Source: Synechococcus elongatus PCC 11801 (lineage in GTDB: Bacteria > Cyanobacteriota > Cyanobacteriia > Synechococcales > Synechococcaceae). From it: a stretch of DNA of 64,000 nucleotides. The stretch is taken from NCBI RefSeq assembly GCF_003846445.2, contig NZ_CP030139.2, forward strand, positions 744,001 to 808,000. Reading direction: 5' to 3'. A model generated the notes under the pieces. The model did not search any database, was not told the DNA's origin, and was given only the letters and a program-made list of their open reading frames with translations. Position numbers and translations under genes: made by a program. Of the stretch, positions 1-64,000 are shown one piece after another (within the stretch, counting starts at the first letter, position 1; each line of letters starts with the position of its first letter).

Positions 1-166
1 GCTGGCGTAGTTTTTGAGCCAATTCCATCTGCTCTGCTTCCGATCGCAGTTGGAGTAAATCTCTACTGGAGTGCAGGCCCAGCGCCGCTAACTGCTGGCG
101 ATCGCGATCACTGAGACCGGGGAGCTGCGTCAGCGGCCAACCCTGATCCGGTACAGACTCAGCCAT
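1..166 (-). CDS. DUF4332-like helix-hairpin-helix protein (3' end outside the window)
   Basis: The first 55 codons of a minus-strand gene are present and the rest lies beyond base 1. The readable part contains TQLPGLSDRDRQQLAALGL, which resembles the helix-hairpin-helix repeats of DUF4332 proteins (LPGIG...L...GI style). The ATG at 166 lies inside the end of the upstream ycf51 gene, an 8 bp overlap, so the two are probably translated together. Function is unknown. The family call rests on a short stretch and is an inference. Confidence 0.55.
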   Translation of the reverse strand, partial: MAESVPDQGWPLTQLPGLSDRDRQQLAALGLHSSRDLLQLRSEAEQMELAQKLRQ

Positions 167-686
167 GCTCCGCTTGAGCTAAGCGAGCGATCGCCTTGAG
201 ATTAGTACTGATCTGCATCGCTTCGTCATCGAGTTGATTCAGCGATCGCCGGACTTCCCCGAGGTAGAGTGGCTCAGAGATGCCAGGCTGGGGATGCACA
301 ATGGTGCGCAGCCGAATGTGCAACTGTTGCTCGCCTTGGCTGCTGTAGCGACCGCGCGAAAAGAGATTAAACGCTGCTTGCTTGAGGGTCGGTTCAATGG
401 CTTCAGGTGCGATTGTGGGTTCAACTGCAACCACAGCTTCGCTGCCGCCAGCATCATAGACCACATTAAAAGCAACCGCTCCTTCAATGCTGACTGGCTG
501 CTTGAAACCCAAGGCAAAGCCGATACAGCCACCGATCAAAACAACTGTAAAGGCGGTGACCCCCACCAATCGGAAGCGAAAGCCCCAGCCAAAAATGAAG
601 GCCAGCACTGTCAAAACAGCCAGAGCGAGAGCCGCCCAACCCAGCCAGCCAGCGATCGCAAAAAAATCTGTGGCGGCACTGTTCAT
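159..686 (-). CDS. ycf51: Ycf51 family (DUF2518) membrane protein
   Basis: A 175-residue protein with two hydrophobic N-terminal segments (about residues 10-35 and 38-60), including the RFRLVGVTAF stretch typical of the Ycf51/DUF2518 family of cyanobacteria and some plastids. The soluble remainder probably lies outside or at the membrane surface. The molecular role of the family is not established. Its ATG overlaps the stop of the sufU-like gene by 4 bp (ATGA) and its own stop overlaps the next start, so three minus-strand genes form a tightly coupled unit. Confidence 0.75.
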   Translation of the reverse strand: MNSAATDFFAIAGWLGWAALALAVLTVLAFIFGWGFRFRLVGVTAFTVVLIGGCIGFALGFKQPVSIEGAVAFNVVYDAGGSEAVVAVEPTIAPEAIEPTLKQAAFNLFSRGRYSSQGEQQLHIRLRTIVHPQPGISEPLYLGEVRRSLNQLDDEAMQISTNLKAIARLAQAEHG

Positions 687-1165
687 GCAGATGCTTCCTC
701 ACTCGTTTCCGTACTGACAAAATCGCTCAAGCGGGGTGAATCGAGAGCGGCGCGCAGGGTATGCCAAGCCAAATTGGCACACTTGATCCGCACCGGGAAT
801 TGCGCAACTCCTTTCATCACATTGAGCTTGCGCAGCTCATGGGGAAATTCAGAATCACCGCGCATCATGGCTTGGAAAGTTTGCACCATCTCCAGTGCTT
901 CGGTGACCGTGCGACCTGCCAGAGCTCCAGCCATTAAGTCGGCGGAAGCCATGGCGATCGCGCAGCCTTCTCCCTCAAATTTGACCGCCGTAATGCGATC
1001 GCCTGCCTCGTTCAAACTGAGGGTCAGCTCAATCGTGTCGCCACAGGAGGGATTGTGACCGCGCTGGTGTCGGTCAATCGGGTCGGCGGTCCCTCGATGG
1101 CGGGGCTTTTTGTAATGCTCCAGAATGACCTGCTGGTACAGGTCGCGCAGATTGCCTGCCTGCAT
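683..1165 (-). CDS. sufU: SufU/NifU-like Fe-S cluster assembly protein
   Basis: A 160-residue protein of the SufU/IscU-like N-terminal fold, which accepts sulfur or assembles Fe-S clusters with the SUF machinery. The three conserved cysteines sit in NPSCGDTIEL, EGEGCAIAMASADLM and IKCANLAWHTL. The reading frame is open further upstream, to 1315, but the family begins close to NLRDLYQQVI, so the ATG at 1165 is preferred. It is the first gene of the sufU-ycf51-DUF4332 unit. No other suf genes are in the window. Confidence 0.85.
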   Translation of the reverse strand: MQAGNLRDLYQQVILEHYKKPRHRGTADPIDRHQRGHNPSCGDTIELTLSLNEAGDRITAVKFEGEGCAIAMASADLMAGALAGRTVTEALEMVQTFQAMMRGDSEFPHELRKLNVMKGVAQFPVRIKCANLAWHTLRAALDSPRLSDFVSTETSEEASA

Positions 1166-1535
1166 GGCGGCGATACGTCTCGCAAGGTCGTGCTCGATCC
1201 TAACCTGCTTCCGCATTCTGCTGCTGTGAGTACGTTCGCTCGACAGGTGTTCTTCTTGCCTACACTCATCCCAGCTCAGGGATCCCTGACAGGGACTGCT
1301 TGGCAGGCTATCCAAATTGATCGCTTTGAGCGCTGGCGATCGCAGTTACGCATGACTTCGCAATCGTTGCAATTTGTTGATACGACACCAGCACCCTAGC
1401 GGCCCTGACACCGTCATGGGAGATCGAACGCCAGAGATGCTCTGACAAGGACAGGACTTGGCTCGGTGGGACTGACCTGAGAGCGATCGCTTTTTCAGTT
1501 CGTTTGACCCTCTTAGGAAACTGTTCTGGCTGCGG

Positions 1536-1563
1536 TTGACAGCCGAAAGTGAGGCCAGATAAT
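1536..1563 (+). promoter_or_regulatory. Candidate sigma-70 type promoter of the TamB-family gene
   Basis: TTGACA at 1536-1541, a 16 bp spacer, then GATAAT at 1558-1563, about 40 bp before the ATG at 1602. This is a near-consensus -35/-10 pair pointing into the large gene. The rest of the 436 bp gap between the sufU and tamB starts (1166-1601) shows no further feature I can support. Confidence 0.45.
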
Positions 1564-1601
1564 GGCCTAGCGTTCTACTCTGCGCCATCCCCGAAGACTC
1601 T

Positions 1602-4600
1602 ATGGTTGCTTCGCCCGAGCCCAATCCTTCCACTCCCTCCTCGCGGCGGCGTGCTTGGTGGATGCTTGGAGGTGGGTTGTTGCTGTCGGGTGGTGTGTGG
1701 GTTGGCGTGGGTGGCCCCCAGCGTTTGGCAGAAACATGGCTGATTCCGCAAGTGGAGCAGCAACTCACGGCGGTATTAGGACAGCCGCTGCAACTGGGGC
1801 GTATTGAAGGCTGGACTTGGAATGGCGTGCAGCTGGGGCGATCGCAACTCGGCAGCGTCTCAGGGCCTAGTTTCGTTAGCTGGCAATCCACCACGGTAGG
1901 TGTGGATTGGGTGGGATTGTTCCAAGGCCGTATACCGCTAGAGGTGCGCCTGCAAAACGTCGATGCCAGCTTGCAACAGCTCAACAGTGGGCAATGGTAT
2001 CCCTTTCCAGAGCAAGTCCCTCCCGGGGACTATCCCGATCTCAAGCTAGTGGTTGAGCAAGGACAGCTCAGCCTCCAACCACGCAATGCTCAGGATCAAC
2101 TCCTCGCACCGGTGCGTCTGACGGCGATCGTGGGCGATCTGCGGCTCTCCCAAGGACAGCGGGCTCAATTCCAAGCCAGTGCCCAACTGAGTACCGGCCA
2201 GCGCGGCATCGTTCAAGGAAACCTCCAAGCGGGGCGAGATGGGGAACTCCGCCTGCGCAGCGAGCAGGTATCCCTGCCCGAAGTACAACGTCTCCTCACC
2301 CAGTCCCTTGCGCTTCCCGCGATCGCAGAAGCAGGCACTGCCAGTGGCAATCTGACGCTGCAGCTGCGCAACCAACAGCTCACAGCGATCAATGGCTCAG
2401 CCCAGTTGCAGGCCGCAACGCTGAAGGCTGCTGAGCTACCAGTCCGTTTGCAATCCGTCACAGCAGCGCTGCAATTCCAAGATCGGCAAGTGACTGTCCA
2501 GCAAGGTCAGGCACGCTGGCAAGACTGGCAACTGCAAGGGCAGGGGATCTGGACCCTTGATCGGGGCGGCACGATTCAGCTGACGACCAAGCCGGGAAGT
2601 CAGAACGCCCGATCGCCCTTACCTGGACTCAAACTAGGGGGTTCCCTACAGGCACAGTTGACGATTGAACAGCAGCGCGAAGCCTTTCGAGGCGCGATCG
2701 CTTTAACACCAGCGGCAGGTACCACTTGGCAGGGGCTCGCACTAGGTAAGGTAACGGCGCAGTACCAGCTGGATGCCAAGCAGCTGCGGGTTCAGCAAGG
2801 GACGATCGCGATCGCCCAGCAGGGGCAGCTCTCACTCCAGGGCAGTATTGGCCGACAGGCCGACAAGCCGCTTGCATTGACCGCAGAGCTGCGAGGGCTG
2901 TCGAGTCGTCAGCTATTGCAAAATTTGGGAGCTGCAGTTCCCGCCAACCTCGAATTGGGAGCATTGGTGGCGAGCGGTCAAATCGGGGGGACTCTCGATC
3001 GCCCAGAGGCGGAGGTTCGCTGGCAAACCACAGCGCAACAGCAAACCATCGACGGTCAGATCTTTCTCAAACGCCAGCCCGATTGGCAAGCGATCGCGCT
3101 GGTGCAGACCGGCAGTGGAGCCGTGCAAGCCCAGCTCAGTAGTCAGGGCGATCGCTGGCAGGGCAATGTGCAAGTCCGCGACCTTCCTCTGCAACTGCTG
3201 GCCACTGACCTCGGCGGACAAGCCAACGGGCAGGTGCAACTCAGCGGCAGTCTGCGCAACCTGTCTCTCTCAACTCTGCAAGCCAACAGTCGCTTCGCAC
3301 TGCGTAACTTGGAGTGGCAAGGCCAGCGCTGGGCTGATGGTCAAGCCAACTTGGACTGGGGCTGGGATGGGCAACAGCTAGCACTGCGGGAATTTTCAGC
3401 ACCGGGATTGGTCGCGCAGGGACAAGTTCGCCCCAACGCAGCTGCCGATCAACAGCTCCAGATCGCGCTGAATCTCCAGCAGTTGCCCCTGCAAACCCTG
3501 CCGATTCCTCTGCCGATTCAAGGCAATTTAGGCTTCCAAGGTACGTTAGTTGGCAGCTTACAGACGCCACAACTCGATGGCGATCTCCAGCTCAGAGACG
3601 TGGGTTGGAGTGCCCAGCGCCGTCGTCGGGACTGGCAGGGCAGCCTGCGCTACAACCAGCAAGGGCTGCAGGTAGCGTTGACTAGTGCCGATGGCCAGCT
3701 CCGCGCCCAAACCGATCGCCAATTCCAGCTGCAGGCGTTCCGCTGGCAGCAGAGTGGCGGGGTGATCGAAGTCCAAGCCAATGGGGCCGATCTCCGCTGG
3801 CAGGCCGATAACTTCAGCATTGCTGGACTCAACTTGCCCAGCGATCGCGGCATCCCCTTGGTCACTGCTGGCCGTGTCAGTGGGGATGGTCGTCTCAACC
3901 TCCAGCAAGGAACTGGCAGTGGCAACCTCTCCGTGATTCGTCCCCGCTTTGGGTATGTGCGCGGCGATCGCTTGACAGCTCAATTTCAGCTCGGGGATGG
4001 CTGGCTGATGCTCTCTGAAGCAGTCCTAGCACGAGAGGACAGCCTCTACAGCCTCGAAGGGCGCGTCCAGCTAGCGGGTGAGGGGAAGGTCTCAGCCCGT
4101 CTTGAAGCCAAACAGGGAAATCCCCAAGAACTAGCTTGGTTCCTGCGCAGCTTACAGCGATCGGGCTTTTTGGCCGAGCAGCCCGAATTTGCCGATGCCG
4201 AGGCGATCGCGGCTGTCACCGGAATTAACGATACTGCCGCTTCGCTTTACCAACAGCTCCAGCGACTGAGCCAGATTCAGGCACTGCAGCTCCAGCAGGA
4301 AGCAACGCAGCCCCTCCCAACATTACCCACGATTCGCCAGCTCACTGGGCGCTTTGATGGGATTGCCACTGTCGGTGGCTCATGGCAGCAGGGATTGACC
4401 GCAGACTTTGACTTTCAAGGGGCAGGCTGGGTCTGGGGCGATTACCGTGCTGATCGCGTCCTGCTCAAAGGATCGGTTAAACAGAACCAAATTCAGCTAG
4501 AACCCTTTGAAATTCAGACCGGTGCCACCAAGCTGAGCTTTAGCGGCAGCTTCAGCAACCAGACCCAAGGCGAACTGTTTGTTGAAGGCTTACCCTTGGC

Positions 4601-6308
4601 GGGCATTCAGCAATTCTTGCGCTTGCCCATCGAGATGCAGGGCAACTTAGGACTCTCGGCAACACTGTCAGGCCGTCTCGAAAACCCTCAAGTGCTGGGT
4701 GATCTCCAGCTCAGTAACGCCGTGATTAACGGCACTCCGATTCAAGCAGAGCAGACGGGTTTCAACGTGCGCGAGGGGCGCCTGACCTTTGGTTTTGCGC
4801 TTGTGGCTGACGATCCAGAGCCCGTGCGGGTGACAGGGAGCCTCCCTCTACAGCTACCTTTTCTGGCTAGTCAACCCAGTGATGAAGTTCAGCTCAACCT
4901 CGACGTTAGTAACAACGGCCTAAAATTCCTGAGTCTGCTCAGCCGCGACAAAGTGCAGTGGCAAGGCGGCCAAGGGGATGTCAAACTTCGGCTGCGGGGC
5001 ACCCTTGAGGCTCCCATCCTGTCGGGGCAAGCCCGCTTCCAAAACGCGAGTTTTGCTTCTCCGCTCTTGGCAGAACCGTTTACCAACGTGAACGGCCAAA
5101 TTGATTTCGCCCAAGATCGTCTGCGCATCGAGTCCCTCAGCAGTAATTTCAACGGGGGCACGATTACGGCACAAGGAGTGCTGCCCCTTGCTGAACTCTT
5201 GCCAGCCAATGACCCCGATCGCGCTCAGCCACTAGCCATTGCCTTGCGCGACGCCAAGGTTGCCTTACCCAATCTGTTTACCGGTCATACAGCCGCTGAT
5301 CTGCAGATCCTGGGATCCGCACTGGAACCAGCGATCGCTGGAGATATCCGCATCAATCAGGCTGAGATCCTGTTGCCCAGCCCCGATCGCTTGACGAACC
5401 TTGCCAGTGGCGATCTAGGTGGCCCCACTCTACCTGTTCGCTTCCAGCAGCTAAAGATTTCCCTCGAAGATGGCGTCTCGATTCAGTCCGATCCTCTCTT
5501 CCGTTTTGGTGTCAAAGGCGATCTCTCGTTGGATGGACCGCTGGGGTCAACTCTGTCGCCCGATGGTAGCCTGACGTTGACTTCCGGGCAGGTCAATCTC
5601 TTCACCTCAACCTTTGTTCTCGATCGCCGTCAAACCAGTCGAGTCATTTTTCGCCCAGACCTCGGGCTCGATCCCTTTGTCAATGTCAACCTCGTTGCCT
5701 CGATTCCAGAGTTCACCGGATCGACGCTCCAAACAGGGAGCGATCGCATCGTCTTGCCTTTCCAGAACGATCCATCCCAAACGGGATTTGGCCGCTTCCA
5801 GCTCGTGCGTGTCCGTGCTCAGGTCAACACCCTCGCCAGCAACCTACAAAACAGTATTCAGCTCACCAGTAGTCCACCCCGCAGTGAGCGCGAGTTGCTG
5901 ACCTTGATTGGGGGTGGCACGGTTAACAGTTTGGCCAATTCGGGCGGTGGCACCGCCTTATTGGGGTTGGCTAGTCAAGCCCTCTTAAATAATGTGCAGG
6001 GCTTTTTCAACAGCGCCTTGGGTGAGCGGATCAACATCCAACTCTTCCCCACGGTGACTGAAGTGCCCGATCGCGATGTTCAGTCCTTGGCACTGTCGGG
6101 CAATACCAATACCGTCCTAGGACTAGGTGGACAATTGGGATTTGATATCACCGATGACCTATCAGTTTCGGTGCTACAGGTGCTGACCTTGGGGCTGCCG
6201 ACGCAGTTCAACCTGCGCTATGAATTCACCGACAGCCTCAGTATTCGCGGCACAACCGATACCGCTGGCAACAATCGAGCCGTACTGGAGTTCAACCAAC
6301 GCTTTTAA
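1602..6308 (+). CDS. TamB/DUF490 family envelope protein
   Basis: A 1568-residue protein with one N-terminal hydrophobic anchor (about residues 18-38, after an Arg-rich RRRAWW start). A very long, repetitive beta-rich body follows (recurrent LQGxxxxxL, GxLQL and DGDLQLRD-like units). The C-terminal domain (roughly residues 1250-1568) matches the TamB/DUF490 type and ends in ...VLEFNQRF, an outer-membrane-like ending. TamB relatives span the periplasm and work with Omp85 proteins or in lipid transfer; in chloroplasts the relative is Tic236. The cyanobacterial role is inferred. It is Gln-rich and dense in HIP1 sites. It appears monocistronic. Confidence 0.85.
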   Translation: MVASPEPNPSTPSSRRRAWWMLGGGLLLSGGVWVGVGGPQRLAETWLIPQVEQQLTAVLGQPLQLGRIEGWTWNGVQLGRSQLGSVSGPSFVSWQSTTVGVDWVGLFQGRIPLEVRLQNVDASLQQLNSGQWYPFPEQVPPGDYPDLKLVVEQGQLSLQPRNAQDQLLAPVRLTAIVGDLRLSQGQRAQFQASAQLSTGQRGIVQGNLQAGRDGELRLRSEQVSLPEVQRLLTQSLALPAIAEAGTASGNLTLQLRNQQLTAINGSAQLQAATLKAAELPVRLQSVTAALQFQDRQVTVQQGQARWQDWQLQGQGIWTLDRGGTIQLTTKPGSQNARSPLPGLKLGGSLQAQLTIEQQREAFRGAIALTPAAGTTWQGLALGKVTAQYQLDAKQLRVQQGTIAIAQQGQLSLQGSIGRQADKPLALTAELRGLSSRQLLQNLGAAVPANLELGALVASGQIGGTLDRPEAEVRWQTTAQQQTIDGQIFLKRQPDWQAIALVQTGSGAVQAQLSSQGDRWQGNVQVRDLPLQLLATDLGGQANGQVQLSGSLRNLSLSTLQANSRFALRNLEWQGQRWADGQANLDWGWDGQQLALREFSAPGLVAQGQVRPNAAADQQLQIALNLQQLPLQTLPIPLPIQGNLGFQGTLVGSLQTPQLDGDLQLRDVGWSAQRRRRDWQGSLRYNQQGLQVALTSADGQLRAQTDRQFQLQAFRWQQSGGVIEVQANGADLRWQADNFSIAGLNLPSDRGIPLVTAGRVSGDGRLNLQQGTGSGNLSVIRPRFGYVRGDRLTAQFQLGDGWLMLSEAVLAREDSLYSLEGRVQLAGEGKVSARLEAKQGNPQELAWFLRSLQRSGFLAEQPEFADAEAIAAVTGINDTAASLYQQLQRLSQIQALQLQQEATQPLPTLPTIRQLTGRFDGIATVGGSWQQGLTADFDFQGAGWVWGDYRADRVLLKGSVKQNQIQLEPFEIQTGATKLSFSGSFSNQTQGELFVEGLPLAGIQQFLRLPIEMQGNLGLSATLSGRLENPQVLGDLQLSNAVINGTPIQAEQTGFNVREGRLTFGFALVADDPEPVRVTGSLPLQLPFLASQPSDEVQLNLDVSNNGLKFLSLLSRDKVQWQGGQGDVKLRLRGTLEAPILSGQARFQNASFASPLLAEPFTNVNGQIDFAQDRLRIESLSSNFNGGTITAQGVLPLAELLPANDPDRAQPLAIALRDAKVALPNLFTGHTAADLQILGSALEPAIAGDIRINQAEILLPSPDRLTNLASGDLGGPTLPVRFQQLKISLEDGVSIQSDPLFRFGVKGDLSLDGPLGSTLSPDGSLTLTSGQVNLFTSTFVLDRRQTSRVIFRPDLGLDPFVNVNLVASIPEFTGSTLQTGSDRIVLPFQNDPSQTGFGRFQLVRVRAQVNTLASNLQNSIQLTSSPPRSERELLTLIGGGTVNSLANSGGGTALLGLASQALLNNVQGFFNSALGERINIQLFPTVTEVPDRDVQSLALSGNTNTVLGLGGQLGFDITDDLSVSVLQVLTLGLPTQFNLRYEFTDSLSIRGTTDTAGNNRAVLEFNQRF

Positions 6309-6429
6309 ACCGGTGGCGCGATCGGTTCTCTTCCTCCATGCGATCGGTGCATTGCCACAGCGGACTGGGAACACAGTGGCAGAATAAGGACGCAATGTAA
6401 TCAGCCTCCAACGGAGATGTAGTTTCGCC

Positions 6430-7413
6430 ATGGCAGCGACGGACTTCAAAGACTATTACGCAACGCTTGGAGTGGGGCGCGCTGCCAGTGCCGACGAGAT
6501 CAAAAAAGCGTTTCGACGTTTGGCTCGCCAGTACCACCCCGACATGAATCCGGGCGATAAGGTGGCGGAGGCACGCTTTAAGGAAATCAACGAAGCGTAC
6601 GAGGTACTTTCGGATACTGATAAGCGCCGGAAGTACGACCAGTTTGGCCAGTATTGGAGCCGCGTCGGAGCACCTGGGGCAGGGGCGGGGCCTGCTGGGG
6701 TGGGCTTTGATGACTTTGAATTTGGTCGCTACGGTAGCTTCGACGATTTCATTAATGAATTGCTGGGGCGGTTTGGCGGTGGTGCTTCGGCTAGCGCCAG
6801 TGCCGGTTATCGCAGCCCTGGCTTTCAGGACTTTGGGAGTGGCTTCGGGGGGCAAGCGACCGCAGGAGCGCGGAAAGTTAGCCTGGATGCCGAAGCCAGT
6901 ATTAGCCTCAGCCTCAGCGATGCCTTTCGAGGCACGCAAAAACAGCTGCGGATCAACAACGAAATGGTCGAGGTCAAGGTGCCCCCAGGGATTAAAGCTG
7001 GCAGTAAGCTGCGCTTGCGAGGTAAGGGCAACATTATGCCAACGACCGGTCAGCGGGGCGACCTCTACCTGAAAGTGGACATCAAACCACACGAGTTCTT
7101 CCAGTTGGATGGCGATCACTTGATCTGTGAGGTACCGATCGCTCCCGACGAAGCCGCACTGGGTGCCACGATCGCGGTTCCCACACCGGATGGGTTGGTC
7201 AACGTCAACATTCCTGCAGGGGTTCGTACCGGCCAATCTCTACGATTGCGCGGTAAGGGTTGGCCGACTCGCACCGGTCGCGGTGACCTCTTGGTGAAGG
7301 TAGCGATCGCGGTACCCAAAACCCTGACCGATGCAGAACGTCAGGCCTACGAACAGTTGCAGCGATCGCGCAGTGCCGATCTGCGATCGGACCTCAAGCA
7401 GTACAGTCTCTAG
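6430..7413 (+). CDS. DnaJ-type (class II, CbpA-like) co-chaperone
   Basis: A 327-residue Hsp40. The J domain is at residues 5-70 with YHPDMNPGD holding the essential HPD. A Gly/Phe-rich linker follows (about 75-145), then two beta-sandwich C-terminal domains ([38 protein letters not shown]). The Cys-rich zinc finger of class I DnaJ is absent, so it is a class II Hsp40 that stimulates DnaK ATPase activity and delivers substrates. The Dam-like gene starts 6 bp after its stop and may be cotranscribed. Confidence 0.88.
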
Positions 7414-7419
7414 CGCGCA

Positions 7420-8235
7420 ATGCCTGATCCTGCGATCGCGCCCTTAAAGCCGCCGCTGAAATGGGCTGGGGGTAAACGCTGGCTGGTCCCCAAGCTGCAA
7501 GGACTTGTGCAGGGACTTGACTACGATCGTCTTGTCGAGCCGTTTTGTGGTGGGCTAGCTGTCACCCTCAGCCTGAAGCCCCGCCGCGCTCTTTTGAATG
7601 ACATCAATCCGCATTTGATCAATTTTTATCAACAGGTCAAAGCAGGATTAGAAGTCACAATCCCCCTAGAGAATGATCCGGATCTCTATTACCAATACCG
7701 ACAAGCTTTTAACCAAACTGATCTGCCTTCAGCACTCTCAGCACAATATTTTTACTACCTCAACCGTACGGGCTTTAATGGGCTCTGTCGCTTTAACTCT
7801 AAGGGTGAATTTAATGTTCCCTTTGGTCGCTATAAAGCCATTCACTATCGTCATGATTTTTTAGATTACTTTCAACTCTTCCAAGATTATCAATTTTGTC
7901 TGGGTGACTTCGATCAGCTAACAGTAACGGCTCAAGACTTGATCTATGCTGATCCTCCCTATGATGTGGAGTTTCGACAGTATGCCAAAGAAGGCTTCAA
8001 TTGGGATGATCAAGTGCGCCTAGCGCATTGGCTAGCAGCGGCAAATAGTCCTGTGATTGCTTCTAATCAAGCAACGCCCAGAATCCTAGAGCTTTACCAA
8101 TCGCTGGGATTTCAAGTTGTGACCTGCTTGGCCCCAAGGCGAATTTCCTGTAATGGTGATCGCCAGCCAGCCCTAGAAATGATTGCAACAAAAGGCGTCC
8201 ATCAAGGCTGGGAAATAGCTTTTCAAAGCAGTTAG
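7420..8235 (+). CDS. Dam-family DNA adenine N6-methyltransferase
   Basis: A 271-residue class D12/Dam enzyme. N-terminal LKWAGGKRWL (AdoMet-binding, motif X region), PFCGGLAVTLSL (motif I) and the catalytic DPPYD (motif IV) appear in the usual order. Family members methylate the adenine of GATC. The specificity here is inferred, but each HIP1 octamer GCGATCGC contains GATC. From about 7600 the codons are clearly more AT-rich than in dnaJ, consistent with a transferred gene. No restriction endonuclease is next to it, so it looks like an orphan methylase. Confidence 0.85.
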   Translation: MPDPAIAPLKPPLKWAGGKRWLVPKLQGLVQGLDYDRLVEPFCGGLAVTLSLKPRRALLNDINPHLINFYQQVKAGLEVTIPLENDPDLYYQYRQAFNQTDLPSALSAQYFYYLNRTGFNGLCRFNSKGEFNVPFGRYKAIHYRHDFLDYFQLFQDYQFCLGDFDQLTVTAQDLIYADPPYDVEFRQYAKEGFNWDDQVRLAHWLAAANSPVIASNQATPRILELYQSLGFQVVTCLAPRRISCNGDRQPALEMIATKGVHQGWEIAFQSS

Positions 8236-8245
8236 TTTCGACTAG

Positions 8246-9487
8246 TTAACGTTGGGCAGCGGATGCTGTCGATCGCACACGGAGCAGCTTGCCCGAGGAT
8301 TCATCCGTCAACACATAGAGATCGCCGCTAGGACCTTGGCGTACATCGCGAACTCGTGCCCCGATTGGAATGCGAGAAACATTGGTTGCGCGACCCTCGG
8401 GCGAGACTTGAATTATGCGAATGTCTCGACTGACCAAGCCGCCTGCAAAAATCTTGCCCTGCCAATTGGGTACTTTGGCGCCACGATAGACCGTCATACC
8501 GGAAGGTGCGATCGCAGGTGTCCAGACGAGATGCGGATCGATCATGCCGGGTTGGGTGCGGCGAGAACTGATTTCTGCGCCCCAATATTCTTGGCTAAAG
8601 GTAACTTCAGGCCAGCCGTAATTTTCGCCAGCCTTGATTTGATTCAACTCATCACCACCCCGCGATCCATGCTCGGTCGACCACGCCGTCCCGGTCTGCG
8701 CGTCAACGGCTAAGCCCTGAATGTTGCGGTGGCCAATGCTCCATAAACTAGCTTGGGCATTGGGTTGATTGCGAAAGGGATTATCAGCCGGAATTGAGCC
8801 ATCGGCATTGATGCGATGAATTTTGCCCAAACCGCTCTCGGGCATTTGTGCTTGGTGGCGAATCAAACGCCCATTGAGTTCCACCGGCGGATTGCCCCCA
8901 TCGCCGATCGCAATCAATAGGGTTCGATCGGGCAGCCAAGCCAGTCGTGAGCCAAAGTGCTGGGCGCTGGACTTATCGGGCGTCACCGTAAAAATGACCT
9001 CTACGTCTTGTAGTTGCAGACCATTCAGGCGACCCCGCGCGACTTGAACCCGATTGGCCGCTGAGCTGCCTGCGGCGTAGCTGAAATAGACCCAGCGATT
9101 TTGCGCGAATTGAGGATCAACCGTGACATCCAGCAGGCCACCTTGCCCTTGTACCCATAGATCTGCAGGAAGTCCTGCGATCGCAGTCGGCTCCAGCTTT
9201 CCTTGGCGAACCAAGCGCAGCCGCCCCGGTCGTTCTGTAATCAACAGATCGCCATTCGGAAGCCAAGCCAAACTCCAGGGATGCTCTAGCCCTTCGACGA
9301 GTGGCGTCACTTCCACCGTGGTCAATTCCGGTACCGACGCGGGTACTAACAGCGATGCAGGGTCTGGGGTGGTCTGCGCCGCAACGGGGGTGGAGGTGGT
9401 CGGTGGAGAGGAGGCAGTACTGCAACTCGCAAATCCAGTCGCGATCGCCAGTCCAATCAGGGTGGTGGCAGCAGTGGATACTTTCAT
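8246..9487 (-). CDS. PQQ-dependent sugar/sorbosone dehydrogenase-like lipoprotein
   Basis: A 413-residue protein of the soluble aldose sugar dehydrogenase (YliI/glucose-sorbosone dehydrogenase) beta-propeller family. Typical stretches are LEHPWSLAWLPNGDLLITER, the conserved GLLDVTVDPQF, and YGWPEVTFS. The ATG at 9487 gives a clear lipoprotein signal peptide ending GFASC at about Cys22. An upstream in-frame extension to 9550 would bury that signal. It should be a lipid-anchored periplasmic enzyme; the substrate and use of PQQ cannot be told from sequence. It diverges from hemB. Confidence 0.83.
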   Translation of the reverse strand: MKVSTAATTLIGLAIATGFASCSTASSPPTTSTPVAAQTTPDPASLLVPASVPELTTVEVTPLVEGLEHPWSLAWLPNGDLLITERPGRLRLVRQGKLEPTAIAGLPADLWVQGQGGLLDVTVDPQFAQNRWVYFSYAAGSSAANRVQVARGRLNGLQLQDVEVIFTVTPDKSSAQHFGSRLAWLPDRTLLIAIGDGGNPPVELNGRLIRHQAQMPESGLGKIHRINADGSIPADNPFRNQPNAQASLWSIGHRNIQGLAVDAQTGTAWSTEHGSRGGDELNQIKAGENYGWPEVTFSQEYWGAEISSRRTQPGMIDPHLVWTPAIAPSGMTVYRGAKVPNWQGKIFAGGLVSRDIRIIQVSPEGRATNVSRIPIGARVRDVRQGPSGDLYVLTDESSGKLLRVRSTASAAQR

Positions 9488-9694
9488 CGCAGCGTTTCGA
9501 GAATCACAGCAGCAACCAGCTTGGGTAGCCTCTTGGCCAAAGATTGCCAAATGTTACGAAAGGTTCCCTCTATAGGGGAGCTGAAGCGTCGTTGCGATCG
9601 GAGGATCGGCTCTGAGCAAAAGCTTCATAGTTTGTGACACTGCGGCTTTTAATCCCCGCCGTAAACTGAGGAAATACGTGCCACAGCTGAGTCC

Positions 9695-10675
9695 ATGTTC
9701 CCCACGCATCGTCCCCGTCGCCTGCGATCGTCCGAAACTTTGCGCCGGATGGTGCGCGAAACGACGTTGACTTCGGCCGATTTCATCTATCCCCTGTTCG
9801 CGGTGCCCGGCAGTGGCGTCGCCAAGGAAGTGAAATCCATGCCCGGGGTTTATCAACTGTCGATCGACAAGATCGTGGAAGAGGCCAAGGAAGTTTATGA
9901 CCTCGGCATTCCCTCAATCATTCTCTTCGGCATTCCCACCGAAAAAGACAATGATGCAACCGGCGCTTGGCACGATTGCGGCATCGTCCAGAAGGCAGCA
10001 ACCGCCGTCAAAGAAGCGGTGCCTGGGCTGATTGTTGCGGCTGACACCTGCCTGTGTGAATACACGCCCCACGGCCACTGTGGCTACTTGGAAGTCGGCG
10101 ATCTCTCCGGTCGCGTCCTCAATGATCCGACCTTAGAATTGCTGCGCAAAACCGCGGTCTCTCAAGCCAAAGCGGGGGCAGACATCATTGCGCCTTCCGG
10201 CATGATGGATGGCTTTGTCGCCACGATTCGCGAAGCCTTGGATGAAGCGGGCTTTAGCGATACGCCGATCATGGCCTACTCAGCCAAATATGCTTCGGCC
10301 TACTATGGCCCCTTCCGTGATGCGGCTGAATCAGCTCCGCAATTTGGCGATCGCCGTACCTACCAAATGGATCCAGGCAATAGCCGCGAAGCACTCAAGG
10401 AAGTTGAGCTGGATATCGCCGAAGGTGCTGACATTGTCATGGTTAAACCGGCTCTGTCCTACATGGACATCATTTGCCGGATCAAAGAGACCACTGACTT
10501 GCCCGTCGCGGCCTATAACGTTTCTGGCGAATATTCGATGGTCAAGGCGGCGGCGCTCAATGGCTGGATCGATGAAGAGCGGGTAGTGCTGGAAACCCTG
10601 ACTAGCTTTAAGCGGGCTGGGGCGGACCTGATTCTGACTTACCACGCCAAGGATGCCGCTCGCTGGCTCGCCTAA
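9695..10675 (+). CDS. hemB: Delta-aminolevulinic acid dehydratase (porphobilinogen synthase)
   Basis: A 326-residue enzyme joining two 5-aminolevulinate molecules into porphobilinogen, the first common ring of heme, chlorophyll and bilins. The metal-site region [14 protein letters not shown], the first Schiff-base lysine in [18 protein letters not shown] and the second in [13 protein letters not shown] are all present. The length is standard for the family. It stands alone on the plus strand, with divergent and unrelated neighbours. Confidence 0.97.
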
Positions 10676-10843
10676 CGCAAATTCGACAGGGTTGGGCTGC
10701 GATTCCTGAGCAGTGATCTAAGCCCGCCCGATCGCCCATCTCCAAACATTGACAGTCAGGCAGGATTCCGGCGTGAATTCACGCTGACCATCGAGCGCAA
10801 TGGCACACTGGAAGATCGTTGTGCGCTCAAGGTTCGGTTCGTC

Positions 10844-11167
10844 ATGTCAGCAGCAGCTGAGCTGAATGATCAGCAGTTTGAATCTGCCGTTTTGCAAGCC
10901 CCGGGACTGGTTCTCGTCGATTTTTGGGCGCCGTGGTGTGGGCCTTGCCGTCTGATTGCACCGCTGATGGACTGGGCTGCCCAGACCTATGCTGATCAAC
11001 TCAAGGTTTACAAACTCGAGGTTGATCCCAACCCCGAAACGGTGGCTCGCTACCAAGTTCAAGGCATTCCAACCCTGTTGCTGTTTCAAAACGGCGAATT
11101 GGTGGAGCGCGTCGAAGGTGCCGTCGGACGCGATCGCATTCAGACCCTGATTAACGCCCATCTTTAA
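10844..11167 (+). CDS. Thioredoxin
   Basis: A 107-residue protein with the thioredoxin fold and a canonical WAPWCGPCR active site (two redox cysteines in CGPC), plus the cis-proline loop in VQGIPTLLLF. It reduces protein disulfides in the cytosol with electrons from a thioredoxin reductase. The aminotransferase gene starts only 5 bp after its stop, suggesting cotranscription. Which of the several cyanobacterial thioredoxin types it is cannot be settled here. Confidence 0.93.
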   Translation: MSAAAELNDQQFESAVLQAPGLVLVDFWAPWCGPCRLIAPLMDWAAQTYADQLKVYKLEVDPNPETVARYQVQGIPTLLLFQNGELVERVEGAVGRDRIQTLINAHL

Positions 11168-11172
11168 AGTTC

Positions 11173-12351
11173 ATGCCTAACTTTCGGTTGTCGCAGCGGC
11201 TCGCGCCCTTACAACGCAACGTTTTTGCCGATATGGATCGAGCCAAAGCGGCAGCGATCGCAGCGGGGCAAGAGGTGATTGATCTTTCCTTAGGATCCTC
11301 AGATCTTCCCGCTCCAGATCATGTGGTGGCCGCGATCGCCGCGAGCTTGCAAGACCCTAGCAGCCATGGCTACCTACTGCATCAGGGCACACTCCTGTTT
11401 CGGCAGGCAGCGGCGGCTTGGTACGAACGCAAGTTTGGCCTCGGCGTCGATCCCGAAACGGAAGTCCTGCTGTTAATTGGCTCGCAAGAAGGGACGGCCC
11501 ACCTACCGCTGGCGGTGATGGAGCCTGGCGAGATCGCTCTGCTCCAAGATCCGGGCTATCCCTCCCATGCTGGTGGCGTTTATTTGGCCGGGGGGGAGAT
11601 CTACCGTCTGGCTACAACCGCCGATCGGGGCTTTTTGCCGGACTTCAGCGCCATTCCTACTGATATTTTGTCGCGATCGCGCTTGCTCGTTCTCAGCTAT
11701 CCCCACAACCCAACGACAGCGATCGCGCCGCTGGCCTTTTTTGAAGAGGCCGTGGCCTTCTGCCGTCACCATCAACTGGTGCTGGCCCACGACTTTCCCT
11801 ATCCCGACCTTGGTTTTGATGGCGTCGAGGTGCCCTCAATTTTTCAAGCCGATTGCCAGAAGCAGCAGTCGATCGAATTCTTCTCGCTCTCCAAGTCCTA
11901 CAACATGGGCGGCTTCCGCGTAGGCTTCGCCATCGGCAATGCGGAGTTGATTGGAGCGCTGCGCCGACTGAAAGCTGTGGTGGACTTCAACCAGTACCAA
12001 GGTATTTTGGCGGGGGCGATCGCCGCTCTTTCGGGACCACAGGATTGTGTGGAAGCGACCCGTCAACGTTTCCGTGATCGCCGCGACATTTTTATTGATG
12101 CGCTGGCCGCCACAGGTTGGACGATTCCTAAGCCGGTTTCGACCATGTACCTTTGGGCACCGCTGCCTGCACCTTGGCAAACGCGATCGCTCGAATTCTG
12201 CGAGCAGCTTGTCGCTCAAACCGGCGTCGCCGCTTCCCCTGGCATTGGTTTTGGCGACTGTGGCGAAGGCTTTGTCCGCTTTGCCCTCGTGCACGATCGC
12301 GATCGGCTGGAAGAAGCTGCTAGACGGATTACCCAGTTCTTAGTCAGCTGA
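11173..12351 (+). CDS. Class I/II PLP-dependent aminotransferase
   Basis: A 392-residue fold-type I aminotransferase. SLSKSYNMGGFRVGFAIG carries the PLP-binding lysine, and SYPHNPTTA and HDFPYPDLGFDG carry the cofactor-contacting Asn and Asp/Tyr. It resembles the aspartate/LL-diaminopimelate aminotransferase branch, but the N-terminus is not that of canonical DapL. I therefore give only the class. The exact amino donor is unknown. Confidence 0.85.
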   Translation: MPNFRLSQRLAPLQRNVFADMDRAKAAAIAAGQEVIDLSLGSSDLPAPDHVVAAIAASLQDPSSHGYLLHQGTLLFRQAAAAWYERKFGLGVDPETEVLLLIGSQEGTAHLPLAVMEPGEIALLQDPGYPSHAGGVYLAGGEIYRLATTADRGFLPDFSAIPTDILSRSRLLVLSYPHNPTTAIAPLAFFEEAVAFCRHHQLVLAHDFPYPDLGFDGVEVPSIFQADCQKQQSIEFFSLSKSYNMGGFRVGFAIGNAELIGALRRLKAVVDFNQYQGILAGAIAALSGPQDCVEATRQRFRDRRDIFIDALAATGWTIPKPVSTMYLWAPLPAPWQTRSLEFCEQLVAQTGVAASPGIGFGDCGEGFVRFALVHDRDRLEEAARRITQFLVS

Positions 12352-12390
12352 GGTTTCTGGGCTGGTGTGAGGTGAGCGGGTCCAAACGGT

Positions 12391-12855
12391 TTAGGTCCGT
12401 TTGATCGCCCGCTGAATATCTCGCTCATCTTGGCGACGACGCTCAGTATCGCGCTTGTCATGCAATTTCTTACCGCGTCCTAAGCCGAGGGTGACTTTCA
12501 CCCAGCCCTGCTTGAGATACATCTTCAGCGGCACCAAGGTCAGCCCCTTTTGTTCAACCTTGCCGATCAGCTTGCGGATTTCCTCGCGGTGTAGCAGCAG
12601 CTTGCGTGTCCGCAGGGGGTCGTGATTGTAATAAGTGCTTGCTTGGAGGTGCGGCGAAATATGGACGTTGTGCAACCAGACTTCACCATTGCGCACCAAA
12701 GCAAAGCCATCGCGCAGGTTGACCCGCCCCGCCCGAATCGATTTGACCTCCGTGCCGAGGAGTTCAATCCCAGCCTCGAAGGTCTCGAGAATTTCGTATT
12801 GGAAACGAGCCTGACGATTTTCACTCAGAACTTTGATGCCGCCGGAATCGGCCAT
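12391..12855 (-). CDS. smpB: SsrA-binding protein SmpB
   Basis: A 154-residue SmpB. It starts [19 protein letters not shown], followed by [25 protein letters not shown] and the basic tail [17 protein letters not shown]. It binds tmRNA and stalled ribosomes for trans-translation. The tmRNA gene itself is not in this window. It converges with the aminotransferase gene. A short inverted repeat (AAACGG at 12384-12389 and CCGTTT at 12397-12402) overlaps its stop and may help termination, but has no clear U-run. Confidence 0.97.
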
Positions 12856-12867
12856 GGTTGCCTGTTG

Positions 12868-13161
12868 TTACACCAAAGATCCATTCTGCGCTGTCGCAGA
12901 GCAGACCACACACCATTCGTGGAGTTCGTAGGTCACACAGCCGGACTGGACCAGCGGATCGGCTGCAACAATTTGTTCTGCTTGGCACCGCGACTCAGCT
13001 TGAAAGAGCAACATGCCCCCTCCGCGCTCAGCCCAGTAGCCACTACTGGCTTGGTGACCGGCTGCATTCAGCTGACGGACGTAGTCTAAATGAGCTGGGA
13101 CATAGCGATCAAAAACCGCTTTTTCCACGCGTCCCTGCTCAATTTTGACAAACCAAGGCAT
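12868..13161 (-). CDS. YciI-family protein
   Basis: A 97-residue protein of the YciI/dimeric ferredoxin-like alpha-beta fold: RYVPAHLDYVRQLNAAG, GGGMLLFQAES and ADPLVQSGCVTYELHEW. Start chosen at MPWFVKIEQG (13161); five extra upstream residues are possible. Family members are small cytosolic proteins of poorly known function. It ends 12 bp upstream of the smpB start on the same strand, so the two may share a transcript. Confidence 0.75.
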   Translation of the reverse strand: MPWFVKIEQGRVEKAVFDRYVPAHLDYVRQLNAAGHQASSGYWAERGGGMLLFQAESRCQAEQIVAADPLVQSGCVTYELHEWCVVCSATAQNGSLV

Positions 13162-13284
13162 AGACCAGGCCAGCAACTGGCACTAGTTTATCGGGGAGTG
13201 TGGTGGCGGTAACAGTTCTGCTCTGGACAGGGCCGCTAAAGTATCGCCAACTTGTGATGGCGATGATGGCGATCGCGACCTCCT

Positions 13285-13788
13285 ATGACAGCCCTTGATC
13301 GTGCCGAAGATTGGTTTCGTCAGTTACTTGCGGCTGAGCGGAATCATCGCAATAACGCAATGCTGCGGCTGATTTACTATGCAGGTTTGCGCCCAGAAGA
13401 ATTGACTGCTATCCGTTGGCAGGATGTCCGCGCGATCGGGGGGAACCAAGGTCTGTTGACTTTACCCACGGGGGGTGAACTGTTGCTCCCGAGTCACTGC
13501 TGGAGCCACCTCCTCTATTTGCGATCGCCCCAAACCAACGCTCAATCCCTGATCTTTCTCAGCCGCCATGGCAGCGCTCTCAGCCCAGCCCGAGTCAGTG
13601 GCATTGTTCGCAATGCTGCCCGCCGCGTTGGCTTGACTTTTCCCTGCACTGCCCAACAACTCTGGGATTGCCATGCCCAAAGTGCGGTTGAACGTGGTGC
13701 CCCTGTTGCCCTGATTGCTGCGACGCTTCGCACCGGCCAACATCTGGGACACTACATCGGTCAGACCTCTGCGGCTTATCTCGGCTGA
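13285..13788 (+). CDS. Degenerate tyrosine-recombinase (phage integrase) catalytic-domain protein
   Basis: A 167-residue protein covering only the catalytic half of a tyrosine recombinase. The first catalytic arginine region (IYYAGLRPEELTAIRWQDV) is recognisable. The HxxR box, however, reads QQLW (CTAQQLWDCHAQSAVERGAP), so the His and second Arg are missing. A GHYIG...AAYLG end may hold the histidine and tyrosine of the last motif. There is no N-terminal arm-binding domain. It is probably inactive as a recombinase, or reused for DNA binding. It borders an AT-rich patch. Confidence 0.6.
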   Translation: MTALDRAEDWFRQLLAAERNHRNNAMLRLIYYAGLRPEELTAIRWQDVRAIGGNQGLLTLPTGGELLLPSHCWSHLLYLRSPQTNAQSLIFLSRHGSALSPARVSGIVRNAARRVGLTFPCTAQQLWDCHAQSAVERGAPVALIAATLRTGQHLGHYIGQTSAAYLG

Positions 13789-14416
13789 AAAAGTTTGACA
13801 TCAAAAGTCTCGTTGAAAGCCTGCGATCGCTGCACACCTCTCCAGAGCTAATAGCGATAGCGATCGTCTCATATTTACTGACAGTCTATTTCCTGGACTG
13901 AGGCAGGAGTACCATCCCCCTTAAACAGGCTTGATCGACTGTCCTTAATCTAGCCAGATTTCGTGACTAGTTTGAAGGTGACTCTCAGCTGCTCAACGGT
14001 TTACATTAAATTGCATGAGTAATTAAAAGCCTAAATTCAAAAGATCAAGATTAGAAGCAATGGACAGAGCCATCATTCGAAATGATCAGAATCAACTCGT
14101 TACATTGCAGTTTCAGCGAGATATTAATTATTTTTTTATTTTCACAAAAACCACTCTCGTTTCGAGAACTATAGCTCTCAGATATCCAGATCTCAGAAAA
14201 GATTAAAATACAAGACTCAATTCAGATTTTTACCTATCCAAACACGAATAAACTTTTGAGAACTCTAGGGCAATTTTTATTGCCACTAAAAGTAATTTAT
14301 CGTGATGAATCAAACTTTTGCTTGAATTTGCAGAGACCTTCCTGAAAATTCAGGGATTTTCGGCTATAAGTAAGGTCATCTTGTTTTTCTCAGTGCGTTG
14401 GCACTTAAGAATTAAG
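13789..14416 (+). other. AT-rich non-coding stretch with small inverted repeats
   Basis: About 630 bp with no convincing gene and a clear drop in GC content relative to both sides. Two short inverted repeats are visible: GGCAA at 14269-14273 pairing with TTGCC at 14280-14284, and CCTGAA-AA-TTCAGG at 14341-14354. The second lies some 60 bp before the DUF3102 start and could be an operator. No tRNA-like structure or direct repeat resembling an attachment site was found. Confidence 0.5.
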
Positions 14417-15043
14417 ATGCATATCACTATAGTTCCCCAAACAACTGAGATTCTTTCACCAGAAATGCTAGATATCTCAACAATCAGTCATCAAGCAAAT
14501 ATTCTCTACTTCGAAATTCAAAAACTAGAGTCACAAAAGCTATTGCGATCGCTAGCAATCGGCTACTTACTATCCCAAGCAAAAGCCCTCCTACCCACTG
14601 GTAGCTGGGAGCAATGGGTCTCAGAACATTGCACCTTTAAGCGCAGCATGGCCGATGAGTACCGCTTCCTTTGGGAGCATCGCCAAGAGCTCTTTGAAGC
14701 ACTCAATATCCCCATTCTGGATGATCAAGTGTTCATCAAAAGCGCTGCCAACCCTCAATTCCAACCGGTTGAGCCTGAACTCCGAGATTGCCAAGAGCTC
14801 AATCTTTCTATCCGACAAGCACTCAAGGTAATTCGGCACAGTAAGCGCTTAATCAAGAAGCAAAACACGCCGCAGCAGATTTACCACAGAATCGAAATTG
14901 TTGTCTCAGAATTTGAGCCAACAGAACTGGATCGCCTTGTGGGTCAGTTACATCAAGACTTTCAGCAAGCGATCACAAAAATTAGTATTCGTGAGATTCA
15001 TCGCCCCCATCATCGGCGGAGAATTAGGCCTGAAGCTGTCTAA
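14417..15043 (+). CDS. DUF3102-like protein
   Basis: A 208-residue protein. Residues 45-110 (AIGYLLSQAKALLPTGSWEQ, then WVSEHCTFKRSMADEYRFL) match the style of DUF3102, a domain found in phage, plasmid and island proteins (AK..L..G.W..W....C.F....A..Y..L). The C-terminal third is basic and ends in RPHHRRRIRPEAV. The ATG at 14417 is chosen over an upstream extension from 14318. Function is unknown. Codon use is AT-rich, unlike the flanking hypE and smpB, which suggests transfer. Confidence 0.6.
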   Translation: MHITIVPQTTEILSPEMLDISTISHQANILYFEIQKLESQKLLRSLAIGYLLSQAKALLPTGSWEQWVSEHCTFKRSMADEYRFLWEHRQELFEALNIPILDDQVFIKSAANPQFQPVEPELRDCQELNLSIRQALKVIRHSKRLIKKQNTPQQIYHRIEIVVSEFEPTELDRLVGQLHQDFQQAITKISIREIHRPHHRRRIRPEAV

Positions 15044-15203
15044 AGCTTCTTTTTCACACGCTAGCCTCAGTCTCTATCAAGCTCAGTCCGTCTCTTCTGA
15101 GGCTCAGCTGCTGCTGAAAAATTAACGCATCGTTGCAGAGCTTATTCTCCAGCGATCGCGCCTGTCTTTTCATTAGAAATTAGAGCCTAAAAAGGATAAA
15201 GCC

Positions 15204-15353
15204 ATGAAGCCGCAATATAGCGACCGACAAATTGCAATGGCCAAACGCTTTTTGCGTCAATTTCATAGCCATACTCCCACCACGCAAGAAGCCATTATCG
15301 TCTTGCAGTGGAGTGAAGGAGTTTCCAAGCAACCCGATCGCTCCTGCGGCTAA
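15204..15353 (+). CDS. Small hypothetical protein, 49 residues
   Basis: A short ORF beginning MKPQYSDRQIAMAKRFLRQF and ending in ...PDRSCG. It is preceded by AAAGGA about 7 bases before the ATG, a good ribosome-binding site. It is basic at the N-terminus and predicted helical. It lies 160 bp after the DUF3102 gene in the same AT-rich patch and could belong with it. I recognise no family. Confidence 0.45.
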   Translation: MKPQYSDRQIAMAKRFLRQFHSHTPTTQEAIIVLQWSEGVSKQPDRSCG

Positions 15354-15540
15354 TCCGGATTGATTGCAGCACTAGGCGATCGCAGCCTTGAGAGGGAGCG
15401 TTCACGATCGCTCTTGCAATTCATCACAAGTGCCACTTTAGCCAGCCAAGTCAACCTACTTTAGATGGGCAGAAGTCCTGAATCTATCTGCGATCGCAGA
15501 CGGAGAGAAGACTTTGCCAGCTGTCTTTCTCAAGTGCTGC

Positions 15541-16572
15541 ATGATCTGGGATTGTCCATTACCGTCAACCGGTGGCGATCGCATTCAACTCGCCCATGGG
15601 AGTGGTGGTCGCCAGATGAATCAGCTGATCGAGACGATATTTCGATCAGCCTTTGAAGACTCCCCAACCGTTGCGGCTGACGCTGCAGTTTTGACTCTGC
15701 CCAGCGATCGCATTGCAGTTAGTACCGATAGTTTTGTCATCCAACCGTTGTTTTTTCCCGGTGGTGATATCGGCTCGCTGGCTGTGCATGGCACAGTTAA
15801 TGACTTGCTGATGCGCGGAGCCACTCCCCATAGCCTGACGGCCAGCTTCATCCTCGAAGAGGGCTTCCCGATCGCTACCCTGACGAGCCTTGTCCAGTCA
15901 ATGGCTTCTGCTGCCCAAGCTGATGGAGTCCACATTTGTGCGGGTGATACCAAAGTCGTGGAGCGGGGCAAAGCTGACGGTGTCTACATTACGACCACGG
16001 GAATCGGCAGCCTACTGCCCGATCGACAGATCGGTCCGCAGCAGATTCAGGTCGGCGATGCCATTGTGATCAATGGAGACTTGGGACGGCATGGGGTTGC
16101 GGTTCTTGCTTGTCGCGAGGGATTGACGTTGGAGCTGCCGCTGCTCAGTGATGCTGCCAGTTTGCGATCGCCCGTTTTGGGTTTGCTCGACGCTGGAGTT
16201 GATCTGCACTGTTTGCGCGATCTCACGCGGGGAGGACTCGCTAGCGCCCTGAATGAGCTGGCTGCCGTGGGCGTGGGCATGGATATTGAAGCAGCTGCAA
16301 TTCCAGTCGATCCGGTAGTTGCCGGCGTCTGCGAAATTCTGGGGTTGGATCCACTGCAAGTGGCCAACGAAGGCCGATTTGTGGCTTTTCTCCCCGCCGA
16401 TCAAGTGGCGATCGCCCTAGAGACCTTGCGCCAGATTTGGCCCGATCAGGAACCTCGCTGGATTGGTTGCGTCCAATCAACCACGCCTGGCCTCGTGCGG
16501 TTGCGCCAGCCTTTTGGGGGCGATCGCCTCTTAGAAATGCTCAGTGGCGAACAGTTGCCCCGCATTTGCTAA
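15541..16572 (+). CDS. hypE: Hydrogenase maturation protein HypE
   Basis: A 343-residue HypE, which dehydrates a carbamoyl group on its C-terminal cysteine to make the cyanide ligand of NiFe hydrogenase. The glycine-rich IQLAHGSGGRQMNQLIE start, the ATP-site stretches (DSFVIQPLFFPGGDIG; GDTKVVERGKADG) and the essential C-terminal PRIC are present. The ATG at 15541 places CPLP before the conserved start. A TTG at 15514 would add 9 residues. No other hyp or hox genes are adjacent. Confidence 0.93.
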   Translation: MIWDCPLPSTGGDRIQLAHGSGGRQMNQLIETIFRSAFEDSPTVAADAAVLTLPSDRIAVSTDSFVIQPLFFPGGDIGSLAVHGTVNDLLMRGATPHSLTASFILEEGFPIATLTSLVQSMASAAQADGVHICAGDTKVVERGKADGVYITTTGIGSLLPDRQIGPQQIQVGDAIVINGDLGRHGVAVLACREGLTLELPLLSDAASLRSPVLGLLDAGVDLHCLRDLTRGGLASALNELAAVGVGMDIEAAAIPVDPVVAGVCEILGLDPLQVANEGRFVAFLPADQVAIALETLRQIWPDQEPRWIGCVQSTTPGLVRLRQPFGGDRLLEMLSGEQLPRIC

Positions 16573-16610
16573 AGGCTGGGCTGATTCCTGACCCTTCCCA
16601 CCGATTCCCG

Positions 16611-17060
16611 ATGTCTCGACTCCTGCAAAAGTTGGCCTTGGTAAGCCTGTTGGGGGCTCTCACTATTCCAGCCGTCGCCCATGCCCAGGCCAATCCCAAT
16701 GGCGATCGCCCCAATCGCACACAGCGCTGGGAGCAACTGAATCTCACGCCTGAACAGCGCCAACAGCTCAGCAGTCTCCGCGAGCAAGATAAAGCGCAAC
16801 TGAAACAGCTCCGCGAACAAATCAAAGCTACTCAAACCCAACTGCGACAGCTGTGGGCCAGCAATGCCAGTGAGTCTCAACTCAGCCAACAGCAAGCTCA
16901 GCTCAATGCGCTCAAGCAACAGGCCCAGCAGCTGCGTTTTCAACAGAGCTTGAAACTCCGAGCCATTCTCACACCCGAGCAACGTCAACAGCTCCAACAA
17001 CAGCGATCGGAACGCCGCCAACAGTGGCGTGAGCGTGGCGGAGCAGAGTCCCCGAACTGA
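16611..17060 (+). CDS. Spy/CpxP-like periplasmic LTxxQ protein
   Basis: A 149-residue secreted protein. A signal peptide at residues 1-25 ends in AVAHA|Q. The mature part is Gln/Arg-rich and helical, with two LTPEQRQQL motifs (about residues 43 and 121), the signature of the Spy/CpxP LTxxQ family of periplasmic chaperones. The start at 16611 gives a proper signal peptide, whereas the longer open frame from 16437 overlaps hypE. Role in envelope stress is inferred from the family. Confidence 0.75.
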   Translation: MSRLLQKLALVSLLGALTIPAVAHAQANPNGDRPNRTQRWEQLNLTPEQRQQLSSLREQDKAQLKQLREQIKATQTQLRQLWASNASESQLSQQQAQLNALKQQAQQLRFQQSLKLRAILTPEQRQQLQQQRSERRQQWRERGGAESPN

Positions 17061-17096
17061 ACCTTGACTGCTTTGGATACAGCCGTCTGTCAAAGG

Positions 17097-17125
17097 AAAG
17101 CCGGTGCGATCGCGCCGGTTTTGTT
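17097..17125 (+). terminator. Rho-independent terminator candidate containing a HIP1 octamer
   Basis: CCGGTGCGATCGCGCCGG at 17101-17118 is a palindrome with one mismatched pair. It is preceded by AAAG and followed by TTTTGTT, giving a stem with a U-tract 36 bp after the Spy-like gene. The GCGATCGC repeat forms the centre of the stem. Confidence 0.5.
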
Positions 17126-17284
17126 GTGAAACTTGAGGCCATCTAACCTGAGCGATCACAAGTCTGCTGTTGGTCAGGATTAGCAGCAGCTGACCGCCTG
17201 AGACTCCATATTTCATCCCCAGTTTTTCTGGAGCTTTTTAAGGAGCTCGATATAGTCGACCCATAGGGTCAAGGCAAAAAGACT

Positions 17285-18001
17285 ATGGGCACCTTTGTTC
17301 TAATTCATGGCGCAGGATCGGGCGCTTGGGTGTGGCATAAGGTTGCGCCGCGGTTGGAGCATCAAGGACATACCGTTATTACTCCGGACCTGCCGGGGCA
17401 CGGCCGCAATCCCCGACCGATGGCGGAGATTACTTTGGCTCGCTATGCAGACTCTGTTTGCGACATCCTGCGTGCCCAATCCGAGCCGGTGGTGTTAGTC
17501 GGGCATAGTCTGGGTGGGGCCGTGATCAGCCAAGCAGCGGAGGCTTGTCCTGAAAAAATTCAGACCTTGGTCTATCTGGCGGGTTATTTGCTGCGGAACG
17601 GTGAAAGTCCCTTGGATATTTCGCAGACGGACAGTGAGTCCCTGATGATGGGGACTGCAGTCTTCTCAGACGACCAGCTTTCAGCAACTTGCCAGCCCGA
17701 AGCATTGCAAGAGCTGGGCTACGCTGACTGTTCTGCAGAAGATCTGGCGCTGGTGCGATCGCTGATCACTCCCCAAGCAGTGGCTCCCCTCTCCACGCCG
17801 GTACAAATCACAGCCGAGCGAGCGGGGCGAGTCCCCAAGGTCTACATCCTCTGTACTCAGGACAAAGTTATTGGTCCCGCCACCCAGCGGCGAATGGCGG
17901 AGGCTGGGGGCTGCGATCGCCTGCTGACTCTGGACACCAGCCACAATCCCTATCTCTCTGCTCCCCAAGCCGTTGCCGATTGTCTATTGACAGTGCTTTG
18001 A
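17285..18001 (+). CDS. Alpha/beta hydrolase, plant methylesterase-like
   Basis: A 238-residue single-domain alpha/beta hydrolase. The oxyanion-hole LIHGAGSGAWVW, the nucleophile elbow VGHSLGGAV (Ser in GHSLG) and the C-terminal DTSHNPYLSAP, with the catalytic His, resemble the salicylate/jasmonate methylesterase (HNL-like) group. It has no signal peptide, so it is cytosolic. The substrate is unknown. It is a single gene with a 224 bp upstream gap that contains the preceding terminator. Confidence 0.8.
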   Translation: MGTFVLIHGAGSGAWVWHKVAPRLEHQGHTVITPDLPGHGRNPRPMAEITLARYADSVCDILRAQSEPVVLVGHSLGGAVISQAAEACPEKIQTLVYLAGYLLRNGESPLDISQTDSESLMMGTAVFSDDQLSATCQPEALQELGYADCSAEDLALVRSLITPQAVAPLSTPVQITAERAGRVPKVYILCTQDKVIGPATQRRMAEAGGCDRLLTLDTSHNPYLSAPQAVADCLLTVL

Positions 18002-18103
18002 GGGATGCATCCGGCATTGACGCTCAAGTTAGTACGGGAATGGATATGCCCCAAGTAACCGTACCTGCTGGCTGGGTTATCCCGTGGGGAGAAGAGGGTG
18101 TTG

Positions 18104-19726
18104 TTAGCGATCGCCCTTCAGTCGGCGATCGGGTTGCCAAGCATTGCCGATACCCTGCAGCACACCGCGCCCCACCAAACCAATCCCACGGCCAATCAGT
18201 TGCGTGAGGACAAACACTACGCCGCTGCCCAGCCAACGGATCAAGTTGCTGACTTGCGGTGCGATCGCATCGCGGGCTTCGAGGACAAGCGTGATCGTCT
18301 GCTGAACACCCGATAACTGTTGTAACTCCTGTTCGCGGGGTGCATAGACCTGGCAGCGATCGATGCCCTCAGCTGTGAAATAGAGCAGCGGCCATTGACT
18401 CTCGTAGATTGATCGCGGGGTGTCGAGTAGCTGTTCCCAGCGATCGGCCCAATTGAGCTGGTTACGAAAGCGGGTCAGTTCGCGATTCGACAAATGCTGA
18501 GCGTCGTAGAACTCCTGCTTGATCGCCGTCACTTCCGCAAAACAGTTGAGCAGGGGTTGGACGACTGCATTACCAAGACGCAGCAATAAATTTTCCAGCA
18601 AGAGTTGCAGACGGGTCTGCGCTTCTGGGGCTTCCAGGGGATAGGCCGTGCCATCAATCATTACAGGCAGCCCATGCACCAAGGTCAGCAGCAGTTGGCG
18701 ATCGCCATGGAGTCGAGCTGCTAAGTCAGGTGCCAAGCGTGGCCACTCATCCCTGAGTCTGCTGGCTAATTCGATTTTGGTGCTGTCGATCTGGAGATCG
18801 CGATAGCGGCCATAAAAGTCACTGAGGCTGTGTTGCCACAGGTCTTGATGTAGCTGCGGTAGTTTCTCGACGATTTGCTCAGCCGAGAGCTGAGAGAACT
18901 GTAAATCTGCAATCAAGTCATTGAGACGCCGCAGGATGATGGCCAGTAACTCACGCTGGCGATCGCGTCGCAAAATATCTAGCTCGAGGGGGCGCCCCGT
19001 GAGGTTGGTCAGCGGTTGCTGCAGGCGCTCCGTCAGGTGATCCCAAAGCAGAACCTGCAGGTGTTGGCGATCGCGAATACGGCGGGCTGTGGGGGACAGC
19101 GTCAGGGGATCAGCGGCCGGTGCAGGCGGTTGGGCTAGCGCTAGCAAGGGGGTCGCTTGCCCGCCATTCCACAACCAATCCATCAGAACCCGAGCAGCTT
19201 TTAGTTCGCGGCGGCGACCCATCATAAAGGTGCGGTCAAGCCAGCTCCAGTCGGGATGTCGGAGTTGACCTTCGATCGCCAACAGCTGCGAATCAATCTG
19301 CACCAGGCTGGATTGGTGCAACCACTGGAAGAAGCCCAGCGGCGGAACCGGGGTAGAGCGAATATCCTGCGGGAGAGGCCAGCGCGTTTGCCCAGCGACA
19401 ATTTGACGTAGCGTGGCTTCGAGGTCGTCAAAGTCGCTACTGATTGCCCAAGCCCCCTCGATTCCTAGGGTCTGCAGCATTGACAGTTGCGATCGCTGTG
19501 GGAGCGACAGAATCGCCAGAATTGGGGTCTCGGGATATTGCGATCGCCAGCGCAGGGCTTCTTGAGCATCCAGCGGTTGCGCAGCCACCCACAAGACCAC
19601 GTCAGGAGCAACTGTGCCATCCGGCGGCGTCAGCTGCAGATCCGAGCGATCGGTGATCCCTGCCTCCAGCCCTAGCCGGAGCAACGGCGAATCCCCAACG
19701 ACTTTGACTGATAACGGCAAGGCCAT
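18104..19726 (-). CDS. DUF3685 protein with a degenerate receiver-like N-terminus
   Basis: A 540-residue cyanobacterial protein. Residues 1-115 look like a response-regulator receiver fold (VKVVGDSPLLRLGLEAGI; ILAILSLPQRSQ; GAWAISSDFDDLEATLRQIV). The acidic pair and phospho-acceptor Asp are replaced, and the position equivalent to the acceptor lies in VVLWVAAQP. Residues 150-510 are the helical DUF3685 region, with a hydrophobic C-terminal segment (VVFVLTQLIGRGIGLVG) that could bind membrane. Function is unknown. The gene starts 75 bp before the Fur-type gene ends on the same strand. Confidence 0.7.
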   Translation of the reverse strand: MALPLSVKVVGDSPLLRLGLEAGITDRSDLQLTPPDGTVAPDVVLWVAAQPLDAQEALRWRSQYPETPILAILSLPQRSQLSMLQTLGIEGAWAISSDFDDLEATLRQIVAGQTRWPLPQDIRSTPVPPLGFFQWLHQSSLVQIDSQLLAIEGQLRHPDWSWLDRTFMMGRRRELKAARVLMDWLWNGGQATPLLALAQPPAPAADPLTLSPTARRIRDRQHLQVLLWDHLTERLQQPLTNLTGRPLELDILRRDRQRELLAIILRRLNDLIADLQFSQLSAEQIVEKLPQLHQDLWQHSLSDFYGRYRDLQIDSTKIELASRLRDEWPRLAPDLAARLHGDRQLLLTLVHGLPVMIDGTAYPLEAPEAQTRLQLLLENLLLRLGNAVVQPLLNCFAEVTAIKQEFYDAQHLSNRELTRFRNQLNWADRWEQLLDTPRSIYESQWPLLYFTAEGIDRCQVYAPREQELQQLSGVQQTITLVLEARDAIAPQVSNLIRWLGSGVVFVLTQLIGRGIGLVGRGVLQGIGNAWQPDRRLKGDR

Positions 19727-19800
19727 GAACCGCGAGAAAGATGCGTGGAGCCATCGCTCCGACCGACAACAGCCTACCAGCCTGACCTAGGGCTCAGTCG

Positions 19801-20238
19801 TTACGGTTGATTCTGATAGCCATAGAAATCGATGCGATAGTCCACAATCCGGACGCCGGTTTCTGCTTCGAGGCGGTCCAGCAATTCTGCGGGCAATTGC
19901 ACCTGCACATCAATGATCTGATTGGAATCTAGGCAGTTGATATGACTGTGAGGATCGCTGATATTGCCGTATAAACGCCCTTCGGAGCGATCGAGACACT
20001 CAACAATACCATTGGCAGCGAGAGCTTCTAAGTTTTGGTAGACCGACGTGTGACCGATATCGCGGCCAGCCCGACTGAGGCGATCGTAAATTTCCCGTGC
20101 CGAAAGATGTTCTTGAGCGTCCCAGAGTAATTCCAAGATGTAGCGGCGCTGCCGGCTGACTCGCATGCCTTTGTCTTGGCAGCGATTCAAGGCATCCTCA
20201 AGGGATCGAATTGGAGGTTGAGCCGCAGTCTCGGACAT
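19801..20238 (-). CDS. Fur-family regulator, probably PerR-type
   Basis: A 145-residue Fur-family repressor. A winged helix at residues 20-85 includes TSVYQNLEALAANGIV, and a metal-binding dimerisation domain contains DPHSHINCLDS (His97, His99). It lacks the CxxC structural-zinc pairs of Fur and Zur, which I associate with the cyanobacterial PerR/FurC group that senses peroxide. That subtype call is an inference. A PrxQ peroxiredoxin gene lies 1.5 kb away and would be a natural target. Confidence 0.8.
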   Translation of the reverse strand: MSETAAQPPIRSLEDALNRCQDKGMRVSRQRRYILELLWDAQEHLSAREIYDRLSRAGRDIGHTSVYQNLEALAANGIVECLDRSEGRLYGNISDPHSHINCLDSNQIIDVQVQLPAELLDRLEAETGVRIVDYRIDFYGYQNQP

Positions 20239-20298
20239 AACGGGTTACGGATGAAGGGAACAACTCATGAGACACCCTGGACTCATTACCACTTTAGT

Positions 20299-20853
20299 TT
20301 AGCGAGTCGAGGGCTGAGTAGCAGGCGGTTCTAGTGGGAAGGAGCCAGGACCACAGATGAGCTGATTTTGCTCAAGCACGGGTGGTGCCAGCTTGATCCG
20401 ACGGGGTTCGATACTCTGGCAGCGCAGTTCAAAGACGCGATCGCCCTCGGGCACCACGGCCCCAATGAAACTTGGTGAGAAATCTTGGGTCGGCAAAGCC
20501 CGTGTGATCGATTGCTGGGGCGTAACTTCCAGCTCAAAGCTGTAGCCAACTACCGTTGGGGTCACTCCCAATGCGGCAAACGAAGGCTGAAAGCCTCCCC
20601 AGATGTAATTCACCATTTGGGCAGAGTTAACTTCGGAAAGAGCCAAGCTGACGTCCCGTGCCTTGCCCAGTCGAGCATCCAGTTCTCGAAAGCGAAGACT
20701 GTCAGGGAGTCGCTCTAAAAACTCTGGGAGGGGTATCGAAGTAGCCGTTCCAATGGACTGCTGACTGCGATAGGTAACCACCGCAAAATAGGCTGCCAGA
20801 CCCGCCCCCACGAGCACGAACAGTGCGGTCAATAGCTTGCGCAGACGAAACAA
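20299..20853 (-). CDS. Membrane-anchored hypothetical protein
   Basis: A 184-residue protein with one N-terminal transmembrane helix (residues 8-27, after an MFRLRK basic start) and a soluble periplasmic-type remainder. It has a pair of cysteines (ELRCQS and LICGPG) that could form a disulfide, and a Pro/Thr-rich tail. I recognise no domain. It lies 60 bp upstream of the Fur-type gene on the same strand, so the two may be cotranscribed. Confidence 0.6.
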   Translation of the reverse strand: MFRLRKLLTALFVLVGAGLAAYFAVVTYRSQQSIGTATSIPLPEFLERLPDSLRFRELDARLGKARDVSLALSEVNSAQMVNYIWGGFQPSFAALGVTPTVVGYSFELEVTPQQSITRALPTQDFSPSFIGAVVPEGDRVFELRCQSIEPRRIKLAPPVLEQNQLICGPGSFPLEPPATQPSTR

Positions 20854-20930
20854 CTGGGCCTTGCCTCAGTTTGAAGATGATTTTCAAGCTAAAAACTTAG
20901 TCTCTAAAAAATAAAAAATTGCTAAATCTC

Positions 20931-21710
20931 TTAATGATTTCTCAAGATTATTGACGCGGACCACATTTGATAGTCCAACTCGTCAGGAGAAGCAATTGCA
21001 GCCCACTGCTGGCCTTGAGGATCGACTTGCAGCAGCCGGATCGAACTGTTCTCGCTACCGAGCCCTTGCAGACAGGGTTGCCCTGTCGCAGTCCAGCTAC
21101 ACGCGAGATGGCGCAGTGAATTGGCTAACGTCCGGCCTTGAGCTTTGATCCAGGCTTCTTTGCAGACCCAGCTTGCCAGCCCCCAGCGATCGCAATCGGC
21201 AGATTGTTGCATTGCCTCCTGTTCCGCAGTCGGGAAGTAGCGACGTGCCAAAGCTAGCCACGATCGCGATCGCGGTTGTTCCACATCCACCCCCACAGGT
21301 TGACGGGCGATCGCAATCAACAGTGTCGATCCGCTGTGACTGAGGTTAAAGCAGAGATCGGTGTGCGGTAATTCTGGCTTGCCTGTGGGACTGAGCTGAA
21401 AGCAAAAGTCTGCTGGTTTCTCTGGTAGATAGAGGCTGAGAAGCTGCCGCAACCACCAGCGCCCCCTTAGAAACTGTTGACGGCGTTGAGTGCCATAGGC
21501 TTGGGCTCGATCGCAATCCGCAGCCACGATCGCCTGATCAGCCGCACTGAGCGATCGCGTTAGGCAACAGCGCCAGAGATGCACCATTCGCTCCGGGAGT
21601 TCGGGTTGGGATGGACCAGGCTGCCAAGTCACTGGTGTGGGAATTGGGCCGCGATCGCAACTGGGAATTGACGGCACTGGAACCGCATCGCTAGGGTTGG
21701 GGCGTTGCAT
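20931..21710 (-). CDS. Sfp-type 4'-phosphopantetheinyl transferase
   Basis: A 259-residue enzyme that moves phosphopantetheine from CoA to carrier proteins. The family triad is clear: FNLSHSGSTLLIAI, VGVDVEQPR (Mg-binding Asp/Glu) and SWVCKEAWIKAQGR. In cyanobacteria such enzymes serve fatty-acid and polyketide carrier proteins (HetI/Sfp group). The long start at 21710 leaves only 14 bp to the divergent prxQ start. The Met at 21587 (MVHLWRCC) is an alternative that fits the family better and leaves room for promoters. Confidence 0.85.
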   Translation of the reverse strand: MQRPNPSDAVPVPSIPSCDRGPIPTPVTWQPGPSQPELPERMVHLWRCCLTRSLSAADQAIVAADCDRAQAYGTQRRQQFLRGRWWLRQLLSLYLPEKPADFCFQLSPTGKPELPHTDLCFNLSHSGSTLLIAIARQPVGVDVEQPRSRSWLALARRYFPTAEQEAMQQSADCDRWGLASWVCKEAWIKAQGRTLANSLRHLACSWTATGQPCLQGLGSENSSIRLLQVDPQGQQWAAIASPDELDYQMWSASIILRNH

Positions 21711-21724
21711 TCTGCTGTGGACCG

Positions 21725-22189
21725 ATGCCGTTACAAGTGGGCGATCGCGCGCCAGATTTTACGTTGCCAGATCAACAGGGTAATCCCGTCAGCTTGGCTG
21801 ACCTGCGAGGTCGGCGTGTGGTGATCTACTTCTACCCGAAGGACGATACACCGGGTTGCACCAAGGAAGCTTGTGGTTTTCGGGACGATTTCAGCTTGTT
21901 TGAGCAAGCAGGGATTGTGGTTCTGGGCGTGAGTAAAGACCCCGCCAGCAAACATCAAAAGTTTATTGCCAAGTACGAGCTGCCCTTCACGCTACTCACC
22001 GACGCGGATGCAGCTATCGCTAGCGCCTACGACAGTTACGGCCTCAAGAAGTTCATGGGGCGGGAGTACATGGGCATGATGCGCCACACGTTTGTGATCG
22101 ATGCCGAGGGCAACATTGAGCAGGTTTACACCAAGGTCAAACCCGAAACCCATGCGCGGCAAATTCTGACTGATTTGGGTGTTGAGTAA
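21725..22189 (+). CDS. Peroxiredoxin Q / BCP
   Basis: A 154-residue thiol peroxidase. DTPGCTKEACGFRDD holds the peroxidatic Cys45 and resolving Cys50 five residues on, the atypical 2-Cys PrxQ arrangement. DRAPDFTLPDQQGNPVSL and RHTFVIDAEG complete the family pattern. It reduces hydrogen peroxide and organic peroxides with thioredoxin. It diverges from the phosphopantetheinyl transferase gene. Confidence 0.93.
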   Translation: MPLQVGDRAPDFTLPDQQGNPVSLADLRGRRVVIYFYPKDDTPGCTKEACGFRDDFSLFEQAGIVVLGVSKDPASKHQKFIAKYELPFTLLTDADAAIASAYDSYGLKKFMGREYMGMMRHTFVIDAEGNIEQVYTKVKPETHARQILTDLGVE

Positions 22190-22284
22190 CAGCTTTGTCT
22201 ATGCAGCAGAGTTAGTTGTTAATTCACAGATCTCCGCTGCATTGATAATCTTAGACCTCATCTCATTTAGCCTTGAGTCTCAGA

Positions 22285-22551
22285 ATGCCAATTATTTCAA
22301 TGTTCTATGGGATTTTGATTAGGATGTATTTGCTAGACAATCAGCATCATAATCTACCCCACATTCACGCTCGCTATGCCGAATATGAAGCCTCGATCAG
22401 TATTTTAGATGGTGAAGTTCTGGCAGGTGAGCTGCCAAGGAAACAGCTTCGCATTGTGCAAGCTTGGATTGAATTACATACAGATGAGCTTAGAGTGAAC
22501 TGGGAACTCGCAATGAATGGTCAATTGCCTTATAAAATCGACCCACTTTAA
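22285..22551 (+). CDS. DUF4160 protein
   Basis: An 88-residue protein with the DUF4160 pattern: MPIISMFYGILIRMY, HNLPHIHARYAEYEA and LRIVQAWIELHTDEL. It is followed 17 bp later by a DUF2442 gene, the frequent partner of DUF4160 in bacteria. Such pairs behave genetically like toxin-antitoxin or mobile two-gene modules, though their biochemistry is not settled. It is AT-rich relative to the neighbouring prxQ and Nudix genes. Confidence 0.8.
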   Translation: MPIISMFYGILIRMYLLDNQHHNLPHIHARYAEYEASISILDGEVLAGELPRKQLRIVQAWIELHTDELRVNWELAMNGQLPYKIDPL

Positions 22552-22568
22552 CCTTAGGAGGGATTGAG

Positions 22569-22829
22569 ATGTATTGGGATGTCAAAAAAGTTCAACCACT
22601 ACCTGATTATCAGATTCAGGTTGATTTAGAAGATGGTCGCAGAGGAATTTTTGATCTCACTCCTTATTTGGAGCATGGACAATTTCGAGATTTACAAGAT
22701 CTGAGTTACTTCAATCAAGTTGGCATTTTATTTGGGGCTGTCACTTGGCCTAACGGCCAAGATATTGCTCCAGAGACGCTACTAGCAGGCCTACAAACGA
22801 CAACCTCGCTGTCGACAGGACCGTCCTAA
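22569..22829 (+). CDS. DUF2442 protein
   Basis: An 86-residue protein of the DUF2442 family (MYWDVKKVQPLPDYQIQV; GRRGIFDLTPYL; VTWPNGQDIAPETL). AGGAGG precedes the ATG with normal spacing. It is the partner of the upstream DUF4160 gene. Its stop abuts the Nudix ATG (TAAATG). The GC-rich last dozen codons look like host sequence. A DNA-binding or antitoxin role is only an inference. Confidence 0.8.
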   Translation: MYWDVKKVQPLPDYQIQVDLEDGRRGIFDLTPYLEHGQFRDLQDLSYFNQVGILFGAVTWPNGQDIAPETLLAGLQTTTSLSTGPS

Positions 22830-23276
22830 ATGCTGTCTTGGCTGTGGGCAGGGTTGCGATCGCTGTTGCGGCGACCTTTGGTGGCGGTATCGTTGATTGC
22901 GACCTTGCCGAATGGCGAACTGGTCTTGATTCAGCGGCAGGATGATGGCGGCTGGAGTTTGCCTGGTGGCCTGATCGATCGCGGTGAGACAGTGGCGCAG
23001 GCAGCAGCTCGGGAATTGCGAGAAGAAACGGGTTTGCGCTTAGTTAGCATCGAGCGCTGTGTTGGCATTTACAGTGCGCCCGATCGCGATCCTCGGCTGC
23101 ATTCTGTCTGCATTGCGCTGGCAGTGACGGTTGCTGGCGATCTGCAAGTTGGCGATCGCCATGAAGTGCGCGCGGTCGCGAGTTTTCCGCCCGATCGCCT
23201 CCCATCAGGACCCTACAGTCACGATCACGCGCGCCAACTGCAGGACTATCAATCTGGGGCGGTGGTCATTGCTTGA
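22830..23276 (+). CDS. Nudix hydrolase
   Basis: A 148-residue Nudix protein. The complete Nudix box is GLIDRGETVAQAAARELREE followed by TGL (about residues 49-71). It hydrolyses a nucleoside diphosphate linked to another group; the substrate cannot be told. Its ATG follows the DUF2442 stop with no gap. Its last 28 bp overlap the 3' end of the convergent coaX gene. Confidence 0.88.
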   Translation: MLSWLWAGLRSLLRRPLVAVSLIATLPNGELVLIQRQDDGGWSLPGGLIDRGETVAQAAARELREETGLRLVSIERCVGIYSAPDRDPRLHSVCIALAVTVAGDLQVGDRHEVRAVASFPPDRLPSGPYSHDHARQLQDYQSGAVVIA

Positions 23277-23992
23277 GCCAAGCGATTGATGCCTTGTAGC
23301 AAGAGATGCGGCTCAACTCGGCAGTTGGGCAGATCGGTGAGGATTCTTGCTAGTAACGTCCCATCGCCGCCAGTGAAATAGACCGGACGTTGTGGATGGT
23401 GCGATCGCCAGTCCTCGATAAAACCTCTAAGTGCTCCTGCTAATCCGTGGATCACACCACTCGCGATCGCGTCTGAGGTATTCATTGCCCATCGATCGCC
23501 TTCAGCCGATATTGCAACCCTGGGGAGAGCAGCCGTTCCTTGGGTAAGTGATCGCAGTTGTAAGGCCACTCCGGGCAAAATTGCGCCACCGGCAAACTGT
23601 CCTAGATCATCGGCCGCATTGACTGTAATCGCCGTGCCACAGTCGATCAGTAACACCGGCCAACCCGCTTGGTAGCCTGCTTCATAAAGAGCGATCGCCC
23701 GATCTAAGCCCAGTGTCGGATAGCAATTGGCCAGCGGTACATCGCTGAGCTGTAGCTGTCGCTGAGGCCAGCCTGCGGGGAGCAGTGTCAGTTGTTGAGG
23801 GACGACGCTGGCGATCGCGATCGGAGTCTCGACCGAGATCTCTGGATGTTGTGCCCGTAGCAATGCTGCGAGTTCTGCACAGCTCAGAGGTTGACTAGGA
23901 GCGATTGCATCCCAAAACCGAGGCGCTGAATCTCTAGAGAAATACCCCCAATGCCAGCGTGAATTTCCAATGGCAAGTGCGAGTCGACTCAT
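23249..23992 (-). CDS. coaX: Type III pantothenate kinase
   Basis: A 247-residue CoaX, which phosphorylates pantothenate in the first step of CoA synthesis. LALAIGNSRWHWG is the phosphate-binding start, LLIDCGTAITVNA the second ATP motif and VYFTGGDGTLLA the third. The ATG at 23992 is chosen because MSRLALAIGNSR is the family start; the open frame extends upstream to 24187 but has no support. It diverges from flv3 with a 64 bp gap. Confidence 0.9.
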   Translation of the reverse strand: MSRLALAIGNSRWHWGYFSRDSAPRFWDAIAPSQPLSCAELAALLRAQHPEISVETPIAIASVVPQQLTLLPAGWPQRQLQLSDVPLANCYPTLGLDRAIALYEAGYQAGWPVLLIDCGTAITVNAADDLGQFAGGAILPGVALQLRSLTQGTAALPRVAISAEGDRWAMNTSDAIASGVIHGLAGALRGFIEDWRSHHPQRPVYFTGGDGTLLARILTDLPNCRVEPHLLLQGINRLAQAMTTAPD

Positions 23993-24056
23993 CCCCCGAG
24001 ACGCTGGCGATCGCGTCACAATACAAAGCAACGAATTTACAGCCTCGGAGGGATTC

Positions 24057-25772
24057 ATGGTCGCCACTGCTCCAGCGCCTCGCCTCAGTCTGGCCGTCGA
24101 AACCATTGGTCCCAACACGACCACCATCCGCTCCCTCGATTGGGATCGCAGCCGCTTTGATATCGAGTTTGGCCTGCAGAATGGCACGACCTACAACTCT
24201 TTCCTGATCGAAGCCGATCGCAAGGCGCTGGTCGATACCTCCCACGCCAAATTTCAAAACACCTATGTTCAGCAGGTGCAGGAACTAACCGACCTCAGCA
24301 CGCTGGACTATCTGATCATCAGCCACACTGAGCCGGATCACAGTGGCCTTGTCGGCGATATTCTCGCGATCGCGCCGAACGTGACGGTTGTGGGTTCCAA
24401 GGTGGCGCTGCAATTCTTGGAAAACCAAGTCCATCGACCCTTCCAAAAACTACAAGTCAAAAACGGCGATCGCCTCGACCTCGGTCAGGGTCACGAGCTG
24501 GAGTTTGTCAGTGCGCCCAATCTGCATTGGCCCGACACGATCTTCACCTACGATCCCGCCAGCCAAATCCTCTTCACCTGTGATGCCTTTGGCATGCACT
24601 TCTGCGACGATCGCACCTTTGATGAAGACCTCCACCAGCTCGAAGGGGACTTTCAGTACTACTACGAGTGCCTGATGGCACCGAATGCGCGATCGGTGCT
24701 GGCAGCGCTGAAGCGGATGAAAGCGCTGGGCGAAATCACAACGATCGCCACGGGCCATGGCCCCTTGCTGCGCCGCAATCTGCGGGAATGGGTCGATCGC
24801 TACCAACATTGGAGCGAGCAAAAAGCGACTGCTGAAACCAGCGTCTTGATTGGCTACCTGTCGGACTATGGCTACAGCGATCGCCTCTCCCAAGCGATCG
24901 GGCGTGGCCTGGTCAAAACCGGTGTGGTAGTCGAAATGGTCGACTTACGAGCCGTCGATCCGCAGGAGTTGATCGAAGCCGTCAGCAGTGCGCGGGGCAT
25001 TGTTTTGGGGACGCCGCCCAGTCAACCCTCTGAGGCAGTCGCCTCAGCCCTCAGCACGATTTTTGCGGCAGCTCACAACAAGCAGGCGATCGGTCTCTAT
25101 GACTCCTACGGTGGCGATGATGAACCAATCGACGCCCTGCTAGCCCAGTTCCGCAATCTAGGCCTGCACACGGCTTTCCCGCCAATTCGCGTCAAGGATC
25201 AGCCGACGGAAGCGATCTATCAGCAGTGCGAAGAGTCGGGCACGGACTTAGGCCAATGGCTGACTCGTGCTGATGCTATCCAGACGATGAAGTCGCTGAA
25301 CAGTGACCTCGATAAAGCGCTGGGACGGCTGAGTGGTGGGCTCTACATCATCACGGCCCGCAAGGGCGAAGTTAGCGGCGCCATGCTTGCCTCATGGGTG
25401 GTGCAAGCCAGCTTTAAGCCACTGGGTTTCACGGTTGCTGTTGCGAAGGATCGGGCAATCGAGTCGCTGATGCAAGTCAGCGATCGCTTTGTGCTCAATG
25501 TCTTGGGCGAAGACAACTACGCACCGCTGATGAAGCACTTCCTCAAGCGGTTCCCGCCGGGGGCCGATCGCTTTGCTGGCGTCGAAACGCAAACTGCTAG
25601 CAACGGCAGTCCCTTACTGACAGCGGCTTTGGCCTACCTTGAGTGTGAGGTCGTCAGCCGTATGGATTGCAGCGATCACTGGCTGGTCTACTGCCAAGTT
25701 GAACAAGGCCGCGTTTCGAGAGCGGATGTTCGCACCGCTGTTCACCACCGTAAAGTCGGTAACCACTATTAG
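24057..25772 (+). CDS. flv3: Flavodiiron protein Flv3
   Basis: A 571-residue class C flavodiiron protein. The beta-lactamase-like diiron domain has His90-x-Glu92-x-Asp94-His95 (HTEPDHSG), then His157, Asp176 and His234. A flavodoxin domain follows (about 265-410, VLIGYLSDYGYSDRLSQAIG) and a C-terminal flavin-reductase domain (about 425-571). The intact iron ligands mark it as the Flv3/Flv2 type. With Flv1 it reduces O2 to water with electrons from photosystem I, without releasing superoxide. The ATG at 24057 is preferred over an upstream frame overlapping coaX. Confidence 0.93.
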   Translation: MVATAPAPRLSLAVETIGPNTTTIRSLDWDRSRFDIEFGLQNGTTYNSFLIEADRKALVDTSHAKFQNTYVQQVQELTDLSTLDYLIISHTEPDHSGLVGDILAIAPNVTVVGSKVALQFLENQVHRPFQKLQVKNGDRLDLGQGHELEFVSAPNLHWPDTIFTYDPASQILFTCDAFGMHFCDDRTFDEDLHQLEGDFQYYYECLMAPNARSVLAALKRMKALGEITTIATGHGPLLRRNLREWVDRYQHWSEQKATAETSVLIGYLSDYGYSDRLSQAIGRGLVKTGVVVEMVDLRAVDPQELIEAVSSARGIVLGTPPSQPSEAVASALSTIFAAAHNKQAIGLYDSYGGDDEPIDALLAQFRNLGLHTAFPPIRVKDQPTEAIYQQCEESGTDLGQWLTRADAIQTMKSLNSDLDKALGRLSGGLYIITARKGEVSGAMLASWVVQASFKPLGFTVAVAKDRAIESLMQVSDRFVLNVLGEDNYAPLMKHFLKRFPPGADRFAGVETQTASNGSPLLTAALAYLECEVVSRMDCSDHWLVYCQVEQGRVSRADVRTAVHHRKVGNHY

Positions 25773-25998
25773 GGCAACAGGCTGAATCCCTGGGCGATCG
25801 CGGCTCTTCTCATTTCCCTTGGGATGGAGAGAAGCGATCGCCTAAGGCGTCGGTCCTCTCACGGCCAGCAGCTAAATCATCCAGCTTGGAAATCCTCATC
25901 TCTTGAGCGCCAAGTATGCGGTCAAAGTCGTGGAGGATAGAGGACAGGATGGCTAAAACCATCACAGCTTCCGACAGAGCAGCGAGAAGAGGACGGGC

Positions 25999-27753
25999 AT
26001 GAGCGAAGGGCGTCGCCGCGATATCCAACCGAGCTGGGTCGCTTCGGGCTTAATGGTGCTGCGGGCTCGCAGTTGGGAACGCCTCCGCTTTGAAGTGGAG
26101 TATGGGTTGGGCCACGGTACGACTAGTAATGCCTACCTCATACAGGGCGATCGCACGCTGCTGATCAATCCGCCCGGTGCCTCATTTACGGAAATCTTTC
26201 TGGCGAGCCTCGAAGCCCAACGTCCGATTGGTGAACTCGATGCAGTGCTGCTCAGTCACGTCAATCCCAACCGAGTCAGCACCCTAAAAGAGCTGATGCG
26301 CCTCAATCCGGGGCTGCAAGTGATTGTTTCTAATCCAGCTGCGCAAGCGCTCGATAAGCTCTGGCAGGTAGAAGCGCAAGAAGCCCCGATTCCCCCCTTA
26401 GATCTCAAGATTGTGCGGGCAGAAGAAACCCTCGATCTGGGGCGGGGGAAAGTGCTGCAACTGATTCCAACCCCCACTCCCCGCTGGCCAGACGGACTGT
26501 GCGTTTTCGATGAGCAAACGGGCTGGCTGCTCTCTGACAAATTTTTCAGTGCTCATCTCTGCCAAGATGCTCTCTTCGACGAGGGATGGACCTCTTTTCG
26601 AGAGGATCAGCGGTATTACTTTGACTGCGTCATGGCGCCGCAGGTCCGCCAGGTCCAAACGGTGCTGGCAAAATTCAGTCGTCTGCCAGTTCAGGGGTAT
26701 GCGCCGAGTCACGGACCACTGATTCGCTATGGCTTGCACGACCTGACAACTGCTTATACCAGCTGGAGCGATCGCCAAATTCAGCAACCGCAAATGGTGG
26801 CGCTGCTCTACGCCTCGGCCTACGGCAGTACCGCCACAATCGCCGAAGCGATCGCGCAAGGAATCACCAAAGCAGGAGTACGGGTGGAAGCCCTGAATTG
26901 CGAAGTTGAAAGCATGGATGACATCCGACAGACCCTTGAGGCCTGTGATGGAGTTGTCATCGGCTCACCAACTTTGGGTGGTCATGCGCCAACTCCAATC
27001 CAAACGGCGTTGGGAACCATTCTGGCAACCGTCTCTCGAGATAAGCCCGCCGGTGTTTTTGGCTCCTTTGGTTGGAGTGGAGAAGCAATCGATCTGTTGG
27101 AAAACAAGCTCAAAGATGCTGGTTTTCGCCTTGCTTTCGAACCCATTCGAGTGCGGTTCAAACCGACTGCGAGCACCCTCAAGACCTGTGAAGAAGCGGG
27201 CACTGATTTAGCGCAAGCCTTACAGCGTCAACGCCGCCAGGCTAGTCGACAAACGAGTTCTAAGCTCCAAGATAGTGAAACAGAGGCTACGGCTCAGGCC
27301 GTGGGGCGTATCCTTGGCTCGCTCTGTGTGTTGACGACGCAGAAGGAAGAGATTCGCAGCGGCATGCTGGCCTCGTGGGTCTCGCAAGCAACCTTCAATC
27401 CACCCGGAATTAGTGTGGCCGTTGCCCGCGATCGCGCTGTTGAATCTCTCCTGCATCAAGGCGATCGCTTTGTGCTCAATATCTTGGGCGAGAACAAGAA
27501 TGTAGCCATTCAAAAACACTTTCTCAGACCCTTTAGTCCAGGAGCCGATCGTCTCGACGGTATTGAATTTAAGCTGAGTGATCAGGGACATCCCATTTTG
27601 ATAGATGCGGCCGCTTGGCTAGAATGCCGTGTTGCCAACCGGATGGAATGTGGCGATCACTGGCTGGTCTACGCTGTGGTTGAGGCCGGTCAGGTTCAAG
27701 ATGCTGAAGCCCGCACTGCCATTCACCACCGCAAGAGCGGTAGTCATTACTGA
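25999..27753 (+). CDS. flv1: Flavodiiron protein Flv1
   Basis: A 584-residue partner of Flv3 with the same three-domain order. The iron-ligand motif is altered: HVNPNR at residues 87-92 replaces HxExDH, and the next histidine is an arginine (PRWPDG). Loss of ligands is characteristic of Flv1/Flv4 proteins, which act in hetero-oligomers with Flv3/Flv2. The flavodoxin (VALLYASAYGSTATIAEAIA) and flavin-reductase domains are intact. It lies 226 bp after flv3 on the same strand. Confidence 0.92.
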   Translation: MSEGRRRDIQPSWVASGLMVLRARSWERLRFEVEYGLGHGTTSNAYLIQGDRTLLINPPGASFTEIFLASLEAQRPIGELDAVLLSHVNPNRVSTLKELMRLNPGLQVIVSNPAAQALDKLWQVEAQEAPIPPLDLKIVRAEETLDLGRGKVLQLIPTPTPRWPDGLCVFDEQTGWLLSDKFFSAHLCQDALFDEGWTSFREDQRYYFDCVMAPQVRQVQTVLAKFSRLPVQGYAPSHGPLIRYGLHDLTTAYTSWSDRQIQQPQMVALLYASAYGSTATIAEAIAQGITKAGVRVEALNCEVESMDDIRQTLEACDGVVIGSPTLGGHAPTPIQTALGTILATVSRDKPAGVFGSFGWSGEAIDLLENKLKDAGFRLAFEPIRVRFKPTASTLKTCEEAGTDLAQALQRQRRQASRQTSSKLQDSETEATAQAVGRILGSLCVLTTQKEEIRSGMLASWVSQATFNPPGISVAVARDRAVESLLHQGDRFVLNILGENKNVAIQKHFLRPFSPGADRLDGIEFKLSDQGHPILIDAAAWLECRVANRMECGDHWLVYAVVEAGQVQDAEARTAIHHRKSGSHY

Positions 27754-28116
27754 CGGCTGTTCCAGCCCACAATCTGAGCAGGGAGCTCATTCTCTGGAAT
27801 GGCTCTTGTCTGTCATGAATCTACCTTTCTACTGAGCGCGACCATCAGGACTTGAGAGCTGAGGCAAGCTGGAGTGAACCAGTCTGCAGATGGCGGCAAC
27901 ACCCTGGTCAATGACAGATCAAAGCACTTCAATACTTGTTTGCCAAAGATCATCCATTTTCTTCATGAAAATGAGTTTCGCTTTGGTAACATTAAAAAAT
28001 ATCAAAATAAAAATTAAAACAATTTTGACTGGCTATTATTTCGACAAATTAATCTCCGATTAACAAGGTCATTATTGAAATGCACCTATCTGACGGCGGC
28101 TAGTTGTTGATGATCT
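27754..28116 (+). other. Intergenic region upstream of the diguanylate cyclase
   Basis: 363 bp without a gene. The first 150 bp have normal composition; from about 27950 it becomes strongly AT-rich, as expected for a promoter region of the following gene. A TTGACT near 28024 has no strong -10 partner. Nothing else can be supported. Confidence 0.4.
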
Positions 28117-31100
28117 ATGAGTATTGACCTTCCAACCCTTTCTGCAACGCTCATTTTCCTCAACAGCCTGCAGACAATTGTGCTCGTCGTTCAGTCGCGA
28201 GTCATGCACTTTGCACCTCGATTGAATTATTGGAGTGCAGGCAATTTTTGCTTTATTCTCGGTCTTTTTCTTTATCTATTTGCAAGCACATTTACGATTG
28301 GTCAAATTGCCGCTGATTATGCCCTAATTCTGGGTTCAGCACTCATCTATTGGGGAACGCGAGAGTTTTTAGGGCTAGCACACTCTTGGGGTCGGTATCC
28401 GCTAAGGCTTGCTGTACTGTGCTGCTTTGCATCACTAGGACTGATTGAGATCAGTAGTGAATCGAACTATTTGGCTCAAGCCATTTTGACAGCGGCGATC
28501 GCTGTGTTCTCTGGGTTAACTGCTCGCCTACTGTTCTACTACCGACAGCGACTTGTCTTAATTCCATCACTTTTTTTAGGATCGCTGTTTCTCATCACGA
28601 TGATTTCTTGTAGCGGTCTAGCCACGTTTATATTTCTAGGACTTCTTGGCAAGGGTTTCATTTCGCTGGAGGTGCTGCAGATTGCAACCAGCTTTCAACT
28701 CTTGGCCACTAGCACACTTTGGACTTTCAGCTTAGTCCTGGCAATTAATCAACAGGCGGCCGTAGTCAGTCAAGAAGAACAAGAAACTGCAGAGAAGATT
28801 TTTAATGCTAGCCCTGATGCAATCTTAATCACACGGTTATCAGACGGTGTTGTGATTCGGGCTAACAATAGTTTTCTGGCGCTAACAGGTCAAACTCGTC
28901 CCAAGATTATTGGTCAATCCATTCTTGATGTAGATCTCTGGCGTAATCAGCGCGATCGCAGTCAGATGATTGATTGTTTACTGGCAAAAGGATACTGCGA
29001 AGACTTAGAGGTTCATCTTCAACGATCTGACCAAAGTGATTTTATTGGACTAGTGACCGCCAAAATAATTAAAATCAATGGTCAGTATCATATTATTAGT
29101 ACCATTCGAGATATCACCCAAAAACAGCAAGTTGAGCTTGCCCTACGTGAAAGTGAAGAACGGTTTGAACTAGCAGTTCGTGGGTCAGCTGCGGCTATTT
29201 GGGATTGGAATATTGAGACTGGTGATCTCTATTTTTCTTCTCGTTATCTAACTATGCTGGGATATGAGGCGTCTGATCCTTCAGTCCTGCCTGCTAAGGC
29301 GACGAGCTTTTTCGATTTCTTGCATCCGGACGATCGCGGCTCAATCCAAGCAGCCTTGGAGGCACATTTTTCATCTGCGCAATATCCCTATGATGTTGAA
29401 TATCGCCTGCAGCACCAATCCGGAGAATATCGCTGGTTTCAGTCCACTGGCATTGCTGTTCGCGACCCACAGGGTCAGCCCTACCGTATGGTTGGGTCAA
29501 CCATCGATATAACTAGTCGAAAACAAGCAGAGGAAGCACTGAGAGAAAGTGAGCAAAATTATCGTACGGTTGTCAATTCTGGACAAGCACTAATTTGGTT
29601 GGCAGGCGGTGATGGACTCTGCTATTACTTTAACTCCGCTTGGTTAAATTTCACTGGGCGATCGTTAGAACAAGAGTCTGGAGAGGGCTGGATTCAAGGT
29701 GTGCATCCTGATGATGTCCAAGCCTGTGTAAGTGCCTACCATGCAGCCTTCGCAGTGCGAGAAAGCTTCAAAATTGAATACCGTTTACGTCGTTATGATG
29801 GCGAATACCGCTGGGTACTGACTGAAGGAAGCCCTCGTCATGATAGCCGCGGAAAATTTTTAGGGTTTATTATCCACAGCCTTGATATTCACGATCTCAA
29901 AGCCATTGAAGCTGCCTTATATCGAGAGCAGGAGTTTACTCGCACACTCCTGGATAATCTCACAGATGGTGTCGTCGCCTGTGATGCACAGGGTTGCTTA
30001 GTACTCTTCAACCAAGCCGCTCGGGATTGGCACGGCTTCGATGCTTTAGCAATTCCCAGTAATCAATGGAGTCAGTACTACAACCTCTACGAGCCTGACG
30101 GATTATCACTCTTACCCACTGAAGCCATTCCTCTCGTCCGCGCGTTCAATCAAGAGAAAGTCCATGATACTGAGATGATGATTGACGCTCAGCATTGCTC
30201 ACCACGCTGGGTTTTAAGTTCGGGGGGACCATTCTTTGATGCTCAGAATCATTTTCTAGGCGCTGTCGTTGTCATGCGGGATATTACCGCTCAGCGGGAA
30301 GCTGAGAGACAACTCCAGCAGGCCCTAGGGGAAGCAGAACGTTTTCGAGCAGCATTAAATGAAGTCAGTTCCCATGTCTATATGAAGGATCTCAACTCGC
30401 ACTATACTTATGCGAACCGAGCAACCTTAGAGTTCCTCAACATCTCCTTGGAGGACCTCATCGGAAAAAGTGATTTTGATTTATTCCCAAAGGTGACTGC
30501 TCAATCTCTACGATCAATCGATTCGCGTGTCTTCCAAGGAGAACAAACGAGAGAAGAAGTTCAACTTATTCATCCTCAGAGTGGAGAAATGAGATTTTAT
30601 CTCGATCTCAAAACACCCATTTATGAGTCATTCAACAGCGGTAAAATTATTGGCTTACTTGGGATTGCTACTGATCTTACGGAACGTAGACAGCTCGAAG
30701 AACAACTGCAACAGCAAGCCACAACTGATGGACTCACTGGGATTATCAATCGTCGGCAGTTTATCAACCTTGCGCAAAATGAGCTCAATCGCGTTCATCG
30801 CTTTAAGAATGAGCTGCCGCTTTCCTTAGCCTTAATTGACATCGATCACTTCAAAGTAATCAACGATAGTTATGGACATACAATTGGCGATCAAGTGTTG
30901 ATGGTTTGGGCTGATATTTGCCAACAAAATATTCGTAAAATTGATATTTTTGCCCGTTTAGGGGGTGATGAGTTTGTCGTCCTTTTCCCCGAAACAGACG
31001 GCAGCCAAGCCTATCAAGTGATGCAGCGGATTCGTCAAACCCTGATTCAGCAATCGCTTAACCTACCCCAGCAAGCGATCGCAATTACCATTAGCGTCGG

Positions 31101-31236
31101 TATTGCCGTTTTGACGCCGGAAGTTTTTACTCTTGACCAGCTCCTTGATCGTGCTGACCGCGCACTCTATCAAGCTAAAAATGAAGGCCGCGATCGCGTC
31201 ATTTTGCTTGAGTCTACTTCTGAAGAAAATGCTTGA
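28117..31236 (+). CDS. Membrane-bound multi-PAS diguanylate cyclase
   Basis: A 1039-residue sensor. The N-terminal 215 residues form about six hydrophobic helices. Five PAS-type domains follow at roughly 225-345, 350-470 (with PAC QHQSGEYRWFQSTGI), 475-600, 605-730 and 735-865. A GGDEF domain spans about 870-1030 with an intact LGGDEFVVLF at 949-953 and DIDHFKVINDSYGH. It should make cyclic di-GMP in response to a membrane or ligand signal. No EAL domain is present. The gene is AT-rich compared with flv1. Confidence 0.9.
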   Translation: MSIDLPTLSATLIFLNSLQTIVLVVQSRVMHFAPRLNYWSAGNFCFILGLFLYLFASTFTIGQIAADYALILGSALIYWGTREFLGLAHSWGRYPLRLAVLCCFASLGLIEISSESNYLAQAILTAAIAVFSGLTARLLFYYRQRLVLIPSLFLGSLFLITMISCSGLATFIFLGLLGKGFISLEVLQIATSFQLLATSTLWTFSLVLAINQQAAVVSQEEQETAEKIFNASPDAILITRLSDGVVIRANNSFLALTGQTRPKIIGQSILDVDLWRNQRDRSQMIDCLLAKGYCEDLEVHLQRSDQSDFIGLVTAKIIKINGQYHIISTIRDITQKQQVELALRESEERFELAVRGSAAAIWDWNIETGDLYFSSRYLTMLGYEASDPSVLPAKATSFFDFLHPDDRGSIQAALEAHFSSAQYPYDVEYRLQHQSGEYRWFQSTGIAVRDPQGQPYRMVGSTIDITSRKQAEEALRESEQNYRTVVNSGQALIWLAGGDGLCYYFNSAWLNFTGRSLEQESGEGWIQGVHPDDVQACVSAYHAAFAVRESFKIEYRLRRYDGEYRWVLTEGSPRHDSRGKFLGFIIHSLDIHDLKAIEAALYREQEFTRTLLDNLTDGVVACDAQGCLVLFNQAARDWHGFDALAIPSNQWSQYYNLYEPDGLSLLPTEAIPLVRAFNQEKVHDTEMMIDAQHCSPRWVLSSGGPFFDAQNHFLGAVVVMRDITAQREAERQLQQALGEAERFRAALNEVSSHVYMKDLNSHYTYANRATLEFLNISLEDLIGKSDFDLFPKVTAQSLRSIDSRVFQGEQTREEVQLIHPQSGEMRFYLDLKTPIYESFNSGKIIGLLGIATDLTERRQLEEQLQQQATTDGLTGIINRRQFINLAQNELNRVHRFKNELPLSLALIDIDHFKVINDSYGHTIGDQVLMVWADICQQNIRKIDIFARLGGDEFVVLFPETDGSQAYQVMQRIRQTLIQQSLNLPQQAIAITISVGIAVLTPEVFTLDQLLDRADRALYQAKNEGRDRVILLESTSEENA

Positions 31237-31264
31237 TTAAGCGACAAAGAATCGCTCCAAGGAC

Positions 31265-31495
31265 TTAGCGCTCTCGACACAAACTGGAGAGAACTGAGTT
31301 GCGACAGTCATCCTCAAGCCAAGAGCTACGGGGGGCTTCACGCAGCCAGACTAAGACCATGATTAAGAGCGTAAGCTGCAGTAATGTCAATCCGGCTCGA
31401 AGATAGGCTCTCCGTGAGGTTCGAGCAGACGGAATAATGCAGGTGCGGCCGCTCGGGATCCGCCGCCGCGATCGCGAAAAAAGAGTCAATCCCAT
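31265..31495 (-). CDS. Possible small membrane protein
   Basis: A 76-codon frame in a 369 bp gap. It contains one convincing hydrophobic segment (LTLLQLTLLIMVLVWL), then REAPRSSWLEDDCRNS. The N-terminal third is Arg/Ser-rich and looks non-coding, so a true gene might begin later. No family is recognised. It lies downstream of htpG on the same strand, after a hairpin. Confidence 0.3.
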   Translation of the reverse strand: MGLTLFSRSRRRIPSGRTCIIPSARTSRRAYLRAGLTLLQLTLLIMVLVWLREAPRSSWLEDDCRNSVLSSLCRER

Positions 31496-31515
31496 AACCC
31501 CACACCGACTGAGCA

Positions 31516-31541
31516 AGCCTCGCCCTCAGCTTAGCGAGGCT
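31516..31541 (-). terminator. Hairpin downstream of htpG, candidate terminator
   Basis: AGCCTCGC at 31516-31523 and GCGAGGCT at 31534-31541 form a perfect 8 bp stem with a 10-base loop, 65 bp after the htpG stop. On the minus strand only a short TTG follows, so termination is plausible but the U-tract is weak. Confidence 0.4.
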
Positions 31542-31605
31542 ACTCTCAGAGGGCGAGCTCGTTAGGATGACGTTCTGTTAAGTCTAGGGTTCCCCTCAAG
31601 ATGGA

Positions 31606-33519
31606 CTAGCGAGCCGTCAATGCAGTGAGCACAGCATTCGATCGCTCAATAAAGGCTTTCATTCCATCAGCATCAAAGCCTTTTTGCGTCATCAAAGCCA
31701 AGTCATAAACATGGCGACAGAGTTGTGCTGCCAAGGCTTGACTCGGTGATTGTCCATCACTGCTTAGGATTGCACCTTGTTGAAGACTGAGGATGTTTTG
31801 CACTAAGGGATGTGCCGTGTTGACCAGCAAGATGTGATCATCAGGCAGGTTGCTGGTATCCTGACCCAAAAAGGCACTCATTTCACGCATCCGTCGTGCC
31901 GCTTCTGGCAAGAGCACCATTGCGGGCGGAGCGCTGGCATCTGTATCTTTTAAAGATTCAGTCCGCACATTGATACGCGGATTAGCGATCGCGGTTTCAA
32001 ACAGTTCCTTCAGGGTTTGACTGCGAGTTTTATTGGTTTTTGGATCGACAATTTCTGCTTCTTCAGCATCGAGCAACGTGTCATCCAGTTCAGCATCCAC
32101 TCGTGAGAAGCGAACGTCTTGATACTCTTGCTCTAACAAGCTAACGAAGTGACTATCGATGAAGCTATCGAGATAGAGAACCTCTAGCCCTTTCTTGCGG
32201 AACAGTTCAATGTAAGTCGCTTGGCTCGCGGCATCTGTGCAGTAATAGACGCGGTTTTCATGTTTTTCCTTATTCCGCTCTAGATAAGCTTGCAGGGTTG
32301 TGTACCAGTTGCCTTGTCCATCTTGGCCGCGATCGCTGCTGCTGGCCTCACTGAGATCTGCACTACTCCGGAAGACGAGGATCTCTTTGACTTGCTCACG
32401 AAATTTCTGATCGTTGAGGCAGCCAAACTTCACAAAGGTGCTGAGATCTGACCAAATATTCAAGTACTGATCACGTTGAGAACGATAGAGTTCCTTGAGG
32501 CGATCGCCGACTTTTTTAGCGATAAAACCTGCAATGCTCCGGACTTTACGATCGGCTTGGAGCGCACTGCGCGAGACATTGAGGGGAATGTCCGGGCTAT
32601 CGATTACACCGCGCATAGGCAACAGGAAGCGGGGCACAACTTCTTCGCAGTGATCGCTGACAAAGACCTGATTACAGAAGAGTTTTATCTGCCCTTGTGT
32701 GGGATCAATATCCGGTCGCAACTTCGGGAAATAGAGAATGCCGTTGACCTGATAGGGATAGTCTGTGTTCAGGTGAACCCACAGCAATGGATCATCTTGG
32801 AAGGGATAGAGATAGCGATAGAACTCTTGATAGTCTTCTTCTTTCAGATTGCTTGCTGATTCCCGCCAAATTGCTTTTTGTTTATTTAAGACTTCTCCGT
32901 CTAAGACAATCGGCACTGGCATGAAGTCACAGTAAGTCTTCACCAGTTGGCGGATACGAGCAGGCTCTAGATATTCCAGCTCATCTTCGCTGAGGTTGAG
33001 AATAATCGTGGTGCCTCGTTCTGTGCGGGTCCCTTCCGACAGCTCAAAACTCGGTGAGCCATCGCAGGTCCAATGGACTGGAACTGCATCCTGTTGGTAA
33101 GATAGAGTTTCAATCTCAACCCGATCGGCAACAATAAATGCTGAATAGAAGCCGAGCCCAAAGTGGCCAATGATTGGCTGATCAGCGCCACCTTTATACT
33201 TTTCGATAAAATCTTCTGCGCTGGAGAAAGCAACTTGATTGATGTAGCGTTTAATTTCATCAGCTGTCATGCCGATGCCGTTATCAGCAATTTTGAGTTG
33301 TTTGCGATCGCGATCGACACTAAGAGTAATTTGGGGTTCACCGATGTCACCCTGTAACTCACCTGCATAGGACACCATCTTCAGCTTTTGGATGGCATCG
33401 ACAGCATTAGAAATCAATTCCCGCAGAAAAATTTCATGCTCAGAATAGAGCGATTTTTTGATGATCGGGAAAATATTGTCGGTATGAATTGTGATATTGC
33501 CTTGCTCTAGGATCGCCAT
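31606..33519 (-). CDS. htpG: Hsp90 chaperone HtpG
   Basis: A 637-residue Hsp90. The N-terminal ATPase signatures are EIFLRELISNAVDAIQK, ADNGIGMT and GHFGLGFYSAFIVA. The middle domain has RGVIDSPDIPLNVSR, and the C-terminal dimerisation domain starts near 500. It is a cytosolic heat- and light-stress chaperone. The ATG at 33519 (MAILEQGNITIHTDNIFP) is preferred to the TTG two codons upstream. It is transcribed singly. Confidence 0.97.
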   Translation of the reverse strand: MAILEQGNITIHTDNIFPIIKKSLYSEHEIFLRELISNAVDAIQKLKMVSYAGELQGDIGEPQITLSVDRDRKQLKIADNGIGMTADEIKRYINQVAFSSAEDFIEKYKGGADQPIIGHFGLGFYSAFIVADRVEIETLSYQQDAVPVHWTCDGSPSFELSEGTRTERGTTIILNLSEDELEYLEPARIRQLVKTYCDFMPVPIVLDGEVLNKQKAIWRESASNLKEEDYQEFYRYLYPFQDDPLLWVHLNTDYPYQVNGILYFPKLRPDIDPTQGQIKLFCNQVFVSDHCEEVVPRFLLPMRGVIDSPDIPLNVSRSALQADRKVRSIAGFIAKKVGDRLKELYRSQRDQYLNIWSDLSTFVKFGCLNDQKFREQVKEILVFRSSADLSEASSSDRGQDGQGNWYTTLQAYLERNKEKHENRVYYCTDAASQATYIELFRKKGLEVLYLDSFIDSHFVSLLEQEYQDVRFSRVDAELDDTLLDAEEAEIVDPKTNKTRSQTLKELFETAIANPRINVRTESLKDTDASAPPAMVLLPEAARRMREMSAFLGQDTSNLPDDHILLVNTAHPLVQNILSLQQGAILSSDGQSPSQALAAQLCRHVYDLALMTQKGFDADGMKAFIERSNAVLTALTAR

Positions 33520-33641
33520 ACCCAAACAGAAACACTAACAGGACGGCTCGATCATAGGAGAGCCGCCTTGAGCAACGCAGGTCGGGAGGAGTTCGGATTT
33601 CCGTCCGCAGACTCACACAGTCACGATCGCAAGGTAGCTGT

Positions 33642-34382
33642 TCAGTGCTGGGGGGGCTGACGAGGATTCTGGCGATCGCGGCGCAGGGCTTGGGCTCGTT
33701 GTTGGAGGTGAATAAAAAACTCCGACTCTGTGATTTCTGTAACGGATTGCTGGACTCGACAAGCATCCACCTCTAGTTCCAAGCAGCGAATCCGTTCTTG
33801 CAAAGCGGCCTCCCGCTGCTGAACTTGCAGCGCCATTTGAGCAAAGGCTGCCGCTAAAGAGGCTAGTGAATGATCCGGGCTTTGTAACTGGAGCAAGGGA
33901 TCATATTGACCTCTTGCCAGCTGTTGTACGCCAGCCCCCACTTCGCTGAGAAATTGATTGGTATAGCGAAGACGCTGGCTCAGCATCGCCAAAAGCGCTT
34001 GGGCAAACTGAGGCGATTGTCGCAACAGCTGTTGAAAGTCATGGTTGGATAGGGCGTAGAGTTCCGTCGGCTCCAAAGCTCGACAGGTGGCTGATCGCGG
34101 TTGCCCGTCAATCAATGACATTTCTCCGATCAAGGATCCTGGTCCTAAGGCTCGTAGTAACGATTCGTGCTGCTCATCACTGCCATCTGCCACAAACACT
34201 CCCACTTGTCCGGCGCGAATCCAGTAGAGCGCAGCAGCCGGGTCGCCACAGCGGAAGAGGATGTCTTGCGACTGGAGCACCTGCGGTTGCAAACAGTCAT
34301 CAAGCTGGGCCAGTTCAGCCGGCGGGCAGGTCTGCAGAAGCTCGAGCTGCTGGAGTTCAGCCAGCCGATCAGGATCAATCAT
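33642..34382 (-). CDS. Cyclic-nucleotide-binding-domain protein with coiled-coil tail
   Basis: A 246-residue protein. A cNMP-binding domain occupies residues 10-130, with phosphate-cassette-like GSLIGEMSLIDGQPRSATC, and a helical region follows. No helix-turn-helix or enzyme domain is attached, so it is not a CRP regulator. Residues 175-240 (a QQREAALQERIRCLELEVD coiled coil, then VTEITESEFFIHLQQRAQAL and RRDR) closely resemble the C-terminus of the neighbouring receiver protein. It is the last gene of the signalling operon, overlapping the preceding stop by 8 bp. Confidence 0.82.
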   Translation of the reverse strand: MIDPDRLAELQQLELLQTCPPAELAQLDDCLQPQVLQSQDILFRCGDPAAALYWIRAGQVGVFVADGSDEQHESLLRALGPGSLIGEMSLIDGQPRSATCRALEPTELYALSNHDFQQLLRQSPQFAQALLAMLSQRLRYTNQFLSEVGAGVQQLARGQYDPLLQLQSPDHSLASLAAAFAQMALQVQQREAALQERIRCLELEVDACRVQQSVTEITESEFFIHLQQRAQALRRDRQNPRQPPQH

Positions 34383-35607
34383 GGCGATCGCGTGGGGTAG
34401 AACGATAACCGCGATCGCGCCGAATTTGGCGGGCGCGACTCTCCAGATTCCGGAAATAGTCGGACTCGGTGATCTCCTGAACTTGGGTCTTCACCGTTGC
34501 CGTATCAATTTGCAACTCCAAGCGCTGAATGGTTTGTTTGAGCTGGGTTTCTCGCTGTTCTACCGAGCGGGTCATCTGACGGAACATCCGCGCCAGCTGC
34601 CCTAAGGCATCATTGCGCTCCGCAACGGTCTGCAGGCGATCGCGATCGTAGTCGCCGGCCTCGACTGCCACTGCGGCATCCGTGACAATGGCCACATTCC
34701 GCAGGTAATCCAACTCGCGATCGCGCAGGCGTTTTCGCTCGAGGCAGGTCTCTAGACGAGTTTGGAGCAGGGTGGGTTCAAAGGGCTTGGTCAAGTAATC
34801 GGTGGCGCCCAAGCGCAGACAGCGGATCACGCTTTCTAGATCATCCAGTGCCGAAATCATCAGCACTGGCAGCTCGGCCAGAGTGGGGTCGGCCTTGAGC
34901 TTTTGGAGAACCTCGAAGCCGGTCAGCCCCGGCATCATCACATCGAGGAATAACAGATCAAATGGTTCCTGCGCTAAGAGCGTCAAGGCTTCTTGGCCAG
35001 AAGCGACACAGATCACATCATGTCCCAGACGACTGAGGCGGCGTTGTAAGACATCGCGATTGATCTCATTATCATCAGCTACCAACAGGCGTCCGCCAGC
35101 GATCGCCGGCTGGAGCGAGTCTGCTTGGCGATAGCGAAGAACGGCCTCGGCCATCTCGACCTCCACCGCTGACAGCGCAACCGTTGCCGGCTGTGCGGGC
35201 TGATCCCAAGCGGCCATTGCTTCAAGTTGCGCCAGTAACCGCTCGCCCGCCGCCCGAATCCGATTGAGATCCGTCTGACTCTCGGCCAGTTCTGGTGGGG
35301 CTTCCTCCAGCAGCAGTTCTACATAGCCGCAGACCGTATTGACCGGTGTGCGCAGCGCATAGCGCAGACGGGATTGGTAGTCGTCCAGACTGAGGGCGCG
35401 ATCGCTGCTCTGAGGATCGAGAATCTCGTTGACGAGCCGCAGGAGGTCCTGCCCCGCCGCTTCAATCCGCTCTAAATCCGCCGCGATCGCAGTACCCGCC
35501 CAGTCTTCGATGAGCAACTGGCTGTAGCCCAAAATGGCGTTGATGGGGGTCCGCAGTTCGTGCCGCCAGTGGGCCAGCAGCGCCAAAGACTCCAGCGACT
35601 CAGACAC
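34375..35607 (-). CDS. Tandem HisKA-like plus receiver protein without kinase ATPase domain
   Basis: A 410-residue protein. Two kinase dimerisation-type repeats come first: [19 protein letters not shown] with His16, and [20 protein letters not shown], where the histidine is lost. A receiver domain follows at about 183-300 ([18 protein letters not shown]; acceptor Asp222 in LFLDVMMPG; Lys in LTKPF). The coiled-coil tail has [20 protein letters not shown] and RRDR. There is no HATPase domain, so it cannot autophosphorylate and is probably a phosphotransfer or scaffold partner of the hybrid kinase, whose 3' end it overlaps by 8 bp. Confidence 0.85.
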
Positions 35608-38557
35608 GGACAGCTCCTAACTGGCGGATTTCGACCAGCAGTTGCTCGATCGCTAAGTTCCCTTTGGCAATCACCTGACTGACCCGTCCCTGAAGGCGCT
35701 GGCGATCTTGTTCGGTCAGGTCTTTGGCCGTCACGACAATCACCGGTAGGGTTTGCCAGCGATCGCTAGCCCTCAAGGCTTCGACAAAGGCAAAGCCATC
35801 CATCTGCGGCATCATCAAGTCCAGCAAGATCAAGTCTGGCAAAGCTTCCATCGCTTCTAAAACCGCCAGCGCTTGTTGACCCTCTTCCGCATCAGCCACC
35901 TGCCAGCCTTCGCGTTCGAGCAACTGCCGCAGCAGCGATCGGTTGGTGGGGTCATCATCGATGACTAAAGCCTGATGCTGGCGATCGGCTTCGGTGTAGC
36001 GTTCTAGGATCCGGCGCAGTTGATCGCGATCAATGGGTTTGTGGAGATAGTCAGCAGCACCCAGCGCATAGGAGAGCGATCGCCCCTCCACCATGCTGAC
36101 CATGACGACGGGAATCTCCGCGAGTTCGGGGTCGGCCTTAAGCGACGTGAGTACTGACCAGCCATCGACTTGGGGCATCATCAAATCCAGTGTGATCAGC
36201 GCTGGCCGCAGTTCCCTCGCCCGCTGTAAGCCTTCGGCACCACCCGCCGCCGTGACGACGCGATAGCCTTCTTTTTCCAGCATGCGGCGCAACAACTCGC
36301 GGGCGCTAGGCTCATCATCTATGACTAAAATGACCGGCTGATTCTGATTCACCGGGGTAGAGGCTGGCGCGATCGCCTCTTCCGTCAGCATCGGATCGAC
36401 TGCCGGTACCGATCGCAGCGGTTGCACGTGGCGTGGCAGGGTAATTGTGAACGTACTGCCTTTTCCCGGCACACTCTCAACCGTAATTTCGCCTCCCATC
36501 ATCTCGACAAAGTGGCGACTGATCGAAAGACCCAGACCCGTGCCCCCAAATTTGCGTGTGGTGGAATCGTCCGCCTGAGCAAACGCCTCAAAAATGCGAT
36601 CGATTTGTTCAGGCGTCATGCCAATGCCGCTGTCAGCGACCTTGAAGCAAATCTGATCAGCTTGAGCTGCCACAATTAGCTGCACCGTGCCCTGTTGCGT
36701 AAACTTACTGGCATTGGAGAGCAGATTGAGCAGAGTTTGACGCAGCTTGGTGACATCAGCAGTCATCTGGCCAATATCCGCAGGGCAGTCCACTAGGAGT
36801 TGATTCTGGTTTTTCTCAATCAGCGGTTTAATAATCGACTTCACTCCGTTGATCAGCTCCGGCAGGGAGAAGCTTTCCAGGTACAGCTCCATCCGCCCGG
36901 CCTCAATTTTGGAGAGATCGAGAATGCTGTTGATCAACTCCAGCAAATGTTTGCCAGCATTGTTAATCTTGCGGAAGTCGGGGAGTAGTTCCGCTGCATC
37001 AACGCCCTCCTCCGCTTCTTCCATCATCATTTCGCTGTAGCCAATGATGGCGTTGAGGGGCGTGCGCAACTCATGACTCATGTTGGCGAGAAACGCACTC
37101 TTGGCTTGGTTGGCGGCTTCAGCCTGTTCACGAGCCTGTTCCAGATGTTCATTCGTTTCTTGGAGCGCCGCCGTCCGTTCTTCAACCCGTTGCTCCAAAC
37201 CCACTAGGAGATCGCGCAGGGTCACTGCCATGCGATTGAAGGCTTGGGCTACCACTGTCAGCTCATCGCGACCACTGGTGCGAATTTGCTGTTGGAGGTT
37301 GCCATCTGCCATGGCATCTGCAGCCTGAGCCAGCTGTTCAATCCGCTGCCCCAAATGGGTCGCCCAACTGTGGGCCGCGATCGCCCCGAGAATAGCAATG
37401 ATGCCGCCAATCAGCAGCTGGATGTAGAGCGATCGCTGCTGAATCGCTGCCAGTTGCGTAAAGGGTTGGGCAAACTCCTGCTCATCTTGGCTAATACCAA
37501 TCACCCAATCCCAAGGCTGGTAGTAGACCAGCAGCATTTGTTGCTGGCGGGGCTCATTATCAGTCTCTCGCGCTGAACTCCAGTAGGAGCTGGAATAGCG
37601 AATCCGGTGAAAGGTGCCGGGCTGGCGGACCGCTTCAGCGATTGTGGGGCGCAGGAAAAAGCGACCGGCCGCGTCTTTCGCATCCCAGAAATTTTGCTTT
37701 CTAAAAGTGGAATCACTGCTGAGAATCGGCTCACCGCGCTGGCTACCCTGCCCCAGGAAGACGAACGCAGAGCCCGTCACACCAAAGCGTAGATCTTGGA
37801 AAGATCGCGCCAGTTCACCCGTTTGATCTTGCTTTTGGCCAGCGTAGATCATGCCAATAATTTGACCGCTGGCATCTTTGAGGGGCTGATAGACGGTGAT
37901 GTACCAACCGTTGACGACATAGGCGGGGCCGCGATACGTCTTGCCCTGCAAAACTGCAGCAATGACGGGGTTGGGCTCCCCGCTGGGATTGGTGGCAGGA
38001 ATATAGGTCGCGATCGCCCGTTGTTGAGTGGCTGTGGGGACGGTGGTCGCCACCCGCAGCATGTCGCCTTGGGCATTGATCCGCTGAAAAATCGTGACAG
38101 TTCCCCCCATCTGCTGAACGACTTCGTCAATGGCTGGCACCACTTGTTCGAAGTCGCGCACTTGCCCCAGCCAGCGGCCGCCGATCTGCATTTCCGGAAG
38201 CTGCACAGGGGTGATGACTTGGGTGTATTGATTGCGAGCCTGCCAAGACACCAGTCTCGACCCAAGACTCAGACCACCCGCGCGCGCAATTGTATTTTCT
38301 AAAACCCGCAGTTGACTACTGAGTTGCTGATTGATCGCGCTGCCTTGGGCCCGCACCACGGTATAGGTACGCGACAGGATAGTCTCTTGCTCGCGCTTGA
38401 GCAGGCTTTGCACCTCATTGCGGCTGGCTTCGCTGAGGCGGGTGTTGGTGATCACATCTGCCAGCGAGATTGCCGCGATCGCTGTAAAGGTTGTCCCGAC
38501 TCCAAATAGCAGGAACTGACGGCGCAACTTCATAGCAGTCGGAGGTGAAGGGGACAA
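35600..38557 (-). CDS. Hybrid sensor histidine kinase with two receivers
   Basis: A 985-residue kinase. Order: N-terminal membrane helix (12-32); periplasmic Cache-type sensor with [17 protein letters not shown] and [11 protein letters not shown] (about 40-365); second membrane helix (about 378-398); HAMP; coiled coil; HisKA with His495 ([20 protein letters not shown]); HATPase ([34 protein letters not shown]); then receivers with Asp791 and Asp913 (both in LDLMMPQ). It should phosphorylate itself, both receivers, and perhaps the adjacent single-receiver proteins. It is the second gene of a four-gene operon. Confidence 0.92.
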
Positions 38558-38578
38558 CCAAGGCTAGCGGTTGAGGCT

Positions 38579-38944
38579 CTAGCGTTCGAGCAGTTGGGCA
38601 ATTTTACTGAGGAGCCGCGGCAGCTCGATCGGTTTGGTGTCGTAGTCATCACAACCCGCAGCAATTGCCTTCTCGCGATCGCTGGCCATGGCATGAGCCG
38701 TCAGGGCAATCACAGGCGTTTGTTGCAACTCAGGATCGGCTTTCAGTTGACGGGTCGCTTCCCAACCATCCATCACAGGCAAGCTCATGTCCATCAGGAT
38801 CAAATCCGGCTGCTCTCGCCGTGCCGTCGCGACCCCCGCTGCTCCATCGTGGGCCAATACCACCTCAAACCCTTTGCGGGTGAGACGTCGCGACAACATA
38901 TCCCAGTTATCTTCGTTATCTTCAACCAACAAAATTTTGGCCAT
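38579..38944 (-). CDS. Single-domain response regulator
   Basis: A 121-residue stand-alone receiver: KILLVEDNEDNWDMLSRRL, phospho-acceptor Asp in LILMDMSLPVMDGWEA, and ALTAHAM with the conserved Thr. The ATG at 38944 is favoured over a start five codons upstream. It is the first gene of the signalling operon, 21 bp before the hybrid kinase, and so is its likely diffusible phospho-partner, in the manner of CheY- or DivK-like relays. Confidence 0.9.
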   Translation of the reverse strand: MAKILLVEDNEDNWDMLSRRLTRKGFEVVLAHDGAAGVATARREQPDLILMDMSLPVMDGWEATRQLKADPELQQTPVIALTAHAMASDREKAIAAGCDDYDTKPIELPRLLSKIAQLLER

Positions 38945-39055
38945 GACTATTCCTCTCACCCACTGCGATCGCCCCAGCTCGTAACGATAGGAGGGGCAAC
39001 CGCTATCTTATGTGTTCCAATTATCCCGATTCTGCCAAACTCTCCAATCCCAAGG

Positions 39056-39322
39056 TTAGAAAGAGTCATCCGAGTGTTGGGGTGGTGTGGCTTCTAACTG
39101 TTGCCACGTACTGAGCAAGAGATCGGACAACCACTGTCGTTGGCGAGGCTCGAGTAGCGGATCTTCCGTCAAAATTTCGGCCTGTAAATCTGCCAAACTT
39201 TGCCCTTGGATTCGAGCCAATTGGATAATGCCAACGATCGCGGTTGCCAACGTTTCACTATCTGCTGGTTGCCGACAGAGATTTAACAGCTCTTCCCGAT
39301 TAGTCGGAATGGGATAGGACAT
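39056..39322 (-). CDS. Hypothetical protein, 88 residues
   Basis: A small acidic helical protein (MSYPIPTNREELLNLCRQP; LAEILTEDPLLEPRQRQWL-like pattern). No domain is recognised. The ATG at 39322 is chosen because the upstream part of the frame (to 39481) overlaps the divergent gene and looks non-coding. It lies 111 bp upstream of the receiver operon on the same strand. Confidence 0.55.
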   Translation of the reverse strand: MSYPIPTNREELLNLCRQPADSETLATAIVGIIQLARIQGQSLADLQAEILTEDPLLEPRQRQWLSDLLLSTWQQLEATPPQHSDDSF

Positions 39323-39470
39323 GGGAATCAGCTGTTGTGGGAGTGAGAAAAGATTGTTAATGCTGATGAATCTTACCCTGCATTTCTGCTGGGTCAAGGG
39401 ATGGACAGCGGCTTGCGCTGTTGGTGTGACAGCTGCCCCATCTCCCAGTGATTGAACCGGTAGGCTCTCC

Positions 39471-40016
39471 ATGACGATCACACTGAATGTCTATGGATTA
39501 ACGCAACAGCGATCGCTCACGACTATTAACGCTTTTGTGGAGGAGCATTGCGATCGCGCAGCCATTGAAGATCTCGAGGACTCGGCGTTAATGATCCTTC
39601 GCCCTGATGCCACTGATCCCGATCGAGAGGAGTCCTATGATTTTCTGCCAGTTGACAGTCTTAGCCAAGCGATCGCTGTCGGTTTAGAACAGCCTAGCTG
39701 GGCATTTAGCCTCTATTTGCCAGCCAAGGATCCGACGATCGATCAAGTGACGGTTAGTTTCTGCCGCGATCGGCAACTGGTTCTGGGCTTAGCACTGCCC
39801 GACACTGATACTGCTCCCCAGCAAGCTCAAGCCTTTCTACGAGAGTGGGCCGATCGCTATGACTGTCGGCTCGGCTTGATCGCAGTTGAAGCACTGCCAC
39901 CCTTCGATACTCAAGATCTGGCCCGCGTGGCTCAGCGATCGCTTCTGACACTGTTTGTGGGACCTTGCCGCTCGCACGATCCGGTCAATGCAGAATGGCC
40001 GTCGGTTGTCCCCTAA
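39471..40016 (+). CDS. Hypothetical protein, source of a duplicated fragment
   Basis: A 181-residue acidic soluble protein (MTITLNVYGLTQQRSLTTIN; ILRPDATDPDREESYDFLPV; VTVSFCRDRQLVLGLALPD). No family is recognised. The 168 bp from the HIP1 octamer at 39509-39516 to that at 39669-39676 recur, about 90 percent identical by hand alignment, at 40958-41125. That copy is a fragment without the rest of the gene. Confidence 0.65.
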   Translation: MTITLNVYGLTQQRSLTTINAFVEEHCDRAAIEDLEDSALMILRPDATDPDREESYDFLPVDSLSQAIAVGLEQPSWAFSLYLPAKDPTIDQVTVSFCRDRQLVLGLALPDTDTAPQQAQAFLREWADRYDCRLGLIAVEALPPFDTQDLARVAQRSLLTLFVGPCRSHDPVNAEWPSVVP

Positions 40017-40060
40017 AGTGATTGAGGCTGATTGCTCCTTCTGGAATTGCCCTGAACCTC

Positions 40061-40588
40061 ATGACTGAGCGCCTTTTAATTCTCTTCATTGCAACCAGCC
40101 TAGATGGCTACATTGCTCGCCTCGATGAGGGCATTGATTGGCTGTTTGATGATGCTGACTATGGCTACAGCAACTTCTATGCCCAGGTTGATACGGTGCT
40201 GATGGGTCGCAAGACTTACGACCTCTCGATCCGCTTGAGCAACGATCCCTACCCTGGCTGCAAAACCTACGTGTTTTCGCGATCGCTTGCTTCAGTGGCC
40301 GATCCAGCTGTGACTGTCGTGCAGGGCAATCCAGGGGATCTCGTTACTCAGCTCCAACAGCAACCCGGTCGGCACCTCTGGCTCGTGGGGGGTGGTCAAC
40401 TGGTGCAGCAATGTCTAGCAGCAGATTGCCTCGATCAACTCATTATCTCGATTCATCCGATCTTGCTGGGTAGCGGCATTCCGCTCTTTTCCAGTGGTTT
40501 TCCCGAACGACACTGGCAACTCATCAAAACTCAGGCTTTCCCCAGTGGGCTAGTGCAATGTACTTACAACAGAGTTCGAGAAGAATAG
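40061..40588 (+). CDS. RibD C-terminal / dihydrofolate-reductase-like protein
   Basis: A 175-residue protein of the RibD_C/DHFR fold. LFIATSLDGYIARLDEGIDW, DTVLMGRKTYD and HLWLVGGGQLVQQCL (NADPH-binding) are characteristic, as is ISIHPILLGSGIPLF. Family members are NADPH-dependent reductases of unknown substrate, related to riboflavin reductase and DHFR. The ATG at 40061 is chosen for the typical LLILFIATSLDG beginning. Confidence 0.82.
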   Translation: MTERLLILFIATSLDGYIARLDEGIDWLFDDADYGYSNFYAQVDTVLMGRKTYDLSIRLSNDPYPGCKTYVFSRSLASVADPAVTVVQGNPGDLVTQLQQQPGRHLWLVGGGQLVQQCLAADCLDQLIISIHPILLGSGIPLFSSGFPERHWQLIKTQAFPSGLVQCTYNRVREE

Positions 40589-40618
40589 AACAATCGCAGG
40601 AATGTTACGTGATATCAG

Positions 40619-40965
40619 CTAGCTCGGCGCAAAGTAGACCTGGCGGCGTGCTTCAAATAACCCGATCGCGACACTGACCGAGAGGTTCAAACTGCGCACA
40701 CCGGGCTGCGTAATTGGAATTCGAAGCCAAACATCGCAACTGGCCATCACATCATCAGGGAGACCACTGGTTTCCCGTCCATAGAGCAACCAATCATTTT
40801 CCTGAAATTCAAAATCAAGGTAATTCAGGTCACCTTTGGTGGTGAAAGCAATGAGCCGGCCACCCTGTTGCTACTGCTGTTGCTGGAATGCTGACCAATC
40901 AGGATGGGTTGTGAGCTGGACGTACGGCCAATAGTCGAGGCCCGCACACTTGAGATAGCGATCGC
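40619..40965 (-). pseudogene. trmL remnant, N-terminus replaced and nonsense codon
   Basis: A second, degraded copy of the trmL gene at 44559-45023. It retains the region for residues from SDRYLK to the C-terminus. CAG has become TAG at 40871-40873 (QQQQ*QQGGR against QQQRQQQGGR), and the last codons read FAPS* instead of YAGR*. The first ~38 codons, including the start, are missing. Similarity stops exactly at a GCGATCGC octamer (40958-40965), where a different sequence begins. It cannot encode an active methyltransferase. Confidence 0.85.
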
Positions 40966-41125
40966 TCACGACCATTAACGTTTTTGTGGCGGAGCATTGT
41001 GATCGCGCAGCCATCGAAGATCTCAGGGACTCGGCATTGATGATTCTTCGCCCTGATGCCACTGACCCAGATCGAGAAGAGTCCTATGATTTTCTGCCAG
41101 TTGACAGTCTTAGCTTAGCGGTCGC
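40958..41125 (+). pseudogene. Fragment of the 39471-40016 hypothetical gene
   Basis: 168 bp matching 39509-39676 with about 16 differences, mostly at third codon positions, so the copy diverged under coding-like constraint or came from a related strain. It begins at the HIP1 octamer shared with the trmL remnant and ends at GCGGTCGC, a one-base variant of the HIP1 octamer that ends the parental segment. The frame runs on into unrelated sequence. No ribosome-binding site is visible. Confidence 0.8.
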
Positions 41126-41127
41126 TG

Positions 41128-41247
41128 TTATTGCTCACGGCTGGTTTGCGCAGATCCCGGCGGCAGTAGCCGACAGCCCGAAGCCGTGAAGAGTACCAGC
41201 AGGCAGGCTAGCCCGAGGCGAGAACGGGAGTGAGCAAAGACGGTCAT
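41128..41247 (-). pseudogene. 5' remnant of a lipoprotein gene
   Basis: A 39-codon frame starting MTVFAHSRSRLGLACLLVLF and continuing TASGCRLLPPG. It has a basic start, a hydrophobic core and an ASGC lipobox, a complete lipoprotein signal. It stops 15 residues after the lipobox cysteine, 2 bp from the edge of the duplicated fragment, so the rest of the gene appears to have been removed when the mosaic formed. The alternative, a tiny genuine lipoprotein, is less likely. Confidence 0.5.
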
Positions 41248-41449
41248 GGGGACAAGGTGGGAAGAGGGGAAGAGGCAAACTTGCAAAATCTCTTTACAGT
41301 CTGCATGAGAGAGGCAGTGGTCGGAGTAGGGCAAGTGTGCTGGTATACATAACCAGCGATGATGTCGCCCTCAGCGATCGCTGTAGAGGTGATCATGAGC
41401 TACCGTCGCCATGGGAAATGTGACGACAAAGTAACAAAAATGTTTCCAA

Positions 41450-41473
41450 GGTGAGTTAGAGAATCAACTCACC
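41450..41473 (+). other. Inverted repeat in the gap upstream of the YHS gene
   Basis: GGTGAGTT at 41450-41457 and AACTCACC at 41466-41473 form a perfect 8 bp stem with an 8-base loop and no U-tract. It could be a regulator site or an RNA hairpin. The surrounding 41248-41743 is AT-rich and holds no other gene that I can support. Confidence 0.35.
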
Positions 41474-41536
41474 GAAGCCCTTGAGCTTCAACAAGGCCAG
41501 GGGTTGCAATCAGACCAATAGATAGATTGTCACAGG

Positions 41537-41552
41537 ATTTAAATGAATTTAA
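41537..41552 (+). promoter_or_regulatory. Direct repeat, candidate OmpR-type regulator box
   Basis: ATTTAA at 41537-41542 and again at 41547-41552, one helical turn apart, about 190 bp before the YHS-domain gene. Direct hexamer repeats with 10-11 bp period are the usual target of OmpR-class regulators such as the one encoded at 43872-44552. In AT-rich DNA this could be chance. Confidence 0.25.
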
Positions 41553-41743
41553 GCTGAATAATTTAGACAAGATAGTCATTTATTTTTAATCATTCTTTGG
41601 CCACCCCTCATTTGATAATCATTTAAAACGAGTGATACCACAGTAGTCTTGCTTTAGCTAAATCTGACTTTTGTTTTCAGCTCATACCTTGAGACTAGAA
41701 ACCTTAATCAGTTATTTAGCAGAACAAGGAAAATCAAGAAACC

Positions 41744-42277
41744 ATGAAACTTAGCTCTCTTCTAATCTGTGGCCTAGTCGGCCTAGCTTCTGTTGGCGTT
41801 ATCAACAGTCTTGAAGCAGCAACTTCTCCTCAATCTGTCGAAACTTCTTCTAGAGATTCTAGGCTTGCTCAAGCAGCAACTCGTTTTCCAGCAGTTTATA
41901 ATGAGAACGGTATTGCTTTAGACGGCCAAGATGTTGTTGCATACTTTCGTGCCAATTCACTGGTGCAAGGTAGTCCGAAATTCACTCACACTTGGAATGG
42001 TGTAAAGTGGCAGTTCTCAAGTGCCATGAATCGTGACTTATTTGCAAAAAATCCAACTCAATATGCTCCGCAGTATGGTGGCTACTGCGCTAAAGCTGCA
42101 GCTGGAGGTGTTTTAGCTACAACGATTCCTAATGCCTGGGAAATTCGCGATGGAAAACTTTACCTGAATTACAGTTTAGAAGCTCAGAAAGAATGGAAGC
42201 AAGATACAGCAACTAAGATTGTAAAAGCCAATGCGAATTGGCCTAAAATCCTCAATAATGACACCCTAAAAAGATAG
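41744..42277 (+). CDS. Secreted YHS-domain protein
   Basis: A 177-residue protein with an N-terminal signal peptide (residues 1-26, LLICGLVGLASVGVINSLEA). A YHS domain spans about 55-125: ALDGQDVVAYF, FTHTWNGVKWQFSS, NPTQYAPQYGGYCAKAA. YHS domains are small Cys-containing modules often linked to copper or heavy-metal handling. AAGGAA precedes the ATG. A strong hairpin follows the stop, then a kinase/regulator pair, so the protein may be a target or sensor partner of that system. The gene is AT-rich. Confidence 0.83.
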   Translation: MKLSSLLICGLVGLASVGVINSLEAATSPQSVETSSRDSRLAQAATRFPAVYNENGIALDGQDVVAYFRANSLVQGSPKFTHTWNGVKWQFSSAMNRDLFAKNPTQYAPQYGGYCAKAAAGGVLATTIPNAWEIRDGKLYLNYSLEAQKEWKQDTATKIVKANANWPKILNNDTLKR

Positions 42278-42285
42278 CGTTTCAA

Positions 42286-42324
42286 CAAGCGATACAGTAT
42301 CTAACTTAAATACTGTATCGCTTG
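42286..42324 (+). terminator. Strong hairpin after the YHS gene
   Basis: CAAGCGATACAGTAT at 42286-42300 pairs perfectly with ATACTGTATCGCTTG at 42310-42324, a 15 bp stem with a 9-base loop starting 9 bp after the stop codon. The sequence continues CTTTAAAGACGTTTTT. It probably ends most YHS transcripts before the kinase gene, or attenuates read-through. Confidence 0.65.
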
Positions 42325-42426
42325 CTTTAAAGACGTTTTTATCAATCAAAATGAGAAGTCAGACATAATGTATGTGGCTTGTTTCTAAAAGCAAAATCTT
42401 GATCTAAAGAAATTCTAGCCAAATCA

Positions 42427-43875
42427 ATGATTCATCGTATTCAATCAATTCTTAAAAGTCTTTTGAGGAGACGAGTTTCTGCAAACTCCTTACAGTTTAG
42501 ACTCACTCTTGAGTTGACCCTAATCTCTGCTTTGGGTGTATGCAGCATCACATTATGGTCCGCTTGGCGACTTGAGCAAACTCTGATTAATGGTTATAAA
42601 CAAAATCTGAGTTATGTTGCTGATAGCTTTCCTGAAAGAATTAAGATTAGCAGTCTCAATGACTCTATTCAACTAGAGCTTGAACGATCGATCGCCCAAA
42701 TTTCTAAACCAAGGCTTCTTATTTGGGTACGCAGTCCGCAAGGAAAAATCCTAGCGCGATCGCGAGGAATGAATATACCTTCAAGCGACTTAATTGAAGT
42801 TGTTAATAAGTTACCCATATCGAATGACCCTCAAGTCTTTCACATACAGCAGCAATCTTTCATCCTTGCTCAGAGCTATCTAAGCCTTGATGGAACTCCT
42901 CTTGGAAATGTATATTTGCTTCAAGATATTACAGAAGATCAGAGACAGTTAGATACTTTGTTTAGTCAACTAAAACTAGGCAGTATTTTACTGACTTTTA
43001 TCTTGATAGTTGTGATAACTAGCCGAATCCGTAGGGCAATGGTTCCGATCAAGGAAATAAGTAAAATTGCTAGTAATATTTCAGTGATTGATCTTGGTGC
43101 AGATCCTCTTGAACTTCGCCATGCTCCTGATGAAATTCTAGGACTTGCAAAGACTTTCAATGATATGTTGAATCGTCTATCTATTAGCTGGGAGCAACAG
43201 CAACAGTTTGTCGGTAATGTTTCCCATGAGCTCAAAACACCACTGACAGTAATTTCAGGATATCTACAAAGCCTTTTAAGGAGAGGTGATAATCTTAATT
43301 TTCATCAAAATCAAGCTTTAGAAATAGCGTCTTCAGAAGCAGAAAGAACGATTCGAATGCTTCAAGACTTACTAGATCTTGCAAGAGTTGACAGTGGCAA
43401 TCTTCATTTCCGTCTCATGCCAACCGTATTAAATACTCTGATAGTAGAAGTGGCTGAAATGACACATCGTGTCAGTGGCCGTGAAATTGTTATACATGAA
43501 AATAACAGTGGAATTGTTGTCTATGCTGATCAGAATCGTTTAGAGCAAGTTTTGATCAATCTGCTCGATAATGCTGTCAAATATTCGAACAAGGATGAAG
43601 TGGTCTACATTAATTTAGAGCAGTCTGGCCAACAAACCTTGATTCACATCATCGATCAAGGAGTAGGAATCCCTCTTGCTCACCAAAGTCGTATTTTTGA
43701 GCGATTTTACCGAGTGGATGAAGGCATGACACGATCGCGCGATGGAACTGGGCTAGGGTTGGCAATTGCCAAAAGCTTGATTGAAGGTATGCATGGCAAA
43801 ATCACACTTCGTTCCAAACCGGGTGAAGGCAGTACATTCACCATCATCTTGCCCAGCTGGGAACCCCTGCCATGA
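42427..43875 (+). CDS. Membrane sensor histidine kinase
   Basis: A 482-residue kinase. Transmembrane helices at about 32-50 and 180-200 flank a ~125-residue periplasmic sensor. HAMP follows, then HisKA with His267 (NVSHELKTPLTVISGYLQSL) and HATPase (NLLDNAVKYSNKDEV; DGTGLGLAIAKSLIEG). The end overlaps the regulator start by 4 bp (ATGA). The architecture is that of EnvZ/CopS-like kinases. With a YHS gene upstream, a metal or redox cue is a reasonable guess, but the ligand is unknown. Confidence 0.92.
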   Translation: MIHRIQSILKSLLRRRVSANSLQFRLTLELTLISALGVCSITLWSAWRLEQTLINGYKQNLSYVADSFPERIKISSLNDSIQLELERSIAQISKPRLLIWVRSPQGKILARSRGMNIPSSDLIEVVNKLPISNDPQVFHIQQQSFILAQSYLSLDGTPLGNVYLLQDITEDQRQLDTLFSQLKLGSILLTFILIVVITSRIRRAMVPIKEISKIASNISVIDLGADPLELRHAPDEILGLAKTFNDMLNRLSISWEQQQQFVGNVSHELKTPLTVISGYLQSLLRRGDNLNFHQNQALEIASSEAERTIRMLQDLLDLARVDSGNLHFRLMPTVLNTLIVEVAEMTHRVSGREIVIHENNSGIVVYADQNRLEQVLINLLDNAVKYSNKDEVVYINLEQSGQQTLIHIIDQGVGIPLAHQSRIFERFYRVDEGMTRSRDGTGLGLAIAKSLIEGMHGKITLRSKPGEGSTFTIILPSWEPLP

Positions 43876-44552
43876 ACAATCATATTTTGCTCGTTGAAGA
43901 TGACCCAAAGCTTTTGCAGTTTATTGAGCAGGAACTTAGCTTAGAAGGCTACCAAGTAACAGTTGCTAATAACGGTCTAGATGGCCTGTCTTTAGCTCGG
44001 AGTATTCAACCCGACTTACTCATCCTTGACTGGATGTTGCCAAATCTGTCTGGAGTCGATATCTGCTTGAGGCTACGATCGACTGGTGTTCAAACACCCA
44101 TTATTTTGCTCACTGCTAAAGACGAAGTGTCTGATCGTGTTTCAGGACTCAATTCCGGTGCTGATGACTATGTCACAAAGCCTTTTAGTATCGAAGAGTT
44201 GCTAGCGCGAGTTCGCGCTAGATTGCGGTGGGCTAACACAGGTGAATCCGATCGACTTGAGTTCGAGGATGTCTCACTCAATCGTGTAACTCACGAAGTT
44301 TATCGAGGCCAGCAGCGGCTTGAACTTACGGCCAAAGAGTTCGATTTATTAGAGTTTCTGCTGCGGCACCCCCGGCAGGTTATGACCCGAGACCAAATTT
44401 TGGAACAGGTTTGGGGTTATGACTTTATGGGTGAGTCCAACATTATTGATGTCTACGTGCGGGCTCTGAGACTCAAATTAGAAGCTTTTAATTCGAAACG
44501 CATTCTTCATACGGTGAGAGGCGTTGGCTATGTTATTCGCGACTATGGCTAA
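43872..44552 (+). CDS. OmpR-family response regulator
   Basis: A 226-residue regulator. Receiver 1-118 has the acidic pair in LLVEDDPK, phospho-acceptor Asp53 (LLILDWMLPNLSG) and Lys in VTKPFS. The winged-helix DNA-binding domain is at 128-225 (LTAKEFDLLEFLLRHPRQVM; YVRALRLKLEAF; VRGVGYVIRDYG). It is coupled translationally to the kinase upstream and converges with trmL with a 6 bp gap. Confidence 0.94.
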   Translation: MNNHILLVEDDPKLLQFIEQELSLEGYQVTVANNGLDGLSLARSIQPDLLILDWMLPNLSGVDICLRLRSTGVQTPIILLTAKDEVSDRVSGLNSGADDYVTKPFSIEELLARVRARLRWANTGESDRLEFEDVSLNRVTHEVYRGQQRLELTAKEFDLLEFLLRHPRQVMTRDQILEQVWGYDFMGESNIIDVYVRALRLKLEAFNSKRILHTVRGVGYVIRDYG

Positions 44553-44558
44553 TTAAGG

Positions 44559-45023
44559 TCACCGGCCTGCATAGTAAAGCTGGCGACGAGCCTCAAATAC
44601 CCCAATCGCGACACTGACCGAGAGGTTCAAACTGCGAACGCCGGGCTGTGTAATTGGAATTCGAACCCAAACATCGCAACTGGCCATCACATCATCGGGG
44701 AGACCACTGGTTTCCCGTCCATAGATCAACCAATCATTTTCCTGAAATTCAAAATCGAGATAATTCAGGTTACCTTTGGTGGTAAAGGCCACCAACCTGC
44801 CACCCTGTTGTTGGCGCTGTTGTTGCAGCGATTCCCAATCAGGATGAATCGTCAGTGGCACATAAGGCCAGTAGTCTAATCCTGCCCGTTTGAGATAGCG
44901 ATCGCTCAGCTCAAACCCCAGCGGCTCAATTAAGTGCAAAGGCGTCTCGGTGGCAGCACAGGTGCGAGCGATGTTGCCGGTATTGGGAGGAATTTCGGGC
45001 TGAAAGAGCACGACCTGCGGCAT
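44559..45023 (-). CDS. trmL: tRNA (cytidine/uridine-34 2'-O)-methyltransferase
   Basis: A 154-residue SPOUT-fold enzyme. VLFQPEIPPNTGNIARTCAA at the start, LIYGRETSGLPDDV and ITQPGVRSLNLSVSVAIG are the three SPOUT motifs that bind AdoMet in the C-terminal knot. It methylates the wobble ribose of certain leucine tRNAs. A broken copy of about three quarters of this gene lies 4 kb upstream at 40619-40965. Confidence 0.95.
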   Translation of the reverse strand: MPQVVLFQPEIPPNTGNIARTCAATETPLHLIEPLGFELSDRYLKRAGLDYWPYVPLTIHPDWESLQQQRQQQGGRLVAFTTKGNLNYLDFEFQENDWLIYGRETSGLPDDVMASCDVWVRIPITQPGVRSLNLSVSVAIGVFEARRQLYYAGR

Positions 45024-45099
45024 GGGAGAGAGCTAACGCAAACACAGCAGTCTCTGATTCTCTCGTCTCACCCAGAATCCCGTCTAGCGCGATCGCCCC

Positions 45100-46500
45100 T
45101 TAATCGCTGGCTTCACCACCCACGACGACATCTCGAATCCGCAAGCTCGGACCACCGCAGCCCACAGGTAAACCGCTCTGGCCACCCTTGCCACAACCGC
45201 CGGACTCATCCCAAACAAAGTCATCCCCAATTGCTTCGATCGCCGCTAGCGTCGAGAAAACATTGCCCGAGAGTGTGACGTCACGCACTGGCTCAGCCAG
45301 CTCACCATTGCGAATCATCCACGCTTCACCCGCAGTGAAGGTAAACATCTCGCCATTGGTCATGCCACCCAACCAGTTGCGGGCAAACACACCCTGCTCA
45401 ATGCCTTGGATTAGATCTGCAGCCGGTGTTGTTCCCGGCGCAATCCAAGTATTAGTCATCCTCACAATCGGCGGATAGTGAAAGTCCAAGCAGCGGGCAT
45501 TGCCAGTCGGTGCTTCCCCGAGTTTGCCTGCCGTTTCCCGTGAATGCAGACGACCGGTTAAGACGCCATCTGTAATCAAGGCAGTTGTGGTGGCAGGCAC
45601 GCCTTCGTCGTCGTAGGCATAGCTGCCACGATGTCCCTCGGGTGCTGCACCATCGAAGATTTTCAAGCTTTCTGGGCCAAATCGCCGGCCTAGGGTCATC
45701 ACTTCCAACAGCTCAGGGTTTTCGTAGGCCATATCCGCTTCCGAAAGATGGCCAAAGGCTTCGTGCACAAACAGACCCGTCAGGATCGGATCGATGACAA
45801 CGGTGTAAGTTCCCGCTTCCACGACCGGGAGTGCCAGCGATTTCAAGGCCCGATCGCGCGCCCCTTGTACGGCAGTGTCTAGACCCAGCAGATCTTCCCA
45901 GCCACGGCGGGAGCCGGTGGTCTCACGCCCTGTTTGGACGCGATCGCCCTCGCGCGCTGTCGCGGCAAAGCGCATTTCCCAATCTGACCAGGACTGTTCC
46001 AGCAGCGTCCCTTCTGAAGTCGCGAGTAGTAAACGCTGGCTGCTGTCGCCATAGCGGACACTGGTGCTGGCAATCCGGTGATCGCCACTGCGCAGGACAT
46101 TGGTGTAGTGCTGGCAGAGAGCTTTCTTGTCCGCAAGAGCCACTTGATCGGGCGATCGCCCCGTGAGGGGTGCCGTCCAAATAGCACGGATGGGATCAAC
46201 CGGCGCCAACTCCGTTGTTGCAGTACCAATCAGGCGAGCTGCCGCGATCGCTTCTTGCAGCCGATCTTCGAGCTGACTGAGACGATTGAAACTGGCAAAG
46301 CCCCAGCCCCCTTTCCAGCAAGCCCGAACTTGGCCGCCCACTGCTAAACTTTCGCTCAAGGTTTCGAAGCGATCGCCCCGCAGGGAAATATCCGTGGTCT
46401 GCGACTCTTCGAGGCGAATCGCCAAAAAATCAGCACGATCGCGATAGCGACGAATCAAGTCTTCGAGCTGCTGACGGGCGGCATCAAAATCGAGGGTCAC
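45100..46500 (-). CDS. tldD: TldD-family metalloprotease
   Basis: A 466-residue TldD/PmbA-type protein. The metal motif is VHEAFGHLSEAD with HExxxH starting at His246. The C-terminal GCGKGGQSGLPVGCGGPSL carries the conserved cysteines and glycines. TldD normally pairs with TldE/PmbA in peptide maturation or degradation; no partner is in the window. It is preceded on the same strand by a small membrane-protein gene. Confidence 0.93.
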   Translation of the reverse strand: MTLDFDAARQQLEDLIRRYRDRADFLAIRLEESQTTDISLRGDRFETLSESLAVGGQVRACWKGGWGFASFNRLSQLEDRLQEAIAAARLIGTATTELAPVDPIRAIWTAPLTGRSPDQVALADKKALCQHYTNVLRSGDHRIASTSVRYGDSSQRLLLATSEGTLLEQSWSDWEMRFAATAREGDRVQTGRETTGSRRGWEDLLGLDTAVQGARDRALKSLALPVVEAGTYTVVIDPILTGLFVHEAFGHLSEADMAYENPELLEVMTLGRRFGPESLKIFDGAAPEGHRGSYAYDDEGVPATTTALITDGVLTGRLHSRETAGKLGEAPTGNARCLDFHYPPIVRMTNTWIAPGTTPAADLIQGIEQGVFARNWLGGMTNGEMFTFTAGEAWMIRNGELAEPVRDVTLSGNVFSTLAAIEAIGDDFVWDESGGCGKGGQSGLPVGCGGPSLRIRDVVVGGEASD

Positions 46501-46566
46501 GGGGCTTCAGCGATCGACGCTTTTATTGTGACCTGACTGGTCCTTCCATCGCGATCGTCACTGCCC

Positions 46567-46947
46567 CTATCCCAGCTCTTGATTCACGTTTTGTTCTGCC
46601 GCTTCGAGCTGTTGCCGGATTTTGGAGACCCGTAGACCGGCCTCGACAGCTGAGCCAATGCCAACGCCACCAAAGCCCAGATAGACGCCAATGAGTCCGA
46701 GCGTTACTGTCGTTGCGATCGACTCTTCTTCAGAGAGGCTTTCATTCTGGGCGATCGCGGATCCGAGCAGGGCTCCGCCAGCCCCACCAATGAAGGCGCA
46801 ACCAAAAGCCAGCAGTCCACCAATCCAAAAGGCTCGCCAGCGCCGCTGATAGATGTAGCCCGTACCATTGCAGCCCAAATTCAGCACCACACCCAGCCAG
46901 CCCGCTGATTGGGCAATAATCTGATCCTTTTCCCGCTGGGTGAGCAT
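46567..46947 (-). CDS. Small membrane protein, unknown
   Basis: A 126-residue protein (MLTQREKDQIIAQSAGWLG) with three hydrophobic segments: about 17-30, 40-65 (FWIGGLLAFGCAFIGGAGGA) and 80-100 (VTLGLIGVYLGFGGVGIGSA). A Gln/Glu-rich coiled C-terminus follows. The pattern GxxYxxRxxxxFWIG recalls TM2-type small membrane proteins but is not diagnostic. It lies 66 bp upstream of tldD on the same strand. Start at 46947 chosen over one six codons earlier. Confidence 0.6.
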   Translation of the reverse strand: MLTQREKDQIIAQSAGWLGVVLNLGCNGTGYIYQRRWRAFWIGGLLAFGCAFIGGAGGALLGSAIAQNESLSEEESIATTVTLGLIGVYLGFGGVGIGSAVEAGLRVSKIRQQLEAAEQNVNQELG

Positions 46948-47079
46948 TACAGTGACTCCTCGCACGACGCTGACATTCTAGGGCGCGATCGCGGGAATGC
47001 CATCCTCTCTGGCACAGAGCTTTACCCTTGACATTGGGGCCAAGTTTCGTTCAGGAGTCAGCGATCGGGTGAGGATCGG

Positions 47080-47889
47080 TCACAGAGGCCAGAGTCGCCG
47101 AATCACCTGTTTGAGGCGTTGCCGTTTCGAGCGAGTCTGTGAGCCGGATTCGGGGCGACTGTCGGGAACTTCAAAAATGACATTGAAGAGTCGCCGCTGC
47201 TGACCCTCGGGGCAAGTGAGCGCTTCGACGCCATGCCAAGCCTCGGGCGTGTTGCGGAAAAAGAAGCAGCGATTGTTGAGGAATTGGGTTTGGATCACAG
47301 TGCCAAACTCATTGAAATCAGGATTCATTGCTTGAGTCTGGCGATCGCCGAGCACTAAGGTGGCACCGCCCCAAGCCGGATCCCAGTTGGCATCAGTGTT
47401 GAAGTAGAAGATCAAGGTGCCGATTTTCAATTCGGAGTCGAGGTGGGGCGACACTTCTGAGCCACCCGTGCCCACATGCCACGCAAACCGCATGATGTAA
47501 CGATCGCTGCCCAGCGCTTGGCGGATGAATTGGTGAAACGGCTCAGAGGTTTGTAGCTCCGTCAAAAACTGCTGCCAGGGCAAGGGGAGTTCTTCAAGCC
47601 GAGCTACACCGGGTCCAGAGTCAGCTGCAGCACCATGGTAAATCGAGGTCTCATAGGCCAAGTAGTAGCGATCGTGGGATCGCTGACCGAAGTGACGACT
47701 GCGGCTCTCATGCCGTTCAAACAGGCTAAGGGGCGGGAACTGCTCGCACAGCAGCTCAAAGGCATCAGCAGAGAGGAGACCCGCCGGGTTTAGCCAAGGA
47801 AAGGGCGATCGCTGCAGAAAGGCATTCACCTCCAAGCTGGCGAGAACCTGAGGATCGAGAAAGGTTGCAGGTGCTAGGGTTGTGCCCAT
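47080..47889 (-). CDS. 2-oxoglutarate/Fe(II)-dependent oxygenase
   Basis: A 269-residue protein with a double-stranded beta-helix iron site: His149 and Asp151 (EVSPHLDSELKIG), His219 (EAWHGVEAL) and a downstream Arg232/233 (QRRLFNVIFE) for 2-oxoglutarate. It resembles prolyl-4-hydroxylase-like or sugar-pathway 2OG oxygenases. The substrate is unknown. The C-terminal tail is very basic (TRSKRQRLKQVIRRLWPL). Its start diverges from the livM-type gene. Confidence 0.8.
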   Translation of the reverse strand: MGTTLAPATFLDPQVLASLEVNAFLQRSPFPWLNPAGLLSADAFELLCEQFPPLSLFERHESRSRHFGQRSHDRYYLAYETSIYHGAAADSGPGVARLEELPLPWQQFLTELQTSEPFHQFIRQALGSDRYIMRFAWHVGTGGSEVSPHLDSELKIGTLIFYFNTDANWDPAWGGATLVLGDRQTQAMNPDFNEFGTVIQTQFLNNRCFFFRNTPEAWHGVEALTCPEGQQRRLFNVIFEVPDSRPESGSQTRSKRQRLKQVIRRLWPL

Positions 47890-48068
47890 CTTGGGTGCTC
47901 AGAAACCAAGCCAGCTTTTAGTCTAGGTCGCAGATGTCGGGAATGCGTGGACAGCCCAGACCAGAATTGCCGCGATCGATGAGCAGGAGGTTGGTCTTTC
48001 TCGATAGGAATGGCAGGATACTGCCAAGACTGCTGGATCGCTCCGTTCCTCCAGCCAAAGCTGACGCA

Positions 48069-49148
48069 ATGATTGGCTACACCATCCTGCTGGTTTGCAC
48101 GATCGCTCTCTTTGCCCTGTTTTGTGTGGGTCTCAATCTGCACTGGGGCTATACAGGCCTCCTCAACTTTGGCCATGTGGCCTTTTTGTTGATTGGGGCT
48201 TACAGCGTTGCCCTCCTTTCCCAGCAAGGTTGGCCACTATGGCTGGCAGCGATCGCTGGGGTGAGTCTTTCGGCTCTCTTAGGCCTGGTCATGGGAGTAG
48301 CCAGCTTGCGACTCAGTCAGGACTACCTCGGTATCGTCACGGTTGGGCTGGCAGAAGTGCTGCGGATTTTCGTCCAAAACGAAACGGGGCTAACCCAAGG
48401 TAGTTTTGGGGTCCAAGCCTACCCGATTGTTTTGCAGGGTTGGGATCCTCAAACTTGGCAAACAGGCCTGCTGGTCTCGGGTTTGCTAGCGATCGCAGCT
48501 TTGGGATATCAGCAACTGTGGCAGTGGTGGCGCAGCAGTGCCAGTCGGGGTCGACATTGGCTAGGGACGATCGCTCTGGCCAGTAGCCTGGTGGTTCTAC
48601 CACCAGCGATCTGGGGTCTAGCCGACTATGAGCGCTATCCTCGCTCGGGTCAGATGCTGCTATTGCTAGCTGCATTGTGGATCACCGTGGCCGCTGTGGA
48701 GCGGTTGGTGCGATCGCCCTGGGGTCGCGTGCTCAAGGCCATTCGCGAAGATGAAGAAGTGGCGATCGCCTTGGGGAAAAACGTGCTGGCTTATAAGCTG
48801 CAATCCCTAGCCCTCGGGGGTGCGATCGCCGGTTTAGCAGGCGTCTTCTATGCTTGGCAGCTCACTGCGATTTACCCCGATAACTTTCGACCCCAGCTGA
48901 CTTTCGATGCTTGGACCATGCTGGTACTGGGCGGCACTGCCCATCGCTTTGGGCCGGTTCTTGGAGCAGTCGTGTTTTGGCTCTATGACAGCCTGACCCG
49001 CTTCTTACTGCCTGCCCTCCTGCCACTCGACGGAGCGCAAATTGGGGCATTGCGGATTGCCTTGGTTGGACTGTTATTGATGGCGTTGATGATTTGGCGG
49101 CCTCAAGGCATTTTGGGACGACGGGAGGAGCTGAGCCTTGGCCGCTGA
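48069..49148 (+). CDS. LivM-type branched-chain/neutral amino acid ABC permease
   Basis: A 359-residue permease with about nine membrane helices. The LivM stretches GLNLHWGYTGLLNFGHVAF and VLKAIREDEEVAIALGKNV (the ATPase-contacting EAA-like loop) are clear. The ATG at 48069 begins a hydrophobic helix at once, as in the family; the longer open frame from 47934 is not supported. It is paired with the LivG-type ATPase that follows, overlapping by 11 bp. In cyanobacteria such proteins belong to the Nat neutral amino acid system, whose genes are often scattered. Confidence 0.88.
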   Translation: MIGYTILLVCTIALFALFCVGLNLHWGYTGLLNFGHVAFLLIGAYSVALLSQQGWPLWLAAIAGVSLSALLGLVMGVASLRLSQDYLGIVTVGLAEVLRIFVQNETGLTQGSFGVQAYPIVLQGWDPQTWQTGLLVSGLLAIAALGYQQLWQWWRSSASRGRHWLGTIALASSLVVLPPAIWGLADYERYPRSGQMLLLLAALWITVAAVERLVRSPWGRVLKAIREDEEVAIALGKNVLAYKLQSLALGGAIAGLAGVFYAWQLTAIYPDNFRPQLTFDAWTMLVLGGTAHRFGPVLGAVVFWLYDSLTRFLLPALLPLDGAQIGALRIALVGLLLMALMIWRPQGILGRREELSLGR

Positions 49149-49914
49149 GTCTTGGTTGTTAGAAGCGGAGAGCCTGAGCAAACGCTTTGGTGGCTTGCAG
49201 GCGGTGCAGGATGTGCACTTGCAAGTGGCGGCTGGTTCTATCACGGGGCTGATTGGCCCCAATGGCGCGGGTAAATCCACTTTGTTTGCGCTGCTCTCCA
49301 ATTTTCTCAAGCCAGATGCGGGGCGAGTTCGATTTCGAGGCCGGGCGATCGAAAAGCTGCAACCCTATCAACTGGCCCGGTTGGGATTGGTACGGACGTT
49401 TCAGGTAGCGCGATCGCTCTCGCGTTTAACAGTGTTGGAGAACATGCTGCTTGGCGCCCAACAGCAGCGCGGCGAACAATTTTGGCAAGTCTGGCTACAG
49501 CCCCAAGCCATTCGCCAGCAGGAACAAGTCCTACACGATCGCGCTTTCTCCTTACTCAGTGATGTGGGTTTGGCCGCTAAAGCTCAAGACTATGCAGGTA
49601 GCCTGTCCGGTGGGCAACGCAAGCTACTAGAAATGGCGCGAGCGCTGATGGCACAGCCGCAACTCGTGCTGTTGGATGAACCGGCAGCCGGCGTCAATCC
49701 CGCCCTGATCGAGAAGATCTGCCAGCACATCCAAACGTGGAACCAGCAGGGCATCAGTTTTCTGATCATCGAACACAACATGGACGTGATCATGTCGCTC
49801 TGCGATCGCGTCTGGGTGCTGGCCGAAGGTAAAAACTTGGTGGATGGTCCCCCAGCACAGATCCAGCAAGACGAACAGGTTTTGGCCGCTTATCTCGGGC
49901 TGGAATCGGCCTGA
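49138..49914 (+). CDS. LivG-type ABC transporter ATPase
   Basis: A 258-residue ATPase: Walker A GPNGAGKST, signature LSGGQRKLLEMARAL, Walker B LVLLDEPAAG and the switch His in IIEHNMDVI. It starts at a TTG inside the permease end; GGGAGGAG about 8 bases upstream is a strong ribosome-binding site that supports this choice. It energises amino acid uptake with the preceding permease. The second permease (LivH), second ATPase (LivF) and binding protein are not in the window. Its last 25 bp overlap the convergent trhO gene. Confidence 0.92.
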   Translation: MAAESWLLEAESLSKRFGGLQAVQDVHLQVAAGSITGLIGPNGAGKSTLFALLSNFLKPDAGRVRFRGRAIEKLQPYQLARLGLVRTFQVARSLSRLTVLENMLLGAQQQRGEQFWQVWLQPQAIRQQEQVLHDRAFSLLSDVGLAAKAQDYAGSLSGGQRKLLEMARALMAQPQLVLLDEPAAGVNPALIEKICQHIQTWNQQGISFLIIEHNMDVIMSLCDRVWVLAEGKNLVDGPPAQIQQDEQVLAAYLGLESA

Positions 49915-50705
49915 GCAGCATCTTGGCAATGTGAACAAGTGGCAGCAACAACAGGCTGACCACAGACTTCGCAGAGGTGATGCTGTGGCGTTTGGAGCTG
50001 GCGATCGACAGCAATACGTTCATCAAAGACAAAGCAATCGCCCTGCCAGCGATTGTCTTCCGGCGCGATGGCTTCCAGATAGTTGAGGATGCCGCCTTCC
50101 AGCTGGTAAACCGTTTCGATGCCCTGCTCTAATAGATAGGCAGAGGCTTTCTCACAGCGGATGCCGCCGGTACAAAACATAGCGACTTTTGCGGGCTGCT
50201 GGGGCAATAACTGCTCTTGGACAAAAGTCGGAAAGTCTCGGAAGCGATCGGTCTGTGGATCGACCGCCTGCGGAAAACTACCAAGCGCAATTTCAAAACG
50301 ATTGCGCACATCGATCAGGACAATCTCAGGATCTTCCAAGAGCTGATTCCAGTCTTGAGGAGCGACAAGTGTCCCTGTACGCTCCGCTGGATTCAATTCA
50401 GGATGACCCAAGGTGACAATCTCAGGTTTTACTTTGACCTTGAGACGGGCAAAGGGCCAGTCAGTGACAACCGCTGTCTTGAGATTGAGATTGGCAAAGG
50501 AGGGATGCTGTTGGAGTTCTTCAAGGAACTGACCAATTGCTTCAGCATCGCCCACTAAACTCGCGTTAATTCCCTCAGGGGCTAATAGAATTGTGCCGCG
50601 CAGCCCGAGAGCTGCACAGCGATCCTGCAACCGCTGTTGCCAGCGATCGCAGTCTGAAAGAGCAACAAAGCGGTAGAAATTGATCAGAACGAGAACGAGA
50701 CTCAT
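49890..50705 (-). CDS. trhO: tRNA uridine(34) hydroxylase (rhodanese-like)
   Basis: A 271-residue TrhO/YceA. The N-terminal acylphosphatase-like part contains LRGTILLAPEGINASLVG. The rhodanese domain has the active Cys in MFCTGGIRCEKASAYL. It hydroxylates the wobble uridine of some tRNAs using O2. The C-terminal CEVCGQPVVAATCSHC is a CxxC-CxxC pair that could bind zinc. The start overlaps the NYN gene stop by 4 bp (ATGA), tying the two genes together. Confidence 0.92.
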   Translation of the reverse strand: MSLVLVLINFYRFVALSDCDRWQQRLQDRCAALGLRGTILLAPEGINASLVGDAEAIGQFLEELQQHPSFANLNLKTAVVTDWPFARLKVKVKPEIVTLGHPELNPAERTGTLVAPQDWNQLLEDPEIVLIDVRNRFEIALGSFPQAVDPQTDRFRDFPTFVQEQLLPQQPAKVAMFCTGGIRCEKASAYLLEQGIETVYQLEGGILNYLEAIAPEDNRWQGDCFVFDERIAVDRQLQTPQHHLCEVCGQPVVAATCSHCQDAAQADSSPR

Positions 50706-51262
50706 GCCGGTGCAATGACAGGAGCACTGACGAAGGGTTCCGGGCGCTCCGTTTTTTCAATAAAACTCCGAATGTCATTGAGATCGATGTAGCGATCGGT
50801 GGCATTCCGCAGCTCGCGAGCAATCATGCCGTCCGTCGAGACAACGGTGATGTGCGTCTTCTTGGCCCGCAAAAGCTCAATGGCGCGTTCAAAGTCACCA
50901 TCACCACTGAAGAGAACAATCTCATCGTATTGTTCAACTGTATTGAACATATCGATAACAATTTCGATATCCAAATTGGCACGCTGGAAATAGCGGTTGC
51001 CATTCGACTCATCGTGGAATTCTTTGAGCATTTTCGTGCGCACGGTATAGCCAAGGCTGACCAGTGCATCTCGAAATCCACGTTGATCCTGAGGATCCTT
51101 GAGACCAGTATACCAATAGGCATTGACTAGCTCAATTTCTGGTCGATTTGCAAAATAGTTCAGGACTCTACGGGGATCAAAGAACCAACCGTTCTTCTGC
51201 TGTGCATAGAACATATTATTGCCATCAATAAAGATGGCCAAACGACTAGGGCGAAACGCCAT
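50702..51262 (-). CDS. LabA/LalA-type NYN-domain protein
   Basis: A 186-residue protein of the NYN (DUF88) PIN-like fold: LAIFIDGNNMFYAQ, the acidic cluster DIEIVIDMF, and LFSGDGDFERAIELL. These acidic residues form the metal-dependent nuclease-like site. In S. elongatus, LabA is a circadian output factor with a paralog, LalA. The sequence fits that group, but I cannot say which of the two it is. It is cotranscribed with trhO, hinting at an RNA-related job. Confidence 0.85.
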   Translation of the reverse strand: MAFRPSRLAIFIDGNNMFYAQQKNGWFFDPRRVLNYFANRPEIELVNAYWYTGLKDPQDQRGFRDALVSLGYTVRTKMLKEFHDESNGNRYFQRANLDIEIVIDMFNTVEQYDEIVLFSGDGDFERAIELLRAKKTHITVVSTDGMIARELRNATDRYIDLNDIRSFIEKTERPEPFVSAPVIAPA

Positions 51263-51423
51263 AAAGCCTTGCCTTTAACAATCAACGAAAGGTTACTAGC
51301 CTTACAACCATCCTATAAATTTGCTGACTACGCAATTGCCAACTGGGTTGTTAGCCCTTGGTGAGTCGAGGGCTGAGGGGCTGAATGGATGTTAACAGCA
51401 ATCGCTTTTTTCATAGAGCCCAA

Positions 51424-51933
51424 TTACTGAAGCCGATTTGTCAAGGGGCTAATTTGCTCCGTCGGAGCTGGGCTTGATAGCTGGCGACTGGTCTGCCAAA
51501 AGGCTGTTGCAACTCCTGCGATCGCGGCGAGGAGCATCAGGACCAGCAGGCGGCCCCGTCTGGAGCGAGCGGCGATCGCCGACTGAGACCGCGATCGCAT
51601 CGGTGTTGTAGCAGGCACAGGTGTACTGCGAGAAGTCTCAGGGATATCAGCCAGCCGCAGACGAGTTTGCCAAACCAGCGTGCCTTGGGTCGTACAGCCC
51701 TGAATTTGCACTGACGACATCGGAATCTGCAGCCGACGCAAGACTTCTCTGAGATAGGGCTCGAGTAGAACTTGCTGCTCGACGGTGACTCCTTGCAGCC
51801 GCAGCTGGAGTCCATCAGGGGTTTGTATGCCGGCAACCGTCACGCCTTGTGGCCGTAACTGGGCATCGATCAGCGCAGCAATACTGGCTGCATCTCTTGG
51901 CTGAGCACGTTCGAACGACTCCATCACTGGCAT
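51424..51933 (-). CDS. Hypothetical protein with C-terminal membrane anchor
   Basis: A 169-residue protein. The soluble N-terminal region (IAALIDAQLRPQGVTVAGIQ; VTVEQQVLLEPYLREVLRRL) resembles the small alpha-beta domains found repeatedly in cyanobacterial proteins of unknown function. A basic linker (RSRSQSAIAARSRRGR) leads into one transmembrane helix (LLVLMLLAAIAGVATAF) and a short tail. It is probably a tail-anchored-type protein. The Met at 51933 is chosen; 51924 is also possible. It diverges from the GH57 gene. Confidence 0.55.
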   Translation of the reverse strand: MPVMESFERAQPRDAASIAALIDAQLRPQGVTVAGIQTPDGLQLRLQGVTVEQQVLLEPYLREVLRRLQIPMSSVQIQGCTTQGTLVWQTRLRLADIPETSRSTPVPATTPMRSRSQSAIAARSRRGRLLVLMLLAAIAGVATAFWQTSRQLSSPAPTEQISPLTNRLQ

Positions 51934-52097
51934 GCGATCGTCCTTGATCGAAGTGTTTGGCAGTAACTTACACAGATCATCGAGCAGTCTTGCAGAGCAA
52001 TAGGCGATCGTGAACTTTATCGATAGAATCTGGGGCACAGAGGCGATCCCCGTTGATCCCCAACGCGCAATCGCCCGTCCCTAAGGAATGTGTCCCT

Positions 52098-53693
52098 ATG
52101 AGCCTTGGATATCTTGCCCTAGTTCTGCACGCCCACTTGCCCTTCGTGCGGCATCCCGAAAGTGACTATGTCTTAGAAGAAGAGTGGCTCTACGAAGCCA
52201 TTACCGAAACCTACGTGCCGCTGCTCTTGATGTTTGAAGGGCTGCTGCGAGATGGAGTTGATTTTAAGCTGACAATGAGCATGACGCCGCCTTTGGTGTC
52301 GATGCTACGGGATCCATTGCTGCAAGACCGCTACAGCAAACACCTCGATCAGTTGATCGAGTTGGCTGAGAAAGAAGTTGATCACCACAGCCAGAATGGT
52401 CACTTACGCTATCTGGCAGATTATTACGTTCAGGAATTTACGCGGGTTCGTGAAACTTGGGAGCGCTGCGATCGCGACCTAATACAAGCGTTTAAGCCTT
52501 TCCTCGAAAGCAATAACCTCGAAATCATTACCTGTGGAGCAACTCACGGTTATCTGCCCCTAATGCAGATGTATCCACAGGCCGTGTGGGCGCAAATCCA
52601 AGTAGCCTGCCAGCACTATGAAGAAAACTTTGGGCGTCCCCCCAAAGGGATCTGGCTGCCGGAATGTGCCTACTACGAAGGACTGGAGCGGATGCTGGCG
52701 GATGCTGGCCTTCGCTACTTCATCATGGATGGCCACGGGCTACTCTATGCCCGACCGCGGCCGCGCTTTGGCACCTATGCGCCGATCTTCACCGAGACAG
52801 GCGTGGCAGCGTTTGGCCGTGACCATGAGTCCTCACAGCAGGTTTGGTCATCGGAAGTTGGCTATCCGGGTGCAGCTGAATATCGCGAGTTCTACAAAGA
52901 TCTCGGGTGGGAAGCGGAATACGAATACATTAAGCCCTACATCATGCCGAATGGGCAACGGAAAAATACGGGCATTAAGTATCACAAAATCACAGGTCGT
53001 GGCCTGAGTTTGCATGAGAAAGCGCTCTACGATCCCTACTGGGCACGGGAGAAAGCGGCTGAACATGCAGAGAATTTTATGTTCAACCGGCAGCGACAAA
53101 TCTCTCACCTCAGTAGCATGATGGGTCGCCCACCCATTGTGCTGTCTCCCTACGATGCCGAACTCTATGGCCACTGGTGGTACGAAGGCCCCTGGTTCTT
53201 GGATTACCTCTTCCGCAAGACTTGGTTTGATCAAAATCAGTTCTCAATGACGCATTTGGCAGACTATTTGCGTCAGCATCCGCAACAGCAAGTTGCACGG
53301 CCTAGCCAGTCGAGCTGGGGCTTTAAGGGCTTCCATGAATACTGGCTCAACGACACCAATGCCTGGATCTATCCCTATCTGCATAAGGCAGCTGAGCGCA
53401 TGATTGAGCTAAGCCGACGCGAGCCATCTGATGAGTTGGAATGGCGAGCTTTGAATCAAGCAGCACGGGAGTTACTGCTGGCACAATCATCAGACTGGGC
53501 CTTCATTATGCGTACAGGAACGATGGTGCCCTATGCAGTCCGCCGAACACGCATCCACCTACAGCGATTTACCAAACTCTACGAGGATATTCTGGCTGAA
53601 AAAGTCGACTCGGGGTGGCTAGAAAAAGTAGCCGCGATTGACAATATATTCCCATCTATTAACTATCGAGTCTATCGCCCTCTTAACGCCTAG
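52098..53693 (+). CDS. GH57 alpha-glucan enzyme (branching-enzyme/amylase type, DUF1957)
   Basis: A 531-residue GH57 protein. The start MSLGYLALVLHAHLPFVRHP, the nucleophile Glu189 in GIWLPECAYYEG and the acid/base Asp353 in LSPYDAELYGHWWYEGP are in family order, with the DUF1957 C-terminal domain after about 420. Members act as 1,4-alpha-glucan branching enzymes or amylases in glycogen metabolism; which activity applies is not decided by sequence alone. The ATG at 52098 is the family start. Confidence 0.9.
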   Translation: MSLGYLALVLHAHLPFVRHPESDYVLEEEWLYEAITETYVPLLLMFEGLLRDGVDFKLTMSMTPPLVSMLRDPLLQDRYSKHLDQLIELAEKEVDHHSQNGHLRYLADYYVQEFTRVRETWERCDRDLIQAFKPFLESNNLEIITCGATHGYLPLMQMYPQAVWAQIQVACQHYEENFGRPPKGIWLPECAYYEGLERMLADAGLRYFIMDGHGLLYARPRPRFGTYAPIFTETGVAAFGRDHESSQQVWSSEVGYPGAAEYREFYKDLGWEAEYEYIKPYIMPNGQRKNTGIKYHKITGRGLSLHEKALYDPYWAREKAAEHAENFMFNRQRQISHLSSMMGRPPIVLSPYDAELYGHWWYEGPWFLDYLFRKTWFDQNQFSMTHLADYLRQHPQQQVARPSQSSWGFKGFHEYWLNDTNAWIYPYLHKAAERMIELSRREPSDELEWRALNQAARELLLAQSSDWAFIMRTGTMVPYAVRRTRIHLQRFTKLYEDILAEKVDSGWLEKVAAIDNIFPSINYRVYRPLNA

Positions 53694-53707
53694 ACTGAGA
53701 CTCACTT

Positions 53708-53752
53708 ACTGAGCTGATAATTATTGAAAAGCAATCACTTAATCAGCTCAGT
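53708..53752. terminator. Inverted repeat between convergent genes
   Basis: ACTGAGCTGAT at 53708-53718 pairs with ATCAGCTCAGT at 53742-53752, an 11 bp stem with a 23-base loop, in the 104 bp between the ends of the GH57 and methyltransferase genes. It is a possible two-way terminator, though U-tracts are poor. Confidence 0.4.
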
Positions 53753-53797
53753 GAGATCTCAAAATCAACAAGATTTATTGAAAATCAGTGAATTACT

Positions 53798-54856
53798 CTA
53801 GGGGTTTAGTCGAACACAAACAACTAGATTGCCACGCAGCGATCGCGATCGACTTTCATCGCCGTCCCAACAGCTAGAATAATATCCCCAAGCAACAGTG
53901 CCACCAGCAGATTTAATGAGCGAATCCAGTTCTATCGCGCTGTATTCGCGATAGTGATAATGCCCGTCCCAATTGCCGGCAAATCCGGGATGGTAAGGCT
54001 GAGGATTCTTACCTTGACTGATTTGCAACAAATTTTCTGACCGAAAATAGTTGGGTGTACTCAGAATGAGTTGCCCAGAAGGTTTGAGGAGAGAGAGTAA
54101 AAATTCAATAATCTGTTGCGGATCAGCACAGAGATGCTCCAGTACTTCTGTGAAGACAACGCAGTCATAACCGGCTGGGTTCGGTAGCTTTTCTGCTTTC
54201 CCAATATGTTCAAGATCAATTGAAAAATATTGATCAATTTTGAACTTCTGCCGGCACTTTGCTTCTGTGAAGCCAATGTAGTCATCAGCCACAACACGAT
54301 CGCTCAAATCTAGTGTGATCGTTGGTATTAGCTGAGGATAAAGCGCTGAGACTTCTGAATTGCCAAACTCTAGGAGTCGAGCAGGGCAATCACCGACAAC
54401 AAATTTAACAGCATTCAATAACTCCCAAAATCGAGTCTTGTGAACTTGTAGATAGTCAGCTTGACCAATAATGAATTCAGCACGTGGTAGTGCTTCCCAA
54501 AGTTGATTAAACTGATTGAGATTTAATTGTGGTTGGTCAATAAAAGAAGGAACTGGCCAAGGATAGTAGGCTTGAGCAGCGATCGTGGTAAAGAGATCAA
54601 CTACAGCTGCTTCAGGTTGAGGTAACTGTGACCGTTGAGAGATTAAAGAGTTTAGAACTTCACGGAAGCTCAGACCTCGTTCCAATTGTTTCCCAAGTTT
54701 TTGAACAGTATCGAGATCAGGCTGCTGATTGTTGATTACTTGATAGACATCTAAAAGAAATGGTAAAGCCTCAAATGAATTTTGTGGCTTTGAATAGTGA
54801 TGAAAGAAGCGGCTCTGTAGCTTTTTAAGTTTATTTTTGAGTCGCTTGAATGCCAT
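53798..54856 (-). CDS. SAM-dependent methyltransferase
   Basis: A 352-residue protein. A basic N-terminus (MAFKRLKNKLKKLQSRF) precedes a class I methyltransferase fold: RLLEFGNSEVSALYPQLIPT (AdoMet loop, with a somewhat unusual FGNSE), YDCVVFTEVLEHL (motif around residue 235) and LKPSGQLILSTPNYF. It lies 48 bp after a glycosyltransferase on the same strand, so it probably modifies a surface glycan or lipid. The gene is AT-rich. The exact substrate is unknown. Confidence 0.8.
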   Translation of the reverse strand: MAFKRLKNKLKKLQSRFFHHYSKPQNSFEALPFLLDVYQVINNQQPDLDTVQKLGKQLERGLSFREVLNSLISQRSQLPQPEAAVVDLFTTIAAQAYYPWPVPSFIDQPQLNLNQFNQLWEALPRAEFIIGQADYLQVHKTRFWELLNAVKFVVGDCPARLLEFGNSEVSALYPQLIPTITLDLSDRVVADDYIGFTEAKCRQKFKIDQYFSIDLEHIGKAEKLPNPAGYDCVVFTEVLEHLCADPQQIIEFLLSLLKPSGQLILSTPNYFRSENLLQISQGKNPQPYHPGFAGNWDGHYHYREYSAIELDSLIKSAGGTVAWGYYSSCWDGDESRSRSLRGNLVVCVRLNP

Positions 54857-54904
54857 TTTTCCTAGCCACCTTTCATAAGTTGATCTTAGTCGTGAAATGA
54901 TAGT

Positions 54905-56194
54905 TTATTGCATCGACTGGAGAACTTTATGGAGATTCTGCTTAACCTGTTGAGTTGAAAATAATGCAGCTTGCTGAACAACCTGCGATCGCAGATGAGT
55001 TAACTGAGCAGGATATTGCCCAATTTGGGTCAGGGCATCTGCCACTGCTAGCAGCTCGTCAGGTTTTGCATAGACGGCAGCATCACCCATCACTTCACGG
55101 AAGATAGGAATGTCGGCCAGCAGGCTAGAACGACCACAAAGTGAAGCTTCAATAATTGGAATACCAAAGCCTTCTTGCCAAGAGAGGAGGGTGAGCGATC
55201 GACAGTGGCGTAAGAGACAAATTTTTTCAGCTTCGCTTACATAACCCGCCCAAATGACTTGATCTTCAGGGCGTGTTTGCTGGGCAAGAGATTGAGCATA
55301 GTCCTTAGTATGAACATCGGCTGTCCCACCAATCACCAGCGGCAGCTGAGTTTGAATCACTGCAATCCGTTGAGCTGCAATTAAAGTCTCGAGATTTTTA
55401 CGCGGCTCGATCGCCCCGACAAAAAAGAAGTAGCGATCGCTCTCTAGCCGATATTTTCTAAGCACCGACTGGGCATAGTCCGGTCGATTGGCAAGCGCTA
55501 AAGCTGTTGCGGAGAAACTGACTGGCTGATAAAGCGTCTCTGTCCGCGATTCAGCTTGAGGGAATAACTCCAAAAACTGTTGGCGAGTACTATCTGAAAT
55601 ACAAAGAATACGATCGCTGTACTCCGCAGTACTTTTCAATCGACGGAGAAAGCTTTCTGCTTCATCAGGATGACGTAAATAGTTCAGTGGAATCAAGTCA
55701 TGGATCACCTGAATAAGTTTGCTATTTTTAGAAGCTCTGAGGTTGAGCGGCGAACTGGTTAGGACAACTGGATAGTTACGAGTATCAAGCTTAAATGGCT
55801 GGTCTGAGAGTTTGGCCTGTAATCGTAGCTTGCGATAGAACAAGCGTTGATTGCGTAGCAGTTGAACGTGCTGTAAGTAGTTGAGGCGATCGCCGATCGA
55901 AAAGTCCAAATTAACAGGAACTTTGATCGCTTTTTCAAAGCCTAATCGATCTTTAAAATATGCTCGAACGAGTTGTAGGCGCGACCAAACTGATGGGTGA
56001 TCAAGATGACGATGTAATGCTAACTCCGTAAGAGGTGAAGCAGGTAGTGAGCCAGCACCAGTTAATAAGTGTAGCGGATAACCTAAGTCTGCTAATAAGC
56101 GAATCATCGCTTTAGCATAGGTGGCAATTCCCCGATGGACTGGCCCTTCTAGATCGAGTCCGTAGACCAAAAGAAGAGGGGAGGAATTGAGCAT
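54905..56194 (-). CDS. GT4-type glycosyltransferase
   Basis: A 429-residue GT-B glycosyltransferase of group 1. The N-terminal domain has the donor-facing GPVHRGIATYAKAMIRLLAD. The C-terminal domain has VGAIEPRKNLETLIAAQRIA and the E-x7-E motif region SWQEGFGIPIIEASLCGRSS. It transfers a sugar from a nucleotide donor, likely in lipopolysaccharide or exopolysaccharide synthesis. It sits between recJ and the methyltransferase gene on the same strand with short gaps. Confidence 0.87.
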   Translation of the reverse strand: MLNSSPLLLVYGLDLEGPVHRGIATYAKAMIRLLADLGYPLHLLTGAGSLPASPLTELALHRHLDHPSVWSRLQLVRAYFKDRLGFEKAIKVPVNLDFSIGDRLNYLQHVQLLRNQRLFYRKLRLQAKLSDQPFKLDTRNYPVVLTSSPLNLRASKNSKLIQVIHDLIPLNYLRHPDEAESFLRRLKSTAEYSDRILCISDSTRQQFLELFPQAESRTETLYQPVSFSATALALANRPDYAQSVLRKYRLESDRYFFFVGAIEPRKNLETLIAAQRIAVIQTQLPLVIGGTADVHTKDYAQSLAQQTRPEDQVIWAGYVSEAEKICLLRHCRSLTLLSWQEGFGIPIIEASLCGRSSLLADIPIFREVMGDAAVYAKPDELLAVADALTQIGQYPAQLTHLRSQVVQQAALFSTQQVKQNLHKVLQSMQ

Positions 56195-56272
56195 TGTTAT
56201 GCCTAAACGAGAAGATTAAAGCGGTTTGATTGTATCACTCTGTTCTGACAATCCCTCTGGAAATTTTCACTT

Positions 56273-58318
56273 TTAGACAAGAGAAAGCTGCGAATCGATA
56301 GGACTAGTCGACAAGATTTTAGCCGCTGTTTGAATCAAAGCCTGAAGATAGGGGTGCTGTAGGTCAATGGGTTGAGGTTTTTGATTGGGCTGCTGTAAAA
56401 AACCTTGTTGACGATCGTTTGAAATCCGAAGAACAGCTCCCTCTGAGTTCGTGAGATACCAATTCTCTGCTGTGGCAGTAATTTGATATGTGCGATCGCC
56501 ATAGAGGAAAGTGATCGGTTGACTGGCAGTTTGGGTTGCCCGAAGACCAACAATTTCGAGTTGAAGTTCGCGGCGATCGTTCCAAAAGTTTTCGCGGAGG
56601 TAGTAGGCAATATCGAGACGATCGCTTGGCAATTCGCGATCGCCCCAGCGCCAAAATAGACCACTGATTGCTCGTGAGCCTCGACCAATTGTCAGCTTTA
56701 AATGGTCTTGATTTTGACCAATACGACGCTGTTCTAAAACCGCAACATTTTGTGTCCAATAGAGTGGCTCATTATTGCCAATCCCAAAGGGCTGGAGCTG
56801 TTGTTGTTGCTCAAACAGATCAAGGCTGGCCTGATCGAGTGATAGCTCGGCGTCGATATTTAAGGCTGGACGGCGGCAATCGAGCGGCAAACAATCTACA
56901 GCAAAGGCTTGTAAGCGCGATCGCCAAGCCGATAGATTTTCAGCCGGTAGCGAAAAGCCACCCGCTGCACGGTGACCGCCAAAACGTCCGAGTAGATCGC
57001 GGCAATGCTCCAGCGCGGCAAAAACATCAAACTCAGGCGTACCCCGTGCTGAGCCGCGCAAATGTCCATCATCTTCGCAGGTGGAGATGAACACCGGTAC
57101 GCCGTAGCGTTCGACTAAACGTGATGCCACAATTCCGATCACGCCGTGGTGCCAATCGGGTTGTGCCAACACCAGCACAGCCGTCTGGCGATTATTAAAC
57201 CCTTCGGCTTCGACGATCGCGATCGCCTCTTCGGTGATCTGTGTACACAGTGTCTGCCGTTCGCGATTCGTTGCTTCGCAAATTTGTGCTAATTCCTGAG
57301 CGCGATCGCGGTCTTCAGTCGTCAGCAATTCAATCACGACTTGTGGATCGCCAATCCGCCCGATCGCATTAATGCGCGGCCCTAATTTGAAGCCAATATC
57401 CTCGGGCTTGAGGCTACGATTACTCGGCTCTACACCCGCCGCACTCATCAGGGCTTGAATTCCCAGCAGTTGAGACTTGGGCAGCAGTCGCAGTCCTCGT
57501 TGCAACCAGCGACGATTCACCCCCGTCAACGGTGCGAGATCGGCGATCGTGCCGAGGGTATATAGCTCCAACAGTGGCCGAATCAGCTCGGCTTGACGCT
57601 CAAATTGCTCCGCTACACAAAGCGCCAAAACGTAGGCAACACCCACACCTGCCAGTCCGTAGTAAGGCGAGTCTTCAGGCAGGAGTTTGGGGTTGAGGAT
57701 GGCGTTAGCAGGCGGTAGTTCCGGCGGCAAATCGTGGTGATCCGTGACGATTACCGTCAGCCCTAACTCGCGAGCGCGGGCGATCGGTTTTTGAGCAGCG
57801 ATGCCGTTATCCACCGTCAGCACCACGCGGACACCGGCAGCGGCAAACTCCTCCACAATCCGCTCGTTAATGCCGTAGCCTTCTTGCATTCGGCTAGGAA
57901 TGGCATACTCCGCCTTCGCGCCCAAATGGCGAAACGTCCGCAGCAACAGAGCCGTGCTGGTCATGCCGTCGGCATCGTAGTCGCCGCAAATGGCAATGCG
58001 ATCGCCCTGCCGAATTGCTTCTTCTAGCAGGAGCACGCTCTCCACGAGATCTTCAAATTCCTCGCGGGGGTCAGGCAATTCCTGCTGTTCAGGCTGTAGA
58101 TAGTTGCGGGCTTCCGCGATCGCTCCTAACCCGCGATTGATCAGCACCTGCGCCAGTACTGGCGGGAGTCCGAGTTCGGCTGCCAGCTCTGCTGCATTAG
58201 GGTTAGCGGGTGCCAAAATCCAGCGTTGTTCAGGCAAAAGGGTCGCCGCTTCGGCCGGTAGACTGGTCAAGACCTCGGTTCCAATTCGCTTTCCAATTGT
58301 AGGGAGACTCGCCTCCAT
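56273..58318 (-). CDS. recJ: Single-stranded-DNA exonuclease RecJ
   Basis: A 681-residue DHH-family 5'-3' exonuclease. Motif I is AICGDYDADGMTSTALLL, motif III VIVTDHHDLPPELPPAN, and DHHA1 lies near GRFGGHRAAGGFSLP; an OB-like part and a cyanobacterial C-terminal extension follow. It works in recombination and mismatch repair. The ATG at 58318 shares the tetranucleotide CATG with the divergent cbbY-like gene. A start further in, near LTSLPAEAATLLPEQRW, cannot be excluded. Confidence 0.93.
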   Translation of the reverse strand: MEASLPTIGKRIGTEVLTSLPAEAATLLPEQRWILAPANPNAAELAAELGLPPVLAQVLINRGLGAIAEARNYLQPEQQELPDPREEFEDLVESVLLLEEAIRQGDRIAICGDYDADGMTSTALLLRTFRHLGAKAEYAIPSRMQEGYGINERIVEEFAAAGVRVVLTVDNGIAAQKPIARARELGLTVIVTDHHDLPPELPPANAILNPKLLPEDSPYYGLAGVGVAYVLALCVAEQFERQAELIRPLLELYTLGTIADLAPLTGVNRRWLQRGLRLLPKSQLLGIQALMSAAGVEPSNRSLKPEDIGFKLGPRINAIGRIGDPQVVIELLTTEDRDRAQELAQICEATNRERQTLCTQITEEAIAIVEAEGFNNRQTAVLVLAQPDWHHGVIGIVASRLVERYGVPVFISTCEDDGHLRGSARGTPEFDVFAALEHCRDLLGRFGGHRAAGGFSLPAENLSAWRSRLQAFAVDCLPLDCRRPALNIDAELSLDQASLDLFEQQQQLQPFGIGNNEPLYWTQNVAVLEQRRIGQNQDHLKLTIGRGSRAISGLFWRWGDRELPSDRLDIAYYLRENFWNDRRELQLEIVGLRATQTASQPITFLYGDRTYQITATAENWYLTNSEGAVLRISNDRQQGFLQQPNQKPQPIDLQHPYLQALIQTAAKILSTSPIDSQLSLV

Positions 58319-59084
58319 GCCCGCGCTGCAAGCCCTGATCTTTGATGTCGACGGTACTTTGGCTGAAACCGAGCGGGATGGCCATCGCATCGCCTTCAAC
58401 CAAGCCTTTGCTGCAGCGGGGCTGGACTGGGATTGGACACCGGAACTTTACGGCGAGCTGCTGAAGATTACCGGTGGTAAAGAACGGATTCGCTATTACC
58501 TCGATCGCTGGCAACCGGAAGCGCCTGAGGTTGAGGATCAAAAAGCTTGGATTGCTTCGCTCCACGCTGCCAAAAATGCCCGCTACCACGAGCTGTTGCA
58601 CGGCGGTCAAATCGGTCTGCGGCCTGGGGTGGAGCGGCTGCTGCTGGAGGCACGGGAGGCTGGCTTGACCCTGGCGATCGCCACAACCACAACCCCAGAG
58701 AATGTTCTCACCTTGCTGCGCTGCACCTTGGGTGAGGAGAGCATCGGCTGGTTCGCTGCGATCGGGGCCGGCGATGTGGTGCCCGCCAAAAAACCGGCAC
58801 CGGACATCTACACCCATGTGCTCAAGGAATTGCAGCTAGAACCTGAAGTTTGCCTCGCCTTTGAAGACACCGCGGCAGGTCTGAAGTCCGCTTCTGGTGC
58901 AGATCTAGCAACCTTCATCACACAGGGCTACTACAGCCGCGACCATGACTTTACGGGCGCGATCGCGGTGCTCAACGGCCTTGGCCACGAAGCAGAACCT
59001 TGTCAGGTGATTGACGGGCCAGATTATCTGGCACCGACAGTGCGTCTAGAAGCGTTAGTGGAACTCCACGCCAGCCAAGCATGA
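58317..59084 (+). CDS. HAD hydrolase, CbbY-like
   Basis: A 255-residue HAD-IA phosphatase: LIFDVDGTLAETERDGHRIAF (catalytic Asps), AIATTTTPENV, VPAKKPAPDIYTHVL and LAFEDTAAGLKSA. The ETERDGHR cap region fits CbbY, which dephosphorylates xylulose-1,5-bisphosphate, an inhibitor of Rubisco. The ATG at 58317 overlaps the recJ start on the other strand. The stop overlaps the next start by 4 bp. Confidence 0.87.
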   Translation: MPALQALIFDVDGTLAETERDGHRIAFNQAFAAAGLDWDWTPELYGELLKITGGKERIRYYLDRWQPEAPEVEDQKAWIASLHAAKNARYHELLHGGQIGLRPGVERLLLEAREAGLTLAIATTTTPENVLTLLRCTLGEESIGWFAAIGAGDVVPAKKPAPDIYTHVLKELQLEPEVCLAFEDTAAGLKSASGADLATFITQGYYSRDHDFTGAIAVLNGLGHEAEPCQVIDGPDYLAPTVRLEALVELHASQA

Positions 59085-59602
59085 GCGCCGTTTACACCCT
59101 GGCAGAACTCCAAGCAGCGATCGCGGCCGAGCCCGATCGCTGGCGACCCTTGGTGCTGACCAATGGCTGCTTTGATCTGCTCCATGCCGGCCATGTTCGT
59201 TATTTGCAAGCAGCCCGGAACTTGGGGCAATCGCTGGTGATTGGCCTCAATAGTGATGCTTCCGTGCGGGGCATCAAACCCCAACCCGAGGGTCAACCGC
59301 CCCGCCCGATCGTGCCGGAACAGGAGCGAGCGGAAGTCCTAGCCGCCTTGGGTGCCGTCGATGCCGTTGTCCTATTCAGTGAGCCGACCGCGACGGAATT
59401 GATTCAGGCTTTGCAGCCCGAAATCTACGCCAAAGGGGGAGACTATAGAATTGAGTCGCTACCCGAAGCGCCTGCAGTCCAGAGCTATGGCGGTGCCATT
59501 CAACTGATTGCTGTTGAAGTCCCCAGCTCCACGTCTGCCCTGATTGCGCGAATTCGGGGCGAGTCGGCTGATTCGCTGATCAAATCCAGTACCTCGCGCT
59601 GA
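59081..59602 (+). CDS. rfaE2: RfaE2-type heptose 1-phosphate adenylyltransferase
   Basis: A 173-residue nucleotidyltransferase. LTNGCFDLLHAGHVRYLQAA carries the HxGH-type ATP site, VIGLNSDASVRGIKP follows, and VPEQERAEVLAALGAVDAVV is typical of the RfaE adenylyltransferase domain. It would make ADP-heptose; the kinase half is not fused here. It overlaps cbbY-like by 4 bp and gun4 by 1 bp (TGATG), forming a compact cluster. Confidence 0.87.
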   Translation: MSAVYTLAELQAAIAAEPDRWRPLVLTNGCFDLLHAGHVRYLQAARNLGQSLVIGLNSDASVRGIKPQPEGQPPRPIVPEQERAEVLAALGAVDAVVLFSEPTATELIQALQPEIYAKGGDYRIESLPEAPAVQSYGGAIQLIAVEVPSSTSALIARIRGESADSLIKSSTSR

Positions 59603-60321
59603 TGGCTTCGTCTTTGTCTTCCCCCGGGCTCGATCTTGAACAGTTGCGTCAGCGGCTCCGCAGTAAAAGCGATCGCCCGCGACGTCAAGCCATCACCCAG
59701 TTGCTGAGCTTGGGTGAGCCCGGCCACGGAGTGCTCAAGGACTATCTACAAGATTGCCGCGATCGCGGCTTCGACTGGGTTGCCGGCACGATCTTCCGGG
59801 AGCTACTGGCCCTGCAAGATGAAGCGATCGCGCTTTACCTCGCGGAAGCCTTTCCCTTCGGATTGCTCTATCTCCCTTCTGAAAAAGGCATCGACTACCA
59901 GCCGATCCAAGACGCACTGATCGAAGGCGACTGGCAGGAAGCCGATCGCTTAACAACCGTCAAACTCTGTGAGCTGGCGGGGACGGCCGCCAAAGCCCGT
60001 AAGTGGCTCTACTACACGGAAGTGCTGAACTTCCCGCGGCTGGATCTGGAGACGATTGACAAACTCTGGCGCGTCTACTCCGAAGACAAGTTCGGCTTTT
60101 CAGTCCAGCGTGAATTGTGGCTGAGTGTCGATCGCGTCTGGGAGCAACTCTGGCCTCGTATCGGCTGGAAGCAAGGCAACACCTGGACGCGCTATCCCGG
60201 TGCCTTTACTTGGAGTGTGGAAGCACCCCGTGGGCATTTGCCGCTGACCAACCAATTGCGCGGGGCGCGGGTGATGGCGGCGCTCCTCGAACATCCGGCC
60301 TTTGCGGACCCGAAAGCCTAG
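59602..60321 (+). CDS. gun4: GUN4-domain protein
   Basis: A 239-residue protein. The N-terminal helical bundle (residues 10-85) is followed by the GUN4 core: YQPIQDALIEGDWQEADRLT, WRVYSEDKFGFSVQRELWL, WPRIGWKQGNTWTRYPGAF and HLPLTNQLRG. GUN4 binds protoporphyrin IX and Mg-protoporphyrin and stimulates Mg-chelatase, committing tetrapyrrole to chlorophyll. The length and two-domain layout match Synechocystis Gun4. It is the last gene of the overlapping three-gene cluster. Confidence 0.92.
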   Translation: MASSLSSPGLDLEQLRQRLRSKSDRPRRQAITQLLSLGEPGHGVLKDYLQDCRDRGFDWVAGTIFRELLALQDEAIALYLAEAFPFGLLYLPSEKGIDYQPIQDALIEGDWQEADRLTTVKLCELAGTAAKARKWLYYTEVLNFPRLDLETIDKLWRVYSEDKFGFSVQRELWLSVDRVWEQLWPRIGWKQGNTWTRYPGAFTWSVEAPRGHLPLTNQLRGARVMAALLEHPAFADPKA

Positions 60322-60501
60322 CTGTTCTAGACAGCGATTGTGCCAAGTTGCGATCGCTCTGTTAACGAAGCGCTGAGCGGGTCCCCCTCTGGGTTAGGCT
60401 ATCTCTTAGCTCGTGCGCAACTGCGCCATCAGGATGCCTGCAGCAAGCTGCAACGGCGCCCTTCTATTGCTCTCAATTTCGTCCAGGAGGTCTACAAGGG
60501 A

Positions 60502-60912
60502 ATGAAACAACTTGCACAGCGACTGTTCTCCTTGGCGCTTGTGCTGGCGCTTGTGCTGGGTATCTCCGTGCAATCTGCACAAGCACTGTCTCTCCAATCG
60601 CCCCTATTGGCGGTCGCCGAAGCGGAGATCCGCAATGCTGCTGATGATCAGCGCCTCGAAGCCGGCGGTAAGCTCGACCTAAACAACATTGGGGTTCGCG
60701 CATTCCAACAGTTCCCAGGAATGTATCCCTACCTCGCCAGCAAAATTGTTTTAGGCGGTCCCTACGACTCTGTCGATGACGTGCTGAAGCTCGATCTCAG
60801 CGATCGCCAACGGGAGCTGTTCGACAAGTACCGCGACAACTTCACCGTGACCCCGCCCCGTGATGCCCTCAACGAAGGGGATGACCGTATCAACAACGGC
60901 ATCTATCGCTAG
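60502..60912 (+). CDS. psbU: Photosystem II extrinsic protein PsbU (12 kDa)
   Basis: A 136-residue precursor. A signal peptide of about 30-40 residues (FSLALVLALVLGISVQSAQA) targets the thylakoid lumen. The mature helix-hairpin-helix part has KLDLNNIGVRAFQQFPGMYP and ends NEGDDRINNGIYR, as in known PsbU proteins. It stabilises the oxygen-evolving cluster. The ATG at 60502 with AGGAGG upstream is chosen over the longer open frame. The 180 bp upstream hold its promoter, which I cannot place exactly. Confidence 0.96.
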   Translation: MKQLAQRLFSLALVLALVLGISVQSAQALSLQSPLLAVAEAEIRNAADDQRLEAGGKLDLNNIGVRAFQQFPGMYPYLASKIVLGGPYDSVDDVLKLDLSDRQRELFDKYRDNFTVTPPRDALNEGDDRINNGIYR

Positions 60913-60948
60913 GGTCTCGCCCCTAGGTTTGTAAGCTCGCAGTGGTGG

Positions 60949-62652
60949 ATGTCGCTGCGGGCTTTTCTGTCGCTTGATCCCTTTGCCACTGCTCTGCCTT
61001 TGTCTGACTCTGCTGCGCCTGCTGCCGATTCCGCTGCCTACGACGTGATCATTGTCGGTGCAGGTGCAGCGGGGCTTTACACCGGTCTCTGCCTGCCGTC
61101 GCATTACCGAGTGGCGATTCTCAGTAAGGACTTGCCTCAGCGATCGGCCAGCGACTGGGCGCAAGGCGGCTTAGCGGCGGTAACGGCTCCGGATGACTCA
61201 GCCGATTTGCACTATGCGGACACGCTGCAGGCAGGGGCTGGCCTCTGTGAGCCCGCAGCGGTTCGCTTGCTAGTAGAGTCAGCCCCACACTGTGTTGCCT
61301 CGCTGCTGGACCTCGGCGTCGCCTTCGATCGCACCAACGATCATCTGGCCTTGACCCTTGAGGCTGCCCATTCCCGCCATCGGGTGTTGCATGCGGCTGA
61401 TACGACCGGACGCGCGATCGTCACCACGCTCCTCGAGCAAGTCCTTCAGCGCCCCAATCTTGAAATTTTGGCTCAGAGTCTAGCAGTCGATCTCTGGCGC
61501 GATCGTGAGGGACGCTGCTGTGGTGTCTTGCTCCTGCAAGGTCAGCAGCTACGCTGGCTAGCTGCCCGCACAGTGATTCTGGCCTGTGGTGGTGGCGGCC
61601 AAGTCTTCTCACAAACGACAAATCCGGCTCTGAGCACTGGCGATGGGGTTGCTTTAGCAGGCCGCGCAGGGGCAAAGCTCCGAGATCTCGAGTTTTTCCA
61701 ATTCCATCCCACCGCCTTGGTTTGGCCCGGCGCACCACGCTTTTTGATTAGCGAAGCGGTACGAGGCGAGGGTGCTCATGTGGTGGATGCCCAAGGCGAT
61801 CGCTTCCTGTTTCGCTACGACGATCGCGGTGAACTGGCACCCCGCGATATTGTCAGCCGCGCCATCTACCGGCATTTACTGGAGACAGGCACGGAGCAGG
61901 TCTGGCTGGATCTACGGCCCATCCCTGCAGCGACGGTTGAGCATCGCTTTCCTAACATTCTGCAAAAGTGTCGCCGCTGGGGGTTGGATCCTCTTCAGCA
62001 ACCGCTACCGATCGCGCCTGCTGCGCACTACTGGATGGGCGGTGTCTACACCGATCTGAGTGGGGCTACGACATGCCCTGGGCTCTACGCCGTCGGTGAA
62101 ACGGCCTGCACCGGTGTACATGGAGCTAATCGGCTGGCCAGCAATTCGCTGCTGGAATGTCTGGTGTTTGGGCGGCAGTTTCAGCAGCTCGAGTTACCGC
62201 CTGTTCAGCCCAATAATCCGACTTATCCCCCAGAGGACTTGCGGGTGACGGGTGATCGCGATCGCTGGCAACAGCAGCGTCAAGCGCTTCAGGATTTAGT
62301 TTGGAAAGCAGCGGGAATCTGTCGCGAGGCCGATCGCCTGCAGGCAGCATTAGCCCAAGTCAAAGCTTGGCAAGCAGACTTTGAAGCCGAGCCCCTCAGT
62401 CAGGCGATCACAGCAGTTCCAGTGGGTCAGGCCCAGCAGCTAGACGGTCTGGATGCCGAAGCCTTACGAGAGTGGGGTGAGCTGCGCAACCTCTTAGCGA
62501 TCGCCCAGCTCATTCTCAAAAGTGCTGATTTTCGGACCGAAAGCCGTGGCGGTCACTATCGCAGCGACTACCCTCAGCCCGATCCAGCGTGGCAAGTCCA
62601 TACGGATATTCAAGCGGGGCAGTGGTTTACAACCGCGATCGCATGTCAGTGA
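60949..62652 (+). CDS. nadB: L-aspartate oxidase
   Basis: A 567-residue flavoenzyme that oxidises aspartate to iminoaspartate for NAD synthesis. The dinucleotide-binding start VIIVGAGAAGLYTGL, SDWAQGGLAAV, the capping-domain HPTALVWPGAPRFLISEAVRGE, MGGVYTDLSGAT and GANRLASNSLLECLVFG are the family signatures. It starts at 60949, 36 bp after psbU. Confidence 0.96.
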   Translation: MSLRAFLSLDPFATALPLSDSAAPAADSAAYDVIIVGAGAAGLYTGLCLPSHYRVAILSKDLPQRSASDWAQGGLAAVTAPDDSADLHYADTLQAGAGLCEPAAVRLLVESAPHCVASLLDLGVAFDRTNDHLALTLEAAHSRHRVLHAADTTGRAIVTTLLEQVLQRPNLEILAQSLAVDLWRDREGRCCGVLLLQGQQLRWLAARTVILACGGGGQVFSQTTNPALSTGDGVALAGRAGAKLRDLEFFQFHPTALVWPGAPRFLISEAVRGEGAHVVDAQGDRFLFRYDDRGELAPRDIVSRAIYRHLLETGTEQVWLDLRPIPAATVEHRFPNILQKCRRWGLDPLQQPLPIAPAAHYWMGGVYTDLSGATTCPGLYAVGETACTGVHGANRLASNSLLECLVFGRQFQQLELPPVQPNNPTYPPEDLRVTGDRDRWQQQRQALQDLVWKAAGICREADRLQAALAQVKAWQADFEAEPLSQAITAVPVGQAQQLDGLDAEALREWGELRNLLAIAQLILKSADFRTESRGGHYRSDYPQPDPAWQVHTDIQAGQWFTTAIACQ

Positions 62653-62683
62653 ATTGTCAGGCAGCCCAGCGAGCTGGATCTCG

Positions 62684-62890
62684 CTAGAGCCAAGCGGCCA
62701 GTCCGAGAACAGTAACGAAAACACCCAACGTGATCAAGCCAATGATTGTCATCTTGCGTTCATGGCCGTCAATTTCGTTTTCTAGGGTTTTTTCCATACC
62801 CTCACGGAAGTTTTGAAAATATTGCTGACGCAGGGCTTCCTGCTCTTCTGGCGTCTTGCCTTCTAGATCTCGATAATGTTTCTGGGGCAC
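62684..62890 (-). CDS. Small single-pass membrane protein
   Basis: A 68-residue protein. A charged N-terminal helix (YRDLEGKTPEEQEALRQQYF and NFREGMEKTLENEIDGHERK) precedes a C-terminal transmembrane helix (MTIIGLITLGVFVTVLGLAAWL-like, residues 47-67). A GTG start at 62890 with AGGAA just upstream fits better than the long open frame from 63043, whose extra residues look non-coding. It converges with nadB. No family is recognised. Confidence 0.55.
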   Translation of the reverse strand: MPQKHYRDLEGKTPEEQEALRQQYFQNFREGMEKTLENEIDGHERKMTIIGLITLGVFVTVLGLAAWL

Positions 62891-63113
62891 GGGATATTCC
62901 TCAGTCGCAGTCGAATCAAAACAAACCGTTAGAACCAGCCCTAGCTTGCAGTTTTCGGGGCAGTTTGGCAATTGTGAACTGCAATCAGCACAACCGTGAA
63001 CCCATACGCAATCAGAGGTGCGATCGCCTGCTGAAAATTCCAAAAACAGTGGCGTTCAGCACGTCAGAACCGAGTAGATCAGCGACCATAGAGAAACTGT
63101 TGTTGTCGGACCA

Positions 63114-64000
63114 GTGCCGGTGCTCCCAGAAACCCGCGAAGCGTCGCCTTTAGCTGCTGTCTTAGCTCAATTGCAGACGGTGTTACTGGGGAAGGAGCGA
63201 CAGATTCAACTGGCGATCGCCTGCTTACTCGCCCGTGGCCATTTGCTGATTGAAGACTTGCCCGGCATGGGCAAAACACTGCTCTCGCAAAGCTTGGCGA
63301 ACAGTCTTGGTCTTAGCTATCGACGGGTGCAATTCACCAGCGATCTCCTCCCAGCAGACTTACTGGGAGTCTCGATTTTTGAACAACAAGAGCAACGCTT
63401 TCGGTTTCATCCCGGCCCGATTTTCAGTCAAGTGTTGCTGGCAGATGAAATCAATCGCGCGAGTCCCAAAACCCAAAGTGCACTCCTTGAAGCGATGGCC
63501 GAGCGGCAGGTCAGCCACGAAGGTGACACCTACCCGCTGCCACAGCCTTTTTTTGTAATCGCCACTCAGAATCCGATCGATCAAGCCGGAACGTTTGCGA
63601 TGCCTGAATCCCAGCTCGATCGCTTTTTGATGCGGCTGGAATTGGGCTTCCCGGATCACCAAGCAGAATTAGCGATGTTGCGCGGGAGTGATGGCGATCG
63701 CCCCAGTGCAGCCCTACTGCCCATCCTGAACGCCGACACCTTACAGGATCTGCAATTGGAGGTCTCAAAAGTTCGCGCCAGTGATCCGCTGCTGGAGTAT
63801 CTGTTGGCCTTGGTGCAGGAAAGTCGGCAGCGTTCGCAGATTCCCAATCCCCTTTCACCGCGAGCTAGTAAAGCGATTCTGGCCGCAGCCAAGGCTTGGG
63901 CGTTCTTGGCTGGACGAGACTATGTTCTGCCCGAGGATGTGCAGGCGATTTTTCCAGCCGTCGCGGAACATCGGCTACGGGGCAGCATCACCGGTCAGGG
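63114..64000 (+). CDS. MoxR-family AAA+ ATPase (3' end outside the window)
   Basis: 295 codons of a gene that runs off the window end. Walker A is in EDLPGMGKTLLSQSLA, Walker B in LLADEINRASPKTQSALLEA, sensor 1 in FVIATQNPIDQAGTFAMPES, with QLDRFLMRLEL and the lid LSPRASKAILAAAKAWA. These are the MoxR hallmarks. MoxR ATPases assemble or activate metal- or cofactor-containing complexes, usually beside DUF58 and von Willebrand-domain genes that would lie to the right. GTG at 63114 is the likely start (63120 also possible). Confidence 0.9.
   Translation, partial: MPVLPETREASPLAAVLAQLQTVLLGKERQIQLAIACLLARGHLLIEDLPGMGKTLLSQSLANSLGLSYRRVQFTSDLLPADLLGVSIFEQQEQRFRFHPGPIFSQVLLADEINRASPKTQSALLEAMAERQVSHEGDTYPLPQPFFVIATQNPIDQAGTFAMPESQLDRFLMRLELGFPDHQAELAMLRGSDGDRPSAALLPILNADTLQDLQLEVSKVRASDPLLEYLLALVQESRQRSQIPNPLSPRASKAILAAAKAWAFLAGRDYVLPEDVQAIFPAVAEHRLRGSITGQ

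Follow-up and report, generated by a model that had tools for sequence, protein, structure and literature searches.

The window analysed here, a stretch of 64,000 nucleotides that corresponds to C1:744001-808000 of a 2.8-Mb cyanobacterial source genome (hereafter G000), contains at 40620-41353 a scar composed of three gene pieces, namely the 3′ part of trmL (trmL′), 172 bp of an orphan gene (orphan′) and an hlyD/RND-adaptor gene represented by its 5′ end, and each piece has a single parent elsewhere in the genome (Table 1). In the self-comparison, 40629-40968 aligns with 44569-44908 of trmL (minus strand) over 340 bp with 52 mismatches (85% identity), and 40957-41128 aligns with 39508-39679 of the orphan gene over 172 bp with 16 mismatches (91% identity); both alignments are ungapped, and the two pieces show no frameshift in 512 bp. 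trmL′ stays in frame to its own stop with one TAG, and thus represents nearly the whole 3′ part of the gene. The third piece, 41131-41353, is 83% identical to G000:C1:1469713-1469935, where an intact HlyD/RND adaptor gene (TIGR01730) has its 5′ end. An earlier sequence-only reading had described a mosaic of two fragments, a trmL remnant and an orphan-gene fragment that meet at a HIP1 octamer; this description is correct as far as it goes, but the hlyD 5′ end (41118/41131-41353) had been missed.

Table 1. Features of the scar and of its parent genes (positions in the window; G001, the same-genus genome used for comparison).
Feature	Position	Strand	Remark
Orphan gene, intact (181 aa), from which the middle piece derives; copied stretch 39508-39679	39471..40016	+	ORF
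Parental HIP1, left end of the copied stretch	39509..39516
Parental HIP1, right end of the copied stretch	39669..39676		another HIP1 between, 39550-39557
RibD_C/DHFR-like gene; left edge of the breakpoint formed by its 3′ end	40061..40588	+	Pfam PF01872; G001 homology stops at 40566
Junction sequence between RibD and trmL′, without HIP1	40589..40619
trmL′: 3′ part of trmL, from HIP1 to the in-frame stop CTA (40620-40622); one internal TAG, no frameshift	40620..40968	-
Join 1, AGCGATCGCTCA, common to both parents	40957..40968
Copy of orphan-gene 39508-39679; 16 mismatches, no indel	40957..41128	+
Join 2, GCGGTCGC, a decayed HIP1; parents (39669, hlyD) both have GCGATCGC	41118..41125
hlyD/RND adaptor 5′ remnant and its upstream region; G001-colinear on to 44552	41118..41353	-
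Synteny breakpoint; flanks ~50 kb apart in G001 (2424158, 2374361)	40567..41117
Intact trmL, parent of trmL′; HIP1 44898-44905	44559..45023	-	Pfam PF00588; TIGR00185 slightly under cut-off

The orphan gene has no Pfam or NCBIfam match, and no relative of it was found in G001, the sole same-genus genome compared, nor in the rest of the 145 cyanobacterial genomes searched; at its site, the homologous flanks are separated by only ~208 bp in G001. The gene carries four HIP1 sites, at 39509, 39550, 39669 and 39935, and the copied stretch spans the first three of them. Therefore, while the equal length of parent and copy proposed from the sequence holds (172 bp ungapped, 16 mismatches), the proposal that the copied piece runs from one HIP1 to the next has to be given up, as the HIP1 at 39550-39557 lies inside it.

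At join 1, the trmL and orphan-gene alignments overlap on AGCGATCGCTCA (40957-40968), which is found in both parents and contains HIP1 at 40958 in the scar, at 39509 in the orphan gene and at 44898 in trmL; among the direct repeats that the two genes share, this 12-bp one is the longest. At join 2, the scar has GCGGTCGC at 41118-41125, aligned with the parental GCGATCGC at 39669-39676, and a three-way alignment places GCGATCGC in both intact hlyD genes as well (G000:C1:1469703-1469710 and G001:C1:2374354-2374361), with three extra scar bases adjoining the octamer relative to hlyD. Since both intact hlyD genes keep GCGATCGC, the second join is likewise shown to be HIP1-to-HIP1, in register apart from these three bases, and GCGATCGC thus stands in register in both parents of both joins. 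Random pairs of positions have an in-register HIP1 at a rate of only ~7e-5 per junction, so that chance does not account for where the joins lie. We hold with high confidence that both inner joins are HIP1-to-HIP1 microhomology joins, which upholds the sequence-only reading in its placing of both fragment ends at HIP1 and in its proposal of a rearrangement that used HIP1 as microhomology. A further HIP1 at 41374, ~20 bp past the end of the hlyD homology and with the same spacing at 1469956, was judged to be a chance occurrence because the intervening bases are unrelated.

The comparison with G001 places the scar at a boundary of gene order. On the left, G001 homology stops at 40566, shortly before the RibD-like gene ends, and points to G001 2424158; on the right, it begins at 41118 and points to G001 2374361. 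The flanks thus map ~50 kb apart in G001, and the scar marks a breakpoint where rearranged blocks meet. Past 2424158, the G001 sequence corresponds to 725-738 kb of G000 in the opposite direction, and further rearrangements separate the two genomes at several places nearby. Intact hlyD lies 684 kb distant in G000, in a block (1463896-1469932) colinear with G001 2380162-2374132, and in G001 it is intact and adjoins the locus, where the efflux operon stands intact next to the YHS-domain gene, at precisely the place at which only the hlyD remnant is left in the window. Just past the YHS-domain gene of the window lies a 39-bp inverted repeat (42286-42324, 92% self-complementary), which is probably a terminator hairpin.

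The scar interval most likely has no function and arose by illegitimate recombination between short direct repeats. Bacterial tandem duplications are known that have their joints at such repeats and were later trimmed by deletion, and we propose a route of this kind, a tandem duplication followed by trimming deletions, to which, taken as a whole, we give an even chance. First, the segment from the orphan-gene HIP1 (39509) to the trmL HIP1 (44898-44905) would have been duplicated in tandem by exchange between these two sites with their 12 identical bases, and the exchange would create a joint trmL′|orphan′ that reads exactly as 40957-40968. Subsequently, the redundant copies would have been lost through two deletions, one from the third HIP1 of the orphan′ copy (the next but one) to the hlyD HIP1, which would give join 2, and the other from the RibD end to the trmL′ end. 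Each gene would thereby keep one intact copy, and the efflux operon would survive solely at its other location. HIP1 would serve here as the commonest longer microhomology of the genome, and a HIP1-specific enzyme would be unnecessary.

The arrangement of the pieces is what a tandem joint predicts: trmL′ precedes orphan′, each in its parental direction, and across the joint the sequence passes from the distal parent (trmL) to the proximal one (the orphan gene), an arrangement with a chance of 1 in 8 by our own count. Parental direction and distal-to-proximal order together therefore fit a tandem duplication between the orphan-gene and trmL HIP1s. The scar resembles tandem duplications in general in the direction, order and microhomology of its joint, and differs from them in that the microhomology is the most repeated octamer of the genome and that the duplication itself is gone. 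Just the pieces adjoining the joint remain of the duplicated segment; at 40589-40619, a candidate remnant of the response-regulator 3′ end, by which the left edge would be fixed, was rejected, as its score was reached by 165 of the 500 shuffles. Several features count against the tandem route: the left edge (40589-40619) has no recognisable microhomology, join 2 has three extra bases relative to hlyD, and the divergence of trmL′, described below, is more than one duplication would explain.

A single replication-based repair with template switching (MMBIR-like) is a tentative alternative. A broken end past RibD would have used trmL as its first template, moved at HIP1 to the orphan gene and at a second HIP1 to hlyD, and gone on copying past this last switch, deleting the intervening DNA. 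One event would then cover the three joins together with the loss of the efflux genes, with 8-12 bp of homology at two switches and with both templates within ~5 kb. However, template switching alone does not predict that both copies lie in parental direction and in the order of a tandem joint, and its first join, at the left edge, shows no visible microhomology. As the end product is the same as that of the tandem-duplication route, sequence alone hardly separates the two.

The divergence of trmL′ from resident trmL is strikingly uneven, with 11 mismatches in 190 positions within 40653-40842 and 41 in 138 outside, and none of 500 permutations was equally clustered. Outside this tract, trmL′ differs from G001 by 17% and resident trmL by 28%. 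Because trmL′ is ~30% different from its parent outside the 190-bp tract and is nearer to G001 there, simple divergence after one duplication is insufficient, and the tandem-duplication route needs an added allele replacement or conversion in trmL. Our reading is that resident trmL was partly replaced by a foreign allele, or that the copies were converted, after the scar had formed, in either direction. The proposal from the sequence that the scar is not recent is borne out. Additionally, divergence from G001 is 0.23-0.30 over 44100-44900 (the response-regulator 3′ end and trmL) versus ~0.15 around it; the sharp change of divergence lies inside resident trmL, and 44100-44900 is a probable imported allele. 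One scan of genome contigs returned only distant trmL relatives and no close strain.

We consider it unlikely that the scar arose in a different strain and entered whole by natural transformation, the gene differences then being strain differences. That trmL′ still reads as protein, without a frameshift and with 10 of the 13 trmL′-specific changes at third codon positions, would agree with such an import, and so would its greater nearness to G001 outside the tract. However, replacement of resident trmL explains the pattern equally, the divergence from G001 being locally raised over 44100-44900, and there is no sign of import around the scar, as 41118-44100 is colinear with G001 at ordinary divergence.

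The proposed route takes HIP1 as a common repeat, and a special role of HIP1 is not supported. Within 883 kb of the chromosome, HIP1 is contained in 45% of the direct repeats of at least 10 bp and in 54% of those of at least 12 bp that lie within 5.4 kb. HIP1 thus makes up about half of the long direct-repeat microhomologies, so that two HIP1 joins of two are unremarkable, being expected about 1 in 4 times (0.54 x 0.45) among microhomology joins from abundance alone, and the 12-bp repeat is merely the longest one that the two genes have in common. Nor did the enrichment of HIP1 at the edges of other duplications, which the sequence-only reading had set as a check, appear in the 883 kb and additional 60 kb sampled, roughly one third of the chromosome: among 49 other duplicated pairs, a single one of 98 edges has HIP1 in both copies, against ~0.24 expected by our arithmetic from one HIP1 per 370 bp, in a comparison of low power because most of these pairs are gene paralogs or belong to a repeat family. 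The tightest other G000/G001 breakpoint examined (1463863-1463896) has no HIP1, and the other breakpoints are too loose to judge. The use of HIP1 above its microhomology share, as site-specific recombination would imply, was not found in these tests. Therefore, HIP1 was probably used for its abundance and not for a special recombination function.

The contrary explanation, that HIP1 is an active recombination site, by an enzyme or by methylation-directed cutting at GCGATCGC, and that the scar is its product, is very improbable. It would account for both inner joins lying at HIP1, and site-specific recombination at HIP1-containing sites has been reported for PCC 7002 plasmids (PMC4390886; PMC9239245), but the abundance of HIP1, the edges of the duplicated pairs and the HIP1-free breakpoint described above all speak against it. 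We give similarly little credence to the broader view that HIP1 octamers are preferred exchange points shaping cyanobacterial chromosome order, the scar then being the fossil of two exchanges at one species-level breakpoint. In general, finding HIP1 at a junction says little on its own in favour of a HIP1-specific mechanism, and the proper null for HIP1-directed recombination is its share among microhomologies, not base composition or HIP1 density. A mobile element insertion is not indicated, since 38000-47000 holds no inverted repeats of at least 30 bp and each piece has just one parent elsewhere in the genome, and neither is a plasmid origin, as megablast returned no match in the plasmid collection.

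It was reportedly a deletion at the smt metallothionein locus of Synechococcus PCC 6301 that first drew attention to HIP1; Gupta and colleagues are said to have described this HIP1-bounded deletion in 1993. Like the scar, this is a rearrangement joined at HIP1 octamers in the same genus; it was, however, selected in the laboratory, whereas the scar is old and natural, comprises three gene pieces and lies at a species-level breakpoint. A review considers a role of HIP1 possible in site-specific recombination in PCC 7002 and, far less efficiently, in illegitimate recombination in PCC 7942 and Escherichia coli, and sees no evidence of a link between HIP1 and homologous recombination (PMC4390886). 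To judge from the title of reference 6 therein, the frequencies of HIP1 excision in E. coli and PCC 7942 are similar, which argues for a generic mechanism. Both this HIP1-promoted excision and the plasmid recombination in PCC 7002 (PMC4390886, references 6 and 5) resemble the scar in showing illegitimate or site-specific recombination at HIP1 or its inner CGATCG, and differ from it as experimental plasmids or constructs without a duplication scar. The 188.6-kb inversion between somB and somB2 of PCC 7942 is, like the scar, an S. elongatus chromosomal rearrangement with HIP1 near both ends; it lies within two porin genes, however, and the HIP1 in each is ahead of the inversion and not at the join (PMC9239245). 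Deletions, plasmid fusions and an inversion associated with HIP1 have thus already been reported, and the scar is a new, well-resolved natural case of a HIP1 microhomology rearrangement, in which both parents of both joins are still readable.

Two further repeated sequences were observed. Rfam gave nothing at the gathering threshold in the window. A dispersed repeat of ~145 bp, without an Rfam match, occurs at L083:18694-18839 (G000:C1:723693-723838), at nine more places in G000 and at ~24 in G001; its first half contains a HIP1 and its second half two strong hairpins rich in G+C, and several partial copies consist of the second half only, at 92-96% identity. Additionally, G000:C1:925282-925352 and 931367-931437, ~6 kb apart, have 71 bp in common at 93% identity; both stretches end at a stop codon, their edges are without HIP1, and the pair looks like a separate small 3′-end copy.
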